Below are positions 1-64,000 of a DNA stretch of 64,000 bases, piece by piece (position 1 is the first letter of the stretch; each line of letters starts with the position of its first letter). Origin of the DNA: an uncultured Gammaproteobacteria bacterium. Its GTDB lineage: Bacteria; Pseudomonadota; Gammaproteobacteria; UBA6429; Thiohalophilaceae. Both the position numbers and the translations under genes were made by a program. The notes under the pieces were generated by a model. The model ran no database searches, had not been told where the DNA came from, and saw only the letters and a list, made by a program, of their open reading frames with translations. The stretch spans positions 62,001 to 126,000 of the forward strand of contig CAJYAN010000005.1 of NCBI GenBank assembly GCA_913064945.1, written 5' to 3'.

Positions 1-28
1 GTTCATCGTCAACGATCAAAATCTTCAT
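1..28 (-). CDS. Response regulator, AlgR/LytTR-like (5' end only)
   Basis: Only the first nine codons lie inside the window; they read MKILIVDDE, the usual opening strand and acidic pocket of a receiver domain. The start lies inside the last codons of the upstream histidine kinase, giving a 20-base overlap and so translational coupling. Next to an AlgZ-type kinase that is divergent from argH, the natural candidate is AlgR, but the output domain is not visible. Confidence 0.7.
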
Positions 29-1112
29 GTCGGGCTCGATATGGAAAAGACAGGGTGACGCGATAGTCGTGATCGTGTTGCGTTAACCGGAGCGTCCCGG
101 TTTTACCGTACAGGGTGGTGATACGCTCGCGGATGTTCTCCAACGCCAGGTGATTGCCCTCGTGACGCTGGTGACGGTCACTGGACAGGGGGTTTTGTAC
201 CTGAATCTGCAGTTGATTATTCTCCTTACGGCCCTGGATGGTGATAACCCCACCATCGGCCAGTGGTTCAATACCATAGTAAATGGCATTTTCGAGTAGA
301 GGTTGCACGACCAGTGGCGGTAACAGTGCATCTGCCGGTAAGGCATCGACCTGCCAGTCAACGCGTAGACGCTCGCCAAGACGCATCGCCTCGATCTCCA
401 GATAGCGTTCGCACAACAGCTTTTCATCCTGCCAGCGGTGCAGGCGCTGGGCATTCATGCTGGCACGAAACAGGTCGGCCAGGTTTTCCACGGCCGTCTC
501 CGCCTGTTCCGGCCGGCTACGGGTCAGGCTGGCGATGGTGTTCATACTATTGAATAAGAAGTGTGGCCGGATGCGTGCCTGCAGGGCCTGCAGGCGAGCA
601 CTCGACTCGGCCTGCACCTGCTGGCGCCATTGGTGCTGTACATAAAAATACCGCAGGATAGGCCCGGCGATAACGGCACCGACGAACAGATTGCGTAGCA
701 GGAAATAGCCATGGCTCACGAATTCGGGGCCGGGTTTTAGAAATACCCAGTAAGCCGCCTCGGTGATCAGGGCGATCATGAACAGTATCAGTGTATAGGA
801 AGCTATGGCGGCGCAGCGATTGGTCATGGGCTGCAGCCAGCGTTTGCTGAGACATAAAATAGCGCAGCTGGTCAGGCCGAGCCACTGCACAAACAGCGAG
901 GTGATGCCCAGCGTCTGCCAGCGTTGTGCGTAGGTCATTTGTAGTGGCGCAAAGGCGAGCAGGAAGGCGCAGAGTTCGGCGATGATCACCACGGCAAAGA
1001 CCACGCGGATACCGCAAAAGTCGGGTAAAAAATTCTGTTTGCCGGGGATGGAAAGTTGTACGGTCAAGTCACGAATTCCTTTTACAGCATTAGTCGCGCC
1101 ACTAACAACCAT
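9..1112 (-). CDS. algZ: LytS/AlgZ-type sensor histidine kinase
   Basis: Membrane sensor kinase that would phosphorylate the partner regulator whose start it overlaps. The N-terminal 170 or so residues hold several hydrophobic segments. The kinase box RPHFLFNSMNTI follows, with the phospho-acceptor His at about residue 184. The N box PLLENAIYYGIEP and the glycine box HLALENIRERI complete the LytS-type (His_kinase/HATPase) core. At 367 residues it is of normal length. The divergent arrangement with argH is the one known for algZ(fimS)-algR in Pseudomonas, where the pair controls twitching motility and alginate. Function here is inferred from that order and the motifs. A later start is possible, but the present one keeps a short cytoplasmic lead before the first membrane segment. 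Confidence 0.85.
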   Translation of the reverse strand: MVVSGATNAVKGIRDLTVQLSIPGKQNFLPDFCGIRVVFAVVIIAELCAFLLAFAPLQMTYAQRWQTLGITSLFVQWLGLTSCAILCLSKRWLQPMTNRCAAIASYTLILFMIALITEAAYWVFLKPGPEFVSHGYFLLRNLFVGAVIAGPILRYFYVQHQWRQQVQAESSARLQALQARIRPHFLFNSMNTIASLTRSRPEQAETAVENLADLFRASMNAQRLHRWQDEKLLCERYLEIEAMRLGERLRVDWQVDALPADALLPPLVVQPLLENAIYYGIEPLADGGVITIQGRKENNQLQIQVQNPLSSDRHQRHEGNHLALENIRERITTLYGKTGTLRLTQHDHDYRVTLSFPYRARHEDFDR

Positions 1113-1204
1113 AGCCGATCCCCGTCACGCTGACGAGTCTTTCTCATGCGCCTGCCAGGTAAAAACGTTATACTGCCTGCCTGAATTCAGCACTGAGAGC
1201 ATCC

Positions 1205-2593
1205 ATGAGTAATCAAAACGACAAGCCCTGGGCAGGGCGATTCACCGAAGGCACCGATGCCTTTGTCGAGGCCTTTACCGCCTCGGTAGGCTTCGATAAA
1301 CGACTTTATCGCCATGACATTGCCGGCTCGGTGGCTCATGCCCGCATGCTCAACAAGATTGGTGTACTGACGAATAAGGAGTGTGAGGCCATTATCAATG
1401 GCCTGGCCGAGCTGCAGATCGAGATCGAGCAGGGTCAGTTTGCCTGGTCGGTGGCACTGGAAGACGTGCATATGAATATCGAGGCACGACTGACGGATCG
1501 TATTGGCGATGCTGGTAAAAAACTGCATACCGGTCGTTCGCGCAACGACCAGGTGGCGACGGATATCCGTCTCTATCTGCGTGACGAGATCGACACACTG
1601 CTTGCTGAGTTGAAGCGCCTACAGGTCGGGCTGGTGGACCTGGCGGAACGCGAAGTCGATACCATCCTGCCCGGTTTTACCCATTTACAAACGGCGCAAC
1701 CGATTAGCTTTGGCCACCACATGCTGGCCTGGTTCGAGATGCTCAAGCGAGACGCCGAACGGCTGCGTGACTGTCGCGTGCGCGTCAATCGCATGCCACT
1801 GGGTTCGGCCGCGCTGGCGGGCACTACCTATCCGATCGACCGTGCCTATACGGCCGAGCTGCTCGGCTTTGATGGTCTATGCGAAAATTCGCTGGACGCG
1901 GTCAGTGACCGCGACTTTGCCATTGAGTTTGTCGGTGCCGCCTCGCTGATCATGATGCACCTGTCGCGATTTTCTGAAGAACTGATCCTGTGGAGTTCGG
2001 CGCAGTTTAATTTTATCGACCTTGGTGATAAGTTTTGTACCGGTTCGTCAATCATGCCGCAAAAGAAAAATCCCGATGTGCCGGAGTTGATTCGTGGCAA
2101 GGCGGGTCGTATTCAGGGCCACTGGGTCGCGCTGGTGACTCTGATGAAGGGCCAGCCGCTAGCCTATAACAAGGACAATCAGGAAGACAAAGAACCACTG
2201 TTCGATACCATCGATAACGTGCGCGGTAGTCTGAAGGTGTTTGCCGACATGGTGCCGCAGATGCAGGTCAAGCGGGAGGTGATGCGTGAGGCGGCACGGC
2301 GCGGATTCTCCACGGCGACAGACCTGGCAGATTATCTTGTCGTTAAAGGTGTGCCGTTTCGTGAGGCTCATGAGATCGTCGGTAAGGCCGTGCGTTACGG
2401 TATTGATCAGGGCAAAGATCTGGCCGAGATGTCGCTGGTGGAATTACAGAAGTTCTCCACCGTGATTGATGGAGATGTGTTTGCTGTACTGACCCTGGAA
2501 GGTTCGGTCTCGGCGCGTAATCACATTGGCGGTACTGCCCCGGCACAGGTGAAGGCGGCGATCCAGCGGGCGAGGCAGTTGTTGGCGGGGTAG
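1205..2593 (+). CDS. argH: Argininosuccinate lyase
   Basis: Last step of arginine synthesis: splits argininosuccinate into arginine and fumarate in the cytoplasm. The 462-residue length is typical. The superfamily signature [12 protein letters not shown] lies at residues 280-291, with the catalytic Ser in the flexible loop, and the TH pair at about residues 159-160 fits the second catalytic region. HTGRSRNDQ near residue 108 is also diagnostic. It is transcribed away from the algZ-like kinase. Its 3' flank runs straight into a long array of palindromic repeats. Confidence 0.97.
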
Positions 2594-2618
2594 ATCATTT
2601 ACCTGTCGTTAGCAATCC

Positions 2619-3367
2619 GTCATTGCGAGGCCGACAGGCCGCGGCAATCTAGTATGAGTTTGACCAACGACGAGATTGCTTCGCTGCGCTCGCAATGACA
2701 GGTGATTTCTTTGTGCTTGATATAGTCTGTCATTGCGAGGCCGACAGGCCGCGACAATCTAGTATGAGTTTGGCCAACGACGAGATTGCTTCGCTGCGCT
2801 CGCAATGACAGGTGCTTTCTAGAGTGACTATTTCTCTAGTGATTATTTCTCTGTCATTGCGAGGCAGACAGGCCGCGGCAATCCGGTATTGAGTCTGACC
2901 AACGGCGAGATTGCTTCGCCATGCTCGCAATGACAGGTGCTTTCTAGAGTGGCTATTTCTCTGTCATTGCGAGGCCGACAGGCCGCGGCAATCTAGTATG
3001 AGTTTGACCAACGACGAGATTGCTTCGCTGCGCTCGCAATGACAGGTGCTTTCTAGGGTGATTATTTCTCTGTCATTGCGAGGCCGACAGGCCGCGGCAA
3101 TCCGGTGTTGAGTCTGACCAACGGCGAGATTGCTTCGCCATGCTCGCAATGACAGGTGCTTTCTAGAGTGGCTATTTCTCTGTCATTGCGAGGCCGACAG
3201 GCCGCGGCAATCTAGTATGAGTTTGGCCAGCGACGAGATTGCTTCGCTGCGCTCGCAATGACAGGTGCTTTCTAGAGTGACTATTTCTCTGTCATTGCGA
3301 GGCCGACAGGCCGCGGCAATCTAGTATGAGTTTGGCCAGCGACGAGATTGCTTCGCTGCGCTCGCAG
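2619..3367. repeat. Seven-copy tandem array of ~81-bp palindromic repeats
   Basis: Copies start at 2619, 2729, 2853, 2963, 3072, 3182 and 3291, spaced about 110-124 bases. Each begins GTCATTGCGAGG and ends CTCGCAATGAC; the halves meet as GCAATCT...AGATTGC, so each copy can fold into a long imperfect hairpin. Copies 3 and 5 are a variant (TCCGG and TTCGCCATG in place of TCTAG and TTCGCTGCG). Between copies lies a spacer close to AGGTGCTTTCTAGAGTG. The last copy loses its terminal arm (ends CTCGCAG). This fills the whole gap between argH and the GGDEF gene; no gene is seen in it. The GTCATTGCGAG core is a widespread bacterial repeat family; copy number and arrangement are read directly. Confidence 0.95.
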
Positions 3368-3391
3368 AGTCTGTTTTATCAATAATACCTG

Positions 3392-4240
3392 CTAGGCGTT
3401 TATTGCCACTTTGGCCTCGGCACTATTTTCCATCATCTCTCGGGCACGACGCATCAGCAGTGCGACGTCGTCACCTCGATGCCATTGCGCCATACCAAAA
3501 CGGGTACTGATCTCGAAGGATTTTTCCGCGAGCGCCGGGACGAATAACTCCGATAGACGGTTCTGGATTTTGACTGCCAGGTGTTGTGCTGTGCTGGCCT
3601 CGGTCTCCGGCAGGACCATCAGAATCTCGTCATCTTCCACTCGGCCAATCGCATCCGCCCAACGCATTTGATCGTTGAGCACCTGGCTCATGGCCAGCAT
3701 CAGAGTATTGAGTTCATCGGTGTTCAGTTGCCGTTTCAGTTCGTCGTAATTGGCAATCTTGATTGTCAATACCGAGAGCAGGTTTTCATAGCGTCGACTA
3801 CGCGAGACCTGCGGTTCCAGCGCCTGGAAAATGCCCTGGTGATTTAAAAGGCCGGTGACATCATCTTTGATCGTCAGGGCCTGGACCTGTGTCAGCAGGC
3901 GGTCGCGTTCCTGTATCAGGTTCGACAGGCTACTGATATCCACAAAATACTTGACCCGGAGCTGCTCTGACAGGTTGTGGGTGGTGGTGAGCCAGTGGAT
4001 CGCCGGGTTTCCAGCGGTTGCCTGCAGGCTGATTTCACCTTCGGGTTTAAACATCTCGCGCAGCGCATGATCGACGGTGGTCGGCGTCATACCGATCAGC
4101 AGGTGACTTCGGGAACCAAGGGTCTCTGTCAGGGTATCGTTTATCCAGCTGACCTTGCCATCACCATCCAGCAGCAGGATACCGGTGGGAGCCGAGTTGA
4201 GCATCGTGGTCAGGTGGGCGGGCTTGAGTTTTTCTAACAT
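3392..4240 (-). CDS. PAS-GGDEF protein with degenerate active site
   Basis: Cytoplasmic two-domain protein of 282 residues. A PAS-like sensor (NSAPTGILLLDGDGKVSWIN) is followed by a short coiled linker and a GGDEF fold opening with IKDDVTGLLNHQGI. The GG(D/E)EF signature is replaced: the site reads GRVEDDEILMVLP, so both glycines are lost. Diguanylate cyclase activity is therefore doubtful and a regulatory or binding role is more likely. The start at 4240 is chosen because AAGGAA lies 10 bases upstream; a longer reading frame to 4348 adds 36 residues without a ribosome site. It ends just after the repeat array. Confidence 0.85.
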   Translation of the reverse strand: MLEKLKPAHLTTMLNSAPTGILLLDGDGKVSWINDTLTETLGSRSHLLIGMTPTTVDHALREMFKPEGEISLQATAGNPAIHWLTTTHNLSEQLRVKYFVDISSLSNLIQERDRLLTQVQALTIKDDVTGLLNHQGIFQALEPQVSRSRRYENLLSVLTIKIANYDELKRQLNTDELNTLMLAMSQVLNDQMRWADAIGRVEDDEILMVLPETEASTAQHLAVKIQNRLSELFVPALAEKSFEISTRFGMAQWHRGDDVALLMRRAREMMENSAEAKVAINA

Positions 4241-4439
4241 AGAGGTCAATTTCCTTCTTGTAATTGCGTTTATTCTATCGGCGCGCCGGACAAAAAGCTT
4301 GAGCTCCAGACGATACCAGCTCAACGCCAATGTATGTTTTAATTTCAATCACTTATATGGTTAAATGCCGCCGCGCAAAAAAAAGTTTGTCCTGAAATAA
4401 GCTGCAGAAACTCATAGACAAGCCGATAACCAGTAGCAT

Positions 4440-7295
4440 ATGGAGCAGACAGTAAAACCAGCCGCCAGAGAGAGCGGACCCGACTTCAAGGGCATCAAAG
4501 AACGCTTTTTTGCTATTAATAAAAAGCGTCTGGCACGCACACGTGAAGATATGGGGATTCGGGAGCAGGAGTTTCTGGAATTGCTGCCCTTTTTTTTCCA
4601 CAGTAACCACCCACTGCTACCCGGGTACGTCTCAAAAGAAGCCCCGGCGGGCATCCCGGACTACACCCCCAGCAATCAGGCTATTCAGCTGTCCAAGCGT
4701 CGCGCCAAGAGTTTTACCTACAAGAAACGAGCCTACCGCAAGTACGATATCCACGCCATTTATCTCATGGGCAGCACCGGCACCATTGCGTACTCGGATA
4801 AAAGTGACCTCGACATCTGGGTCTGCTACGAGAGCAGCCTGAATCGAGACGAAGTCGAGGCCCTGGCGAATAAAGCGCAAGAGATTGAGCGTTGGGCGCA
4901 CAGCATGGAGGTAGATGCCAATATTTTTCTGGTCGACCCGGCACAGTTTAAGCAGGGACTGCATGGTCCACTCAGTAAGGAAAGCAGCGGCAGTGCGCTA
5001 CATTATTTATTGCTGGAAGAGTTTTACCGAACCAGCGTCCTGATTGCCGGACGTTATCCTGTCTGGTGGTTGGTGCCGCCGGATAAGGAACAGGAGTATG
5101 ACGCCTATGTTGAGGACATTAAACGCAAGCGTTACATTCATAGCAAAGAACACATTGACCTCGGTGGTCTGCAAAATATTCATGCCGAGGAATTTTATGG
5201 TGCCACCCTGTGGTTGCTTTACAAAGGTATCAACTCACCCTACAAGTCAGTATTAAAAATTCTGCTCATGGAGGCTTATGCCAGTGAATACCCTGGCATT
5301 GACATGCTGGGGACGATCTATAAACGCGCCGTTTATGATGGCGAGAGCGATGCCGATTTACTTGACCCCTATGTCATGATGTTAAACAAGGTTGAACAAT
5401 ATTTGCAGGGCCAGCAGCAATGGGAACGACTACAGCTGGCGCGCGAGAGTTTTTACTTTAAGGTCAATGAGCCATTAAGCCAGGACAAGCCCGGCTATCG
5501 TCACTGGCGGCGTCAGCGCCTTGCAGAATTAGTCGCAGGATGGCAATGGACGCCGGCGCAGCTCTATACACTCGATATCCACAAGGACTGGAAAATTCGT
5601 AAGGTCACCGAGGAGCGGCGTAAACTGATTACCGAGCTGACGCGCAGTTACCGTTTTCTGTCTGATTTTGCACGTAATTATGCCGGTAGTATGAACCTGA
5701 TACGCCAGTCGGATCTCAATGTGCTGGGGCGTAAATTGTACGCTGCATTTGAGCGCAAAGCCGGTAAGATCGAAATTCTTTATAAAGGCATTACCGAAAA
5801 TCTGCTTGAGTCCCATCTGACGTTTCATCGTCGCATCGGTGAAGATGGGCGTGATTACTGGTTGGCATTCGCCGGTCTGGTGAGCGAGGACGAGGTGAGT
5901 CTGGCGGCACCACTGAAGCGAACCTATAATGTCATGGAGTTACTCTGCTGGTGCTATTTCAACCGACTGGTGGATCGCAATACGGTGATTGCGTTGTATA
6001 CGCAGGGAGGCGACCTGCTGGAAAAAGAACTGCGTTATATTGTTGCGGAAATGGAAAGATTACTTCCGCACGATATGTTTAATGATTCCGAGATCTATGA
6101 TTTACGTCAGGCACCGCGTATTGCCAGTATGGCGACTTTTCTGAATGTCGGCACGGATCCCTTTGCCCGGCATAGCAGACGCGGTGATCATCTTGCCAGT
6201 GACCGAACGGATGCGCTGAAGTATGGCGGCCGCCTGGAGAATCTGGCCATTGTGATTGACTTTGTCATTGTCACCACCTGGCAGGAAGTTCTGACACTGC
6301 ACTACTCCGGTGTTGATGGGCTAATACGTTGTCTGAGCGCTTACATTCAGTGGGCCCCACCTTCACATGGTCATCGCCCGCCAAAGATCAATGCCTTTAG
6401 CTTTTCCTGTTATCGTGGCAGTGTTATTGCACAGCGTATTGAACAATTATTTGAGGATATTGTGACCTGCTTCTATGAAAGCGATCACCCGGAAGAACTG
6501 TGTTATGTACTTGGCGTGGAATGGGATTATTTATTGCTGCGAATGGATAAAGATATATTGCACTACGAACGCGCCCAGTCAAGAGAAGGGCTGCTGCAAC
6601 ATTTATCCCAGCCTCGATCTCAATTTATTAAAACAATTTTTGATAATGAAGCCCTGGACCGAGATGCCTTGCCACAGATTTACCAGCATAATAAATCCGG
6701 CGAAGTACAGTTCTTTTATTATGTAAAGGACGAACTGGTCTATATCTACGTGCTGGATGAAAAGGGCTCGTTGTTTTATCAGCAGAGAGAGTTTCATAAT
6801 GTGGCGACGTTGCTGAGGAATTTTCAGCAATTTTTTGACATGATATATAATCGTCTGCAATTTATTACCGGTGAGGCTGGGCCAGGGTCGAAAACCAGTA
6901 ATGTCACATACCATCGTATTGAAAAAACCAGCGACGGCGACTGGCGTATTGAACAACACGGACTGCGTCGCCTGGACTCGGTCGGTAGTAGTATCTATTT
7001 GCAGGTCATTGTCAGCCGCCGCAATGAAGATAATGTTTATAGCCTGTATTGTGGCGAGCAGGAATTTTCCTCCATTGAATATGGTGATCAGCTATTTGAC
7101 CGGGTGGCGGAATACATTTTGACGTTACGGCCGAGTGGCGAAGGTTATCCGATCCACGTGACGGATATTGATTTGTCAGAAGAAATTATCAGCAGTTCTC
7201 CGGTACCATTGCAGACCATTCATTATATGAAATACAAAATACTTATCGAAGACAAGCTAATGCAGGCACTTGGCCAACGGCGTCTATCTGACTAA
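4440..7295 (+). CDS. cyaA: Class I adenylate cyclase
   Basis: Makes cAMP from ATP in the cytoplasm, the usual enzyme behind CRP control in gammaproteobacteria. The 951 residues match the long form known in pseudomonads. The nucleotidyltransferase core reads GSTGTIAYSDKSDLDIW at residues 111-127; S112 and the Asp pair D123/D125 correspond to the catalytic Ser and metal-binding acids. The large C-terminal part is the regulatory region of the family. The start ATG is preceded by an AT-rich gap after the divergent GGDEF gene. Its stop codon overlaps the stop of the convergent DUF302 gene by four bases. Confidence 0.95.
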   Translation: MEQTVKPAARESGPDFKGIKERFFAINKKRLARTREDMGIREQEFLELLPFFFHSNHPLLPGYVSKEAPAGIPDYTPSNQAIQLSKRRAKSFTYKKRAYRKYDIHAIYLMGSTGTIAYSDKSDLDIWVCYESSLNRDEVEALANKAQEIERWAHSMEVDANIFLVDPAQFKQGLHGPLSKESSGSALHYLLLEEFYRTSVLIAGRYPVWWLVPPDKEQEYDAYVEDIKRKRYIHSKEHIDLGGLQNIHAEEFYGATLWLLYKGINSPYKSVLKILLMEAYASEYPGIDMLGTIYKRAVYDGESDADLLDPYVMMLNKVEQYLQGQQQWERLQLARESFYFKVNEPLSQDKPGYRHWRRQRLAELVAGWQWTPAQLYTLDIHKDWKIRKVTEERRKLITELTRSYRFLSDFARNYAGSMNLIRQSDLNVLGRKLYAAFERKAGKIEILYKGITENLLESHLTFHRRIGEDGRDYWLAFAGLVSEDEVSLAAPLKRTYNVMELLCWCYFNRLVDRNTVIALYTQGGDLLEKELRYIVAEMERLLPHDMFNDSEIYDLRQAPRIASMATFLNVGTDPFARHSRRGDHLASDRTDALKYGGRLENLAIVIDFVIVTTWQEVLTLHYSGVDGLIRCLSAYIQWAPPSHGHRPPKINAFSFSCYRGSVIAQRIEQLFEDIVTCFYESDHPEELCYVLGVEWDYLLLRMDKDILHYERAQSREGLLQHLSQPRSQFIKTIFDNEALDRDALPQIYQHNKSGEVQFFYYVKDELVYIYVLDEKGSLFYQQREFHNVATLLRNFQQFFDMIYNRLQFITGEAGPGSKTSNVTYHRIEKTSDGDWRIEQHGLRRLDSVGSSIYLQVIVSRRNEDNVYSLYCGEQEFSSIEYGDQLFDRVAEYILTLRPSGEGYPIHVTDIDLSEEIISSSPVPLQTIHYMKYKILIEDKLMQALGQRRLSD

Positions 7296-7753
7296 TCTGA
7301 CGAACTTCGCATTGTGGTTAGCAATTTTTGCAGGTCATGAGCCCAATGCGTTAAGTACGACTTGAGCTCTTTGTCGGCCTTAGGTGCAAGCATCAACGGG
7401 TTTGCCGCAATCAACAGGGTATCGTTGGCCTCGGCAAACAGGGCCAGCTTTAAAGGCAGGTAGGGAATGAGCTGGGGATAACGAGCACTAATGTTCTTTA
7501 CCTCTTCCGGTTTACCATAAAATACCACGCGATACTTATCTGTCTTATAACCACTTTTGGTGAGGCCAATGTCAATTCGCTGCACACGACTAATCGTATA
7601 GCCCTGATGCTTTAATGTCCCTTGTAGCTTTAACATGGCTTCGGGAAAATCCATGTTGATACGTGCCATCAGCATCTCATCGGCGCTGGCCATCTGTGGC
7701 AGCGAAATAAAGAGGACGCCGCAGAGAACTAAAAGGCGTAAGCAGGTTTTCAT
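7292..7753 (-). CDS. Secreted DUF302 protein
   Basis: A 153-residue protein with a Sec signal peptide (hydrophobic run then ASA-DE near residue 25). The mature part resembles the DUF302 fold, with YLPLKLALFAEANDTLLIAANP as the typical central strand pair. DUF302 proteins have no firm biochemical role. Its start overlaps the stop of the upstream cytochrome-DUF302 fusion (ATGA, four bases), so the two are co-translated and probably act together in the periplasm. It ends against cyaA from the other strand. Confidence 0.8.
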   Translation of the reverse strand: MKTCLRLLVLCGVLFISLPQMASADEMLMARINMDFPEAMLKLQGTLKHQGYTISRVQRIDIGLTKSGYKTDKYRVVFYGKPEEVKNISARYPQLIPYLPLKLALFAEANDTLLIAANPLMLAPKADKELKSYLTHWAHDLQKLLTTMRSSSD

Positions 7754-8787
7754 AAGGTGGCCTCCTCAAGGATGTCCTGATAGACCTTGTCCATCTCATC
7801 GCAAAGTTTATTAAGCTCATTATTATTAAAGATGCGGCTGAGGTATTTTGGATTAATGGCGAAGACCTCGACCTTGCCTTTGTGCTCAACAACGGTGACG
7901 CGGCAGGGCAGGAAAAGCCCAACGCGTGGGTCGACGGCCAGGGCATTATTCAGAAACTCAAAATTACAGAAGAAAATAATGGTTTGTTTTTTATTTTCCT
8001 TGCCCGCCTTGACCATACCCTGATTGAGCGCCTGTACGCGAATTATGCGAAAGTTTTTACCAATAGCGGCGCGCTGTACGGCTTTAACGGTGGCCGCCAG
8101 TGAATTAGGTGACTCCATGCGGATAATTGGTGTGTCCGCGCCTTGTAAGGCCACCTGTTGATCATAGGGGTGTTTTTCAAAGCTACGAACATAACTCACC
8201 AGGTCATCAATATCCTGTTCGGAGAGCCCCTGTTTCAGAAAAGAAACCATGGGCGTTCCCTTGCGCCCGTGCATGAGGGTCGTCTTGATCATCTTGTCAC
8301 TGGCGGCGGCCAGAAAACCGCTGTTATTGAGTGCCGGTGCAATTATGGGCAGGTCGCGTGGTCGTGAAAAAGTGACACCGGTACCGTGACCACCGGTGCC
8401 CTCTGCACCGTGACAGGCACTGCAATGATTGGCAAAGAGCTGTTTGCCATGCGTGATATTACCCGGCCGGGTGACGATTTTTTCGTTCCTGGCGGGATGG
8501 GTATTCCAGCTGCGCAGATATTTGACCAGACTTTTGACTTCGGCATCGCTGAGATTTTTAAAGGCAGGCATAACGCGACCTGGTCGGCCGTGACGTATGG
8601 TCTTAATGAGAAATTCATCTGAAACACTGCGTTGAAAGTCGGGCAGTGCCAGCGGCACACCGACACCGCCATTGCCCTGGCTACCGTGACAGGCAGCGCA
8701 GTTTTGCGCGAACAGGCTGGCACCGTTCATGGCCAGTGCGTTGAAGCTCTGCAGGACAAAGAATAAAAAAGTGATGGATTTAAGCAT
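7750..8787 (-). CDS. Dihaem cytochrome c fused to a DUF302 domain
   Basis: A 345-residue periplasmic protein. A signal peptide (MLKSITFLFFVLQSFNALA) leads into haem motif CAACH at residues 30-34. A second class I cytochrome domain carries CSACH at 122-126, with Met ligands likely in RVMPAF and TPMVSF. From about residue 215 the C-terminus is a DUF302 domain (FFCNFEFLNNALAVDPRVG, LPCRVTVVE). AGAGG lies eight bases before the start. It is the first gene of a two-gene unit with the free-standing DUF302 protein. An FNR-like box lies 56 bases upstream. Redox function is clear from the haem sites; the partner and substrate are unknown. Confidence 0.85.
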   Translation of the reverse strand: MLKSITFLFFVLQSFNALAMNGASLFAQNCAACHGSQGNGGVGVPLALPDFQRSVSDEFLIKTIRHGRPGRVMPAFKNLSDAEVKSLVKYLRSWNTHPARNEKIVTRPGNITHGKQLFANHCSACHGAEGTGGHGTGVTFSRPRDLPIIAPALNNSGFLAAASDKMIKTTLMHGRKGTPMVSFLKQGLSEQDIDDLVSYVRSFEKHPYDQQVALQGADTPIIRMESPNSLAATVKAVQRAAIGKNFRIIRVQALNQGMVKAGKENKKQTIIFFCNFEFLNNALAVDPRVGLFLPCRVTVVEHKGKVEVFAINPKYLSRIFNNNELNKLCDEMDKVYQDILEEATL

Positions 8788-8842
8788 GCAATACCTCTTT
8801 AGATGGCACTGTCTATGTTATTGCCATGCAGATTAGCATATA

Positions 8843-8856
8843 TTGATATAGGTCAA
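8843..8856 (-). promoter_or_regulatory. FNR/ANR-like box (one mismatch)
   Basis: The sequence TTGATATAGGTCAA fits the FNR consensus TTGAT-N4-ATCAA with a single mismatch in the right half. It lies 56 bases before the start of the cytochrome-DUF302 gene and 27 before the oppositely oriented methyltransferase, so it most likely serves the cytochrome gene. Confidence 0.5.
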
Positions 8857-8882
8857 CTGTCTGTGTCATCACCGAGTTTGTT

Positions 8883-9491
8883 ATGCAAAAACCCTACGCC
8901 GAATCGGCAGAACAAAATAAAGACGCCATTCTTGAAATTCTACGACAGGAATTTGAGTCATGCTATGAGGTTCTGGAAATTGGTAGTGGTACCGGCCAGC
9001 ACGCCGTGTATTTTGCCCGTCACCTACCGCACGTGCGTTGGCAGACCTCTGAGCTGGAAGCGCACTTGTCCGGCATTCGCCTCTGGCTGGAAGAGGCGGC
9101 GCTGGATAATTTACCGCCCCCGGTGCTGCTGGATGTTGGTACGGGGCAATGGCCCGCAGGCCAGACGGATGCCCTTTTCAGCGCGAATACCGCGCATATT
9201 ATGAGTGAGGCCAATGCGCTGCAGATGCTTAGCGGGGCGGCCGACATACTCAAATCGAATGGTCGCTTTTGTCTCTATGGCCCCTTTCGTTATGATGGCC
9301 AGCATACCAGCGAGAGTAATATTCGCTTTGACGCCTGGCTCAAGGCGCGCGATCCGCAAAGCGGCGTCCGTGATGTGACACGACTTGCGGCATATGGTGC
9401 GAGCGTCGGCCTCACGCTGGTGCGCGACCATGCTATGCCGGCCAATAACCGGATCCTGGTCTGGGAAAAATCAGCGGAACAGACCGGTTAA
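8883..9491 (+). CDS. DUF938 SAM-dependent methyltransferase-like protein
   Basis: A 202-residue cytoplasmic protein. Motif I for SAM binding reads VLEIGSGTGQHAVYFA near residue 37, and NTAHIMSE about residue 103 is typical of DUF938. The opening QKPYAESAEQNKDAILEIL is strongly conserved in that family. The substrate is not known. It stands alone between divergent and convergent neighbours. Confidence 0.85.
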   Translation: MQKPYAESAEQNKDAILEILRQEFESCYEVLEIGSGTGQHAVYFARHLPHVRWQTSELEAHLSGIRLWLEEAALDNLPPPVLLDVGTGQWPAGQTDALFSANTAHIMSEANALQMLSGAADILKSNGRFCLYGPFRYDGQHTSESNIRFDAWLKARDPQSGVRDVTRLAAYGASVGLTLVRDHAMPANNRILVWEKSAEQTG

Positions 9492-9559
9492 TTAAGCCTC
9501 ACCAAAAACCATCTGGATCAATTAGCCCATGCGTTACCGTTTGTGGGTAGAATATGGCA

Positions 9560-10309
9560 TCACATGGACTGTGCGTGATTAAACCTCGTCGCCGCGGATC
9601 GCCGGTAACGCATCAATAGCAGGAGACCGGGGAGCAGGAGTGTCAGGCTGGCAGGTTCAGGCACCTTTGTGACGGGCGGATGTGCAATCCGTAGGCTATC
9701 GTCCACACCGGGCTCCGGGCTCCCCAGCTGCCATTGCCCAATCTGATCAATATGGCGATAAACGTGTGCGGGGGAATGACCCGCTTGCGGGCCAATCGTG
9801 TTCGCACTATAGATCACGTCACCTCCCACAGGACTGTCCAGTAGGGCGATTGAATCGATGACACTACGCCAGAGGCTGTTATCGATCACGCCGTCGTCAT
9901 TGGCATCAATATCATCGTGCAGGTGGCCGGTGAAATTGCTGACTAGCACATGGGTAACATTGTCATTGTTTTCAAAATTAAGCGCCGCTATCAAGTCAAC
10001 ACTCGGCGTTAGGGAAAAACTCGATTCGGCAATTAGAAAAAATCCGTCGGCGGCGAGCTGATAGCCATTTAAGTTGACCAGGGCTTCAATATAGCCCTGA
10101 TTACTACCCTGATCACCAATCACCAGATAACTCAGGTTATCAAGAGGTACGCCGGCCGTCCCCTGGAGTTCTATGTATTCATCGGTATCGGCACCGGGTT
10201 GATCAATGCGAATTTCATTAATGACGACGGCGTTGGCCGCGGTACTCGCCACCAGTACGGCGAGTATGCCTAGAATTTTGAAAGTAAATGCGGATTTGTG
10301 AATGGACAT
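9560..10309 (-). CDS. PEP-CTERM surface protein with lamin-tail-like domain
   Basis: A 249-residue exported protein. The signal peptide ends TAANA, and the mature protein starts VVINEIRIDQPGADTDEYIE, the opening of a lamin-tail-like beta domain. Near the C-terminus VPEPASLTLLLPGLLLLMR-YRR is a PEP-CTERM sorting signal: PEP motif, hydrophobic helix and basic cluster. It is followed by an unusual extra tail of about a dozen residues. PEP-CTERM proteins are processed by exosortase and go to the envelope or extracellular matrix; no exosortase gene is in the window. The start at 10309 is set by GGGAGGAAA just upstream; an in-frame ATG 14 codons earlier would disrupt the signal peptide. Confidence 0.8.
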   Translation of the reverse strand: MSIHKSAFTFKILGILAVLVASTAANAVVINEIRIDQPGADTDEYIELQGTAGVPLDNLSYLVIGDQGSNQGYIEALVNLNGYQLAADGFFLIAESSFSLTPSVDLIAALNFENNDNVTHVLVSNFTGHLHDDIDANDDGVIDNSLWRSVIDSIALLDSPVGGDVIYSANTIGPQAGHSPAHVYRHIDQIGQWQLGSPEPGVDDSLRIAHPPVTKVPEPASLTLLLPGLLLLMRYRRSAATRFNHAQSM

Positions 10310-10444
10310 AATTATTTCCTCCCTGATATGTCGGTGAATCGTCGTATACAAGGCGCTCCCTGCGCCAGTGGTAACAGACTAACAAACACTGCGTACGGAC
10401 CAAGACGAAAAATGCGCAATCGCCTGTAGTCTTTTTCTTACAGA

Positions 10445-10473
10445 TAAAAAACGGGGCTCAAGAGCAGAGCCCC
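10445..10473 (-). terminator. Rho-independent terminator after ompW
   Basis: On the minus strand GGGGCTC-7 nt-GAGCCCC is followed by GTTTTTT, 26 bases beyond the ompW stop. Confidence 0.85.
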
Positions 10474-10498
10474 AAATGCCAACCTGAAGAGTGTAAGC

Positions 10499-11110
10499 TT
10501 AGAAGCGTGTACCGACCCCAAATGAAAAGACCCAGGGATTGATATCAACGCTGATGTTGCCAATGTTGGTTTTGGCCGTGGTCGAAATGCTGATATAACG
10601 CAGGTCTGCATTCCAGAACCAGGATTTATTGATATCACCATCCACGCCAACCTGTGCGGCCAGACCAGTTGAATCATCCAGGCTGATCGAAGTGATGGTC
10701 GAAGTCGCCTTTTCGCTGAAAAAGAGGGTGTAGTTAAGGCCGACACCAACATAAGGGCGAATCGAGGCCTTCGGTGTGAAGTGGTACTGTAGACTGAAGG
10801 TCGGTGGTAATTGCTTTGTCTCGGCGATTTTCCGACCGTTCAGTGTTATGTCATGTTTAAAAGGCAATGAGGCCAGAACTTCAAGGCCAATATTTTCTCT
10901 TAACATATACGTGAGATTGATAAAAGGCTGCGCGTTTCCATCAACGCCTATAGCGTTATCAGCGACAACCCCATGGCTCCTATCATTTGGGCTGACTTGC
11001 GCCCCACCAAAGCGTAGCAGCCAGTCCCCCTGACTAACCGCATATGCCGAGCCCACAGGCAATAGACACAGCAGTATCAGATATTTTTGTAATTCCGTCG
11101 CGATTTTCAT
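10499..11110 (-). CDS. ompW: OmpW-family outer membrane protein
   Basis: Small eight-stranded beta-barrel porin-like protein, 203 residues from the chosen start. A signal peptide ends SAYA; the mature part begins VSQGDWLLRFGGAQVSPND, and the last residues VFSFGVGTRF end in the Phe recognised for outer-membrane assembly. QYHFTPKASIRPYVGVGLNYT is the conserved OmpW core. The start at 11110 has GAGG seven bases upstream, better than the in-frame ATG four codons earlier. A perfect FNR box stands 63 bases upstream; ompW is known to be FNR-controlled in enteric bacteria. It has its own terminator. Confidence 0.92.
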   Translation of the reverse strand: MKIATELQKYLILLCLLPVGSAYAVSQGDWLLRFGGAQVSPNDRSHGVVADNAIGVDGNAQPFINLTYMLRENIGLEVLASLPFKHDITLNGRKIAETKQLPPTFSLQYHFTPKASIRPYVGVGLNYTLFFSEKATSTITSISLDDSTGLAAQVGVDGDINKSWFWNADLRYISISTTAKTNIGNISVDINPWVFSFGVGTRF

Positions 11111-11172
11111 GTAATACCTCATTAATAAGACTTAAACGAGGTAAGATTGTGAGCAAACGTGGAGATACGATC

Positions 11173-11186
11173 TTGATATGGATCAA
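11173..11186 (-). promoter_or_regulatory. FNR/ANR box upstream of ompW
   Basis: TTGATATGGATCAA is a perfect match to TTGAT-N4-ATCAA, centred about 70 bases before the ompW start codon in the 100-base gap between rdgB and ompW. Oxygen-dependent activation of ompW is the likely role. Confidence 0.7.
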
Positions 11187-11216
11187 TAAAAACCGCTTGT
11201 CGTGAAGTATGCCGCG

Positions 11217-11810
11217 CTATTTTTTTAATTCATATATCAGTTTTTGTAATGCCTGACCGCGATGACTGAGCAGGTTTTTGGTTTCGGCGGGTAACTGAGC
11301 CGATGTACATTGGTGCGTTGGCACGAAAAAGACGGGGTCGTAGCCAAAACCATTTTCACCCTGAGGCGTGACGGTGATGATACCTTCCCAGGTGCCCTGG
11401 CAGATGATGGGGGTAGGGTCATTGGCATGCTGCATGTACACCATCAGACATTGAAAGCGTGCGCTGCGTTTTTCCTGTGGCACATCTTTTAATGCTTCGA
11501 GGAGTCTATGCAGATTCTTTTCATCCGTGGCTCCGGGGCCGGAGTAGCGTGCGGAATAAATCCCCGGTGCGCCCTGTAAGGCATCCACTTCCAGGCCGGA
11601 GTCGTCGGCGATGGCGGGCAGGCCACTCAGTTCTGCCGCATGTCTGGCTTTGAGAATGGCGTTCTCGACAAAAGTCAGGCCGGTCTCATCGGCATCTGGA
11701 ATATTAAATGCCGATTGCGGTACGACTTCGATTCCGGAACTGTCGAGTAGCTGGTTCACCTCGCGGACTTTACCGGCATTGTTGCTGGCGAGGACAATTT
11801 TTGCTGACAT
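11217..11810 (-). CDS. rdgB: XTP/dITP pyrophosphatase (RdgB/HAM1)
   Basis: Hydrolyses non-canonical purine triphosphates (dITP, XTP) to keep them out of DNA. The 197-residue protein has the family opening [18 protein letters not shown], the [11 protein letters not shown] motif with the metal-binding acids at about residues 67-73, [11 protein letters not shown] and GFGYDPVF. Length and motifs are standard. Its first codons and leader are partly repeated in the tandem duplication lying immediately upstream. Confidence 0.96.
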
Positions 11811-11820
11811 ATTTTACCCT

Positions 11821-12650
11821 GCTGAATATTTTAAAGCGAAAACGATTTTTGTAGGAGCGGCGCCCCCGCCGCGATAATACTATATTTTGGCGTAAATCGC
11901 GGCGAGGGCGCCGCTCCTACAATAGAATTTTAGTGCTTAATTAAAATAGAAACTATTAACGCAAAGTCGCGGAGAGGCATTGATAATAATATTATGGCTT
12001 CCTTTTTTGATACGAATGATGGCCTACGTCACACCGGCCTACGCCCGTGTGCTGAAATCCTATAACAGAAAAGACTGGTTATGAATGAGGCCCTTGTGCA
12101 TTTTTTCTTTGCACCTCAGCGTCTTTGCGCCTCTGCGTTGAGATATCTTTGTTGTTGCTGGCGAGGACATATTTCGCCCTGCTGAATATTTTAAAGCGAA
12201 AACGATTTTTGTAGGAGCGGCGCCCCCGCCGCGATAATACTATATTTTAGCGTAAATCGCTGCGTAGGCACCGCTCCTACAATTGAATTTTAGTGCTTAA
12301 TTAAAATAGAAACTATTAACGCAAAGTCGCGGAGAGGCATTGATAATAATATTATGGCTTCCTTTTTTGATGCGAATGATGACCTACGTCACACCGGCCT
12401 ACGCCCGCGTGTTGAAATCCTATAACAGAAAAGACTGGTTATGAATGAGGCCCTTGTGCATTTTTTCTTTGCGCCTCTGCGTTGAGATATCTTTGTTGTT
12501 GCTGGCGAGGACATATTTCGCCCTGCTGAATATTTTAAAGCGAAAACGATTTTTGTAGGAGCGGCGCCCCCGCCGCGATAATACTATATTTTAGCGTAAA
12601 TCGCTGCGTAGGCACCGCTCCTACAATTGAATTTTAGTGCTTAATTAAAA
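11821..12650. repeat. Long tandem duplication (360 / 344 bp / partial) with REP hairpins
   Basis: Three copies of one unit start at 11821, 12181 and 12525; the first is 360 bases, the second 344, the third stops after about 125. Each opens with GCTGAATATTTTAAAGCG and a hairpin of the GTAGGAGCGG...CCGCTCCTAC type (first copy 11850-11921). Each full copy also holds a GCGCCTCTGCGTTGAGATAT block. Just before copies 2 and 3 stands GTTGCTGGCGAGGACA, a duplicate of the rdgB start region with an 11-base deletion. Copies 2 and 3 share substitutions in the right hairpin arm (GCGTAGGCAC). The array fills the rdgB-rph gap; no gene is seen. Confidence 0.92.
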
Positions 12651-12695
12651 TAGAAAATTTGAACTTCGTGTCTTTACGTTGAAATATTTTTACGA

Positions 12696-13418
12696 TCACT
12701 CGCGATTTTCCAGTGCCTGTGTCTGTGCGGTCATCAGGTTGGCAATGGCGGTCTTCGCAAGTGTCAACATGCTGTTGAGTTCTTCTGATTGAAAGGGAGC
12801 ACCCTCGGCGGTGCCCTGAATTTCAATAAAACCGCCACTGTCATCCATTACTACGTTCATGTCGGTTTCACAGTCGGAGTCTTCCGGGTAATCGAGGTCG
12901 ACCACCGGGGTGCCGTCGAAGACGCCGACGGAGATAGAGGCAATCTGGCGCTGTAGCGGCGAGGCCTTGATCTGCTTTTTATCCAGCATGGACTGGATAG
13001 CATCGACCAGGGCGACATAGCCACCGGTAATGGAGGCCGTCCGGGTGCCGCCATCGGCCTGGATGACATCACAGTCGATGGTAATGCTGTGTTCACCGAG
13101 CTTTTTCAGATCCATCGCGGCGCGGAGCGAGCGGCCGATGAGGCGCTGGATTTCCATGGTCCGTCCACCCTGTCCGCCCCTGGCCGCTTCACGACCCATA
13201 CGACTACCGGTGGAGCGGGGTAGCATGCCGTATTCCGCTGTGACCCAGCCCTGACCACTGCCCTTTAAAAAACCGGGCACACGGCTCTCGACCGAGGCGT
13301 TGCACAGGACCTTGGTGTCACCAAACTCTACCAGGACGGAGCCTTCGGCGTGTTTGGTGTAATGGCGGGTAATTTTGATTGCCCGCATTTCATCGGGGGC
13401 ACGGCCACTGGGTCGCAT
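12696..13418 (-). CDS. rph: Ribonuclease PH
   Basis: Phosphorolytic 3'-5' exoribonuclease that trims tRNA 3' ends. At 240 residues from [20 protein letters not shown] it has normal length. [13 protein letters not shown], the [31 protein letters not shown] core (cut here into known family blocks) and [10 protein letters not shown], the metal-binding loop, are all present. The start at 13418 is preceded by AAAAGGA; an in-frame ATG 18 codons earlier is not supported. It is the last gene of a minus-strand run with the phosphatase and kinase. Confidence 0.95.
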
Positions 13419-13475
13419 AGGTTTTCCTTTTGAGTGAAATATTTTGAGGCGGGCATTATAGCCCAAAGACAAAAC

Positions 13476-14348
13476 TCAGGTGTTGCCGTCGTCCATTTCA
13501 CCTTCGTATTGTTTAATGGCGCGCTCGATTTCTCCAATAGCGCTGTCGAGGGGGTCGGTCGATTTGTGCGCCGCGTTTTTTTCAGCTTCAGCGGTCTTAC
13601 TGGACAGTCTGAGCGACATGAGCTGGAAGGCGAGGGCGGTAATATTATCGCTGGCAGGATAACTCACCTGTTCGGCGCGTTCGGCCAGCGTATTCAGGGC
13701 ATCTTTGAGGCGGCCATTGACAATCAGCATCCCGATTTGTGCATCATCTACCGGGTCCCAAAGACCGTCGGTGCACAGTAGCAGGATATCGCCGGTCTTC
13801 ATATGGACTTCATTACTGAGGGTAACTTCCGGGTCGTTGACCGTGAGCCCCAGGCAGCGGGTGACATAGTTGCGCATGGGATGGCCCTGGAGATTGTCCA
13901 GTGAGATCTGGCCATCCTGATAGAGTTGCTCAACGTAGGAGTGATCCTGAGTGCGATACAGAGGCAGGCCATCGCGAAACAGGTAGAGACGGCTGTCACC
14001 TACATGCGCCCACCAGGCAACTCCCTCCTGGATCAGACACAGCACGCCGGTAGTCCCCGGCGTTAACGGGGGGCTCTGGGCCGCACCGATATCTTTGATA
14101 TTGTGGTGCGCTGTGACCATGATCTGGGTAAGAAACTGATTCACGTCCTGGATGGGTAAGGTGCTGGCGGTAAAAAGGGTATTGGCGGTATCGACCAGTG
14201 CCTGCGCGGCCAGCTCACCGCCCTTTTTACCACCGAGACCATCGGCGACGATCAGCAGTACCGTACCTTCATGTTCCAGCACTGCCAGACGGTCCTGATT
14301 GGTTTCGCGGTTGCCAAGTCGGCTGGTTTTGCCAATAAGATATTGCAT
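13476..14348 (-). CDS. PP2C-family Ser/Thr protein phosphatase
   Basis: Metal-dependent phosphatase, 290 residues, cytoplasmic. PP2C motifs are in order: NQDR at 17-20, VADGLGGKKGGELA at 34-47 (metal-binding Asp), HVGDSRLYLF at 115-124, LLLCTDGLWDPVDD near 190 and SDNITALAF near 232. No membrane segment is seen. It lies 11 bases downstream of a protein kinase gene on the same strand, so the two form a reversible phosphorylation pair. Confidence 0.92.
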   Translation of the reverse strand: MQYLIGKTSRLGNRETNQDRLAVLEHEGTVLLIVADGLGGKKGGELAAQALVDTANTLFTASTLPIQDVNQFLTQIMVTAHHNIKDIGAAQSPPLTPGTTGVLCLIQEGVAWWAHVGDSRLYLFRDGLPLYRTQDHSYVEQLYQDGQISLDNLQGHPMRNYVTRCLGLTVNDPEVTLSNEVHMKTGDILLLCTDGLWDPVDDAQIGMLIVNGRLKDALNTLAERAEQVSYPASDNITALAFQLMSLRLSSKTAEAEKNAAHKSTDPLDSAIGEIERAIKQYEGEMDDGNT

Positions 14349-14359
14349 GTGGTCGATGT

Positions 14360-15298
14360 TCAGCTGTGATTATTATTGGGGTTGAGCGGCTTGAGTTTTT
14401 CCAGCAACTGATCGACGGTCTGTGGCCGTAACATCGGGTCGACCTCCATGGCCCAGTCGATGGCCGCGAGCAGGTCGTGCGAATACTTTTTCTTATAGGT
14501 ATTCACGGCGGGACGCATGGTATCTTTTTCACGACGCTTGGGTGATGGCGGCGGGGGACTACCATCAAGACAGGCACGCATAGTGGCGCCAATGGCGTAG
14601 ATGTCCGTCCAGGGTCCGACATAACCGCCCGGGTCCAGTTGTTCGATGGGCGAGAAACCGGGGGTAATGACCTGGTTGGGCTGGAACTGGCGGGTGTGCA
14701 TCATTTCATGCACGGCGCCAAAGTCGAGTAACAACGGTCGACCACCGTTACGCAAATGAATATTGCCGGGTTTGATATCCAGGTGCAGCAGTCCCTGGGC
14801 ATGAATCACGTGCAGGCCTTCGAGCAGCGGGATAAACACCGTCAGCAAAAAGGTTTCGCTCAGATTCCCTTTATGTTTTTTGATGTAGCTTTGCAGGTTC
14901 TGGCCTTCTTCGTAATCCATGACCATGTAGACCGTGCCGTTGGCGCGAAAGAAATTGATGACGTTGACAATATTGGGGTGTTTCAGGGTCGTCAACGTAC
15001 TGGCTTCCTGAAAGAACAGGCGACGGCCATGGGCAAAGCGTTCAATGTGTTTGTCATTACTGGCGATGACGGACATGTCCTGACCGCGGTCGGCCAGAGT
15101 CATGGGCATATATTCTTTGATGACGACGGGTTTTTTTTCATCAAGCGCCGTGGCCAGGTAGACAATACTGAAACCACCACCACCGAGCGTGCGCTCAATA
15201 ATGTACTGGTCAATCCTGGTCCCCGGAGACAGGTCGTTGTGAATTTTCGTCATAAACGGTGTTGGTTGCATTTTATTTTGACCGGGCAAGGTTATCAT
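14360..15298 (-). CDS. Hanks-type Ser/Thr protein kinase
   Basis: A 312-residue soluble kinase. Glycine loop GGGGFSIVY at 39-47, Lys in VVIKEYMP at about residue 61, catalytic loop HLDIKPGN at 172-179 (Asp174), and DFG at 192-194. The activation segment ends PGFSPIEQ in place of APE. No transmembrane or extracellular sensor is present, so the signal must be cytoplasmic. The start is uncertain: ATGs at codons 10 and 16 are also possible and no strong ribosome site marks any of them. Paired with the downstream PP2C gene. Confidence 0.9.
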   Translation of the reverse strand: MITLPGQNKMQPTPFMTKIHNDLSPGTRIDQYIIERTLGGGGFSIVYLATALDEKKPVVIKEYMPMTLADRGQDMSVIASNDKHIERFAHGRRLFFQEASTLTTLKHPNIVNVINFFRANGTVYMVMDYEEGQNLQSYIKKHKGNLSETFLLTVFIPLLEGLHVIHAQGLLHLDIKPGNIHLRNGGRPLLLDFGAVHEMMHTRQFQPNQVITPGFSPIEQLDPGGYVGPWTDIYAIGATMRACLDGSPPPPSPKRREKDTMRPAVNTYKKKYSHDLLAAIDWAMEVDPMLRPQTVDQLLEKLKPLNPNNNHS

Positions 15299-15385
15299 AG
15301 CTGCCGCCTGAGTGTGGTACGCTGTTAGACATACCCTATACTTCGGCGCTGTCAGGCCATTATTTAGTTTTCAGGATGCCAACCT

Positions 15386-16252
15386 ATGATTCTCAGCATG
15401 ACCGGTTTCAGCCGGATGGAAAGCCAGCACGACTGGGGCGCGTTAGCGCTGGAATTGCGCTCCGTCAACCACCGTTATCTGGAAATTAGTCTACGCCTGC
15501 CGGAGGAGTGCCGCAGCCTGGAACAGTCCCTGCGGGAACAGATCGCCAGGCAGCTTGCCCGCGGTAAGGTCGATTGCAGCCTGCGCCTGCAACGCACGAT
15601 CAGCACCGCCGGGGAAATAAACATCGACACCGAACTGGCCACACAGCTTGGCCATGCCAGTCGTGAAATCGATGGCCTGCTGTATAACCCGGCACCGATC
15701 AGCTCTCTGGAGATCCTCCGTTGGCCCGGTGTGTTGCAGAGTCCGGCGCTGGATCTCGACGCCATCAACAAGGCGGCACTTGACCTGCTCAACGGCGCGA
15801 TTGAAGAATTAATTACCTCGCGGTCGCGTGAGGGCGAGAAAATCAAGACCATGCTGGAGGAACGCTGCGAGGCCATCAGTAAGCTGGTCAATGATGTTCG
15901 GGCAGTGATCCCAGAGATCAAGGCTGGCTGGATCAACAAGATCCGTGAGCGCCTGGCCGAGGCCGAGGTAGCGATGGATGATGCCCGCCTGACTCAGGAG
16001 GTGATCCTGATGTCGCAGAAAATGGACGTTGAGGAGGAACTGGACCGCCTCGAGGCCCATATTGCCGAGATTCGACGCGTGCTTGAGCAAAAGGGAGCCG
16101 TAGGGCGAAGGCTGGATTTCCTGATGCAGGAATTGAATCGTGAGGCCAATACCCTTGGCTCCAAGTCGGTCGCGGTGGTGACCAGTCAGGCCTCGGTGGA
16201 GCTGAAGGTCCTCATTGAGCAAATGCGCGAGCAAATCCAGAATATTGAATAA
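15386..16252 (+). CDS. yicC: YicC-family endoribonuclease
   Basis: Protein of 288 residues opening MILSMTGFSRMESQHDWG, the hallmark of the YicC family, with an LRSVNHRYLEISLRLP block and the C-terminal DUF1732 region (ELNREANTLGSKS, VELKVLIEQMREQIQN). The family is reported to act as an endoribonuclease on RNA. It is followed 18 bases later by gmk, the usual arrangement. Confidence 0.95.
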   Translation: MILSMTGFSRMESQHDWGALALELRSVNHRYLEISLRLPEECRSLEQSLREQIARQLARGKVDCSLRLQRTISTAGEINIDTELATQLGHASREIDGLLYNPAPISSLEILRWPGVLQSPALDLDAINKAALDLLNGAIEELITSRSREGEKIKTMLEERCEAISKLVNDVRAVIPEIKAGWINKIRERLAEAEVAMDDARLTQEVILMSQKMDVEEELDRLEAHIAEIRRVLEQKGAVGRRLDFLMQELNREANTLGSKSVAVVTSQASVELKVLIEQMREQIQNIE

Positions 16253-16903
<651 letters not shown>

Positions 16904-16969
16904 TTCCGGCTAGCTGAAAAAATGATTGTTCGTCCACCCGGGATCGAACAAAAAATCGCGGAGAAATAA

Positions 16970-17326
16970 ATGGCACGTGTAACTGTAGAAGATTGTTTGG
17001 AAAACGTTGATAACCGGTTTCAACTCGTTCTGGTCGCCACCAAGCGTGCCCGTCAGATCGCCAATGGCAAGGAGCCCATGGTGGCCTGGGAAAATGACAA
17101 GCCTACCGTTGTGGCGCTGCGTGAGATTGCAGAGGGTTACATTGGCCGTACTATTCTCGAAGAAGTTGAGGGTCAGGAAGTGGTCGAGCGGGAAGAACTG
17201 ACCGGTCTGGCCGCCGAGGGCGTTGCCGAGATGGCGGCCAATACCGTCGCTGAAGTTTCGGTTGTAACAGAAGAAGAGGAAACGCCGGCCGCCGACAACA
17301 CGGGTGCGGCTACTGAGGAAGAGTAA
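16970..17326 (+). CDS. rpoZ: RNA polymerase omega subunit
   Basis: Small subunit helping RNA polymerase assembly and forming part of a ppGpp site. [20 protein letters not shown] and the [14 protein letters not shown] segment are canonical. At 118 residues it is longer than the E. coli protein (about 90); the extra part is an acidic, Glu/Ala-rich C-terminal tail. GGAGA lies upstream of the ATG. It precedes spoT, as in other gammaproteobacteria. Confidence 0.95.
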
Positions 17327-17444
17327 TCTACCTTATTTTTGCTGTGATAAGGTGATGTGAGGGGGACGTATCGCTGAGCCAGTCACAAATCCCGGTGCCG
17401 GGCAGCAGACCATCGAAGAGTCTGTTACGTTTCGCATAATCCAT

Positions 17445-19547
17445 TTGTGCGAAATGCTTGAGACCTATCTCGATATTGAACAGGTGGCCGAGGTCTATCG
17501 CGCCTACCTGTTCGGTGCCGAGGCCCACGATGGCCAGACCCGCATGACGGGTGAGGCCTACATCCATCACCCCGTAAATGTCGCCCGCATCCTCGCCGAA
17601 ATGCATATGGATGCCCCCAGTATTGTCGCCGCCATCCTGCACGACGTTATCGAAGATACCCCCACCGCCAAGGATCAGGTCGCCAGCCAGTTTGGTGAAG
17701 AGGTCGCACAATTGGTCGATGGCGTCAGCAAACTGACCCATATTGAATTTGAGAGTAAGGCCGAAGCACAGGCGGAAAATTTTCGCAAAATGATCCTCGC
17801 CATGGTCAATGACATCCGCGTCATCCTGATCAAGCTGGCCGACCGTCTGCACAATATGCGTACTCTGGGTGTAATGCGGCCGGACAAGCGTCGTCGTATC
17901 GCCCGAGAGACCCTCGAGATCTATGCCCCCATTGCAGTGCGCCTCGGCATGAACAGCATGCGTATCGAGCTGGAAGACCTGGGCTTTGCCGCCATGTATC
18001 CGCTGCGCGCACGTGTCATTGCCGATCGTCTGAAAAAGGCACGCGGTAATCGTAAGGAGATCGTCAGCAAGATCGAGGTCGGTATCCGTGAGCGTATCCG
18101 CCAGGAAAGCCTCGATGGTCGTGTCGTCGGCCGCGAGAAGCATCTTTACAGCCTGTATAAGAAGATGCGTGAAAAGCATTTGTCGATGTCCGAGGTCATG
18201 GACGTTTATGCCTTTCGTATCATCGTCGACTCGGTCGACACCTGCTATCGTATGCTGGGTTTGATCCATAATCTCTATACACCGGTGCCGGGTCGCTTCA
18301 AGGATTACATCGCGATCCCTAAGGCCAATGGCTATCAGTCACTGCATACCGTGGTCTTCACACCTTATAGCGTGCCCATCGAGGTGCAGATCCGTACCGA
18401 GGATATGGACAAGGTCGCCGAGGCGGGCATCGCCGCGCACTGGCTATACAAAACCAAAGATGAAAATGTGAGTAACAGCGCCCAGGTGCGGGCACGTGAA
18501 TGGCTGCGTGGTCTGCTGGAGATGCAGCAGCGTGCCGGTAACTCGATGGAGTTTCTGGAAAACGTCAAGATCGATCTGTTTCCCGACGAGGTCTATGTCT
18601 TCACGCCGCAGGGTGACATTATGGAGCTGCCGCGCGGCGCGACCGTGGTGGATTTTGCCTATGCCGTACACTCGGATATTGGCAATCACTGCGTTGCGGC
18701 CAAGGTTGATCGCCGCCTGGTGCCGTTGCGAACCAAGCTCTACAACGGTCAGACGGTGGAAATTCTGACCTCACCGACGGCCTTCCCCAACCCCACCTGG
18801 TTAAACTTTGTCTTTACCGCAAAGGCACGCGCCAATATTCGTCATTACCTGAAAAATCTGCAACGGGAAGAATCCATTATTCTGGGCCGCCGCCTGCTGG
18901 ATAAGAGTCTCGATGACCTGGACACCAGTCTGGATCGGATATCGCCACAACAGCTGGAAAAAACCCTGACTGACTATCACCAGGCAACACTGGATGACCT
19001 GCTGGAGGCCATTGGCCTGGGCAACCGTATCCCGGCGATTGTCGCCCGCGCTCTACTCGATGAAGATACCCTGATTGAACAGGGCATGACGTCGGCAGAC
19101 CAGGGGCCATTGGCCATCAAGGGGACCGAGGGTACGGTCGTCAATTATGCCAAGTGTTGCCGCCCCATTCCCGGTGACGCCATTATTGGTTTTATCAGCA
19201 CCGGCCGCGGCATTGTCGTACATACGCAAAATTGTACAAACGTCGCCGAGTATCGCAACCAGCCGGAAAAGTGGATCGACGTCGACTGGGATGAATCCGT
19301 GACCGGTGATTATCCGGTGGAGTTGAAGTTACATGTGCGAAACCAGCGTGGGGTACTGGCGGTGGTCGCCTCGGCCATTGCGGATATGGAATCCAATATT
19401 GAAAATGTCGACATGACCGAGCGTGACGGTGCACATACAACGTTATACTTTACCGTGCTGGTAAAAAATCGAAAACACCTGGCCACTATTATTCGCCGCC
19501 TGCGCGGTATTGATCTGGTCGAACGTATTAGTCGTTCGCATCGTTAA
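17445..19547 (+). CDS. spoT: Bifunctional (p)ppGpp synthetase/hydrolase SpoT
   Basis: Makes and degrades the stringent-response alarmone. Order of parts: HD hydrolase domain (HDVIEDTP near residue 66), RelA/SpoT synthetase domain with RFKDYIAIPKANGYQSLHT (the RxKD form of bifunctional enzymes) near residue 285, TGS domain (DEVYVFTPQGDIMELP), and a C-terminal ACT domain (LHVRNQRGVLAVVAS). Length 700 fits. The start is uncertain: TTG at 17445 or ATG at 17454, neither with a clear ribosome site. The reading frame stays open to a stop at about 17355 with no further ATG, GTG or TTG. Confidence 0.95.
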   Translation: MCEMLETYLDIEQVAEVYRAYLFGAEAHDGQTRMTGEAYIHHPVNVARILAEMHMDAPSIVAAILHDVIEDTPTAKDQVASQFGEEVAQLVDGVSKLTHIEFESKAEAQAENFRKMILAMVNDIRVILIKLADRLHNMRTLGVMRPDKRRRIARETLEIYAPIAVRLGMNSMRIELEDLGFAAMYPLRARVIADRLKKARGNRKEIVSKIEVGIRERIRQESLDGRVVGREKHLYSLYKKMREKHLSMSEVMDVYAFRIIVDSVDTCYRMLGLIHNLYTPVPGRFKDYIAIPKANGYQSLHTVVFTPYSVPIEVQIRTEDMDKVAEAGIAAHWLYKTKDENVSNSAQVRAREWLRGLLEMQQRAGNSMEFLENVKIDLFPDEVYVFTPQGDIMELPRGATVVDFAYAVHSDIGNHCVAAKVDRRLVPLRTKLYNGQTVEILTSPTAFPNPTWLNFVFTAKARANIRHYLKNLQREESIILGRRLLDKSLDDLDTSLDRISPQQLEKTLTDYHQATLDDLLEAIGLGNRIPAIVARALLDEDTLIEQGMTSADQGPLAIKGTEGTVVNYAKCCRPIPGDAIIGFISTGRGIVVHTQNCTNVAEYRNQPEKWIDVDWDESVTGDYPVELKLHVRNQRGVLAVVASAIADMESNIENVDMTERDGAHTTLYFTVLVKNRKHLATIIRRLRGIDLVERISRSHR

Positions 19548-19572
19548 TTATTTTTGTATTAAGAGGTAAGGC

Positions 19573-19953
19573 ATGAGCAGACAAATTATAAAAACCGACA
19601 AGGCACCGCAGGCCATTGGTACTTACTCGCAGGCGGTGAAGTGTGGCAAGACCGTGTATCTGTCCGGGCAAATCCCGTTAGTGCCTGAGACCATGGAATT
19701 GATCGAAGGCGATATGGCCACGCAAATACGCCGTGTGCTGGATAATTTAAACGCCGTGGCAGAGGCAGCCGGTGGCCGCCTGACGGATATTGCCAAGCTC
19801 AACGTCTTTCTTACCGATTTGACGCACTTTCCCACCGTTAACACGGTCATGGCCGAGTACTTTGCCGAGCCCTATCCCGCTCGTGCCGCCATTGGTGTCG
19901 CGGCCTTACCGAAGGGCGCGCAGGTGGAGATGGATGCGGTGATGGAGCTTTAA
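19573..19953 (+). CDS. ridA: RidA enamine/imine deaminase
   Basis: Hydrolyses reactive 2-aminoacrylate and related enamines. The 126 residues include [16 protein letters not shown] at the start, [11 protein letters not shown], and the conserved [21 protein letters not shown] block with the substrate-binding Arg. AAGAGG lies before the ATG. Just downstream of spoT, a common position. Confidence 0.95.
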
Positions 19954-20004
19954 ATACCATTTCGGTATTTATCCTGGATTTACTAAATACACAGTTATTA
20001 CGCG

Positions 20005-20075
20005 GTAGGAGCGGTGCCCTCGCCGCGAAAACCCGGTCTAACAGAACACCATCGCGGCGAGGGCGCCGCTCCTAC
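20005..20075. repeat. REP-type hairpin (GTAGGAGCGG family)
   Basis: Arms of 24 bases, GTAGGAGCGG...CGCCGCGA and TCGCGGCG...CCGCTCCTAC, pair with one mismatch around a loop of about 23 bases. The same family occurs in the duplicated region upstream of rdgB. It sits between ridA and recG. Confidence 0.9.
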
Positions 20076-20120
20076 ATGAACATCATTTATTGGAACGGTT
20101 GATTTGCTTGCAAAAAACAT

Positions 20121-22226
20121 ATGATGACGAATGCGACAGTCAACGTGGTTAAAGCGATAACCCCCGTCACCCGACTCAGCGGCATCGGACCAAAACTACA
20201 GGAACGTCTCGAGCACCTCGGCATCACCTGTGTCGAGGATCTCTTATTCCATTTACCCCTACGCTATGAAGACCGAACCCGGCTGGCAGCCATTGGTGGC
20301 CTGCGAGCCGGTGAACAGGTCGTTATCGAAGGCGAGATCCAGTTAAGCGAGATCAAGTTTGGTAAGCGGCGTATGTTGTTATGTCGTTTGAGTGACGGCA
20401 CCGGCTCGATCCAGCTACGCTTTTTTCATTTCAGCAAGGCGCAGCAGGAAGGGCTGGCGCGTGGTACGCGTATTCGTTGTTATGGCGAGGTACGCCGTGG
20501 ACCGAGCATGCTGGAAATGGTACACCCCGAATATCAACAGATCACCGCCGGTCAGGTGTTAGCCACTGAAGCGAATCTCACGCCGGTCTATCCCACGGCC
20601 GAGGGCCTGCATCAGATTCGCCTGCGTAAACTGGCGGCGCAGGCGATCCAGTTATTACAAAACAACCAGCTCGCCTTGGATGACTATTTGCCGGACAGCG
20701 TTATTGCCGAACTCAATTTACCGACGCTGAAAGCGGCGCTGCTGTATGTGCATCAGCCACCAACCGATGCGGCGCTACAGCAGTTGGCCGATAAGGAACA
20801 TCCGAGCCAGCAGCGTCTGGCGATTGATGAGTTACTGGCGCATACATTAAGCCTGCGTCGCTTGCGTCAGCTCTCGCGCCTGCAACAGGCGATTGTGTTG
20901 AATGATGGCGAGGCGCTGGCAAACCAATTCCTGCGGCAATTACCGTTTGACTTAACGAAGGCACAGCAACGGGTCGTCAAAGAGATCGAGCACGACCTGC
21001 AACAATCCTATCCTATGCAACGCCTGGTGCAGGGTGATGTGGGTTCCGGTAAGACAGTCGTCGCGGCGCTGGCATTATTAAAAGCAGTGGCCAATGGCAG
21101 ACAGGCGGCCATGATGGCGCCGACGGAGATCCTCGCCGAACAACACCGTGACAACCTGCAGAACTGGTTCGAAGCTCTCGGTGTGAACGTTGTGTGGTTG
21201 TCCGGCAAACAGACCGCCAAACAAAAACGTGAGGCCGCCGAAAAAATATTCTCGGGTGAGGCCGACGTGGTCATTGGCACGCACGCCCTGTTTCAGGAGG
21301 CAGTTAACTTTAAAAACCTGGCAGTGGTGGTGATCGATGAACAACATCGCTTTGGAGTCCATCAACGCTTTGCCTTGCGTGATAAAGGTGTCGTCGGTGA
21401 GCAGGCACCACATCAACTGATCATGACCGCGACGCCGATACCACGCACGCTGACCATGACCGCTTATGCTGATCTTGATTGCTCAGTCATCGATGAACTG
21501 CCACCGGGCCGACAGGCAATTGACACCGTAGTCGTCCCCGATGCCAGGCGGGATGATATCGTGCTGCGGGTACATAAGGCCTGTCAGGACGGGCGGCAGG
21601 TGTACTGGGTTTGTACGTTGATTGAAGAGTCGGACCTGTTACAGGCACAGGCCGCCGAAGATACCGCCACGCAACTGGCCACCGCCTTGCCGGATGTCCG
21701 TATCGGTCTGGTACACGGTCGCCTAAAGCCGGAACAAAAAGCCAAGGTCATGCAGGCCTTTAAAGAGGCCAAACTGGATCTGTTAGTCGCCACGACCGTG
21801 ATCGAAGTCGGCGTCGACGTACCCAATGCCAGCTTGATGATCATTGACAATGCCGAACGTCTGGGTCTGTCACAACTGCATCAACTTCGCGGTCGTGTCG
21901 GTCGCGGTAGTCAGGCCAGCGCCTGTGTACTGATGTATCACGGCAGCCTGTCGGAAAATGCCCGTGAACGACTGGCCGTCATGCGTGAGAGTAATGATGG
22001 TTTTGTTATTGCGCGCAAGGACCTGGAAATTAGAGGCCCGGGTGAAGTCCTTGGTACACGCCAGACCGGAATGTTGCAAATGCGGATAGCGGATTTACAG
22101 CGGGACCAGGAACTAATGCCACAGGTGCAGGAAGTCGCGGATTTATTATTAGAGGAGTATCCCGAACGGGTCGAACCGTTGATCCATCGGTGGTTAGCGG
22201 GCAAGGTGAAGTATGGAGATGTGTAG
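20121..22226 (+). CDS. recG: ATP-dependent DNA helicase RecG
   Basis: Branch-migrating helicase that remodels stalled forks and recombination intermediates. The 701-residue protein has an N-terminal wedge (OB) domain, then Walker A GDVGSGKTVVAAL near residue 300, the DEQH box (VIDEQHRFGVHQRF), TATPIPRTL, and late helicase motifs with GLSQLHQLRGRVGRG. Normal length. The double ATG start lacks a strong ribosome site. Its stop is followed at once by a REP-like cluster. Confidence 0.96.
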   Translation: MMTNATVNVVKAITPVTRLSGIGPKLQERLEHLGITCVEDLLFHLPLRYEDRTRLAAIGGLRAGEQVVIEGEIQLSEIKFGKRRMLLCRLSDGTGSIQLRFFHFSKAQQEGLARGTRIRCYGEVRRGPSMLEMVHPEYQQITAGQVLATEANLTPVYPTAEGLHQIRLRKLAAQAIQLLQNNQLALDDYLPDSVIAELNLPTLKAALLYVHQPPTDAALQQLADKEHPSQQRLAIDELLAHTLSLRRLRQLSRLQQAIVLNDGEALANQFLRQLPFDLTKAQQRVVKEIEHDLQQSYPMQRLVQGDVGSGKTVVAALALLKAVANGRQAAMMAPTEILAEQHRDNLQNWFEALGVNVVWLSGKQTAKQKREAAEKIFSGEADVVIGTHALFQEAVNFKNLAVVVIDEQHRFGVHQRFALRDKGVVGEQAPHQLIMTATPIPRTLTMTAYADLDCSVIDELPPGRQAIDTVVVPDARRDDIVLRVHKACQDGRQVYWVCTLIEESDLLQAQAAEDTATQLATALPDVRIGLVHGRLKPEQKAKVMQAFKEAKLDLLVATTVIEVGVDVPNASLMIIDNAERLGLSQLHQLRGRVGRGSQASACVLMYHGSLSENARERLAVMRESNDGFVIARKDLEIRGPGEVLGTRQTGMLQMRIADLQRDQELMPQVQEVADLLLEEYPERVEPLIHRWLAGKVKYGDV

Positions 22227-22408
22227 AGTTAAAGGGGTCGTAGTGCTTAGTTAAAGGGGTCGTAGTGCTTTGTTTTTAACCAAAGCAATAGTTAGCTATT
22301 ATAAAATTACTACGTTTTTTTTGAGTTAGCAATCATTAAAGGGGTCGTAGTAATTTATTTTAGACAAACTAACAGCTGGCTACTATAGAATTTCTATGAT
22401 CCCTTTAG
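22227..22408. repeat. REP-like cluster with AAAGGGGTCGTAGT core
   Basis: Two exact 22-base direct copies stand at 22227-22248 and 22249-22270, sharing TTAAAGGGGTCGTAGTGCTT. A third copy is at 22335-22356. An inverted, diverged copy (CTATGATCCCTTTAG) ends near 22408, and ACTACG near 22310 pairs with the second copy. The arrangement resembles REP palindromes mobilised by REP-associated tyrosine transposases, but no transposase gene is in the window. Confidence 0.75.
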
Positions 22409-22445
22409 TTTCAATTAGTACGTTAGCTGTTAAAGAGGATCACTT

Positions 22446-22799
22446 GTGGATTACTTAGAGAGTGTTACGCCACACATTCCTTCTAAGGCTATGAAGGAGA
22501 GTATTAGTTTTATGGTTGAGGCTTTTGGATTTGAGTTGATAAACCATAGTGAGTTCTATAGTGAATTGGCTTCAGGTAATCAGATACAAGGTATAGTAAA
22601 GGCTCAGGCAGAGCCGAATGAACAGAGTATCTATCTGCGTGTAAAGGATGTTGATGTCTTGTGGTCAAAGATCAAAAGCAAGTTAGAGAAGACGAAACCT
22701 AAAGCACCATTTAACCAGGAGTACGGCATGCGAGAAATTCATGTTGTAATTCCAGGAACTAATACTTTACTATTTATTGGCTCACCAATAAATACATGA
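22446..22799 (+). CDS. VOC-family (glyoxalase/bleomycin-resistance-like) protein
   Basis: Small 117-residue protein with a GTG start. KAMKESISFMVEAFGFELI and IYLRVKDVDVLWSKI, then GMREIHVVIPGTNTLLFIG, follow the paired beta-alpha-beta modules of the VOC fold. Such proteins bind metals or small molecules; the ligand cannot be read here. Base use is visibly more AT-rich than in recG, and it starts a run of small accessory genes. Confidence 0.7.
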   Translation: MDYLESVTPHIPSKAMKESISFMVEAFGFELINHSEFYSELASGNQIQGIVKAQAEPNEQSIYLRVKDVDVLWSKIKSKLEKTKPKAPFNQEYGMREIHVVIPGTNTLLFIGSPINT

Positions 22800-22859
22800 T
22801 TTTATAATGCTTTATGACAAAACCTGCTAACAAGCAAATAACCACGGATAATTATTTCA

Positions 22860-23306
22860 GTGAAAAATCCGCGCACGAAAATCATTGCTGGTTATGAGAG
22901 TGTAGGCAGTCAACTCATGAGTAGTCTGATCATGAGGTTCATTGTAATAACGTCGGCACAAATCATCGCTACGGGTATTGTCATCTTCGCTGCATGGGCA
23001 TATTGGCAGTTGTATGCCAAAGAATCATGGCCCATCTTGCTGCCTTCGCTTATGTTAGCGTTTGTTGTCGAAGCCGGTATGATATTCGCAGTATTCCGGA
23101 GGCAACGGGGAAAGACATCCCTTCTTCGGCTTGCGTCCACGATTACGCTGAGCTGGATTGGGGGGCTAGTTTCGTTTTTGCTGATGGATCCCTTTGCAAA
23201 ATCGCTCTATTATCAGACACCAAGAATCGCATGGATAATGGCCGTGGTTATTCTTTTTTTGCTTGTGCAGCGGTTATTAGCTCAGTCTGGTAGAGGTCAA
23301 TCATGA
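22860..23306 (+). CDS. Small integral membrane protein, unknown
   Basis: A 148-residue protein not recognised. Four hydrophobic segments are visible (about residues 24-46, 57-75, 88-106 and 117-137), separated by short basic loops (RRQRGK). A GTG start is used; an ATG 20 codons on, just before the first segment, is also possible. It belongs to the same AT-rich block as its neighbours. Confidence 0.55.
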   Translation: MKNPRTKIIAGYESVGSQLMSSLIMRFIVITSAQIIATGIVIFAAWAYWQLYAKESWPILLPSLMLAFVVEAGMIFAVFRRQRGKTSLLRLASTITLSWIGGLVSFLLMDPFAKSLYYQTPRIAWIMAVVILFLLVQRLLAQSGRGQS

Positions 23307-23382
23307 CCCCGAACAAGTTGCCTCAGGTGATGCGGAAAAGAAGCGCGACAGTGTTTGTTGGTATGCGTACAAAGGACGAGAA

Positions 23383-23877
23383 GTGCAAGTAGGTACATTG
23401 ATATTGTTCTCGGGAAAGATGGGGGCAGGAAAATCAACTAAAGCGAAGCAGATTTCTCAGCAACGAAATGCCGTCTTGATCTCTGAGGATGAGTGGTTAT
23501 CGAGGCTTTACCCCGATCAAATTACGTCATTTGAAGGTTACCTTCACTATGCTGCGCGTTTAAAGCCGCTGGTCAAATCACATGTTTTGGGTACTTTAAA
23601 AACAGGTACAAGTGTGGTGATGGATTTTCCTGCAAACACAGTAAAACAGCGAGCGTGGTTTAGAGAATTAATTGCCGAAGCCAATGCGCCAAACGAGCTT
23701 ATCTATCTAAATGTAAGTAATGATGTATGCTTGAAACAAATAAAGAAAAGACGTTTGGAACAGCCAGAAAGGGCAATTTTTGATACAGAGTCAATGTTCA
23801 TAGAAGTCACAAGGTGTTTTCAGGAACCAGAACACGGTGAAGGGTTTAATCTACAGGTGATGGAACAAAACGCATAA
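23383..23877 (+). CDS. P-loop kinase-like ATPase (AAA_33 type)
   Basis: A 164-residue protein with Walker A SGKMGAGKST at residues 9-18, then ISEDEWLSRLYP. This DxW-type element follows the P-loop in the AAA_33 family of predicted nucleotide or sugar kinases and antibiotic phosphotransferases. VVMDFPANT is the second-strand acidic motif, and RRLEQPERA looks like a lid with Arg residues. GTG start. The substrate is unknown. Confidence 0.7.
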   Translation: MQVGTLILFSGKMGAGKSTKAKQISQQRNAVLISEDEWLSRLYPDQITSFEGYLHYAARLKPLVKSHVLGTLKTGTSVVMDFPANTVKQRAWFRELIAEANAPNELIYLNVSNDVCLKQIKKRRLEQPERAIFDTESMFIEVTRCFQEPEHGEGFNLQVMEQNA

Positions 23878-23918
23878 CAATTTATTAAATTAGTAAGATA
23901 TTTAAAAAGGAAAATATC

Positions 23919-24605
23919 ATGAGAATTATTAGTCTGGTGATAAGCAGCCTGGTAATCTTTTCTCTTGGCTCTTCGTTCTCTGCTGCTAGTGAGACCGGTA
24001 TTGAAGTAAAGGGTACAGCGAAGGAAAGTGTTGTGCCGGATATGGCGACGTTATCATTTTCTATTAATGGCAGGGGCAAGGAGCTGGCGACCCTGAAGAA
24101 AGATATCGATATCAAAACGGCGGATACCATCACGTTAAGCAAAACGCTGGGGGTGAAAACAAAAAATATTACCGCCTCAAAGATCTCAATTAACCCACAA
24201 TATAATTATCAAACAAGATCATTTATCGGTTATGAAGTCTCTCGCCGTATCACTGTTGTGCTGACTAATCTTGATAAATACACCGTGCTGGTGAATGGTG
24301 CGATCAAGGCCGGTATTACCACACTCAATAATATTTCCTTTGATACAAAAAATCGTGAGAGTCTGGAAAGAAAGGCGCTCGGGCTGGCGATCAAGGCCGC
24401 CCGACAAAAGGCGGAAGTGCTCGCCACCAGTTCAAATGTCAGCCTTGGTAAAGTGCTGTTTGTAAAAGAAGAAGGCGGTCCAATCCGACTAGAAGCTTAT
24501 ACCTTCCGGCAAACTGCTAACAGTGCCGGCTTGGTGAAAGGTGCATTCGAACCGGGTGAAATCTCGGTAACGTCAACGGTGTTGGTGCGATACTCGATAA
24601 AGTAA
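23919..24605 (+). CDS. Periplasmic SIMPL-domain (DUF541) protein
   Basis: A 228-residue exported protein. A signal peptide ends SFSAAS; the mature part opens ETGIEVKGTAKESVVPDMA, typical of SIMPL/DUF541, and continues with the internal repeat region and the FEPGEISVTSTVLVRYSI end. Family members include BP26-like and stress-related periplasmic proteins; no enzymatic role is established. AAAAAGGA precedes the ATG. Confidence 0.85.
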   Translation: MRIISLVISSLVIFSLGSSFSAASETGIEVKGTAKESVVPDMATLSFSINGRGKELATLKKDIDIKTADTITLSKTLGVKTKNITASKISINPQYNYQTRSFIGYEVSRRITVVLTNLDKYTVLVNGAIKAGITTLNNISFDTKNRESLERKALGLAIKAARQKAEVLATSSNVSLGKVLFVKEEGGPIRLEAYTFRQTANSAGLVKGAFEPGEISVTSTVLVRYSIK

Positions 24606-24708
24606 AAGGCGCTGGGATTTGAAATACAATCACCTGACTGATGCCTGTTTGCCTGCCGCATCCAGGTTGGCCAGTATGGCGCTAAAGAATGTATACAGGA
24701 ATAATTTC

Positions 24709-25026
24709 ATGAAGTTTTCACAATTAAACGTCGGCGATCATTTCCGGCTGGATGACGAAATTTATATTAAGTGCACACCGCTAATCGCCAATCACGCGAC
24801 AAGTGGAAAACCAAAAATGGTGGCGCGTTATTTAGACGTCGCGCGTGTCAGTCAGAGTGGTCCACGGGAGAGCGCTGGGTTAAGTACGCCGATAGAAGCC
24901 CTGGATTTTTTTGTTTGCGCATTGGGGCTTGCCATCGAAGGTTCACCATTGTCAGCGACGGCTAAGGCCCTGGTGGCAGTGGAAGTAAACAAGGCGCAGG
25001 CAGAGACCTTGAGCCGTTTGGTGTAA
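24709..25026 (+). CDS. Hypothetical small protein
   Basis: A 105-residue soluble protein of unknown role. It opens KFSQLNVGDHFRLDDEIYIK, a pattern met in small conserved bacterial proteins, and ends in a helix with VNKAQAETLSRLV. The start at 24709 is chosen because AGGA lies nine bases before it; an in-frame ATG 30 codons upstream has no such site. Confidence 0.6.
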   Translation: MKFSQLNVGDHFRLDDEIYIKCTPLIANHATSGKPKMVARYLDVARVSQSGPRESAGLSTPIEALDFFVCALGLAIEGSPLSATAKALVAVEVNKAQAETLSRLV

Positions 25027-25243
25027 TTGAATTCGCCTGGACATGTTGTTGATGCGCTGACCTCGGTTATTGATGGCGCGGCTAAGGAGGGTGGATGCTT
25101 GAAGCCATGTCAGGTTTAAAAAAAGCATTATCCGGAAGTGGGTCCCTCGCGCTTTTTTGCACTCGTTACCATCACGGACTTAATATCCCTGCCAGCGTTA
25201 AAATGTTAGAATTTTCCCTGTCAAACAACCGCAGGACCCGTCC

Positions 25244-25804
25244 TTGAGCAGTCTCATCCATGACCCGCAATGGTATACTCACGCCCACCGCTTTTTGCAT
25301 CACATCCCCCGGGAGGTGCAGGACTGGTTGTTCGATGAGGGTTCGCTGACGGCGCGTATTATCGCCGCCTGCAATGGTCCATTTCGGGTCGAGATTGTTT
25401 CTCAGGGCTGGCAGCGGCCTTTTGCCAATGAGGCGAAGCGCCTGGGAATGACACAGCCGCAGCGCGCCTGGGTGCGACAAGTGCACCTGTACTGTGGTGA
25501 TACGCCGTGGGTCTTTGCCCGCACGGTCGTTCCCCGCAAGACCCTGACCGGGGCACAGCGTCAGCTGGTCGGTCTGGGCAGTAAATCGTTGGGGACGGTA
25601 CTCTTTTCCGACCCGGGCATGACGCGCGATAGTATGGAGGTGGCCCGCCTGTGTGCGCCGCATTACTTTTATCGCAATGCCACACAGGGACTGACGCATC
25701 TGCCAACATCAGTCTGGGGACGTCGCTCGGTGTTTTATCTCAAGCACAAACCTTTGCTGGTGAATGAAATCTTTTTACCGGCAATGAAATACAATACCGT
25801 GTAA
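25244..25804 (+). CDS. ubiC: Chorismate pyruvate-lyase
   Basis: First step of ubiquinone synthesis: chorismate to 4-hydroxybenzoate plus pyruvate. The 186 residues carry [19 protein letters not shown] and the [11 protein letters not shown] segment, which belong to the ligand-binding core. A TTG start is used, supported by AGGA seven bases upstream. It directly precedes ubiA, the next enzyme. Confidence 0.9.
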
Positions 25805-25829
25805 TGCGTCAACCTTGTTGAGTTCAGCC

Positions 25830-26693
25830 ATGTCAGAGTTTTTTACAGATCGCCTCTACCAATATTTTGTACTGACCCGTTTGAATCGACCCATCGGGGT
25901 CATGCTATTGCTCTGGCCGATGTTGTGGGCATTGTGGATTGCGAGCAAGGGCAGGCCGGATGGCTGGGTGCTGTTTGTCTTTCTTGCCGGTGTCGTGTTG
26001 ATGCGTTCAGCGGGCTGTGTGATCAATGACTATGCAGACCGCGACTTCGACCCGCATGTGGCGCGTACCCGCACACGCCCTATCGTCGCGGGTAAGGTCT
26101 GCCCGCGTGAGGCGCTCGTGTTATTCGCGGTGTTGTGTCTGGTGGCATTTGGACTCGTACTGACGCTGAATACACTGACGATCATCATGTCCTTTGTTGG
26201 TGTCGTACTGGCGACAATTTATCCTTTTATGAAACGTTACACCCATCTGCCGCAGGTGGTATTGGGAATGGCCTTTGGCTGGGCCGTGCCGATGGCGTTT
26301 GCCGCCCAGACGGGTGAGATTCCGAAGGCGGGGTGGTTGCTGTATGTGATCGCTATCCTATGGTCAGTGGTCTACGATACCATGTATGCCATGGCGGACC
26401 GGGAGGATGACCTAAAGGTTGGGGTGAAGTCGACCGCTATCCTGTTTGGTGATGCCGACAAGGCCATGATTGGTCTGCTGCAATTATTAATGTTTGCGGG
26501 TTTGTGGTTACTGGGACAGGACCTGCAGTTAAGTATCCTATATAAGCTCGCCTTGGTGGCGGCGTCCGGCTTTGCACTTTATCAGCAATGGATGATTCGA
26601 TTTCGTGAACCACGCCAGTGTTTACGGGCCTTTTTAAATAATAATTGGCTCGGCATGGTCATCTTTATTGGTCTGTTATTGGAATATCTATAA
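25830..26693 (+). CDS. ubiA: 4-hydroxybenzoate polyprenyltransferase
   Basis: Membrane enzyme attaching the polyprenyl tail to 4-hydroxybenzoate. At 287 residues it is near the E. coli length. The two Asp-rich prenyl-pyrophosphate sites are NDYADRDFD near residue 67 and the [13 protein letters not shown] segment near residue 187. Some nine hydrophobic helices are visible. The ATG at 25830 is preferred to a TTG five codons earlier. Confidence 0.95.
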
Positions 26694-26782
26694 TTTATAC
26701 TGTTATTGATGAATTTTTGTGCAAGTAATGTCGATTTATACTAAAATGTAAACTGTCTTTGGATAAAAAACGCCTCTCGATT

Positions 26783-27412
26783 ATGCGACTATTACTTGCC
26801 ACTATTCTGACTATGACCAGTCTTTCAGCCTTTGCTGAAGGGACGTACGTTGGTCATCTGAATAATGAGTCGCAACCGCGTTTTCAGCTTCGCTTTGAAT
26901 CGTCACAGTTGCTCCAGACCAGAAATGGACTCATTGGTCATGATACGAGTTCAATCTCAGCGGAGTCCTCCCGAGGGACATCGTATTTTGTCGGCAAGCT
27001 AAAGCGCTATGACGCGACCTGGCTGTATCCCGTCTCACAGTCCATCGGCGTGAATGTTGACCTGGGGATGAACCTGCACTATTTCGATGGACAGGTTGTC
27101 GTGGAGTCCAGTCAGGGCTGGGTTATGCATAGCTATCGTTCGACCATCCCGATGTTTTATGCCAGCGCCCTGTTTGATTTGCCTTTCAAGGGGCTGTCGG
27201 CACGCCTCGATGGTGGCAGCCAGATGAATGTTCAATGGGATAAGCTCTTCACCAGTTTTGATTACAAGGCCGCCCTGCGTTACGACTGGGACAATGGCGT
27301 TGGGCTTGAAGGCGGTTGGCAGCAGCGCCAATGGCAGCTGGATAACCTCGGCAGTGGTGATAACCAGATCCAGTCCAAGGGCCTTTATCTGGACCTGAAA
27401 TACCAGTTTTAA
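26783..27412 (+). CDS. Outer membrane beta-barrel protein (TIGR04219-like)
   Basis: Signal peptide MRLLLATILTMTSLSAFA followed by a mature protein of alternating strands that ends LYLDLKYQF, a terminal Phe typical of outer-membrane barrels. FYASALFDLPFKGLSARLDG and GVGLEGGWQQRQW resemble the TIGR04219 family. About 209 residues. An upstream in-frame TTG at 26759 would add eight basic residues; the ATG is preferred because it gives a clean signal peptide. Confidence 0.65.
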   Translation: MRLLLATILTMTSLSAFAEGTYVGHLNNESQPRFQLRFESSQLLQTRNGLIGHDTSSISAESSRGTSYFVGKLKRYDATWLYPVSQSIGVNVDLGMNLHYFDGQVVVESSQGWVMHSYRSTIPMFYASALFDLPFKGLSARLDGGSQMNVQWDKLFTSFDYKAALRYDWDNGVGLEGGWQQRQWQLDNLGSGDNQIQSKGLYLDLKYQF

Positions 27413-27417
27413 TCCCG

Positions 27418-28128
27418 CTACTTCGCGTTTGCCGGTAAGGCGCGCGCCAGACTCCAGCAATCCACCCGCTCCACTCCAGCCTTGCGTAAACAGCGTGACA
27501 GCGCCGTGATCGTCTGACCGGTGGTAATCACATCATCGACAATAACGACATGACGGTAGTCGAGTGGCTCGCGAGCATGAAAGGCATGACGCAAATTGGC
27601 GTGCCGTTGTCGTTTACTGAGCCCGGTCTGGGAAGGGGTATCGACACGGCGCTCAACGGCATTGATGAGCAGCGGGATGTCCAGTTGTCTGGCGAGTGGC
27701 CGGGCCAGTTCGATGGACTGGTTGAAACCACGTTGCTGGAGGCGCTTTTTGTGCAGGGGAACCGGTAAAATGGCGGCAGGGGTGTCGTTGATTTTCGGCT
27801 GGAGTTCGTCCCGCAGTAATTCTCCCAGCAGGGCGGCCAGCGCCAGATTGCCGGAGAATTTCATGCGTGTAATGAGTGGCCTGATCGGTTCGGCATAGAC
27901 ATAAGCCGACAGGGTCTCGGTAAATGGCGGCGGAGACTGCTGACACTGGCCACAGTAAGCGTATTGGCTGGCCGCCGCGATGGGCAGGCCACATTGTCGA
28001 CAGACATGATGGAGCTTTGGCAGGTCCTGGTAACAGGCGGCACATAGGGAGATCGTTGTCTTTGCCGGCAGGCCGCAGAGCGCGCAAAAGCGGGTTGAAT
28101 ATAGGCTGTTCCTTAGCCAGTTGTTCAC
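27418..28128 (-). CDS. comF: ComF-family phosphoribosyltransferase-like protein
   Basis: A 236-residue protein. Zinc-ribbon Cys pairs (CALCG, CAAC, CRQCG, CGQC) fill the first 70 residues. The PRT domain has ILPVPLHKKRLQQRGFNQS and the PRPP loop VVIVDDVITTGQT near residue 207. ComF (GntX) supports DNA uptake and use of DNA. The GTG start at 28128 is supported by AAGGA seven bases upstream; a longer frame to 28170 has no such site. Convergent with the outer-membrane gene, six bases apart. Confidence 0.9.
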   Translation of the reverse strand: MNNWLRNSLYSTRFCALCGLPAKTTISLCAACYQDLPKLHHVCRQCGLPIAAASQYAYCGQCQQSPPPFTETLSAYVYAEPIRPLITRMKFSGNLALAALLGELLRDELQPKINDTPAAILPVPLHKKRLQQRGFNQSIELARPLARQLDIPLLINAVERRVDTPSQTGLSKRQRHANLRHAFHAREPLDYRHVVIVDDVITTGQTITALSRCLRKAGVERVDCWSLARALPANAK

Positions 28129-28205
28129 TATAAAATCCTTTTTAGTTGACAGAGAGGCGTGAAAAGCCAATCATTGCCACCCTTATATACTAGTTCAGGT
28201 GAAGC

Positions 28206-28670
28206 ATGATGGAACCGTCGGCCACTCAGTACAGCATCACCGGTAGGAGTGCGCGCAAGTCAGCGAGCCTGTTTAACCTGGGCAATATTCTGGCCATTCT
28301 GCCGGGACTCGTGGCGGTCACCATTGTCGGGACAGAAAGTAGTAATCATAAGGCGATCATTGTCATGTTCATCATGATGATCGTGCCGAATATTCTCTGG
28401 TTTGCTGCCTCTATTGTTATTTATATTATAGCGCGCCACCACCCGAATGAGCGGGTAGGCCACTATACCCAGCAGGCGGCCTATCGTTACTACGCCATTG
28501 TTGGAGTCATTGTGGTCGCAGGCACGTTTTATGGTACCGAGGTGAAGCTGTGGCTGATCACCTGGATTATTACCGCCCTGATCCTGGTGCCGTGGTCTAT
28601 TGCCGATATTCTGCGTATTCGAAAGGAAACCTGGACGGATATGACACTCGACAAAGAGGTACGTGATTAA
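28206..28670 (+). CDS. Membrane protein of unknown function
   Basis: A 154-residue protein with four hydrophobic helices (about residues 22-42, 49-75, 93-108, 111-132), with a basic cytoplasmic tail ([10 protein letters not shown]). Not recognised as a defined transporter. Its stop overlaps the bioB start (TAATG), so it belongs to the biotin operon by position. A link to biotin or its precursors is inference only. Confidence 0.6.
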
Positions 28671-29644
28671 TGTCAACGCAACGTAAAATAATGGCAGCGG
28701 ATGTGCTGCGACATGACTGGCAGCATCATGATATTGCCGCCCTGTTTGATCTACCGTTTAGCGATCTATTGTTTGAGGCACAAGCCCTGCATCGCCAGCA
28801 TTTTGACCCGAATGCCGTCCAGGTCAGTTCACTGTTAAGCATCAAGACGGGCAAATGTCCGGAAGATTGCGCTTACTGTCCGCAAAGCGTACGTCACGAT
28901 TCCGAGTTAGAAGTTGAGGCGTTAATGCCGGTGGCCGATGTTTTAGCCGCGGCAAAGACAGCAAAGGAAAAAGGTGCCATGCGGTTTTGTATGGGCGCGG
29001 CCTGGCGTAGTCCAAAAGACAAAGACCTGGAACCATTGTTTGAAATGATCAAAGGTGTCAAGGCCATGGGCCTGGAGACCTGCGTGACACTTGGCATGTT
29101 GAAAGCACATCAGGCAAAGAATCTGCGTGAAGCCGGTCTGGATTATTACAATCATAATCTCGATACCTCGCCTGAGTATTACGAAGAAATCATCACCACC
29201 CGTACATACGAGGATCGACTCGACACATTGGCGCATGTTCGTGACGCCGGTATGCAGGTCTGTTGTGGCGGTATTGTCGGGATGGGTGAGGGACGCGATG
29301 ACCGTATTGGTCTGTTGCAGCAACTGGCCAATCAGCAACGTCACCCCGAGAGTGTGCCCATCAATTTACTCGTTAGGGTAAAAGGCACACCGCTGCAAGA
29401 TGTCGAGGCGCTGGACCCTATCGAGTTTGTACGCACCATCGCCGTGGCGCGCATCCTGATGCCGCACTCCTATGTGCGCCTGTCGGCCGGTCGTGAAGAT
29501 ATGAGCGATGAGATGCAGGCCCTGTGTTTTCTGGCTGGTGCCAATTCGGTCTTTTATGGTGAGAAACTCCTGACGACTCCCAACGCCAGTACCGATCGTG
29601 ACCAGGCGCTGTTTAACAAACTGGGCATCAACACTTTGCAGTAA
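28670..29644 (+). CDS. bioB: Biotin synthase
   Basis: Radical-SAM enzyme inserting sulfur into dethiobiotin. The 4Fe-4S site CPEDCAYC lies at residues 63-70. [13 protein letters not shown] and the [10 protein letters not shown] segment give the second cluster region, and VRLSAGR is conserved. At 324 residues it is of normal length. It overlaps the previous gene by one base and is followed four bases later by bioF. Confidence 0.97.
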
Positions 29645-29648
29645 GTCC

Positions 29649-30812
29649 ATGTCACTTGACGAGGAATTAACGCAAGGCCTCAAGGAACGCAAGGCACAGG
29701 CGCAATACCGGACACGGCATATTACAGAATCGGCCGCAGGCCCGCTGATCACGCTGGACGGCCGGTCGGTACTCAACTTTTGTTCCAATGACTATCTGGG
29801 GCTGGCGAACCATCCGCAGGTGGTGCAGGCCTTTAAAGATGCTGCCGATCACTACGGTGTTGGCAGCAGTGCCTCGCATTTGATCAATGGCCACAGTCGC
29901 CTCCACCATGAACTGGAAGAGGCGTTCGCTGAGTTTACACAACGTCCCCGCGTACTTTTGTTCTCAACCGGCTACATGGCCAATCTGGCTGTCATCAGTG
30001 CCTTGTTGAGCAAAGGGGATCATGTCTTTGAAGATCGCCTCAATCATGCCTCGTTACTGGATGCGGGCATCCTCTCGCAGGCGCGCCTGCAACGTTACCA
30101 GCACAATGACCCTAAAGACCTGCAAAACAAACTCGCTACCAGCAAGGGCAGACGAAAACTCATTGTGAGCGATGGGGTGTTTAGTATGGACGGTGACCTG
30201 GCCCATCTCGATAAGCTCAGTGCCGTAGCCCAGCAGCAGAAAATTGCACTGATGGTGGATGATGCACATGGTCTTGGCGTCCTCGGCAAGTGTGGTGGTG
30301 GTAGCGTTGAGCACTATGGATTGGGAATCGAGCAGGTGCCGATATTGATGGGCACACTGGGTAAGGCCTTTGGTACCTTTGGAGCCTTTGTCGCCGGTAG
30401 CGAGGTGCTGATTGAAACGCTGATCCAGCAGGCACGTCCTTACATCTATACCACCGCGATGCCGCCAGCGGTTGCCGCCGCTACACTGGCCAGCCTTACA
30501 CTGGTCAATGAGGAAAACTGGCGGCGACAGAAACTTTACGAATTAATACAACGCTTTCGGATCGGCGCGCAACAGTTAGGCCTGGCGTTAATGGCGTCTG
30601 ACACCGCGATACAGCCGTTGCTGGTGGGTGAAAATCACAAGGCGGTCGCGCTTAGTGAGGCCTTGCTGCGCGATGGCATCATGGTCAGTGCCATTCGACC
30701 ACCGACCGTCCCCGCGGGGACTGCGCGCCTCCGCATTACGCTATCGGCGGCGCATGACGAGGCACAGATTGATCGCTTGCTGGAAGGCCTGCGGCAACAC
30801 AGTACGAAGTAG
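29649..30812 (+). CDS. bioF: 8-amino-7-oxononanoate synthase
   Basis: PLP enzyme joining pimeloyl-ACP and alanine. 387 residues. [32 protein letters not shown] and the PLP-lysine motif [13 protein letters not shown] are present. The ATG at 29649, four bases after bioB, is the real start; the frame extends back into bioB without support. Confidence 0.96.
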
Positions 30813-30819
30813 TCTCGAC

Positions 30820-31617
30820 ATGACAGACAGCGTATTACATATTCAATCGACAGGGCAGGGCCAGGATCTTTTATTGCTGCATGGCTGGGCGATGCACAGT
30901 GGTTTTTTTGATTCTGTGACAGCGTTGTTGAGTCGTCACTTCCGTGTCCATCAAGTGGATATACCAGGCCATGGCCTGAGTCGTGATTACCCCGAGGGGT
31001 ATCTTGTCGAAGACCTCGCCAGTGAGATCCGAAGCGCACTGGCACCGCGCATCAGCGGGAAGGCCATATATCTGGGCTGGTCATTAGGCGGGGTGATTGC
31101 CAGTTTGATGGCGGCACATGAAGGTCGGGCTGTAGCGGGGCTAATTCTGGTCGCAAGTAATCCGTGTTTTGTGCAAAAGGTGGATTGGCCGCACGGCATT
31201 GCCGAGCGTGTTCTGCAGGAGTTTGCGAACAATCTGCTGACAGAGTATGAGAAGACGCTACTGAGGTTCCTGTCGTTACAGATGCGTGGGGCGGACAATG
31301 AGCGTGAACTGTTGAGGCAATTAAGAAATCAGATTCGCTCGGTAAAGCCGCCGCAGAGAAATGTCCTGACCGGCGGCCTGGAGATTCTTCGTCAGTGCGA
31401 TCATCGAATGTTACTTAAGCAGTTAAAGCTCCCGGTGTTACTCCTCGGTGGACAAAAAGATACCCTGGTGCCGGTCGCCGCACTGCAGTCGACGGCTGCG
31501 CCATCGACGAATATTAGTGTATCGATCTGGAAAACGGCCGGTCATGCCCCTTTTCTGTCGGACCCGCAGCAGTTTGCTAACGAAATCAAAATATTTGCGG
31601 AGCGAATGAATGTCTAA
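30820..31617 (+). CDS. bioH: Pimeloyl-ACP methyl ester carboxylesterase
   Basis: Alpha/beta hydrolase that demethylates pimeloyl-ACP methyl ester and ends the BioC cycle. The nucleophile is in GWSLGG (Ser88), with the acid in GGQKDTLVP and the base in AGHAPFLSDP completing the triad. HGWAMHSG near residue 21 is the oxyanion region. 265 residues from the ATG at 30820. It overlaps bioC by eight bases. Confidence 0.93.
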   Translation: MTDSVLHIQSTGQGQDLLLLHGWAMHSGFFDSVTALLSRHFRVHQVDIPGHGLSRDYPEGYLVEDLASEIRSALAPRISGKAIYLGWSLGGVIASLMAAHEGRAVAGLILVASNPCFVQKVDWPHGIAERVLQEFANNLLTEYEKTLLRFLSLQMRGADNERELLRQLRNQIRSVKPPQRNVLTGGLEILRQCDHRMLLKQLKLPVLLLGGQKDTLVPVAALQSTAAPSTNISVSIWKTAGHAPFLSDPQQFANEIKIFAERMNV

Positions 31618-32461
31618 ACAGCAACTCGATCGTCGACAGATGCGTAAAGCCTTTGACCGTGCCGCAATAAAGTATGATGAGAGTGCCGTATTACAACAGG
31701 AAGTTGGTCGACGTTTATTGGAACGTCTGGACTTGCTGACGCTAAAACCTAAACGCATTCTTGATGTAGGCACCGGTACGGGTGAAGGGCTCGCGCCTTT
31801 AATTAGAAAGTATCCCGCCGCCGAAGTGGTTGCCGTGGATATTGCGGAGGGAATGTTACACGAGGCACGCCGAAAGATTTCCTGGTGGTATCGTCTACGT
31901 CACAAAGTGAAGTATGTTAGCGCGGCGGCAGAGAATCTACCGTTTCGCGACAATTGTTTTGATATGGTAGTGTCTAACCTGACATTGCAGTGGTGTGAAG
32001 ACTTGCCACGGGTCTTTAGTGAAGTGCAACGTATACTGGCTCCTGGTGGTACGTTGTTATTTACGACATTTGGCCCGGATAGCCTGAAAGAATTGCGTGC
32101 AGCCTGGCAGCAGGTCGATAACGATGTGCATATTCACCCTTTTATTGATATGCATGATATTGGCGACGCTATGATCGACGCTTCCCTGGCGGAACCTGTT
32201 ATGGATATGGAGGTGATCACAGTGACCTATGATGATGCCTGGAAAATTATGCGTGACCTGAAAAACATTGGTGCACACAATGTTGCCGTTGACCGGCCGC
32301 GACATTTAACCGGTAAACATCGTTTACAGAGAGTTGTGGATAGCTATGAAGTCTACCGAACGGCGGGTAAATTGCCGCTAAGCTATGAGATCGTTTATGG
32401 GCATGCCTGGGCAGTAGAATCGCGCAGTCGCACATCAGTTGAAGTACAGGTCATCAAATAG
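31610..32461 (+). CDS. bioC: Malonyl-ACP O-methyltransferase
   Basis: SAM enzyme that methylates malonyl-ACP so the fatty-acid system can build pimelate. SAM motif ILDVGTGTGEG near residue 46, followed by VVAVDIAEGML. FDMVVSNLTLQWCEDL and GGTLLFTTFGPDSLKEL are the BioC-typical blocks. 283 residues. Its start lies inside the bioH end. Confidence 0.94.
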   Translation: MSKQQLDRRQMRKAFDRAAIKYDESAVLQQEVGRRLLERLDLLTLKPKRILDVGTGTGEGLAPLIRKYPAAEVVAVDIAEGMLHEARRKISWWYRLRHKVKYVSAAAENLPFRDNCFDMVVSNLTLQWCEDLPRVFSEVQRILAPGGTLLFTTFGPDSLKELRAAWQQVDNDVHIHPFIDMHDIGDAMIDASLAEPVMDMEVITVTYDDAWKIMRDLKNIGAHNVAVDRPRHLTGKHRLQRVVDSYEVYRTAGKLPLSYEIVYGHAWAVESRSRTSVEVQVIK

Positions 32462-32479
32462 TCACATGGATATGGCAGT

Positions 32480-33145
32480 ATGAAAGGTATATTTATTACC
32501 GGTACCGATACCGGCGTCGGCAAGACGCTGGTCGCACGCGCCATTGTGCATGTCATGCGTAAGCAATATGACAAAGTGGGTGTCATGAAACCGGTGGCCA
32601 GTGGTGCTGTTTTTCAAAATGGATTATTACAGAATGAAGATGCGGTGCAGTTACAGAAGGCCTGCAATGTGCCCTTGCCCTATGCGCTGATCAATCCCTA
32701 CTGTTTTTCACCGGCGATTGCACCGCATATCGCGGCCGATCTGGAAGGTGTTGCCGTGGATATCAAACATATACAAACGTGCTATGCCAATATTGCCCAG
32801 CAGGTTGATGTGGTCGTGGTGGAAGGTGCGGGTGGCTGGCTGGCACCACTTAATTCCACCGATACCATTGAATCGCTGGCACAGGCGTTAGCGATCCCGG
32901 TTGTGTTGGTTATTGGTTTGCGTTTAGGTTGTTTGAACCATGCCCTGTTAACAATTAACGCGATGTATCGTAGTGGTGTGAGCGTACTAGGCTGGATCGG
33001 TAATAGTATTGACCCTGATTTCCAGTATCGGGATAAGAATATTAGCGCCTTAAAACAACGCATCGCTGCCCCCTGTCTTGGCCTCCTGCCATTTAGTGAA
33101 AATCCTGATATTGCTGTCCTTGCACCACACCTGCAGATTAATTGA
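32480..33145 (+). CDS. bioD: Dethiobiotin synthetase
   Basis: ATP-dependent closure of the ureido ring. P-loop TGTDTGVGKTLVARAI at residues 6-21, MKPVASGA, and VVVEGAGGWLAPL near residue 113. 221 residues, normal. Last gene of the bioBFHCD unit; no bioA follows in the window. Confidence 0.95.
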   Translation: MKGIFITGTDTGVGKTLVARAIVHVMRKQYDKVGVMKPVASGAVFQNGLLQNEDAVQLQKACNVPLPYALINPYCFSPAIAPHIAADLEGVAVDIKHIQTCYANIAQQVDVVVVEGAGGWLAPLNSTDTIESLAQALAIPVVLVIGLRLGCLNHALLTINAMYRSGVSVLGWIGNSIDPDFQYRDKNISALKQRIAAPCLGLLPFSENPDIAVLAPHLQIN

Positions 33146-33634
33146 ACGCTGATATACATCGCTAATTCAGATACTAAATATAAAAAAATATTGCTTGGCA
33201 ATTATTCTTTTATTTTGTATGGTTTTAGCGGAGCAGTCTCCTGAAACCAAGCTGGCAAAGAATTAAAGAGTTAGCTAATCATTAAATTATAATATAAGTG
33301 TTTTCAATTATATTTACGGGTTATAAGCCTATTTTTTCTTTTTTATTGCGGTGCTTATAGGCATCGATTAGCATGCTCGCGGTTAAGGTGTGGATTGAGA
33401 CGTCATGCTCTCGGTAAAAAGAAAAAATATAAATAAATAAGTTAGGTAAATGGCACCGACGATTTAACCGTGTCAGGCCCTTTAAGGAATCAGGAGAGTC
33501 AGCGGCAATACGAACGACGTCCACCTGATTGCTAAATCACGAGCACGCATGACAAGGCTGCAGTGAATATAAAAAGATAATGATTTAATTAGAAGAATAA
33601 ATTTTTTAAGTATCCCAACCGGAGAGGTAGTGGT
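33146..33634. other. Intergenic gap upstream of the caa3 operon
   Basis: About 490 AT-rich bases between bioD and coxB. It must contain the promoter of the oxidase operon; no clear terminator or known operator was seen. An unsupported 67-codon open frame on the minus strand (33321-33524) has no recognisable motif. Confidence 0.6.
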
Positions 33635-34777
33635 ATGTCAGTAACCAAAACGATGAAGAAGCTAGGCGCGTTAATATGCCTTGCCATGCTGGGGGGGCCG
33701 TCTATTGCCCTGGCAGGATTTGGCAGCATAAACATGACACGTGGTGTAACACCTGTCAGTGAAGAAATTTATGGCCTGCACATGATGGTCCTGTGGATAG
33801 TCACCATTGTTGGTATTGGTGTCTTTGGTGTCATTATCTATTCGCTGATCAACCACCGGAAGTCCAAGGGTGCAGTGGCCGCGCAGTTTCATGAGAGCAC
33901 GACGGTAGAGGTTATCTGGACACTAATCCCTTTTATTATACTCGTTGCGATTGCCGTCCCGGCAACCAAGGCGTTTCTGAATCTGGAAGATGCCAGTAAC
34001 CCTGATTTAAGTATTAAGGCAACCGGTTGGCAGTGGAAGTGGGAATATACTTACCTTGACAATGGCGTACATTTCTTCAGTAACATCGACAAAGCAAGTA
34101 TGGATACGAGTCAGCGTAACTCGGGTAAAAATCCAGAAGACGTTGCTCATTATCTACGTAATGTTGATAAACCACTGGTGGTTCCGGTCAATAAAAAGGT
34201 TCGAATTTTAACGACCTCAAATGATGTTATTCATGCCTGGTGGGTACCTGCCTTTGGTGTTAAGCGTGATGCAATACCCGGTTATATCAACGAGAGCTGG
34301 TTTAAGGCAGAGAAGGAAGGCACCTACCGTGGTCAGTGTGCCGAGCTTTGTGGCCAGGGTCATGGTTATATGCCGATTGTTGTCAAAGTGGTCTCCGCAG
34401 ACAAATATGCCGCCTGGGTGAGTAAAGAAAAATCGGAGGCACAGGCCGCCGCGGCAGGGGCAGGTAAAGTCTGGAGCAAGGCCGACCTGTTGAAACGAGG
34501 CGAAGAAGTCTTTCTGTCACACTGTGCCGCCTGTCACCAGGCAAACGGTCAGGGGATTCCCGGTGTGTTCCCGGCATTGGCGGGCAGCAAGGTAACGACC
34601 AAAGGTCCAATTAAGGACCATATACATGTCGTTGTTCATGGTAGACCCGGAACGGCCATGCAGGCCTTCGGTACACAGCTCAACAGTGTCGATATAGCCG
34701 CCGTGGTAACATACGAGCGTAATGCCTGGGGTAATAATACAGGCGATGTTGTTCAACCATCTCAAATTACCAAATAA
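33635..34777 (+). CDS. coxB: Cytochrome c oxidase subunit II with fused cytochrome c (caa3 type)
   Basis: Takes electrons from cytochrome c at the CuA centre. A signal peptide ends ALA; two helices lie at about residues 45-72 and 92-112. CuA ligands are H200, then C235, C239, H243 and M246 in [14 protein letters not shown]-terminal class I cytochrome domain with CAACH at 297-301 makes it a caa3-type subunit. 380 residues. GGAGAGG precedes the ATG. First gene of the oxidase operon. Confidence 0.95.
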
Positions 34778-34797
34778 GGCCAGCGGAGGATTATAAA

Positions 34798-36348
34798 ATG
34801 AGTGATCATCACCCAACCGGCATAATGCGCTGGATTAAAACAACCAACCATAAAGATATCGGTACGTTATATTTATGGTTTGCTTTCATCATGTTCCTGA
34901 TTGGCGGTTCTTTTGCGATGGTGATTCGCGCGGAATTGCTCAAGCCAGGGATGCAGATCGTTGACCCGTTATTCTTTAACTCAATGACGACCATGCACGG
35001 TTTGATTATGGTGTTTGGTGCCGTTATGCCCGCCATGACAGGTCTGGCGAACTGGTTAATTCCGATGATGATCGGTGCCCCCGATATGGCGCTGCCACGT
35101 ATGAATAACTGGAGTTTCTGGATTCTGCCCTTCGCGGCAGTGATGCTGGTCTCGACGTTGTTCATGGAGGGCGGTGGTCCTGCCTTCGGTTGGACATTTT
35201 ACGCACCGTTGTCGACAACCTTTGCGCCGAAGAGTACCGACTTTTTCATCTTCGCGATTCACATGCTGGGTCTATCGTCCATCATGGGGGCGATTAATAT
35301 TATTGCCACCATCTTGAATATGCGTGCGCCCGGTATGACGTTGATGAAAATGCCGATGTTCGTCTGGACATGGCTCATTACAGCCTTCCTGTTAATCGCG
35401 GTCATGCCGGTACTTGCCGGTGCCGTTACCATGATGCTGACGGACCGTAACTTTGGTACGAACTTCTTCAATGCCGCTGGTGGCGGTGACCCTATTCTAT
35501 TCCAGCATGTTTTCTGGTTCTTTGGGCACCCCGAGGTGTATATCATGATCCTGCCGGCCTTCGGTGTGGTCTCCATGATTATCCCGACTTTCTCGCGTAA
35601 ACCACTGTTTGGTTATGCCTCGATGGTGTATGCAACGGCAGCGATTGCCTTCCTGTCGTTTATCGTCTGGGCACATCATATGTTTACGGTCGGTATGCCG
35701 GTGGCCGGTGAGCTGTATTTTATGTATGCCACCGTCATGATTGCGGTGCCAACTGCAGTGAAAGTCTTTAACTGGACGGCAACCATGTGGAGAGGCTCAT
35801 TAACATTTGAAACCCCGATGTTGTGGGCAATCGCATTTGTCTTCCTGTTTACTATCGGTGGCTTCACCGGCGTAATGTTAGGTGTTGGTCCTGCCGACTT
35901 CCAGTATCAGGATACCTACTTTGTGGTCGCACATTTTCACTATGTACTGGTGACTGGTGCTGTATTCGCAATTATCGCCGCGTTCTACTACTGGGTGCCG
36001 AAGTGGACTGGCCACATGTATAACGAGAAACTGGGTAAGACGCATTTCTGGTTATCGGCTATATCCGTAAACGTGCTGTTCTTCCCGCAACACTTTCTGG
36101 GTCTTGCGGGCATGCCACGCCGTATCCCTGATTATGCCCTGCAGTTTGCAGACTGGAACTTTGTTTCCTCCATTGGCGGGTTTGTCTTTGGTGCCTCGCA
36201 GGTCTTCTTCCTCTTTATTGTTATCAAGACAATTCGAGGTGGAGAAAAGGCGACAGATCAGGTATGGGAAGGTGCAGAAGGTCTGGAATGGACCATTCCA
36301 TCACCCGCGCCATATCATACTTTTGAGACAGCGCCGGAAATTAAATAA
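34798..36348 (+). CDS. coxA: Cytochrome c oxidase subunit I
   Basis: Catalytic subunit with haem a and the haem a3-CuB centre. 516 residues, twelve helices. CuB ligands are seen in [10 protein letters not shown] (with the cross-linked Tyr) and AHHMFTVGM; haem ligands lie in [11 protein letters not shown] and [19 protein letters not shown] lies before the ATG. A terminator follows the stop. Confidence 0.97.
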
Positions 36349-36353
36349 AATAG

Positions 36354-36387
36354 CAGGCCCTGTGTCTATCACAGGGCCTGATTTTTT
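36354..36387 (+). terminator. Rho-independent terminator after coxA
   Basis: Stem CAGGCCCTGTG / CACAGGGCCTG (11 pairs) with a TCTAT loop, then ATTTTTT. It lies inside the oxidase cluster, between coxA and the small membrane peptide and coxC, so it may attenuate rather than end expression. Confidence 0.85.
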
Positions 36388-36417
36388 CTGTAGCACGTAC
36401 ATTAGTCAGGCGAGGAA

Positions 36418-36516
36418 ATGAACGAGGGGACAAAACCAAATAAGTGGGTACTCGCATTATTGTTTGCAATTGCACTGGCATTTTTTGTGGCCAGCTTTTT
36501 TGTGTTAAGCAGGTAG
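36418..36516 (+). CDS. Small single-helix membrane peptide (cytochrome oxidase small assembly protein-like)
   Basis: A 32-residue reading frame. GAGG lies just before the ATG. After a polar lead (MNEGTKPNKW) comes one hydrophobic helix (VLALLFAIALAFFVASFFVL) ending SR. Short peptides of this shape between coxA and ctaG/coxC are known as oxidase small assembly proteins. Position and topology fit; sequence alone cannot prove the role. Confidence 0.65.
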   Translation: MNEGTKPNKWVLALLFAIALAFFVASFFVLSR

Positions 36517-36622
36517 CCTGAGCCGACAAGATTGAGCGACTCAAAAAAGTTAGTAAGCACCTGAACGTATCGTAAGACGAGCTTTTAGAATAATTAACAT
36601 ATCGAACGAAGAGAGGGTAATT

Positions 36623-37486
36623 ATGTCACAGGCACAAGGTGGATATTATTTGCCGGGACCGAGTCACTGGCCGATAATCGGTTCAATTGGACTGGCGTTT
36701 CTATTGGGAGGCTTTGCCCATTTTCTACATGGCGAAAGCGACATTTATATGTTTATCGGTGCCGCAATCATGATGATTATGTTTTTTGGCTGGTTCGGTA
36801 CGGTCATACGGGAAAGCCAAAGTGGCAAATTCAATGATCAGGTCGATATGTCTTTTCGCATGAGTATGGTCTGGTTCATTTTTTCAGAAGTCATGTTCTT
36901 TGCAGCCTTCTTTGGCGCGCTTTTCTACGCACGCGAATTATCCATCCCGTGGTTAGGCGGTGCAGGTAATAATGCGATGACGAATGAGTTACTCTGGAAA
37001 GGCTTCGAAGCGACCTGGCCGAGTAATGGTCCCAAGCATGTTGGTGGTGCCTTTAAGACTGTCGATGCCTGGGGCATTCCCGCCTGGAATACACTGATCC
37101 TGTTGACCTCCGGTTTAACCGTGACGTGGGCGCATTGGGGCCTGAAAAAGAACAATCGCAGCCAATTGATTCTGGGTCTGTTCCTGACAGTAGCGTTAGG
37201 CGCGACTTTCGTTGGTCTACAGATTCATGAGTATGGACATGCGTATGAGCACCTGAATCTAAAATTGACTAGTGGTATTTATGGTACTACCTTTTTCATG
37301 TTAACCGGTTTTCACGGTCTACATGTGACGATTGGTGCGATCATGCTGCTGGTAATGCTGATTCGATCAATGAAGGGTCATTTTACTGCTAAACATCACT
37401 TTGCCTTTGAAGCCGCTGCCTGGTACTGGCATTTTGTTGATGTCGTCTGGCTGGGTCTCTTTATATTTGTTTACTGGCTGGCATAA
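36623..37486 (+). CDS. coxC: Cytochrome c oxidase subunit III
   Basis: Seven-helix stabilising subunit, 287 residues. MVWFIFSEVMFFAAFFGALFY, TGFHGLHVTIGAIML and AWYWHFVDVVWLGLFI are diagnostic. AGAGAGGG lies upstream. A strong terminator follows. The copper chaperone ctaG that usually stands before coxC is absent. Confidence 0.96.
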   Translation: MSQAQGGYYLPGPSHWPIIGSIGLAFLLGGFAHFLHGESDIYMFIGAAIMMIMFFGWFGTVIRESQSGKFNDQVDMSFRMSMVWFIFSEVMFFAAFFGALFYARELSIPWLGGAGNNAMTNELLWKGFEATWPSNGPKHVGGAFKTVDAWGIPAWNTLILLTSGLTVTWAHWGLKKNNRSQLILGLFLTVALGATFVGLQIHEYGHAYEHLNLKLTSGIYGTTFFMLTGFHGLHVTIGAIMLLVMLIRSMKGHFTAKHHFAFEAAAWYWHFVDVVWLGLFIFVYWLA

Positions 37487-37505
37487 AGGCCGTTGCGCAA
37501 TTCAA

Positions 37506-37538
37506 GGCGCTGCTTACACAAGCAGCGCCTTTTTTTTT
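37506..37538 (+). terminator. Rho-independent terminator after coxC
   Basis: GGCGCTGCTT-ACAC-AAGCAGCGCC, ten pairs, followed by nine T. It separates coxC from the convergent DUF2909 gene. Confidence 0.92.
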
Positions 37539-37548
37539 GCTAGTGAAT

Positions 37549-37767
37549 TTAGAGTATGCTGCTGGGAGTTAATAGACCGAGCGCACCACATATCATCACA
37601 AAAGCCAGTAAGGCGATGGATAATCCTATGCGGATTGTCAGTGCCTTAACGGCGCGGTCGGATTGGCCCTTGTCTTTAACCATCGAGACTAGCGCGCTAC
37701 CCAGACTAAAAACGATAATAACCAGGGTGGAGAGGATAACGGTTTTTACGATAATGTTTGCTGACAT
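37549..37767 (-). CDS. DUF2909 twin transmembrane protein
   Basis: A 72-residue protein with two hydrophobic helices (about 6-28 and 48-68) around a charged loop (VKDKGQSDRAVKALTIR). This matches DUF2909, commonly found on the opposite strand inside cox clusters. A role in oxidase assembly is suspected from context only. Confidence 0.8.
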   Translation of the reverse strand: MSANIIVKTVILSTLVIIVFSLGSALVSMVKDKGQSDRAVKALTIRIGLSIALLAFVMICGALGLLTPSSIL

Positions 37768-37845
37768 AATGATGGTGTCTCATGAGCAGTAGTGAAATAA
37801 TTAGCGTAAGTATAGCGGATTAAATTGAACGTAGTAGGCACGAAT

Positions 37846-38577
37846 ATGAGTAAAAGGCAATTTAAACCTGGACTGATTCCCACGATCGTCACCCTGATCA
37901 TGTTGCCGATATTGGTACGCCTGGGTTTCTGGCAAATTGATCGCGCAAAAGAAAAAGAACAAATTCAAACAATGTATGAACAACGAGCGCAGTTACCTGC
38001 AATCGATATCACGCAGCGTATAACTGACAATATCGAGAGTATCCATTATCGCAGGGTCGTGGTCACAGGAAAATTTGATGTCAAGCACCAGATTCTCCTG
38101 GATAATAAAGTGCATGATCAGGTTGTTGGTTATGAGGTACTAACGCCGTTGATCATTAGTGCTACAAAAGCAGTCCTGGTGAATCGTGGCTGGATAGCCG
38201 GTAGCGCTGATCGTCGTATCCTGCCCAAGTATGAGACGCCAACCGGACGCCAGAAAATTAATGGGGTAATTAGTATTCCCAGTAGTAAACTCATTCATTT
38301 TTCTGACTATAATCGGGATGCCAGCCGTTGGCCGGCGGTATATCAGTGGATCGATTTTAAGGATATGCGGCAGGCGACAAAATTACCGTTGCTACCGTTT
38401 ACGATTCGTGAGGATCCTAAAGGTCCACATGGCTTCGTCAGGGAATGGGCCAAGGTCAATTTGTTGCCGGAGAGAAGTGAGAGTTATGCAGTACAGTGGT
38501 TCGTTATGGCCTTTGTCCTGCTTGGGATTTATATTGGTGTTAATTATAAAAAAGTAGGACCAGATTCTGATGAATAA
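37846..38577 (+). CDS. SURF1-family oxidase assembly protein
   Basis: Helps insert haem a into subunit I. 243 residues with one N-terminal and one C-terminal helix (VQWFVMAFVLLGIYIGVNY) around a periplasmic domain. LGFWQIDRAKEKE, VLLDNKVHDQVVGYEVLTP-like (here ILLDNKVHDQ) and VLVNRGWI are hallmarks. The ATG at 37846 is chosen over a TTG seven codons earlier. It overlaps the next gene by eight bases. Confidence 0.92.
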   Translation: MSKRQFKPGLIPTIVTLIMLPILVRLGFWQIDRAKEKEQIQTMYEQRAQLPAIDITQRITDNIESIHYRRVVVTGKFDVKHQILLDNKVHDQVVGYEVLTPLIISATKAVLVNRGWIAGSADRRILPKYETPTGRQKINGVISIPSSKLIHFSDYNRDASRWPAVYQWIDFKDMRQATKLPLLPFTIREDPKGPHGFVREWAKVNLLPERSESYAVQWFVMAFVLLGIYIGVNYKKVGPDSDE

Positions 38578-39196
38578 TGATGAATTAGTAAAAATCAGAA
38601 ATAAAAATCGGCGTAGTATGATTTTACTCGCCACCCTGTTTATCTTACCGATGCTTGCTGCCTGGTTTGTCCTGCGGAATATCAACACGTTTATGCCCTC
38701 GGGCACTCAAAATTATGGTGACCTGATTCATCCCGCAAGACCTTTGGCAACGTTTTCCTTGCAACAAAAGGACGGCACAGCGTTCGGCGTAAAGGAGATG
38801 CGGGGTAAATGGAATGTGATTTATTTTGGTGGCAATGACTGCACTAAAGTGTGCCAGGAAGCGCTTTCAAAAGTACATCAGGCCAGATTAGGGCAGGGTG
38901 CGGAGATGCATCGTGTACGTGATTTATATATTGATATCGATTCAGGACCAATATCGAATAAGACGGCAGAGTTCCTCAAGTCGGTGCCTGATTTTAGTGT
39001 GTTGAACGGCTCTGCAGCTGAAATCACCAGGCTACTGGCACAATTCAAGGCTACAGGTGTATCGCCAACGGAAGCGGGGAGACTTTTTATTATCGATCCG
39101 CATGCGAATATAATGATGACATACAAAAAGACATCATATGTCCGTGACCTGTTAAAAGACCTGGAGCGCTTGTTAAAATATTCACAAATTGGGTAA
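38570..39196 (+). CDS. Membrane-anchored SCO1/thioredoxin-like protein
   Basis: 208 residues with one N-terminal helix (SMILLATLFILPMLAAWFVL). The periplasmic part has CTKVC at 91-95, the C-x3-C of SCO copper chaperones, but lacks the following Pro. The conserved His near the C-terminus of true SCO proteins is not obvious; the region reads RLFIIDPHANIMMTY. Proteins of this type lie between surf1 and ctaA in many gammaproteobacteria. Probable role: CuA copper or thiol handling for the oxidase. Confidence 0.75.
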   Translation: MNNDELVKIRNKNRRSMILLATLFILPMLAAWFVLRNINTFMPSGTQNYGDLIHPARPLATFSLQQKDGTAFGVKEMRGKWNVIYFGGNDCTKVCQEALSKVHQARLGQGAEMHRVRDLYIDIDSGPISNKTAEFLKSVPDFSVLNGSAAEITRLLAQFKATGVSPTEAGRLFIIDPHANIMMTYKKTSYVRDLLKDLERLLKYSQIG

Positions 39197-39201
39197 TTGA
39201 G

Positions 39202-40212
39202 ATGAATAATTCAGTGTTTGTGAAACTGGCGGTTTTTGCCACCTTTCTTGCTATGGTTGTCGTAATTCTTGGTGCCTACACCCGTCTATCCGACGCGGGG
39301 CTTGGTTGCCCGGACTGGCCAGGTTGTTACGGTCATTTGGATGTGCCGGATAGCCATAAGGATGTCAGTGCGGCTAATCAGGCCTATCCCGACCGTCCTG
39401 TGGTTGCGCACAAAGCCTGGAAAGAAATGATACACCGCTATTTTGCAGGTACGCTTGGTATCGTGATCTTCAGCATGGCATTTTTGGCGTGGCGTCATCG
39501 ACGTCACGGACGACAATTGCGCTTTGTGCCTTTTCTGCTGGTCGCAATCGTTATTTTTCAGGCGTTGCTGGGGATGTGGACCGTGACCATAAAACTCAAT
39601 CCGTCAATTGTGATGAGTCATTTGCTGGGGGGCTTTACCACGCTCTCGCTGGTCTGGTGGTGCAGTCTGCGGCAGGGAGGTTTGTTTACAGCGCGGACGA
39701 TGTATGAAAGTACTCTCAAGCCCTTGCAAGGACTCGCCTTACTGGCACTGATCGTGGTCGCCCTGCAGATTATGCTGGGTGGCTGGACCAGCTCTAACTA
39801 CGCGGCGCTTGCCTGTGGTAGCTATTTTCCAACGTGTCAGGGGCAATGGTGGCCACCGATGGACTTTAAAGAAGGCTTTGTCCTGTGGCGCGGTACGCAA
39901 CTCAATTTTGAATTTGGTGTCCTGCATAATGATGCACGTATGGCTATTCAAATGGTGCATCGTATCGGAGCCGTAGTAACCCTTCTCATAGTCGGGTTCC
40001 TGGCCTGGCGACTGCTGGTTTTACGGGGGGCAAGAAACCTGCGTAGCATGGGGGCTCTTTTACTGCTGATATTAAGTTTGCAAATCGCTTTGGGCATTGG
40101 CAACGTATTGTTACAATTACCACTACTCAATGCCGTCGCACATAATGCGGTTGGTGCTCTGTTATTACTCACTGTCGTGACAATAAATCACGCAGTAAAT
40201 CCAGGAAAATAG
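39202..40212 (+). CDS. ctaA: Haem A synthase (Cox15/CtaA)
   Basis: Eight-helix membrane enzyme that oxidises haem O to haem A. 336 residues. LGAYTRLSDAGLGCPDWPGCYG gives the conserved opening (here its Cys pair); EMIHRYFAGTLG, MSHLLGG, MVHRIGAVV and AHNAVGALLL hold the haem-ligand His. Lies five bases after the SCO-like gene and six before ctaB. Confidence 0.95.
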   Translation: MNNSVFVKLAVFATFLAMVVVILGAYTRLSDAGLGCPDWPGCYGHLDVPDSHKDVSAANQAYPDRPVVAHKAWKEMIHRYFAGTLGIVIFSMAFLAWRHRRHGRQLRFVPFLLVAIVIFQALLGMWTVTIKLNPSIVMSHLLGGFTTLSLVWWCSLRQGGLFTARTMYESTLKPLQGLALLALIVVALQIMLGGWTSSNYAALACGSYFPTCQGQWWPPMDFKEGFVLWRGTQLNFEFGVLHNDARMAIQMVHRIGAVVTLLIVGFLAWRLLVLRGARNLRSMGALLLLILSLQIALGIGNVLLQLPLLNAVAHNAVGALLLLTVVTINHAVNPGK

Positions 40213-40218
40213 TGTCCA

Positions 40219-41139
40219 ATGAAATCGCAGGAAAGTATAAAGACGTCACCGTATCGGCCAGTCTTGTTTCAATTCTGCTGTGATTATTACGAATTGTGTA
40301 AACCACGAGTCGTCGCCTTATTGGTCTTTACGGCGATTATCGGTATGTTTCTGGCGTCGCCCGGTATGGTGCCACTGCATGCCTTGTTCTTTGGTACTCT
40401 CGGAATTGGATTAGCCTCGGCCTCGGCGGCCGCAATTAACCAGGTCGTCGACCAGAAAATCGATGCGGATATGAGTCGGACAAAAAATCGGCCATTACCC
40501 TCGGGCAATCTAACCAACAAACAGGCCCTGATCTTTTCCGTGGCACTGGGGCTGGTGGCGATGTTTATCCTGATTATGTGGGTGAATCTCACGACGGCGG
40601 TGTTGACCTTTCTGTCGCTGATTGGTTATGCCGTGGTGTACACGATGTATCTCAAGCGCGCTACACCCCAGAATATCGTTATTGGTGGGGCCGCCGGTGC
40701 GGCACCGCCGGTGCTGGGCTGGACGGCCGTGACCGGTCAGGTTGACCCCCATAGCCTGCTACTTTTCTTGATTATTTTTGCCTGGACTCCGCCGCACTTC
40801 TGGGCGCTGGCGATACATCGTCGTGATGAATATGCCAAGGTCGATATCCCGATGTTACCAGTTACACACGGTATCGAATTTACCCGTCTGCAGGTCTTGC
40901 TCTACACCATTATTCTGACGGCCGTGACCTTATTGCCGTATGTGACAGGCATGAGTGGGCTCATCTATATTGCCGGTACCATCGTCCTCGACGCTATTTT
41001 TCTGTCTTATGCCATTCGCCTGCAATCAGGTAAGGATGAGCAAATAGCCATGAAAACCTTTGGTTATTCCATCCTTTATCTCATGTTGTTGTTTGCCTTA
41101 TTGCTCATCGATCACTATTTTCGTTTTGCGGTAATCTAA
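40219..41139 (+). CDS. ctaB: Protohaem IX farnesyltransferase
   Basis: Makes haem O from haem b, the substrate of CtaA. 306 residues, multiple helices. Prenyl-diphosphate sites [20 protein letters not shown] and the [16 protein letters not shown] loop are typical of UbiA/CyoE enzymes. Last gene of the caa3 assembly group. Confidence 0.95.
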
Positions 41140-41327
41140 TATCTGCAGTATCCTCCCGCCATATTACCCGTTCGTACTCAAGTTTTTCGGAAAAGGACCG
41201 TCTATATAGACACATTTTTTGACAGCTAACTTGATTATAGTTCTATAGTTAAATTAAAATATCCTAATATTTTAATTTTACCTGACCGATTTTGTCGGAT
41301 AATCAATAACCCACCTGGAGTAAGCAA

Positions 41328-42782
41328 ATGGCGAATACATTTGCGCAAGCAACTGAGCAGTACAATTACGATATTGTGCGTAAATTCACGGTTATGACTG
41401 TAATTTGGGGCGTAATAGGTATGGGTGTCGGGGTGTACATTGCCTCGGAACTGGCCTGGCCTTTCCTGAATTTTGACATTCCGCAAATTACCTTTGGCCG
41501 GTTGCGCCCGGTACATACGACCTTGGTGATATTCGGGTTCGGTGGTAGTGCGCTTTTCGCAACCTCTTATTATATTGTCCAGAGAACCTGTCAGACCCGG
41601 CTGTTTAATGACACGATGGCCAATTTCACCTTCTGGGGCTGGCAGGTTGCCATCGCCCTGTCCGCGATTTCCTATATGGCCGGTTATACTCAGGCACGAG
41701 AATATGCCGAGATGGTCTGGCCGATCGATATTCTGATTGCGGTGGTCTGGGTGACATACCTGATGGTATTTGTCATGACACTACTGCGTCGTAGTCAGCC
41801 ACATATCTATGTTGCTAACTGGTTTTTTGTGGCCTTTATCCTGGCAACTGCCTTGTTGCACATCTTTAATAATATGGCGGTGCCGGTAAGCCTGTTTAGC
41901 CTTGAGTCATACAGCCTGCACGCCGGTGTGCAGGATGCCATGACACAATGGTGGTATGGTCACAATGCGGTTGGCTTTTTTCTGACCGCGGCCTTTCTGG
42001 GCATGATGTACTATTTTGTGCCAAAGCAGGCAGGTCGCCCGGTGTATTCCTATCGACTGTCAATCATCCATTTCTGGGCACTGATTTTCCTCTACATGTG
42101 GGTTGGGGCACATCACCTCCACTGGACCGCATTACCAGACTGGACATCAAGTCTGGCTGCCACCTTCTCGATTTTATTGCTGCTACCCTCCTGGGGCGGA
42201 ATGATCAACGGCATCATGACCCTGTCCGGTGCCTGGGAACGGCTGCGCACAGACCCTGTGATTCGCTTCATGATCGTCTCGCTGTCATTTTATGGCATGG
42301 CGACATTTGAGGGACCACTAATGTCGCTGAAGAGTATTAATGCCTTATCGCATTATACGGACTGGACGATCGGACACGTGCACTCTGGAACCCTGGGCTG
42401 GGTATCCATGATTACCTTTGGCTCGTTGTATCACATGGTGCCGCGCCTGTATGAGACTAAAATGTATAGCCAGCGATTAATGTTTACCCATTTCTGGTTA
42501 GCCACAATCGGCATAGTCCTGTACATCACCTCCATGTGGGTCGCGGGTATCGGTCAGGGCTTGATGCTGCGTGCCTTTGACGAGTATGGCAATCTCGCTT
42601 ACACCTTCGTCGAGACCGTTAGTTTTCTACATACCCCGTATGTCTGGCGTGCAATTGGCGGTGGTTTCTTTCTCTCCGGTATGGCACTGATGGCCTATAA
42701 CGTCTTTATGACGATATATCAGGCCAAGCGGGGACAATCGGTCATGGATGCGAAAATTGCAGCCAAGATGGCGCAGGCATAA
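41328..42782 (+). CDS. ccoN: cbb3-type cytochrome c oxidase subunit I
   Basis: High-affinity oxidase catalytic subunit, 484 residues, twelve helices. [16 protein letters not shown] has the haem b ligand, [13 protein letters not shown] holds the CuB His and the cbb3 Tyr region, and [14 protein letters not shown] the His pair. [13 protein letters not shown] is also conserved. GGAG precedes the ATG. No perfect FNR box was seen in the 188-base gap upstream. Confidence 0.97.
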
Positions 42783-42801
42783 TTTCGGGAGTGCATGAAA
42801 A

Positions 42802-43551
42802 ATGAAACATGAAAAGATCGAAACGAATGCAGGACTCCTGATTATTTTTACGCTCATTGTGATCAGTATTGGTGGTCTTGTCGAAATAGTCCCTTTGTAT
42901 TTTATTGACTCGACTGTCGAGAAAGTTACCGTTGCAGGTAAAGATACAATACATCCCTATACCCCTTTGCAACTGCGAGGGCGAGATATTTATATGCGTG
43001 AAGGCTGTTATTTGTGTCATTCCCAGATGATTCGTCCATTTCGTGATGAAGCACTACGCTATGGCCATTACTCACTGGCCGCAGAGTCAAAGTTTGATCA
43101 CCCTTTCCAGTGGGGTTCGAAACGTACGGGGCCGGACCTGGCACGAGTTGGACATAAATATTCAAACCAATGGCATGTGCAACACCTGACGGCACCACGT
43201 TCTGTTGTGCCAGAATCGATAATGCCGAATTTTCCCTGGCTCATTAAAAATGAGCTGACCTATAAGGATATTGAAGATCGAATGAAGGCACTGAAAGATG
43301 TTGGTGTGCCGTATTCAATAACTGAAAAGGAATATCAGGCAAATGTTAAACGCTTTGGTAAGAAAATAGCCGAGCAGCTCGACATTAATCATGCAGAACA
43401 GAATCTTCTGGCTGAAGAAACGAAAAATAATTACGACGGCATTCCAGGTAAGGTGACCGAGATGGATGCCCTGGTGGCCTATTTACAGGTGTTGGGTACG
43501 ATGGTGGACTTTAAACAGTTTGAAGAAGACCACTTTGTTAAGTTCCGATAG
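42802..43551 (+). CDS. ccoO: cbb3 oxidase monohaem subunit
   Basis: Membrane-anchored cytochrome c, 249 residues. One N-terminal helix, then [14 protein letters not shown] with haem motif CYLCH at 69-73, and [16 protein letters not shown]. The Met ligand probably lies in [12 protein letters not shown]. Operon order N-O-Q-P. Confidence 0.96.
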
Positions 43552-43568
43552 GCGACAGGGACTATTGC

Positions 43569-43775
43569 GTGTCTGAATTTGCCCTATGGTTTACAAAAAT
43601 GGAGCACAGCAAACCGTTTGCACTGGTGCTGTTCTTCATTACCTTCATAGGCATTGTTCTGTACGTATACGCCAATAGAAAGCGTGGCGAGAGACTGGAA
43701 TCCTACAAAAACATTCCACTTGAAGATGATGATGCTGACCGCATCCCACATCACAAGGATAAAGACGATGAGTAA
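43569..43775 (+). CDS. ccoQ: cbb3 oxidase subunit CcoQ
   Basis: Small stabilising subunit, 68 residues, GTG start. One helix (PFALVLFFITFIGIVLYVYA) then a charged acidic tail rich in Asp. Its end overlaps the ccoP start by eight bases. Confidence 0.9.
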   Translation: MSEFALWFTKMEHSKPFALVLFFITFIGIVLYVYANRKRGERLESYKNIPLEDDDADRIPHHKDKDDE

Positions 43776-44682
43776 AGAAACAAAACAAACGGTACAAACA
43801 ACCGGTCATGCCTGGGACGGTGACCTACAGGAATTTAATAATCCATTGCCCACTTGGTGGCTTTGGGGTTTTTATGCCACGGTTGTGTTTGCCATTATTT
43901 ACTGGGTATTGTATCCGACATTTCCAATTGGTAGGTCGTACTCCAAAGGTCTGTTTAACAATGTTACCTATACCACCAGTGATGGACGTACGGTAACGAC
44001 CCATTGGAATACACGTGCATTGCTCATGCAGGATCTGGAACATGCCCGTGAAATGCAAAAGCCCTACCTGGACAAGATCAAGAAGGCTTCCTTTGCGGAG
44101 ATTGCTAAAGATCAGGATATGCGAGCATTTGCCTATTCCAAAGCCAAGGTGTTGTTTGCGGATAACTGTGCCGCCTGTCATCAGGCGGGTGGTGCGGGTG
44201 TTATAGGTCTCTACCCAAATCTGGCCGATGATTCCTGGTTGTGGGGAGGAAGCCATGAACAGATCGAAACCACTATTCGTGAAGGTCGGCACGGTAATAT
44301 GCCGAGTTTTAAAGGCCGTTTTAGTGATGCTCAGGTAGCGGACCTGGCCTCATACGTGCTGAGTCTCTCAAAGCAGCAAGGCGTTAATCCTGCCTCTGCC
44401 TTGCGTGGTAAAACGTTGTTTGAAGGTCAGGCAGGTTGCTTTGCCTGCCATACTAAAGCAGGCACAGGTAATATCGCGCTGGGCTCGGCTAATCTGACCG
44501 ATCAGATATGGACGATTGCCAATGTACCGGCACAGCATACTATTGAAGGTAAACAGGCAGCAATTGAACATGTGATATTGCATGGTGTGAGCCGTCGGAT
44601 GCCGACCTGGAAAGGTCGTTTATCAGATACCGAGATCAAAATGTTGGCGTTTTATATACATGGCCTAAGCGGTGGAGAGTAA
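43768..44682 (+). CDS. ccoP: cbb3 oxidase dihaem subunit
   Basis: Dihaem cytochrome c of the complex, 304 residues. HAWDGDLQEFNNPLPTWW is the family opening, followed by one helix. Haem motifs CAACH at 134-138 and CFACH at 224-228; Met ligands likely in GNMPSF and RRMPTW. The ATG at 43768 lies inside the ccoQ end. Confidence 0.95.
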   Translation: MSKETKQTVQTTGHAWDGDLQEFNNPLPTWWLWGFYATVVFAIIYWVLYPTFPIGRSYSKGLFNNVTYTTSDGRTVTTHWNTRALLMQDLEHAREMQKPYLDKIKKASFAEIAKDQDMRAFAYSKAKVLFADNCAACHQAGGAGVIGLYPNLADDSWLWGGSHEQIETTIREGRHGNMPSFKGRFSDAQVADLASYVLSLSKQQGVNPASALRGKTLFEGQAGCFACHTKAGTGNIALGSANLTDQIWTIANVPAQHTIEGKQAAIEHVILHGVSRRMPTWKGRLSDTEIKMLAFYIHGLSGGE

Positions 44683-44715
44683 TCTACCTCCATGCTGCTG
44701 ATGGTGTCAGTATTA

Positions 44716-44746
44716 GGGAGGGCGTAGTAGTGCGTCCTCCCTTTTA
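44716..44746 (+). terminator. Rho-independent terminator after ccoNOQP
   Basis: GGGAGG at 44716-44721 pairs with CCTCCC at 44736-44741, followed by TTTTA. It separates the structural from the assembly genes. Confidence 0.75.
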
Positions 44747-44777
44747 TGTTTATAACAAAGGCAAATTTAATTAACCA

Positions 44778-46181
44778 ATGGCCGAGCAACTCTTTCAGAA
44801 GCGTATCCCGATTTTTCCTCGCGGGGTTAAGGGACGTTTTCGTTCAATAAAATACGTCATTCTATTTGTTGCCTACGGTATCTACTTTCTCATGCCGTGG
44901 ATGCGCTGGGACCGGGATTTTGGGCCGCATCAGGCGATATTATTTGATATCGTTGGACGTAAATTTTATCTATTCGACCTTGTCGTCTACGCACAGGATA
45001 TTTTTTGGCTCGCCGGGTTACTAGGTATCGGTGCTTTTTTGTTGTTTTTCGTGACTGGTATTGCCGGTCGTGTCTTTTGTGGGTACTTCTGTTTTCAAAC
45101 GCTCTGGACAGATGTCTTCATTCTTATAGAGCGCTTGGCACAAGGTGAACGTAACGCACGTATAAAACTCTCAAAAGCGCCGTGGACGGCAAACAAGATC
45201 TGGCGCATGAGTTTGACCTGGTTTCTCTGGTTACTGGTGGCCTTTTTAACGGGTTTGTCCTTTACCCTGTACTGGGGTGACGCTATTACGCTAAGTAAAG
45301 CCTTTTTTACTGGCCAGGCCCCTTTTCCCGCTTATGCAACCACACTGTTTCTGACGGCAACGACGTTTGTTATGGCGGGGCTGGCACGCGAGCAGACCTG
45401 TACTTATATGTGTCCCTATGCGCGTTTTCAGGGAGTGATGTTCGACCAGAACACTCTGGTGGTGGCATATGATGAGCAGCGTGGTGAGCGGAGTAATGGT
45501 CGACAGAAACCGGCCAAGGGTTTATTGAAACAGGAGGAACGTCTAGGCAAGGATGTCGGTGACTGCATTGATTGCGGTTTTTGTGTGCAGGTTTGTCCCA
45601 TGGGCATTGATATTCGTAACGGCATGCAATATCAGTGTACCTCCTGCGCGCTCTGTATTGATGCCTGTGACACCATCATGGATTCAATTAATTACCCGCG
45701 TGGTTTGATTCGATATGCCTCCGAAAACTCGATGGAAGGGAAGAAAACACGTTGGTTAAATGTTAAGACAGTAGGCTACGGTATATTTATCCTCCTCATC
45801 TCAGGGTTACTGGTATGGAGTATTGCGCACCGCAGTATCGTTGAGCTGACTATCAGGCCGATACGTAAACCCATGTATGTTGTACTTTCGGATGGTCGTA
45901 TTCTGAATCGCTACGAGATCAAGATTAATAATAAGGCCAGTGAGCTGAAGCGATTCAGGCTTACAATTTCGGGCATCAAAGATGCAAAATTGGAACTTGG
46001 TCAGGAAAACCCTGTCAAAGTCCTCGCAGAAAGTAGCAGTATCGTTCTGGCCAAGGTCGTTACGCATAATCCTGAGAAGGATAAAACAAGAACATACATC
46101 ACCTTTAAATTGCAGGATGTTACAAACAGTACAACACCAGCGCTGACGAAAACCAGCGTATTTTCACTACCCTCACGCTAG
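44778..46181 (+). CDS. ccoG: cbb3 oxidase accessory protein CcoG
   Basis: Membrane iron-sulfur protein, 467 residues, proposed to reduce copper during cbb3 assembly. Several helices, CGYFCFQTLWTDVF, then two ferredoxin-type sites CIDCGFCVQVCP and CTSCALCIDAC near residues 260-300, and a periplasmic Ig-like C-terminal domain (LKRFRLTISG). Confidence 0.94.
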   Translation: MAEQLFQKRIPIFPRGVKGRFRSIKYVILFVAYGIYFLMPWMRWDRDFGPHQAILFDIVGRKFYLFDLVVYAQDIFWLAGLLGIGAFLLFFVTGIAGRVFCGYFCFQTLWTDVFILIERLAQGERNARIKLSKAPWTANKIWRMSLTWFLWLLVAFLTGLSFTLYWGDAITLSKAFFTGQAPFPAYATTLFLTATTFVMAGLAREQTCTYMCPYARFQGVMFDQNTLVVAYDEQRGERSNGRQKPAKGLLKQEERLGKDVGDCIDCGFCVQVCPMGIDIRNGMQYQCTSCALCIDACDTIMDSINYPRGLIRYASENSMEGKKTRWLNVKTVGYGIFILLISGLLVWSIAHRSIVELTIRPIRKPMYVVLSDGRILNRYEIKINNKASELKRFRLTISGIKDAKLELGQENPVKVLAESSSIVLAKVVTHNPEKDKTRTYITFKLQDVTNSTTPALTKTSVFSLPSR

Positions 46182-46190
46182 GATTAAAGT

Positions 46191-46991
46191 ATGTTTACTC
46201 TGGCTACAACACTTGTCGGCGGAATAATTGTCATCATAATACTGTTTTTGCTGACGCATCGTTTCACACGCTTAAATGGTAAGGCCGTCGCTATGTGGAT
46301 GGCACTCATCGTCATCGGTACGGTAATTCCCTATTCAATTATGTTCTGGCCAGGCGCAGATGTGTTTTCAATTCATTTTGCTGTTTATTTAATGACGGTC
46401 TATATTCTCGGCATCATTACGTCGCAACGCGAGGCGGCCGTTAATCGTAGTTGGCATTGGGGCCCTTACGTCATTGGTGGATTTTTCCTGGTAGTGATCA
46501 GTGTAGATTCGGTACTGGTGACACTGGCGCAAAAGGGGATGAATAGTAGCATTGCACAGACCTGGCTACCCAAACCCGATAGCGGTGTCAAAGTGAGTTC
46601 GTTTTTCCCTGGTACGGTGAGCCATGATTATCAACAAAAGGGAGAGCAATATAATGCCTATCGAGAGCAGGTTGAAGAACAGCATAAACTCGGCTGGCAG
46701 GTGAGTAAGGGATGGCTGGGCAATCCTGTCGTAAACAAGAGTACGGGCTTTAAAGTAAGAATTCTGGACCACGATAAAAAACCGGTTGCCGGTGCAAAAG
46801 TGGTTGCTCTGTTTCTACGTCCTTCGGATAAAAGACAGGACCATGTACTTACACTGACGGAGACCGTACCTGGTGACTATCAGAATAATGTCAATTTGCC
46901 ATTGCCGGGCCGTTGGAGCGTTGTCCTGAAAATTGAACAGGCCGAAAAACGTTTTGATATACGTGCCAGTACTACAGTAAACGCCAAGTAA
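46191..46991 (+). CDS. ccoH: FixH/CcoH-like protein with extra N-terminal membrane part
   Basis: 266 residues, longer than the usual FixH (about 160). Three hydrophobic segments (about 5-22, 34-52, 58-77) precede the FixH helix (WGPYVIGGFFLVVISVDSVL) and the periplasmic domain with VSHDYQQKGEQYNAYREQ, the conserved YY.Q motif, and LPLPGRWSVVLKIE. Lies between ccoG and ccoI, the standard place for ccoH. Confidence 0.85.
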   Translation: MFTLATTLVGGIIVIIILFLLTHRFTRLNGKAVAMWMALIVIGTVIPYSIMFWPGADVFSIHFAVYLMTVYILGIITSQREAAVNRSWHWGPYVIGGFFLVVISVDSVLVTLAQKGMNSSIAQTWLPKPDSGVKVSSFFPGTVSHDYQQKGEQYNAYREQVEEQHKLGWQVSKGWLGNPVVNKSTGFKVRILDHDKKPVAGAKVVALFLRPSDKRQDHVLTLTETVPGDYQNNVNLPLPGRWSVVLKIEQAEKRFDIRASTTVNAK

Positions 46992-47006
46992 TCTTCGGAG
47001 TTTTCG

Positions 47007-49439
47007 ATGTCAGACACCGAGAGCTGTTTTCATTGTGGGCAGCCGGTGCCGACTGGTAGCTTTTACCCGGTCACGATTGATGATGTGTCACATGATATGT
47101 GCTGCCCGGGTTGTCAGGCTGTCGCCCAGGCCATCGTCGCTGGCGGGCTGACGGATTATTATCGTTATCGCACCAACAACGCCACGACGGCCAGCCAAAT
47201 ACTGCCGGACTTTCTGCAGGAGCTGGAAGTCTATGACCAACCCAATCTGCAAAAAAGTTTTGTCCAGGCCGATGCCGAGATTAAACAGGCCGCATTGATT
47301 CTTGAAGGCATCGTCTGCGCTGCCTGTGTCTGGCTGTCCGAGCGACACATTATGAAATTACCCGGTGTCATTGAATTTAGTGTTAACTATGCGACCCACC
47401 GTGCGCGCATTAAGTGGGACGATGGACAAATTCATCTGAGTGACATTTTACGCGCAATTGCCTCTATTGGTTATATTGCTCACCCCTTTGATACCGGCCG
47501 ACAGGAGGCGCTCTATAAAAGCGAGCGGGCCATGGCATTGAAGCGTCTGGCGGTAGCCGGGCTGGGGGCGATGCAGGTCATGATGTTTGCGGTGGGTTTG
47601 TATCTCGGTGTTACCGAGGGTATGGCGGCGGATATGGAACGCTTCTTCCGCTGGGTCAGCCTGTTGATTGCCACTCCGGTTGTACTCTACTCGGCGCGAC
47701 CTTTTTTTACCTCCGCCTGGCGCGATCTGAAACGTCGCCAGTTAGGCATGGACGTCCCCGTTGCGCTGGCCGTGGGTTCCGCCTACGTTGCCAGCCTGTT
47801 GGCGACGGTACTAAATACGGGTGAAGTCTATTTTGATTCGGTGACGATGTTTACCCTGTTTCTCCTGACCGGTCGCTTTCTGGAGATGGGCGCACGACAC
47901 CGTGCCGGACAGGCCGCGGAAGAGCTGATTAAATTATTGCCTGCGATGGCGACACGCCTGACGGAGACAGGCGAGGAGGTCGTCGCCGCAATGGATTTAC
48001 AGGCAGGCGATCGTATTCTCGTCAAACCCGGAGAGTCGATCGCCGCCGATGGTTATGTTGTTGCTGGACAAAGCTCGGTGGATGAGTCACTGCTCACAGG
48101 CGAGAGTCTACCACTAACAAAAAAATCGACGGACCGTCTAATCGCGGGGAGTGTGAATGTCGAGAGTCCTCTTGAGTTCATTGTTGATAAAGTTGGTGAG
48201 CAGACGGTCCTGGCCTCCATACAACGGTTACTCGATCGCGCCCAGAGTGAGAAGCCACATCTGGCGAAAGTGGCTGATCGTATAGCCAGCTGGTTTGTCG
48301 GCGGGTTGTTGCTTTCAGTCACGATGGTGGGCTTTTGGTGGTGGCACTACCAGCCGGATGAGGCCTTCTGGGTCATTTTATCCATGTTAGTCGTGACCTG
48401 TCCCTGTGCCCTGTCGCTGGCGACACCAGCGGCGATGGTCGCCTCGACGGGTGCCCTGACGCATTTGGGTGTACTAACCACTCGCGGTCATGCGCTGGAG
48501 ACCCTGGCACGCATCACGCATATGATTTTTGATAAAACGGGTACGCTAACCGTAGGGCGTTTGACGCTCACCAGTAGCCAATGTCTAGGCGCGGCAAGCA
48601 AGGAGAGGTGCCTGGCGATTGCCGGTGCCCTGGAGCAGTCTTCTGAGCATCCGATCGCAAAGGCACTCCTACAGGTCGTTAGTGCGATGAAACTCCCGAA
48701 GACGACGCAGGTGATCGCCACGCCGGGCATGGGAATCGAGGGTATGGTCGATGGCCGCTGCTATCGTGTAGGAAAATGGGAATATGTGAGGGATTGGATA
48801 AAGACAGCCCCCTTGACGGAGGATGCTGCCGACACATCACAGATCTGGCTGGCGGATGAATCCGGTGCGCTTGCCCTGTTTGGCTTTAGTGATGAGCTGC
48901 GGCCCGATGCCAGGCAGAGTCTGGTCGAACTGCGGGCGTCCGGGGTTGAGACGATTATCCTGAGCGGCGACCAGGACCACGTCGTACAAAAGCTGGCAGC
49001 TGAGCTCGGTGTGACAGAGGCCAGGGGTGACATGACACCGGCGGATAAACTGGCCTATCTCGAGGCGCTTCAGGCACAGGGGGCCGTGGTCGCCATGGTC
49101 GGTGATGGGGTCAATGATGCACCGGTACTGGCCGCTGCACAGGTATCACTGGCCATGGGTCAGGGTACACAGCTGGCGCAGGCCAGTGCCGATATGATCC
49201 TCCTTGCAGAGCCGCTACGACACATTATACTGGCGAGACAGACGGCCAAACAGACTATGCGGATTGTCTGGCAGAATTTTTCCTGGGCGATTTTATACAA
49301 CCTGATTGCCTTACCCCTAGCAGCGACAGGCTCAATCGCTCCCTGGATGGCAGCGATTGGTATGTCGGCCAGCTCCCTGGTGGTAGTGGCAAATGCCCTG
49401 CGCCTGACACAGAGACCTAAAAATAGGACTACACGCTAA
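47007..49439 (+). CDS. ccoI: P1B-type copper ATPase CcoI
   Basis: Exports copper for the cbb3 oxidase. 810 residues. N-terminal Cys-rich lead (CFHCGQPVP, CCPGC), metal-binding domain with CAAC near residue 109, CPC ion site in TCPCALSLATPAA, phosphorylation site DKTGTLT and hinge GDGVNDAPVLA. Its stop overlaps the ccoS start (TAATG). Confidence 0.95.
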   Translation: MSDTESCFHCGQPVPTGSFYPVTIDDVSHDMCCPGCQAVAQAIVAGGLTDYYRYRTNNATTASQILPDFLQELEVYDQPNLQKSFVQADAEIKQAALILEGIVCAACVWLSERHIMKLPGVIEFSVNYATHRARIKWDDGQIHLSDILRAIASIGYIAHPFDTGRQEALYKSERAMALKRLAVAGLGAMQVMMFAVGLYLGVTEGMAADMERFFRWVSLLIATPVVLYSARPFFTSAWRDLKRRQLGMDVPVALAVGSAYVASLLATVLNTGEVYFDSVTMFTLFLLTGRFLEMGARHRAGQAAEELIKLLPAMATRLTETGEEVVAAMDLQAGDRILVKPGESIAADGYVVAGQSSVDESLLTGESLPLTKKSTDRLIAGSVNVESPLEFIVDKVGEQTVLASIQRLLDRAQSEKPHLAKVADRIASWFVGGLLLSVTMVGFWWWHYQPDEAFWVILSMLVVTCPCALSLATPAAMVASTGALTHLGVLTTRGHALETLARITHMIFDKTGTLTVGRLTLTSSQCLGAASKERCLAIAGALEQSSEHPIAKALLQVVSAMKLPKTTQVIATPGMGIEGMVDGRCYRVGKWEYVRDWIKTAPLTEDAADTSQIWLADESGALALFGFSDELRPDARQSLVELRASGVETIILSGDQDHVVQKLAAELGVTEARGDMTPADKLAYLEALQAQGAVVAMVGDGVNDAPVLAAAQVSLAMGQGTQLAQASADMILLAEPLRHIILARQTAKQTMRIVWQNFSWAILYNLIALPLAATGSIAPWMAAIGMSASSLVVVANALRLTQRPKNRTTR

Positions 49440-49630
49440 TGGATATCCTGTATATGTTAATCCCCGTCGGCCTGTTTATGCTGGCAGTTGCCGTATGGGG
49501 CTTTATGTGGGCAGTCAAGAGTGGCCAGTTTGATGACCTTGAGGGACCAGCACATCGTATTCTGATGGACGACGATGACCCCAGGATTCCGCGAAAACCC
49601 GGACAGGACTTGAACAAAAAAGACAGGTAA
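49439..49630 (+). CDS. ccoS: cbb3 oxidase maturation protein CcoS
   Basis: 63 residues with one N-terminal helix and the hallmark SGQFDDLEGPAHRILMDDD. Needed for cofactor insertion in the cbb3 complex. Translationally coupled to ccoI. Confidence 0.93.
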   Translation: MDILYMLIPVGLFMLAVAVWGFMWAVKSGQFDDLEGPAHRILMDDDDPRIPRKPGQDLNKKDR

Positions 49631-49665
49631 ATTAGAATTTACTAAATTAGTATGAGGATAGCCCC

Positions 49666-49767
49666 ATGAAAGAACATTTTACTTTTCAGAATTTACCCCT
49701 GACGATTATCATTACATTAGTCGTCGGTGCCTGGCTGATCTTTCTGAGTGTTGTGCTCAGCTCGTAA
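49666..49767 (+). CDS. Single-helix membrane peptide downstream of ccoS
   Basis: A 33-residue frame with GAGGA seven bases before the ATG. Polar lead (MKEHFTFQNLP) then one helix (LTIIITLVVGAWLIFLSVVL). A terminator follows 32 bases later, so it is the last gene of the cco transcript. A small cbb3 subunit such as CcoM or an assembly peptide would fit; not proven. Confidence 0.6.
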   Translation: MKEHFTFQNLPLTIIITLVVGAWLIFLSVVLSS

Positions 49768-49799
49768 GCTGAGGATGCGATAAAAGGCGCAGGCCTAAA

Positions 49800-49825
49800 A
49801 GCAGCCCACAGGGGCTGTTTTTTTT
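49800..49825 (+). terminator. Rho-independent terminator after cco cluster
   Basis: CAGCCC-ACAG-GGGCTG followed by eight T, closing the ccoGHIS transcript. Confidence 0.88.
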
Positions 49826-49977
49826 GCCTAAAGAAAAACCCCTTTTAAGCCGATACAATAATAAGAAATACTATTAAGATAAAATTCTAAGCCATTACTT
49901 TTATTGAAATTTATACTATAGTCTAAGGTGTAATGCATACAAAAAATAATATGATACTTCGCATCAGAGGCGATCTG

Positions 49978-51777
49978 ATGCGAGCGCGAGGGCTGGGACT
50001 GTTCGTTGTCTTACTGTGCCTGTCGCTGTCGGCCTGGGCGGTGAAACCGGCCGATGTCAGGACGATTATCGATATCTCCGGTAGCATGAAGAAGAATGAC
50101 CCGAAAAATTTACGCAAGCCGGCACTGCGTTTATTAGTGAGCCTGATGCCAAATGATACCCGTGCCGGTGTCTGGACGTTTGGCCAGTACGTCAATATGG
50201 CGGCCAAGTGGGGTAAGGTGAATGATGCCTGGAAGGCGGAGGCCCTCAAGGCGGCGGATAGTATTAATTCCCGTGGACTGTATACCAATATTGAAGCGGC
50301 GCTACGCCGCGCGACGAAGGGTTGGGAAAAACCTGACAGACGTTATCGCCGCCACCTGGTCCTGCTAACAGATGGTTTCGTGGATATCGGTAAGGACCCA
50401 GCCGTCAATGCAGAATCGAGACGCCGGATCTTGCAGGAGATCCTTCCCCGGCTAGAGGCCAGTGATGTCACCATCCATAGTATTGCGCTCTCAAAGAATG
50501 TCGATTTTGAGCTACTGTATGCCCTGTCCGGAGCCACCGATGGTTGGTATGAAAGGGTCGATGATTCGGCGCAGCTACCACGGGTGTTTTTACGTATTTT
50601 TGAAAATGCCGTCATGCCGGATGCACTGCCGCTTAGAAATAACCGCTTCAAGGTCGATAAATCAGTCAGTGATGTTACCGTCCTGCTATTTCGAAAGGAT
50701 AGTAAGTCCACTACCACGCTCATTTCGCCCGATAAAAAATCGATGACCGCCACGTCGCACCCCGATTTCGTAACGTGGCAGCATGAACAAAATTATGACC
50801 TGATCAATATCAAACAACCCGTAACAGGAGAATGGAATATTAAGGCCGATGTGGACCCGGACAACCGTGTTCTGGTCGTCACCAATCTTCAACTGGCCGT
50901 AGACAAGTTACCAACCAATCTGATGATTGGCGATCGTTTTGAAGTCAGGGCCAGACTGCAGGAAAACAATAAAACCATAGTGCGCGAAGATTTGCTTAAG
51001 CTTTTACAGTTTGAAACAACACTAAAGGTAGCGGATTCAAAGGCAGAAAAGTTGGTGATGCTGGATGATGGTAAAGGTGCCGATGTTCTGGCCGAGGACG
51101 GTGTATATAGTGCGAGCGTGTCTGCCTTGAGCAAACCAGGAAAATATGAAGTGGTCGTGCGTGTTGGGGGGGGCGTCGTGGAGCGGGAATATCGTCATAC
51201 GATGAATGTCTATGATACGGCGGCGAACATTGAAATCATAGCAGGAGACGATGGTTTTGAGTTCCATATCATTCCCTATGCTGGATTGTTGCGTACTGAG
51301 AGTGTCTCAATGCAAATTCGCCTGCCAGATGGCAAAGTTCTGAATCTTCAGCAACTGGACGAAAATACCTGGGTCGCCAAAGTTCCAAAAAGCTATGCAG
51401 GTAAAACGGCGCAAATTATGTTGACTGGGACACGTTATAATAATCAGAGCCTGACGCAAGAATTTGAGGAAAAAATTGCAGCAACGCATGGTAAGTTGCC
51501 TTTGAAGCTGGCGTCGCTCAAAAAAGAAGCCGACAAAAAAATAGAAAAGACGCCAAGCGTACCGCCATCGCATGTGACTGATAAAAAACCTGAGAAGAAG
51601 AAAGCGATATCGCATTCACCGGCAGTCAAGAAAAAAAGCTTTAACTGGACGCGCGTATTGATTCTGATCGCAATTATTAATGCCGTTCTGGTGATTGCTG
51701 GCGGAGCGGGCTATTTTTTCTGGAAAAAACGCAAAGTTACCCAGCTCGCAGAAGAAGATAAGGATATGGCGCTATGA
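49978..51777 (+). CDS. vWA-domain membrane protein (TIGR03503-like)
   Basis: 599 residues. A signal peptide (MRARGLGLFVVLLCLSLSAWA) is followed at once by a von Willebrand A domain with MIDAS motif DISGSMKKND (D32 in this numbering), SRGLYTNIEAAL and LLTDGF. The middle holds Ig-like beta domains; a Lys-rich linker (KKPEKKKAIS) leads to a C-terminal helix (VLILIAIINAVLVIAGGAGY) and a short cytoplasmic tail. The protein is thus periplasmic and anchored at its end. The start at 49978 has AGAGG seven bases upstream; an in-frame ATG 15 codons earlier has a weaker site. It overlaps the next gene by four bases. Confidence 0.85.
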   Translation: MRARGLGLFVVLLCLSLSAWAVKPADVRTIIDISGSMKKNDPKNLRKPALRLLVSLMPNDTRAGVWTFGQYVNMAAKWGKVNDAWKAEALKAADSINSRGLYTNIEAALRRATKGWEKPDRRYRRHLVLLTDGFVDIGKDPAVNAESRRRILQEILPRLEASDVTIHSIALSKNVDFELLYALSGATDGWYERVDDSAQLPRVFLRIFENAVMPDALPLRNNRFKVDKSVSDVTVLLFRKDSKSTTTLISPDKKSMTATSHPDFVTWQHEQNYDLINIKQPVTGEWNIKADVDPDNRVLVVTNLQLAVDKLPTNLMIGDRFEVRARLQENNKTIVREDLLKLLQFETTLKVADSKAEKLVMLDDGKGADVLAEDGVYSASVSALSKPGKYEVVVRVGGGVVEREYRHTMNVYDTAANIEIIAGDDGFEFHIIPYAGLLRTESVSMQIRLPDGKVLNLQQLDENTWVAKVPKSYAGKTAQIMLTGTRYNNQSLTQEFEEKIAATHGKLPLKLASLKKEADKKIEKTPSVPPSHVTDKKPEKKKAISHSPAVKKKSFNWTRVLILIAIINAVLVIAGGAGYFFWKKRKVTQLAEEDKDMAL

Positions 51778-52523
51778 GTGAGGCGGTCACCAGCTTACTT
51801 GTCATTTTTTCTGAAGCTGCAGTTTTGCTGACTATTGTTATTAGTCTTATTATCTTTTTCGTTATTCGCCGCGGTCGACGTGACAAGGTTCTGGCGAAAA
51901 CGCTTGTAGAGTCAATTAAAAAAAATGAGTCTCAGCGAATTGAACGACTCAGAGAAATACTCGAAAAAGTTCATCATCTGGACGAGGCATCGGCGAAACA
52001 CGGAGTTGTTGAGATTCTTAATTGCGAAAAAAACCTGTACTCGCGCATTATTAAACTATTTCTCGGTCGCGATCGAAACGGCATCACTAAAATCAATAAA
52101 GATGTCGAATCATTAACAGAAAGCTATCGACAACTTGCGAAGGTCGTGGAAGCAGGTGAAGTTGAAAAATACCACTCTGAAGATAACCCGCTGATACAGG
52201 CGCAGTTGCGGACTCAGCTTAAGAAGCTAGAGAAAGAAAATACCCGTCTGGAGCGCGACTTGAATGAAGCGATGGAGTCGATGGACTCCATGTTGAAAGA
52301 GTATACCCTGATGTACTCTGGCGGTGGTGGAAAGCGTGATGGTGTAAAACACCTTGAAAATGAACTTAGTCAGCTTAAACAGAAAATAGCCAAGTCTCAC
52401 GTTGACGCCATGGATGAAGGTAGTGATGCTGAAGAAGTGGATGCCGACGATAGCAGTGGTGTACCCGATTTGAATATTGCAACGGAAGCGATATCGGCTG
52501 ACGGTAAGAAAGAAAAACAATAA
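51774..52523 (+). CDS. Membrane-anchored coiled-coil protein, unknown
   Basis: 249 residues. One N-terminal helix (EAAVLLTIVISLIIFFVI), then RRGRR facing the cytoplasm, and long charged helices (about 35-70 and 140-180, NTRLERDLNEAMESMDSML) predicted as coiled coil. Acidic, Ser/Asp-rich tail. Start overlaps the vWA stop (ATGA), so the two are made together; the vWA protein outside and this one inside the membrane suggests an envelope-spanning complex. Function unknown. Confidence 0.75.
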   Translation: MSEAVTSLLVIFSEAAVLLTIVISLIIFFVIRRGRRDKVLAKTLVESIKKNESQRIERLREILEKVHHLDEASAKHGVVEILNCEKNLYSRIIKLFLGRDRNGITKINKDVESLTESYRQLAKVVEAGEVEKYHSEDNPLIQAQLRTQLKKLEKENTRLERDLNEAMESMDSMLKEYTLMYSGGGGKRDGVKHLENELSQLKQKIAKSHVDAMDEGSDAEEVDADDSSGVPDLNIATEAISADGKKEKQ

Positions 52524-52899
52524 ATAAAGCAACTTTTTAATTCTGCATGTTAAAACACCCATCTGAAAATGAGGCTACCTGGCTGGGCAACGCAGGATTA
52601 TCTCTGACTACTAAACCAAACGTTTTGGCAGAGATTTAAAATCGAAATTTGCCTAAAGTCGATAATGGATCATCTTCGTAGTCAACATACCATCGGGTAA
52701 TATACCTTGGCGCTTATCCATCCCTGATGGTCAATAGTCACAAAAGTAATCCTGGACGGCGATATAGCCACTTGTGCCACAGAGCGAAATTGTCCTGATT
52801 TCCGTATTCTGTAGAAGATTTAGAAAATTGTGGTGAAACGTAGAGGAAAAGTACTTAACGTGCACCATAAATAACGATAGAATCCAACAGGTGTTTCAA
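52524..52899. other. Intergenic gap before the EAL gene
   Basis: About 370 bases without a convincing gene, hairpin terminator or known riboswitch. Confidence 0.5.
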
Positions 52900-53664
52900 A
52901 TGTCGAGCAACCTTGTTCGACTGTTGTTTGAAAAGAGATATTACATGTTCGAGCTTGCGGCTGGTCAACTGGCTAGTGTTATTGAAAATAAGCGTTACGG
53001 AGTTGAATATCAGCCTCTAATCTGTATCGATTCCGGCGATATTGTTGCCTATGAGGGTCTGGCACGATTTTACCTTAGTGATGGCACTACACTACCTCCC
53101 AATATTGTTTTTAATTCACTCAGAAATAACCTGAAGCATCTGCGTCAGGTCGAGCATGAACTCAAGTCTATCCAGATTGATTTTGCACCAGCAGGGTATG
53201 ACTTATTTATAAATTTAGATCGTCACGCCTTCGCCCATATCATCGATATGGACAACGACCCGCTTATCAAGTTACTCCAGAGTCATCGTAATCTCGTGGT
53301 CGAGCTTATTGAAAACATGGATATTCATGATGCCCGGGCCAGCGTTGCTTTGCAGGAGGTTCTGCGTGCCCGGAATATTCCTACCGCGCTGGATGATATC
53401 GGGGCGAGCCATAGCCTGATTTCACTGGAGGTTCTACCGTTAGTCAACTATTTAAAATTTGATCTAATCTGGTTAACGCGATTACATCGTCAGGAATATC
53501 AGAGTTTATTTGCAGTGTTGCTCGAATATGCCGTGCAGAATAACAAACCATCGATTCTTGAGGGTGTTGAAAGTGCTGAAATGGCTGAACTGGCAAGGCG
53601 TTACCCCGTGGACTATGTACAGGGATTCTTATATCGGGATCTATTCAAGGCGCACCGTTTCTAA
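52900..53664 (+). CDS. EAL-domain c-di-GMP phosphodiesterase-like protein
   Basis: 254 residues, almost only an EAL domain. The signature is YEGLARF (ExLxR kept), followed by FINLDRHAF (Asn ligand), ELIENM (Glu), LDDIGASHSL (Asp pair), LKFDLIWL (Lys), LEGVES (Glu) and VQGFLYRD (Gln). The metal and substrate residues are therefore kept and activity is plausible. AGG lies nine bases before the ATG at 52900; GTG at 52891 is an alternative. Stops four bases into the convergent DyP gene. Confidence 0.85.
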   Translation: MSSNLVRLLFEKRYYMFELAAGQLASVIENKRYGVEYQPLICIDSGDIVAYEGLARFYLSDGTTLPPNIVFNSLRNNLKHLRQVEHELKSIQIDFAPAGYDLFINLDRHAFAHIIDMDNDPLIKLLQSHRNLVVELIENMDIHDARASVALQEVLRARNIPTALDDIGASHSLISLEVLPLVNYLKFDLIWLTRLHRQEYQSLFAVLLEYAVQNNKPSILEGVESAEMAELARRYPVDYVQGFLYRDLFKAHRF

Positions 53665-54539
53665 AACAGCGCACACAAGTCCAGCTTTCCAGCAGTCATC
53701 GGTGGGCACCAGTAGTAGTTGCCGGTGATTGGCTGGCTAAACTTGAATAGGCCATCAGTGACTCCGTCTTCAATCCCTAACATTCGCTTGAGTACTGCCT
53801 CGTAGGCGTCAAAAGATTGCCCAAAGGCAACAAACATGAGACCTGCCTCCATGCCCTCTGTCCATGGCATAGAGCGACGTAGCATAAATGCTTCAGGCTC
53901 AAAGCTTTCCTGCGCGGCACGTTTGACATGTGCCGACTCAGGTGCCTCATCAAATTCTTCATTGTTGTGTTGGTGTCGGCCGAAGACATTGTCCTGTTCC
54001 GAGGTGGTCATTTCCTGAAAGTAATCCAGGTCATGTAGCCACTGTTGCACAGCGACAAAGCTCGATCCGTCGATACCCGTACTGACGCCGCTGGTGATGG
54101 CCGCGGCAATGGCGGCATCGCCCTGCGGGTTTTCGGTGCCGTCGATATAGCCGGTCAGGTCGCGACTATCACTAAACATGAAGCTATCTATGACATCGAT
54201 CATTTCAAAGTCGCCGGCGAGGACCTGTTGAATACGACGTGAGCGATGCAAGACCTCACCACGGTCATCGCCCCGACACCAGCACCAGAGTGCGGCCGGC
54301 GTCGAAGGAACCTCAATGCCCGGACCGGTCAGTGTCGGAAAATTACGCATGCCGGGGATTGTCTTGCCAATGGCATTGAGTAGGGACTGGCCGATGCCGA
54401 GGACAGTGGAATGACCATCTATTATTTCCTGTACTGCCTGCAAACCTTGCAGTGGGTCCATTGTAGGTTTTAGCTTAAAGGCTAAATAGCGCGACAGATG
54501 GGGAAGGGGGGCGAGAATGCCACTCTGGTGCCGGGACAT
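53661..54539 (-). CDS. DyP-type haem peroxidase
   Basis: 292 residues from the ATG at 54539, which has AAGGA upstream; a longer frame adds 26 unsupported residues. The distal motif lies in LTGYIDGTENPQGDAA (GxxDG), with haem-pocket Asp. FVAVQQWLHDLDYF and GLMFVAFGQSFDAYEAVLKRM are the YfeX-like family blocks. No signal peptide, so cytoplasmic. Third gene of a peroxide-defence block with oxyR and the Prx-Grx fusion. Confidence 0.92.
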   Translation of the reverse strand: MSRHQSGILAPLPHLSRYLAFKLKPTMDPLQGLQAVQEIIDGHSTVLGIGQSLLNAIGKTIPGMRNFPTLTGPGIEVPSTPAALWCWCRGDDRGEVLHRSRRIQQVLAGDFEMIDVIDSFMFSDSRDLTGYIDGTENPQGDAAIAAAITSGVSTGIDGSSFVAVQQWLHDLDYFQEMTTSEQDNVFGRHQHNNEEFDEAPESAHVKRAAQESFEPEAFMLRRSMPWTEGMEAGLMFVAFGQSFDAYEAVLKRMLGIEDGVTDGLFKFSQPITGNYYWCPPMTAGKLDLCALF

Positions 54540-54621
54540 AATTTTCCTTGCTAAGTTAGCGATAGAAGCGTGTTGAAGTAGATATACTGAAGCGTAGAGA
54601 CTACAAAGTCTTGGCAAAATT

Positions 54622-54652
54622 TACCACCCCGATCCTGTGGACGGGGGTGGTA
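54622..54652 (-). terminator. Hairpin after the Prx-Grx gene
   Basis: ACCACCCC at the minus-strand 5' side pairs with GGGGTGGT across a 14-base loop; only AAATTTT follows, so termination is probably partial and DyP may be read through. Confidence 0.5.
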
Positions 54653-54657
54653 TAAAT

Positions 54658-55401
54658 TCAGGCCGCTTGATATTCGGTCAGGTATTGCTCCAGCGCTTCC
54701 GAACCTCCAATGTGAACACCATTGATAAACACCTGCGGGACGGTTGACCTGCCCGACACCGCGCGAAGGCTCGCCTCGGTGTAGTCACGATTCAGGATCA
54801 GTTCTTCGTACTGAATGTCCGCGTCATTCAACATACCCTTGGCACGCACACAGTATTCGCAACCTTGACGGGTGAAAATGCTGACATCCAGTGGCCTGGC
54901 GGCATTTGGTGCGATATGTGCGAGCATGGTGTCCGCATCCGAGACCTCAAAGGGGTCGCCCGGTTTGTTCGGTTCGATGAACATCTTTTCGATAATAGCA
55001 TCTCTGACCAGCATGGAGTAACGCCAGGAACGCTCACCAAAGCCCAGCTCGTTTTTCGGTACCAGCATTCCCATGCCGCGACTGAAATCGCCGTTACCAT
55101 CAGGCATAAAGGTGATGTTGTCGGCGTTCTGTTCCTTCTGCCACTCGTTCATGACGAAGGCATCGTTGACCGAGATGCAGATGACGTCGTCTACACCGTG
55201 TTTCTTGAATACAGGCGTTAACTGGTTGTAACGCGGGACGTGGGTCGATGAACACGTCGGGGTAAACGCGCCGGGTAGCGAAAATACGATGACGGTTTTA
55301 CCTCTGAATAGTTCATCCGTTGTAACGTCGCACCACTCATGATTGCGACGCGTACGGAAAGTGGTTGCTGGTATGTTCTGACCTTGTCGATTCTCTAACA
55401 T
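54658..55401 (-). CDS. Peroxiredoxin-glutaredoxin fusion (PGdx)
   Basis: 247 residues. The Prx5-type domain has its peroxidatic Cys at residue 50 in [17 protein letters not shown]-terminal glutaredoxin carries CEYC at 181-184 and [15 protein letters not shown]. The fusion reduces peroxides with glutathione in one protein. Directly downstream of oxyR, which likely controls it. Confidence 0.95.
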
Positions 55402-55495
55402 GTTCTTGTCTCCATCTGTTGGGGGTAAATGAGGCGATGGAAGAATTATCCGTCAGGACGATTAATAGATAAAATCGTTTGATACAATAATTCTG

Positions 55496-55510
55496 ATTGT
55501 TATTAACAAT
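55496..55510. promoter_or_regulatory. Possible OxyR/LysR-type operator
   Basis: ATTGTTATTAACAAT is a perfect inverted repeat with the T-N11-A geometry of LysR-family sites. It lies between oxyR and the Prx-Grx gene, about 95 bases before the latter's start. OxyR binding is inferred. Confidence 0.4.
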
Positions 55511-55542
55511 GATAAGCCGCGCCCTTGGGGTAGGTAAGGACG

Positions 55543-56499
55543 CTACTTCTTCGGTCTGGCGTTTTTCTTCACGGGAGGCAGTGGGCCGATTCTTTGTACA
55601 GTATTAGGCAGGTGGCCGAGGATGATACTGGAAAAGGCCTGCAGGGCCGCTATTCGAGGGAAGCTGCTACGGTAGACGAGCGTGGCCCGCCGTACGGCAC
55701 TGGTCATGTTTAGCGGCTGCGCGACCACGCCACTACCGCCGGTCCAGGAGCCACGCATGGCAAGTGCGGGTACCAGGGTGATACCAAATCCGGCCGCGAC
55801 TAACTGGAGCAGGGTCTCGAGACTGGCGGCACGCAGGTCCGCCATCTCCCCCCGGGTCTGGCGCTGTTTTAGGTGGCAGACCTCCATTGCCTGGTTGGCG
55901 AGGCAGTGGCCCTCGGCCAGTAAGAGCAAGTTTTCCGCTTCCAGGTCACGTCGGGTAATTTTATCTTTGGTGTAAAAGGCGTGTTTTCGTGGATACGCCA
56001 CCCAGAAGGGTTCATCGAATAAAGGAATGGCCTCGAGCCCCTGCTCCTCGACCGGAGTGGCAAGCAAGGCGGCATCGATCTCGTGGTTGTACAGGCGCGT
56101 TAACAGGATGTCGGTTAGCTCCTCGGTTAAGACCAGTTTCATTTGCGGGTGGTGCTTCTTTAATGGTGCCAGGATTAGCGGGAGTAAATAGGGACTGAGT
56201 GTAGGTATGGCACCTATACGCAATGGGCCAGCAAGAGGGTCTTGCTGGGCGCGGGCCAGCTGCTGAATGACATCGGCCTGTTCCATGATTTGGTGTGCGT
56301 GGCTGAGGATTTCCCTGCCAACAGGGGTGATTTCGACGGAACGGTTATTGCGTTCGAAAATAGTGACGTTCAGCTCATCCTCAAGCTTTTTGATCTGGCC
56401 ACTGAGGGTCGGCTGGCTGACAAAACAATGCACCGCCGCTCTGCCAAAGTGGCGGGTCTCGGCGACAGCAATGATGTATTTTAGATCGCGTAAATTCAT
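55543..56499 (-). CDS. oxyR: Hydrogen peroxide sensor OxyR
   Basis: LysR-family activator, 318 residues. N-terminal helix-turn-helix (FGRAAVHCFVSQPTLSGQIKK). The redox pair is C199 and C208 in EGHCLANQAMEVCHL, the same positions as in E. coli OxyR. Clustered with the peroxiredoxin and DyP genes. Confidence 0.94.
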   Translation of the reverse strand: MNLRDLKYIIAVAETRHFGRAAVHCFVSQPTLSGQIKKLEDELNVTIFERNNRSVEITPVGREILSHAHQIMEQADVIQQLARAQQDPLAGPLRIGAIPTLSPYLLPLILAPLKKHHPQMKLVLTEELTDILLTRLYNHEIDAALLATPVEEQGLEAIPLFDEPFWVAYPRKHAFYTKDKITRRDLEAENLLLLAEGHCLANQAMEVCHLKQRQTRGEMADLRAASLETLLQLVAAGFGITLVPALAMRGSWTGGSGVVAQPLNMTSAVRRATLVYRSSFPRIAALQAFSSIILGHLPNTVQRIGPLPPVKKNARPKK

Positions 56500-57112
56500 A
56501 GCCAGGCAGTCTCGTCTGCAATGATAGATTTTGACGATGGGTTGAGTATAAACAAACGATTCTAAAAATCAATTTAGCTGGCGTTGACCTGACATCGGTC
56601 GCGGTGGTCCTGGCGTAGAGTCTGATACAAGTCTTTAATGGTTTAGGCAGTTCGTACGCGAGTTTTACACTGGCGAGCTGGTGGCAAATAAAGGCAGCAT
56701 CATCGAGTCGCTGGTACCGCTATATATTGATATTTGTGCTAAATTTTATTTGAAGGCCGGGTGATTCGAGGGATAACATATAAAGCGGAACGAAGGTGAT
56801 ACATCTGGATAAAATGTTCAGAGATGATGACACGATGGTGACTTGTATTATGGTTGATAAACCGGATTGATTAGCGTTTGAGGAAGAAGACATATAGCGT
56901 AACAGTCTGGCGCGATTTCAGGTCGAGACTGAAAATCAAGCCACGGGTAAGGCCGTTATACTATACCCAAACAGGGAGACCACCGGGTTGACAGTGTCGA
57001 TATTAATGTCGATGCTGTACGCATTACATTGAGTCCGGTTAATCGTGAGCAGAAAACATCGGTTGTCAGAGACTATCTGGATATCCCGCTAGCATCACAT
57101 GAGTGAGTATTA
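56500..57112. other. Gap with unrecognised coding-like remnants
   Basis: About 610 bases between oxyR and the receiver gene. An open stretch at 56639-56764 on the plus strand, ending ESLVPLYIDICAKFYLKAG, has no start codon. A second stretch ending at 57106 (VDINVDAVRITLSPVN) looks frameshifted against an upstream piece (LARFQVETENQATGKAVILY). Both could be gene debris; neither was identified. Confidence 0.4.
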
Positions 57113-57463
57113 ATGAAAGAAAACTTAAAAAAAATTCTACACGTTGAAGACGACAAAGATATTCAGCAGTATATCGCAACAGTATTGTCAGACAGCGCAG
57201 AAATCACACCTGTCTCCACCATCAAAGCGGCAAAAGCGGCGCTCTCAAATAATACATATAAGCTTGTTATCGTCGACCTGATACTCCCGGATGGTTCCGG
57301 CACGGGGCTTGTTCTCGATCTTGCCGAGCAGTACCCCTCCCTGCCAGTGATTGTATTCTCTAGTCATGAAATTACCGATACGATGCGTAATGTAAGTCGA
57401 GTTTTTGTCAAAGGTAGATTTCGAAATCAGGAACTGATCGATACCGTGCACAAACTCTGCTGA
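57113..57463 (+). CDS. Single-domain response regulator
   Basis: 116 residues, receiver domain only. Acidic pair in HVEDD, phospho-acceptor D55 in VIVDLILPDGSG, and the conserved Lys in VFVKGRF. No output domain and no kinase next to it, so its partner is elsewhere. It stands isolated between decayed regions. Confidence 0.85.
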   Translation: MKENLKKILHVEDDKDIQQYIATVLSDSAEITPVSTIKAAKAALSNNTYKLVIVDLILPDGSGTGLVLDLAEQYPSLPVIVFSSHEITDTMRNVSRVFVKGRFRNQELIDTVHKLC

Positions 57464-57624
57464 ACTTATCGTGTAAACGTCGCCGCCAGGTATAAAGAAG
57501 GCATAGTGTCCATTATTGAATACCGAGGGCTGTCCCTGATAATACTCACTCCCGTAAAGTTACGACATAAGGTCTGTTATTGCTAATATGGTTATGTGAC
57601 ATAGTCAGATGGTGACTTGCCAGA

Positions 57625-58414
57625 TCACCGCTCTTGGTTTGCGGGCTGACCAAATAAAAACAACCACGCGTATCCCAACAGACCGGCGAGCAGTGAGGCA
57701 AACAGGAGACTGGCCTTTGCCAATTCTGATAATTGCGGCAGGTCGATGAAGCTCAGGTTGGAGATAAATATTGACATGGTAAAGCCGATACCACCGAGAA
57801 GTCCGATACCAAGCAAGTGACGAATGGCCATCCCCGGCGGTAGACTGCCCTATCCGATTTTCAGCATTAACCGGCCAAACAGGGTAATGCCCATACATTT
57901 GCCCACCACCAGAACCATAATAATGTCGACAGAAAGAGGCTGGCTGAACAGGTTAATGAAAGTTTCGGTATTGAGGGCGACTCCGGCATTGGTCAGGGCA
58001 AAAATGGGTAGTACTAACAGTGATACCGGGTGTTCCAGGCCATTCTCCCAGCGTTGTAGTGGGGTTGTACTTTTCTTGGCCGTCTCTTCAACGGTTGCAA
58101 GTACCGCGTGTTGTTCACTCTCAGCCAGAATAGGCGTCGTGTGGTCGGGGTGTTTTTCGAGGTCCTCCAGCTGATTGAGCAGGCGATGCACATGGCGTAA
58201 AAACCACTGTTTACCCTTTTTCGGGCGTGCGGGCACGGTGAAGGCTACCAGGATGCCAGCGATGCTGGCATGTATCCCCGACATCAGCATGGTATACCAG
58301 ACAAAGACCCCTATTAGCAGATAACTGGAAAGGCGTGACGATAGAGGAAAACGTTTGTTCTAGAGGTTTTGCAATATCATCACTTGACGCCTCCATGCGA
58401 CGATTGTGTTGCAT
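57625..58414 (-). pseudogene. nhaA: Broken Na+/H+ antiporter NhaA
   Basis: Pieces of one NhaA gene lie in order on the minus strand. The first about 30 residues (EASSDDIAKPLEQTFSS) are in one frame and run into a deletion near 58330 that removes roughly 180 residues. The next piece continues in another frame from GVFVWYTMLMSGIHASIAG to GRLMLKIG. There a TAG stop interrupts it, and the C-terminal part (SLPPGMAIRHLLGIGLLGG) follows in the same frame to 57625. Three separate lesions make it non-functional. Confidence 0.88.
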
Positions 58415-58483
58415 GATAATTATTCCTGCCGGTATTGCAGTGAAAGGTTTGGCGTGATAACTCCAAATGTAAATGTCATGAGG

Positions 58484-59383
58484 TTATCTTTTTCCCAGGA
58501 TGTGATGATTCACATTATCGCCATATCGACACTGGTGTGCGTGAAATTTTTTATCTGTCTGCTGGATATTGCCTTTAAATCGAGGATCCTGTGGTCGCTC
58601 ATGACTATTAATATAGTAGGCAAGGTCCCATGCCTGCTGCACGCTGAGTGTACCACCCTGACCTAGAGGCATATTGGCATGGATAAAGCTGGCGGCAGTA
58701 TTAATACGATGCATACCGGCACCCCAGTTAAAGGAATTTTTACCCCACAGAGGAGGGAAGATATATTGGCCGTTCTTTTGGGTACCCTTGCCGTTAGCGC
58801 CATGACAAATAGCACAATTGTTTTCGAAGGCAATTTTGCCTCGCGCAAAGTCAGGGGCCTTTGGTGGTTTTGCGATCTTAGGATAGCCACTGCCAGGCAT
58901 GTTGATATTGGTGGGCGCGCCAGTGGCCAGCCAGAAGGAATAACTCATGAGTGCCTTGAGGGTCTTACTGTCTGTGGGAGGAGGTGTGCCATTCATGCTA
59001 TAGCGAAAACAGCCCTGGAATCGTTCAGCAATGGTATTGACCATTTTATTTTTACCGCGATATTTGGGATATTTGACCCAGGCGGCCCATAACGGAGCTG
59101 AATTAGCGAGTCGTCCTGCATCCAGATGACAATTGACACACTGCAATTTATTTCCGACATACTTGCCAGCATATTGCCCAGTATGCTCGAATATATTTTT
59201 ACCCAGCGTAACCATTTTTCCAAACTGATTGTTCGGTATGTCTTTTTCCAGTGGAGGTTGAAAATACTTTACCTTAATAACGGCGGGTGTTGAGCCTGCA
59301 GGTGTGGGATTTTCACCAGCCAAACATATGCCAGGTACAATACTTAAAAGTAATAGTAGTATTCCAGATTGTGAAGTCATCAT
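58484..59383 (-). CDS. tsdA: TsdA-like thiosulfate dehydrogenase (dihaem cytochrome c)
   Basis: 299-residue periplasmic protein with signal peptide ending CLA. Haem 1 site CVNCH at 82-86 within LQCVNCHLDAGR; C125 in QGCFRYSMNG is the likely axial Cys ligand known from TsdA. Haem 2 site CAICH at 200-204. YIFPPLWGKNSFNWGAGM and IHANMPLG are TsdA-typical. TsdA joins two thiosulfates to tetrathionate. It follows a second dihaem cytochrome by 14 bases. Confidence 0.85.
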   Translation of the reverse strand: MMTSQSGILLLLLSIVPGICLAGENPTPAGSTPAVIKVKYFQPPLEKDIPNNQFGKMVTLGKNIFEHTGQYAGKYVGNKLQCVNCHLDAGRLANSAPLWAAWVKYPKYRGKNKMVNTIAERFQGCFRYSMNGTPPPTDSKTLKALMSYSFWLATGAPTNINMPGSGYPKIAKPPKAPDFARGKIAFENNCAICHGANGKGTQKNGQYIFPPLWGKNSFNWGAGMHRINTAASFIHANMPLGQGGTLSVQQAWDLAYYINSHERPQDPRFKGNIQQTDKKFHAHQCRYGDNVNHHILGKR

Positions 59384-59397
59384 TCCAGTACTCCTTG

Positions 59398-60036
59398 TTA
59401 TTGCATGGCCAGATAATGAGCCAGGGAATCAATTTCACCAAGATTTAGTTTGTTAGCAACTGAATGCATAAGGTTGACGGGATCACCTTTGCGCTTACCG
59501 TCTTGCCAGGCAGTGAGTTGATTACGTATATAGGAATAAGGTTGTCCTATAATGGGGGGAAACTGCGTTGCCACCCCAGTACCGTTAGGACCATGACATT
59601 GAACGCAGGCAGGGATCCCTTTAGACCACTGACCTTTTTCAAAAAGCATCATTGCCTGTGGATTTGAAGTATTGCCGGTGAGGTTCGCTGTCGTCAGCAA
59701 ATCATTTTTAAGCGTCGAATAATAGTTAGCAACGGCAGCAATGTCAGCAGGCGATAGTTTTTTTGCAATCGGCATCATAATCGCATTTTGACGAAGGCCT
59801 GATTTAAAATTTTCCAGTTGTCGTTTGAGATAGTTTACGGGAAGTGCCGCAAGATAGGGATAACCGGCCTGTTTATTACCCATACCATTCGTGCCGTGGC
59901 AGGCAAAACAGGCTGTCGCCCCCTTGTCATTGCCCTGTGTGGCGATAGTTTTCCCATTGGATGCCGCAAAGGCGGGTGGGAGTGTTGATATAACAAGTAT
60001 AAGTAAAGCGGTTATTGAAAAAAATGATGTTTTCAT
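59398..60036 (-). CDS. tsdB: Dihaem cytochrome c, TsdB-like electron acceptor
   Basis: 212 residues, signal peptide ending AFA. Haem sites CFACH at 43-47 and CVQCH at 144-148, with cytochrome c4-like repeats (ANYYSTL, LAHYLAMQ). In known tsdBA loci such a protein accepts electrons from TsdA and passes them to an oxidase. First gene of the pair. Confidence 0.8.
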   Translation of the reverse strand: MKTSFFSITALLILVISTLPPAFAASNGKTIATQGNDKGATACFACHGTNGMGNKQAGYPYLAALPVNYLKRQLENFKSGLRQNAIMMPIAKKLSPADIAAVANYYSTLKNDLLTTANLTGNTSNPQAMMLFEKGQWSKGIPACVQCHGPNGTGVATQFPPIIGQPYSYIRNQLTAWQDGKRKGDPVNLMHSVANKLNLGEIDSLAHYLAMQ

Positions 60037-60881
60037 GGCTGGCCCTATAGATGGTTGTTATTACTGAGCATGGTCTTGGCGAGGAGTATGTTTTTATGTG
60101 TGACGAGGTTCTCCTCTTCCTTCCTTGGCGGTAAAAATAGTAGCAGAACCTTAACAGATAGGCGGCAACTAAACCGATGCCTGATAAAAAATTTGAAAAT
60201 TTCAGTATAACTGGTTGGAGTATAGCCGAATTTTTTGATTACTATAAGTCATTGGAAGTAGTCATTATCTTTCGTCGGTAATTGCTAAGGCATCTGATGA
60301 AAATGTCGATTGGCATCTGTCTGTGCGGTGCAACGCCCTGTAAGAGCGGCCCCGCTGATACGCCATCACCAAAACCATGGGCACAGGTATTAATTGCAGT
60401 GCCAGTATTCGTCATGAGTAACAGACCAGTGGCAAGAATTCGAGCGTCTATTACGCATGTTCTACAGCCGGGATATTAGTGAGCAATAGAACGTATGTTT
60501 ACACTAAAGGAAGTTGCTGACGATTTGTTTACATCCACTAATAGAGTAGTGCCGGAGCTTAGTGGGGCATACTTAGAAGACAGTGAGATACCAGACGACT
60601 TTCAGTAAGGGTGAGATGTCGTTGTGACGCTTCAGGCCACGAACTAACTAAATTACAGTAATCAGGACAAAAGTCATCCACAGGTTAAGTAATCAGCCTG
60701 CGGACAGTAATACGATGATACTACTCGCAGCAGTCTCTATCTTTCGATTCTCCAGTGAAGACAGTATTCCGGCTTATGATGTCAAGCCTGAACCCCTGCA
60801 TGGCGCAGGTGGTCGCGAATATCATGCTCAATATGTTGTATGTTTCCCAAATGACGCAAGTATGAATTTTATCAATGATAG
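60037..60881. other. Long gap, probably decayed sequence
   Basis: About 845 bases with no convincing gene. Short frames such as one at 60495-60608 (37 codons, MFTLKEVADDLFTSTN...) and one opening near 60178 (MPDKKFENFSITGW) have no recognised family and may be remnants. The tsdB promoter must lie at its left end. Confidence 0.5.
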
Positions 60882-61205
60882 CTAGAGTTGCTTGCCGAAT
60901 ATAGCCATCGCATTCAGGACATCTTTTAAGGTTTTACCAATGAGGGTTAATTCATATTCCGTCGTGGGGGGTACGGTGGCATAGACTGTTCTGCTGACTA
61001 TCCCTTGTTTCTCCAGATGTCTCAAACGGGTGGTTAAAATCTTTGGACTAATGCCTTTTAAGGCCCGTTGGATCTCCGAATATCGCTTTTTGCCAGCTAA
61101 GAGTTCTCTAATAATCAAAGTGGTCCACTTGCCTTCAATTACATCAGCCGTTTTCTTTACAGGGCATTCGTCGTTACATGGTTGTTTGCCGGCTAAGCTA
61201 TCCAT
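60882..61205 (-). CDS. HxlR-family transcriptional regulator
   Basis: 107 residues with the winged-helix HxlR pattern: CPVKKTADVIEGKWTTLII, RYSEIQRALKGISPKILT and LRHLEKQGIVSRTVY. Two Cys near the N-terminus (CNDEC) could sense redox or electrophiles. AAGGGG lies before the ATG at 61205. Divergent from the membrane-protein gene, which it probably controls. Confidence 0.88.
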   Translation of the reverse strand: MDSLAGKQPCNDECPVKKTADVIEGKWTTLIIRELLAGKKRYSEIQRALKGISPKILTTRLRHLEKQGIVSRTVYATVPPTTEYELTLIGKTLKDVLNAMAIFGKQL

Positions 61206-61294
61206 AATACCCCTTACTATCAAATTGGTAACTACTTCAAAAAGTATAGTGCCACTCTTATAATGCAGCAAGTCTTGAAGCTGAGGAGAACAAT

Positions 61295-61672
61295 ATGAAA
61301 AAAATGACCTATCTGCTGTATTTTATTGGGGGAATACAAATTGTTCTGGGAATTTTTCATTTATTTTTTCCAGAATTTTTCCTGAAAAATACGGGACACT
61401 CTATTCCTGAGACAGACATCTATTATCCGCTGGCGATGTTGGCAGCAAGATTCGTCGCCTATGGTATCGCGTTAATTTATATCGCTAGTGAACCGTTGAA
61501 ACATATTTTATGGATTAAATTCATGGTCCTGATTCAGTTGATTGATTTATGTGCAGGTATTTATTACACCTTGATTGGCGCTGTCAACTTCGCCGATTCG
61601 GCATTTCCCATGTTTAATGCTGCCTGGATTATTGTTCTGTTAATGTTGTGGATGCCCAAACAGAGAGCTTAA
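61295..61672 (+). CDS. Four-helix membrane protein, unknown
   Basis: 125 residues, four hydrophobic helices, ending WMPKQRA. GAGGAGA precedes the ATG. Not assigned to a family with confidence. Ten bases before the methyltransferase gene, forming a two-gene unit opposite the HxlR gene. Confidence 0.65.
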   Translation: MKKMTYLLYFIGGIQIVLGIFHLFFPEFFLKNTGHSIPETDIYYPLAMLAARFVAYGIALIYIASEPLKHILWIKFMVLIQLIDLCAGIYYTLIGAVNFADSAFPMFNAAWIIVLLMLWMPKQRA

Positions 61673-61681
61673 GCGCACAAC

Positions 61682-62338
61682 ATGTTAGAAAAAATATTTT
61701 ATCGGGTGCAGATAATTTTACTGGCCAGCTTGATGCCGACGCTATTGTTTAACAAAATAAACCGGTTAACGTGGTATAAAAATACCCTGCGTATATGGGC
61801 CGATGACCAGAGATTTGGCGCTCACAGCAAAGTTCTGGAAGTAGGTTGTGCGTCTGGAATTCTAACAGAGCATCTGGCCAGCACTTGCCGGACTGCTGTT
61901 GGTGTTGATTACTCTGCTAAAATGATTGAGGTTGCTAAATTCAACCATAGTGAGATTGATTTTTTAGTGGCCAATGTACTCGATTTGCCTTTTGCAGATA
62001 ATTTCTTTGATAATGTTATAGCGGCATCTGTGCTTAATATTGTCGAGGATAAAGTCAAGGCAGTTAGTGAGATTTTCCGAACTTGCAAAAAAGGTGGCGT
62101 GGTTTCCGTACTTGTACCATTGGCAGGTTTTAGTGATCTGCGTCTGGATTTATTACAAACTTCACTGAAGAACACAAAGTTTTCCTCTGCGGCAATGAAC
62201 GCCTGGCACAGACTTGCGCCTAAAATGAATGTAAATGAAATCACCTCTTTATTTAAACAAACGGGGTTGATTCAAATCGCGACGAAACCTTATCTGCAGG
62301 GTATGGTTATTGCCGTCTCTGCAACAAAACCGTTTTGA
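61682..62338 (+). CDS. SAM-dependent class I methyltransferase
   Basis: 218 residues. SAM motif VLEVGCASGILTEHL near residue 51, then VGVDYSAKMIEVA, and FDNVIAASVLNIVED near residue 116. An N-terminal hydrophobic stretch suggests membrane association. Substrate unknown; a lipid or quinone-like target is possible. Confidence 0.8.
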   Translation: MLEKIFYRVQIILLASLMPTLLFNKINRLTWYKNTLRIWADDQRFGAHSKVLEVGCASGILTEHLASTCRTAVGVDYSAKMIEVAKFNHSEIDFLVANVLDLPFADNFFDNVIAASVLNIVEDKVKAVSEIFRTCKKGGVVSVLVPLAGFSDLRLDLLQTSLKNTKFSSAAMNAWHRLAPKMNVNEITSLFKQTGLIQIATKPYLQGMVIAVSATKPF

Positions 62339-62469
62339 CACTACTAATAATATAGTAACTCTCGAATGTCAGGTAGCTCTCTCGGATTCCTTACGATCAG
62401 ATTTATGATGTGACAGCGACAGTTTCGATAAAGTTTTAAGCATTATCAGGGTCAGAGAATACATCCATT

Positions 62470-62489
62470 ACTTCGCCGTACGGCGAAGT
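62470..62489. repeat. Perfect 20-bp palindrome
   Basis: ACTTCGCCGTACGGCGAAGT reads the same on both strands, between the methyltransferase and the tRNA gene. It has no T tail. Role unknown. Confidence 0.7.
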
Positions 62490-62564
62490 TCAGTATGACA
62501 ATGAATTTTTTATATTGGCTGAAATAGTTCTACCAGCTCAAGACGAGTGCGTAAAACGAACGAA

Positions 62565-62907
62565 TGGTGGGCCCGGTAGGACTTGAACCTACGACCAAGG
62601 GATTCACGTAGTCTTGATATTTCTATCAAGCGCGGACTATATCATCACCCACAACACCAAAATTTTCTGGCTTGTTTGGGCGCGGGACGCTCTAGCCTGT
62701 GATTAAGGACATTTTGATTTAGTTAAAAATCAGTCCCCAGGTAGTCTCTGCACCTTTCGAAGGTATACCTTCGACTTGGCTCAGGATTGCCATCGGTTAA
62801 TTAAAACCGGAAGGTTTCCCTGAGTTCATCCCGTTCATTTCATATCTTTCAATATGAACGCACCATTTTGATGAGTCCCCTGCTCTAACCAACTGAGCTA
62901 CAGGCCC
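62565..62907 (-). tRNA. tRNA-Ile2 (CAU) split by a group I intron
   Basis: Exon 1 is 62871-62907, from GGGCCTGTAGCTC to the anticodon loop CTCAT. Exon 2 is 62565-62604, AATCCCTTGGTC to an encoded CCA. Joined they make a 77-base tRNA with seven acceptor pairs, a GGGGA/TCCCT anticodon stem and loop C-T-CAT-A-A. The acceptor stem and TTGGTC variable region fit tRNA-Ile2, whose C34 is changed to lysidine, rather than tRNA-Met. It lies just downstream of rpoD. Confidence 0.93.
62605..62870 (-). other. Group I intron (IC3-like) in the tRNA-Ile2 anticodon loop
   Basis: 266 bases with no reading frame. P1: exon CAU plus intron CA pair with UGGUG across an AAA loop, placing U.G at the 5' splice site. 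P2 forms from CGTTCAT and ATGAACG. A P4-like AATCCTGAGCCAAG and R element GTGCAGAGACTA follow. GACUA (62742-62746) pairs with UAGUC (62635-62639) as P7. P9 is CTTGATA-GAAA-TATCAAG. The last intron base is G. These are the core features of tRNA group I introns as in the Azoarcus tRNA-Ile. Confidence 0.92.
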
Positions 62908-62942
62908 TAAACTAAAAGCTTCTAGTTACCAGGATCGAGTAA

Positions 62943-62985
62943 CTAGGAAAACTAAGACGCAAAGCATATCGTTGCTTTGCGCCTC
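62943..62985 (-). terminator. Terminator-like hairpin after rpoD
   Basis: CGCAAAGCA pairs with TGCTTTGCG across a six-base loop on the minus strand, followed by TTAGTTTTCC. It separates rpoD from the tRNA gene. Confidence 0.7.
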
Positions 62986-62998
62986 TTGCAACTGATGG

Positions 62999-64000
62999 TT
63001 ATTCTATATCGAGAAAACTGCGTAATTGATCAGAACGACTTGGATGACGCAGCTTGCGCAGGGCCTTGGCTTCGATCTGACGAATACGCTCACGGGTGAC
63101 GTCGAACTGTTTGCCGACTTCTTCCAGGGTATGGTCGGTATTCATATCGATACCGAAACGCATGCGTAGTACCTTGGCTTCACGTGCAGTCAAACCTTCC
63201 AGCACATCCGTCGTGGCTTCTTTGAGACCGAAAATAGTCGCGGATTCGATTGGTGCGGTGACATTGGTATCTTCAATAAAGTCACCCAGGTGTGAGTCTT
63301 CATCGTCACCAATCGGCGTTTCCATGGAGATGGGTTCCTTGGCGATCTTCAGTACCTTGCGGATCTTGTCTTCGGGCATTTCCATGCGCTCGGCCAGTTC
63401 TTCCGGCGTGGCCTCGCGACCCATTTCCTGCAACATCTGCCGTGAAATACGGTTCAGCTTGTTGATGGTTTCGATCATGTGCACCGGGATACGGATGGTG
63501 CGGGCCTGATCGGCAATGGAGCGGGTAATGGCCTGACGAATCCACCACGTCGCATAGGTCGAGAATTTGTAACCACGACGGTATTCAAACTTGTCGACGG
63601 CCTTCATCAAACCGATATTGCCTTCCTGAATCAAATCCAGAAACTGCAGGCCACGGTTGGTGTATTTTTTGGCGATGGAAATGACCAGACGCAGATTGGC
63701 CTCGATCATTTCCTTTTTGGCACGACGTGCCTTGGCTTCACCGATGGACATCTTGCGATTGATATCTTTGATTTCACCAATGGACAGACCGCAGTCCTGG
63801 GTAATAATGTGCAGCTTTTGTTGTGCGCGCAGGATCTCTTCACGATGCTGTTCCAGCACTGCGGAATAGTTTTCACCCGCTTGAATATGTTTGTCCAGCC
63901 AGCTTAGATCGGTTTCATTATCCGGAAAGGAGGTAATGAAATCCTTACGTGGCATGTGTGCCTTGTTGACACAGAAATCCATAATAATACGCTCATAACT
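62999..64000 (-). CDS. rpoD: Primary sigma factor RpoD (3' part)
   Basis: The C-terminal half of sigma-70; the frame runs off the window end without a stop. [20 protein letters not shown] and [20 protein letters not shown] (region 2), the [20 protein letters not shown] region 2.4, region 3 with [20 protein letters not shown], and region 4 with [20 protein letters not shown] are nearly identical to E. coli. An ATG at 63982 is internal, not the start. Sequence ends [11 protein letters not shown]. Confidence 0.97.

Follow-up and report, generated by a model that had tools for sequence, protein, structure and literature searches.

The window, as we call the whole stretch of 64,000 nucleotides analysed here, carries near its end a tRNA-Ile2(CAU) gene on the minus strand that lies downstream of rpoD and whose anticodon loop is interrupted by a group I intron. 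Read in the order exon 1, intron, exon 2, the minus strand consists of GGGCCTGTAGCTCAGTTGGTTAGAGCAGGGGACTCAT, 266 nt of intron and AATCCCTTGGTCGTAGGTTCAAGTCCTACCGGGCCCACCA. The features of the locus are as follows:

62999-63982, minus strand: rpoD (the 3' part inside the window), the upstream neighbour, which most relatives share
62954-62985, minus strand: terminator-like hairpin in the interval between rpoD and the tRNA gene (13 pairs and a T tract; 0.7 expected by chance)
62871-62907, minus strand: 5' exon of tRNA-Ile2(CAU), 37 nt, nucleotides 1-36, terminating in C34 A35 U36 (placed as an exact string and by intronless relatives with the same tRNA)
62605-62870, minus strand: group I intron, 266 nt, beginning after U36 and with G as its last base (RF00028, 91.4 bits)
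62565-62604, minus strand: 3' exon of tRNA-Ile2, from A37 on, with CCA encoded (exact string)

The initial annotation had placed a 266-nt intron after T36 in the anticodon loop of this gene, and its coordinates proved exact. The Rfam group I covariance model bears out the class as well: RF00028 matches 62613-62883 on the minus strand over the full model length with 91.4 bits (gathering threshold 50; E 4e-22), and a search of the 3.2-Mb genome returned this intron as its single match (E 4.8e-24). The exons had also been said to join into a perfect tRNA; joined, they fold as a CAU tRNA and are base-for-base identical to the intronless tRNA-Ile2 genes of three relatives in the same family (G031, G026 and G002; loci L077, L078 and L083). 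These intronless genes are the strongest check on the predicted boundaries, since they are exactly the tRNA that splicing would be expected to yield.

With introns disallowed, ARAGORN called no tRNA in the window; with introns allowed, it found a 266-nt intron at the locus in a register off by one and called the gene Gln (ctg). We rejected the Gln(CUG) identity, as splice sites at U36 and the terminal G give a CAU tRNA that exists without an intron in relatives. Plain tRNA finders thus overlook the intron-bearing gene, and genomes that carry it can seem devoid of tRNA-Ile2. No open reading frame of 90 aa or more spans the intron, whose 266 nt leave no room for an endonuclease gene, and the homing endonuclease that marks a mobile group I intron is absent from it. 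No sigma-70 site emerged from a scan with the promoter consensus, a result that is uninformative as to the absence of a promoter.

A second split tRNA gene lies on contig C19 of the same genome (L280:1501-2267), where tRNA-Arg(UCU) is interrupted after U34 by a 690-nt intron. It contains a broken PD-(D/E)XK endonuclease gene (PF11645 in two pieces, in different frames, E 3e-13 and 4.5e-15), and the Rfam group I model did not detect this intron even at E 1.

Fold of the intron and its known relatives

Helices P1, P2, P3, P4, P5, P6, P6a, P7, P8, P9 and a P9.0-like helix were drawn on the window sequence and scored on an alignment of 50 homologues. From the 5' splice site onward they are:

62871-62873, minus strand: exon strand of P1, CAU (the anticodon), with U36 at the 5' splice site; C-G, A-U and U.G pairs in 50 of 50
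62861-62863, minus strand: intron strand of P1, GUG (the internal guide), pairing with CAU
62839-62858, minus strand: P2 with a GAAA loop; 8 of 8 pairs changed on both sides, 96% paired
62827-62833, minus strand: 5' strand of P3; 7 pairs, 99.7% paired
62752-62823, minus strand: P4-P6 domain (P4, P5, P6, P6a); P4, P6 and P6a 100% paired, covariation at 7 of 7 pairs of P6a
62742-62746, minus strand: 5' strand of P7, GACUA; 5 pairs, invariant
62696-62741, minus strand: two extra helices (P7.1/P7.2-like) between the 5' strand of P7 and the 3' strand of P3; 100% paired, 48 cells with two-sided changes in the inner helix
62683-62689, minus strand: 3' strand of P3 (alignment pairing count)
62647-62681, minus strand: P8; 98.5% paired
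62635-62639, minus strand: 3' strand of P7, UAGUC (alignment pairing count)
62606-62633, minus strand: P9.0-like pairs (62631-62633 with 62606-62608) around P9 (62613-62630, GAAA loop); 100% and 94% paired, with two-sided changes
62605, minus strand: terminal G (omega G); G in 50 of 50 aligned sequences

P1 with its U.G pair, P7, the GAAA-capped P9 and the terminal G, all recognized in the initial annotation, are present, and every defined pair of P1, P3, P4, P6, P7, P8 and P9 in the window is standard. In the alignment of 50 homologues, pairing is standard in 93.8% of cells and falls to 30-48% once the partners are displaced by 1-3 columns; 428 cells have changes on both sides, compared with 133 after shuffling and no more than 118 after displacement. 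P3, P4, P6, P7 and P8 are paired in 98.5-100% of cells, so that the pseudoknotted P3/P7 core is found throughout the alignment; P5, in the form drawn on the window, is not conserved in its distal part (34% paired). No variation is seen in P1, P7 or the outer extra helix, and next to none in much of P3 and P4; for all of these pairs, covariation therefore speaks neither for nor against. A G likewise ends all 156 introns that we extracted, by a pattern that itself demanded a G at that place. In the anticodon stem, pair 28-42 has one partner in each exon and is GC in 38, UA in 10 and AU in 2 of the 50 homologues, and this covariation indicates that the two exons are constrained to function as one stem.

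The closest known counterpart by host tRNA is the group I intron of Azoarcus pre-tRNA-Ile(CAU), an IC3 intron that is also small, free of open reading frames, inserted after the anticodon and guided by a CAU/GUG pairing; it is about 205 nt long, against 266 nt in the window. To our knowledge it is described without the two helices that the window intron has between the 5' strand of P7 and the 3' strand of P3. Rfam holds one group I family, so the RF00028 match gives no subgroup, and these extra helices counsel care over an assignment to IC3.

An insert at this place occurs in introns of other tRNAs too. Group I introns lie after U36 of tRNA-Thr(UGU) at four loci (L215, L216, L218 and L221) and of tRNA-Lys(CUU) at one (L010), with a core and a P7-P3 insert like those of the window intron; their guides, GCA and GAG, match their own anticodons where the window has GUG, and they fall in separate tree clades. 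The tRNA-Leu(UAA) introns of cyanobacteria and plastids, found also in the window's family and its class (L015-L019, L022, L023 and others), are anticodon-loop introns of a different tRNA, and the one example read (L015) lacks the P7.1/P7.2-like helices.

Two further kinds of split gene were seen. In L245 the interruption of a CAU tRNA falls between U33 and C34, not at the site used in the window, and seven tmRNA genes (L020, L024, L260, L262, L263, L270 and L272) are split near the T loop by a group I intron, a form already known (PMC11915505).

Splicing and the reading of AUA

How the split gene would be expressed can be inferred from the known chemistry of group I introns and of TilS. The transcribed intron would fold so that anticodon CAU and internal guide GUG form P1, with U36.G marking the 5' splice site; a guanosine bound in P7 would attack after U36, and the freed U36 would attack after the terminal G, joining U36 to A37 and re-forming the anticodon loop. 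TilS would meet the loop that it requires to convert C34 to lysidine in the joined tRNA only, so that splicing should precede modification and the reading of AUA would depend on it.

The rest of the genome is consistent with such a dependence. A census of its tRNAs (RF00005 plus retrieved loci) gave 36 besides the split gene. A second intact tRNA-Ile(CAU) gene was not found in the assembly: two of the 36 have a CAU anticodon, one being elongator Met and the other initiator Met, and no Ile(UAU) tRNA is among them. The body of the split tRNA differs from both Met tRNAs and is of the Ile2 type, with C4-G69 and C5-G68, which we take to be TilS determinants. TilS is encoded in the genome (189 bits), and AUA is in regular use, making up 134 of the 1081 Ile codons in 51 long open reading frames of the window and occurring in 45 of the 51. 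The intron-bearing gene, present in single copy, is the only known source of an AUA reader in the assembly. With a sole Ile2 gene, no UAU tRNA, TilS present and AUA in use, splicing looks obligatory.

The tRNA matches of this genome likewise lack Ile(GAU) and Ala(UGC), whose genes commonly sit in rRNA operons; the assembly is therefore probably gapped, presumably at those operons, and it is unlikely that a gap hides a second Ile2 gene.

One could suppose instead that the intron has decayed and no longer splices, that the tRNA is a pseudogene and that another tRNA reads AUA. Decayed relatives do exist: in two genomes (G036, locus L279, and G058, locus L259) the old Ile2 gene below rpoD keeps just the 3' portion of the intron together with the 3' exon. 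The window intron, by contrast, matches the full-length model with all core pairs intact, its exons are identical to functional-looking intronless genes, and the assembly yielded no further Ile2 or Ile(UAU) gene to take over; we give decay hardly any credence here. The promoter region is the same in G036 and G058 and is followed there by another, intact CAU tRNA, a replacement that would itself support the need for an AUA reader. A truncated copy of another kind is found in G037, where an extra piece of Ile2 intron lacking its 5' part, with the 3' exon, follows unrelated sequence (L025) and a full copy lies elsewhere in the genome (L006).

Occurrence across the Gammaproteobacteria

By pattern search, 13 of 40 genomes of the window's GTDB family have an intron-bearing Ile2 gene and many of the others an intronless one. 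In a sample of the class the intron was present in at least 23 of 369 genomes, a lower bound because five candidates were scored per genome. The junction pattern, applied to the named genome collection, gave at least 119 loci, of which at least 118 are real Ile2 introns; a match in Frankiaceae (L191) was dropped as chance, its flank not being tRNA. Carriers among the matches listed include Dyella, Lysobacter, Rhodanobacter, Luteimonas, Pseudoxanthomonas, Woeseiaceae, Granulosicoccus and marine clades, as well as four Verrucomicrobia MAGs (L109, L163, L186 and L209). A phylum-level pattern search of 398 genomes for short Ile2 introns gave no match. The extracted set comprises 156 records of the full gene, among which 136 different introns occur, 225-334 nt long.

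The neighbourhood is conserved too. Of 116 locus records with both rpoD and the tRNA gene (a few of which cover one locus twice), 110 have the two on the same strand and 91 within 600 nt, at a median distance of 202 nt; across the class the Ile2 gene usually lies just below rpoD.

The initial annotation had considered such an intron unusual in a gammaproteobacterium, a view that these counts do not support (at least 118 loci, and at least 23 of 369 class genomes): the intron is common across the gammaproteobacteria at the same site and is not a rare recent arrival. A 2014 review placed bacterial tRNA group I introns only in cyanobacteria and in alpha- and betaproteobacteria (PMC4033280). In Acidovorax and Burkholderia, both Betaproteobacteria, tRNA-Ile2 group I introns that plain tRNA finders miss have been described (PMC8450103); by description they resemble the window's in tRNA, in intron class and in being overlooked, in betaproteobacterial hosts. 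In a partial coverage of the literature we found no report of a gammaproteobacterial Ile2 intron, which is weak evidence of novelty. The kind is already known, from Azoarcus, Acidovorax and Burkholderia, and its spread is wider than the literature examined reports.

Descent of the intron

Intron distances follow those of the rpoD protein (Mantel Spearman rho 0.48; the best of 500 permutations reached 0.13). In a quick tree of modest support, six host groups require 7 changes (minimum 5, shuffled mean 32.2) and the window intron groups with those of its own family. The gammaproteobacterial Ile2 introns are united in a single clade (97/93) that is separate from the Thr(UGU), Lys(CUU) and Verrucomicrobia introns; the last (MAG binning as deposited) make up a distant clade of their own and so are not a recent copy of the gammaproteobacterial ones.

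Lateral transfer, which had been suggested at first, gains no support here, as the rpoD-tRNA-Ile2 locus is conserved, the distances track rpoD and the clade of gammaproteobacterial introns follows host groups. A recent lateral arrival in the window's own lineage could draw on the patchy presence of the intron within the family and on the other kinds of intron at other tRNA sites in the class, which show that such elements can spread. We nevertheless think it improbable, given the nesting of the window intron within its family, the correlation with rpoD and a site and neighbourhood that are constant across the class.

When presence and absence are mapped on the family's rpoD tree of 26 tips, at least 10 changes are needed, a high turnover for an element passed on by vertical descent alone. 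In genus g14, orthologous Ile2 genes with and without the intron have identical exons and a conserved promoter-proximal flank; in at least one close pair, G018 and G001, which differ in intron presence, the tRNA exons are not identical either, and there the entire tRNA gene may have been replaced.

We favor a history in which the intron was mostly inherited together with its locus, with frequent loss and perhaps regain by recombination. Transfer of the whole locus also fits the congruence with rpoD, since rpoD is linked to the tRNA gene. A stricter form would have a single insertion in an early gammaproteobacterium followed by vertical descent only and many losses. The single clade of gammaproteobacterial Ile2 introns, apart from the Thr, Lys and Verrucomicrobia ones, and the conserved locus both favor it; regain by recombination, however, is compatible with the linked rpoD, the distribution rests on at least 118 loci among the matches listed, and the tree left out the betaproteobacterial Ile2 introns (PMC8450103). 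We would put this stricter history slightly below an even chance. For inheritance mainly with the locus, taken together with the evidence on structure and decoding, our confidence is very high: the gene would hold a self-splicing group I intron on which the reading of AUA depends, a gammaproteobacterial intron without an endonuclease gene that would be passed on mainly with rpoD-tRNA-Ile2 and be frequently lost or regained.

A wider proposal is one that we hold tentatively, leaning a little against it as a whole: that one old ribozyme lineage in the gammaproteobacteria, lacking an endonuclease, ties AUA decoding to self-splicing at rpoD-tRNA-Ile2, that it has been precisely lost time and again, with a replacement tRNA now and then coming to the rescue, and that related ribozymes with the P7.1/P7.2-like module were re-aimed to Thr(UGU) and Lys(CUU) by a change of the guide triplet.

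An essential decoding function would be tied to RNA catalysis in many gammaproteobacteria, among them the cultured genera Dyella, Lysobacter, Rhodanobacter and Luteimonas. These cultured carriers make splicing directly testable, and close species with and without the intron make its gain, its loss and the cost of splicing measurable.
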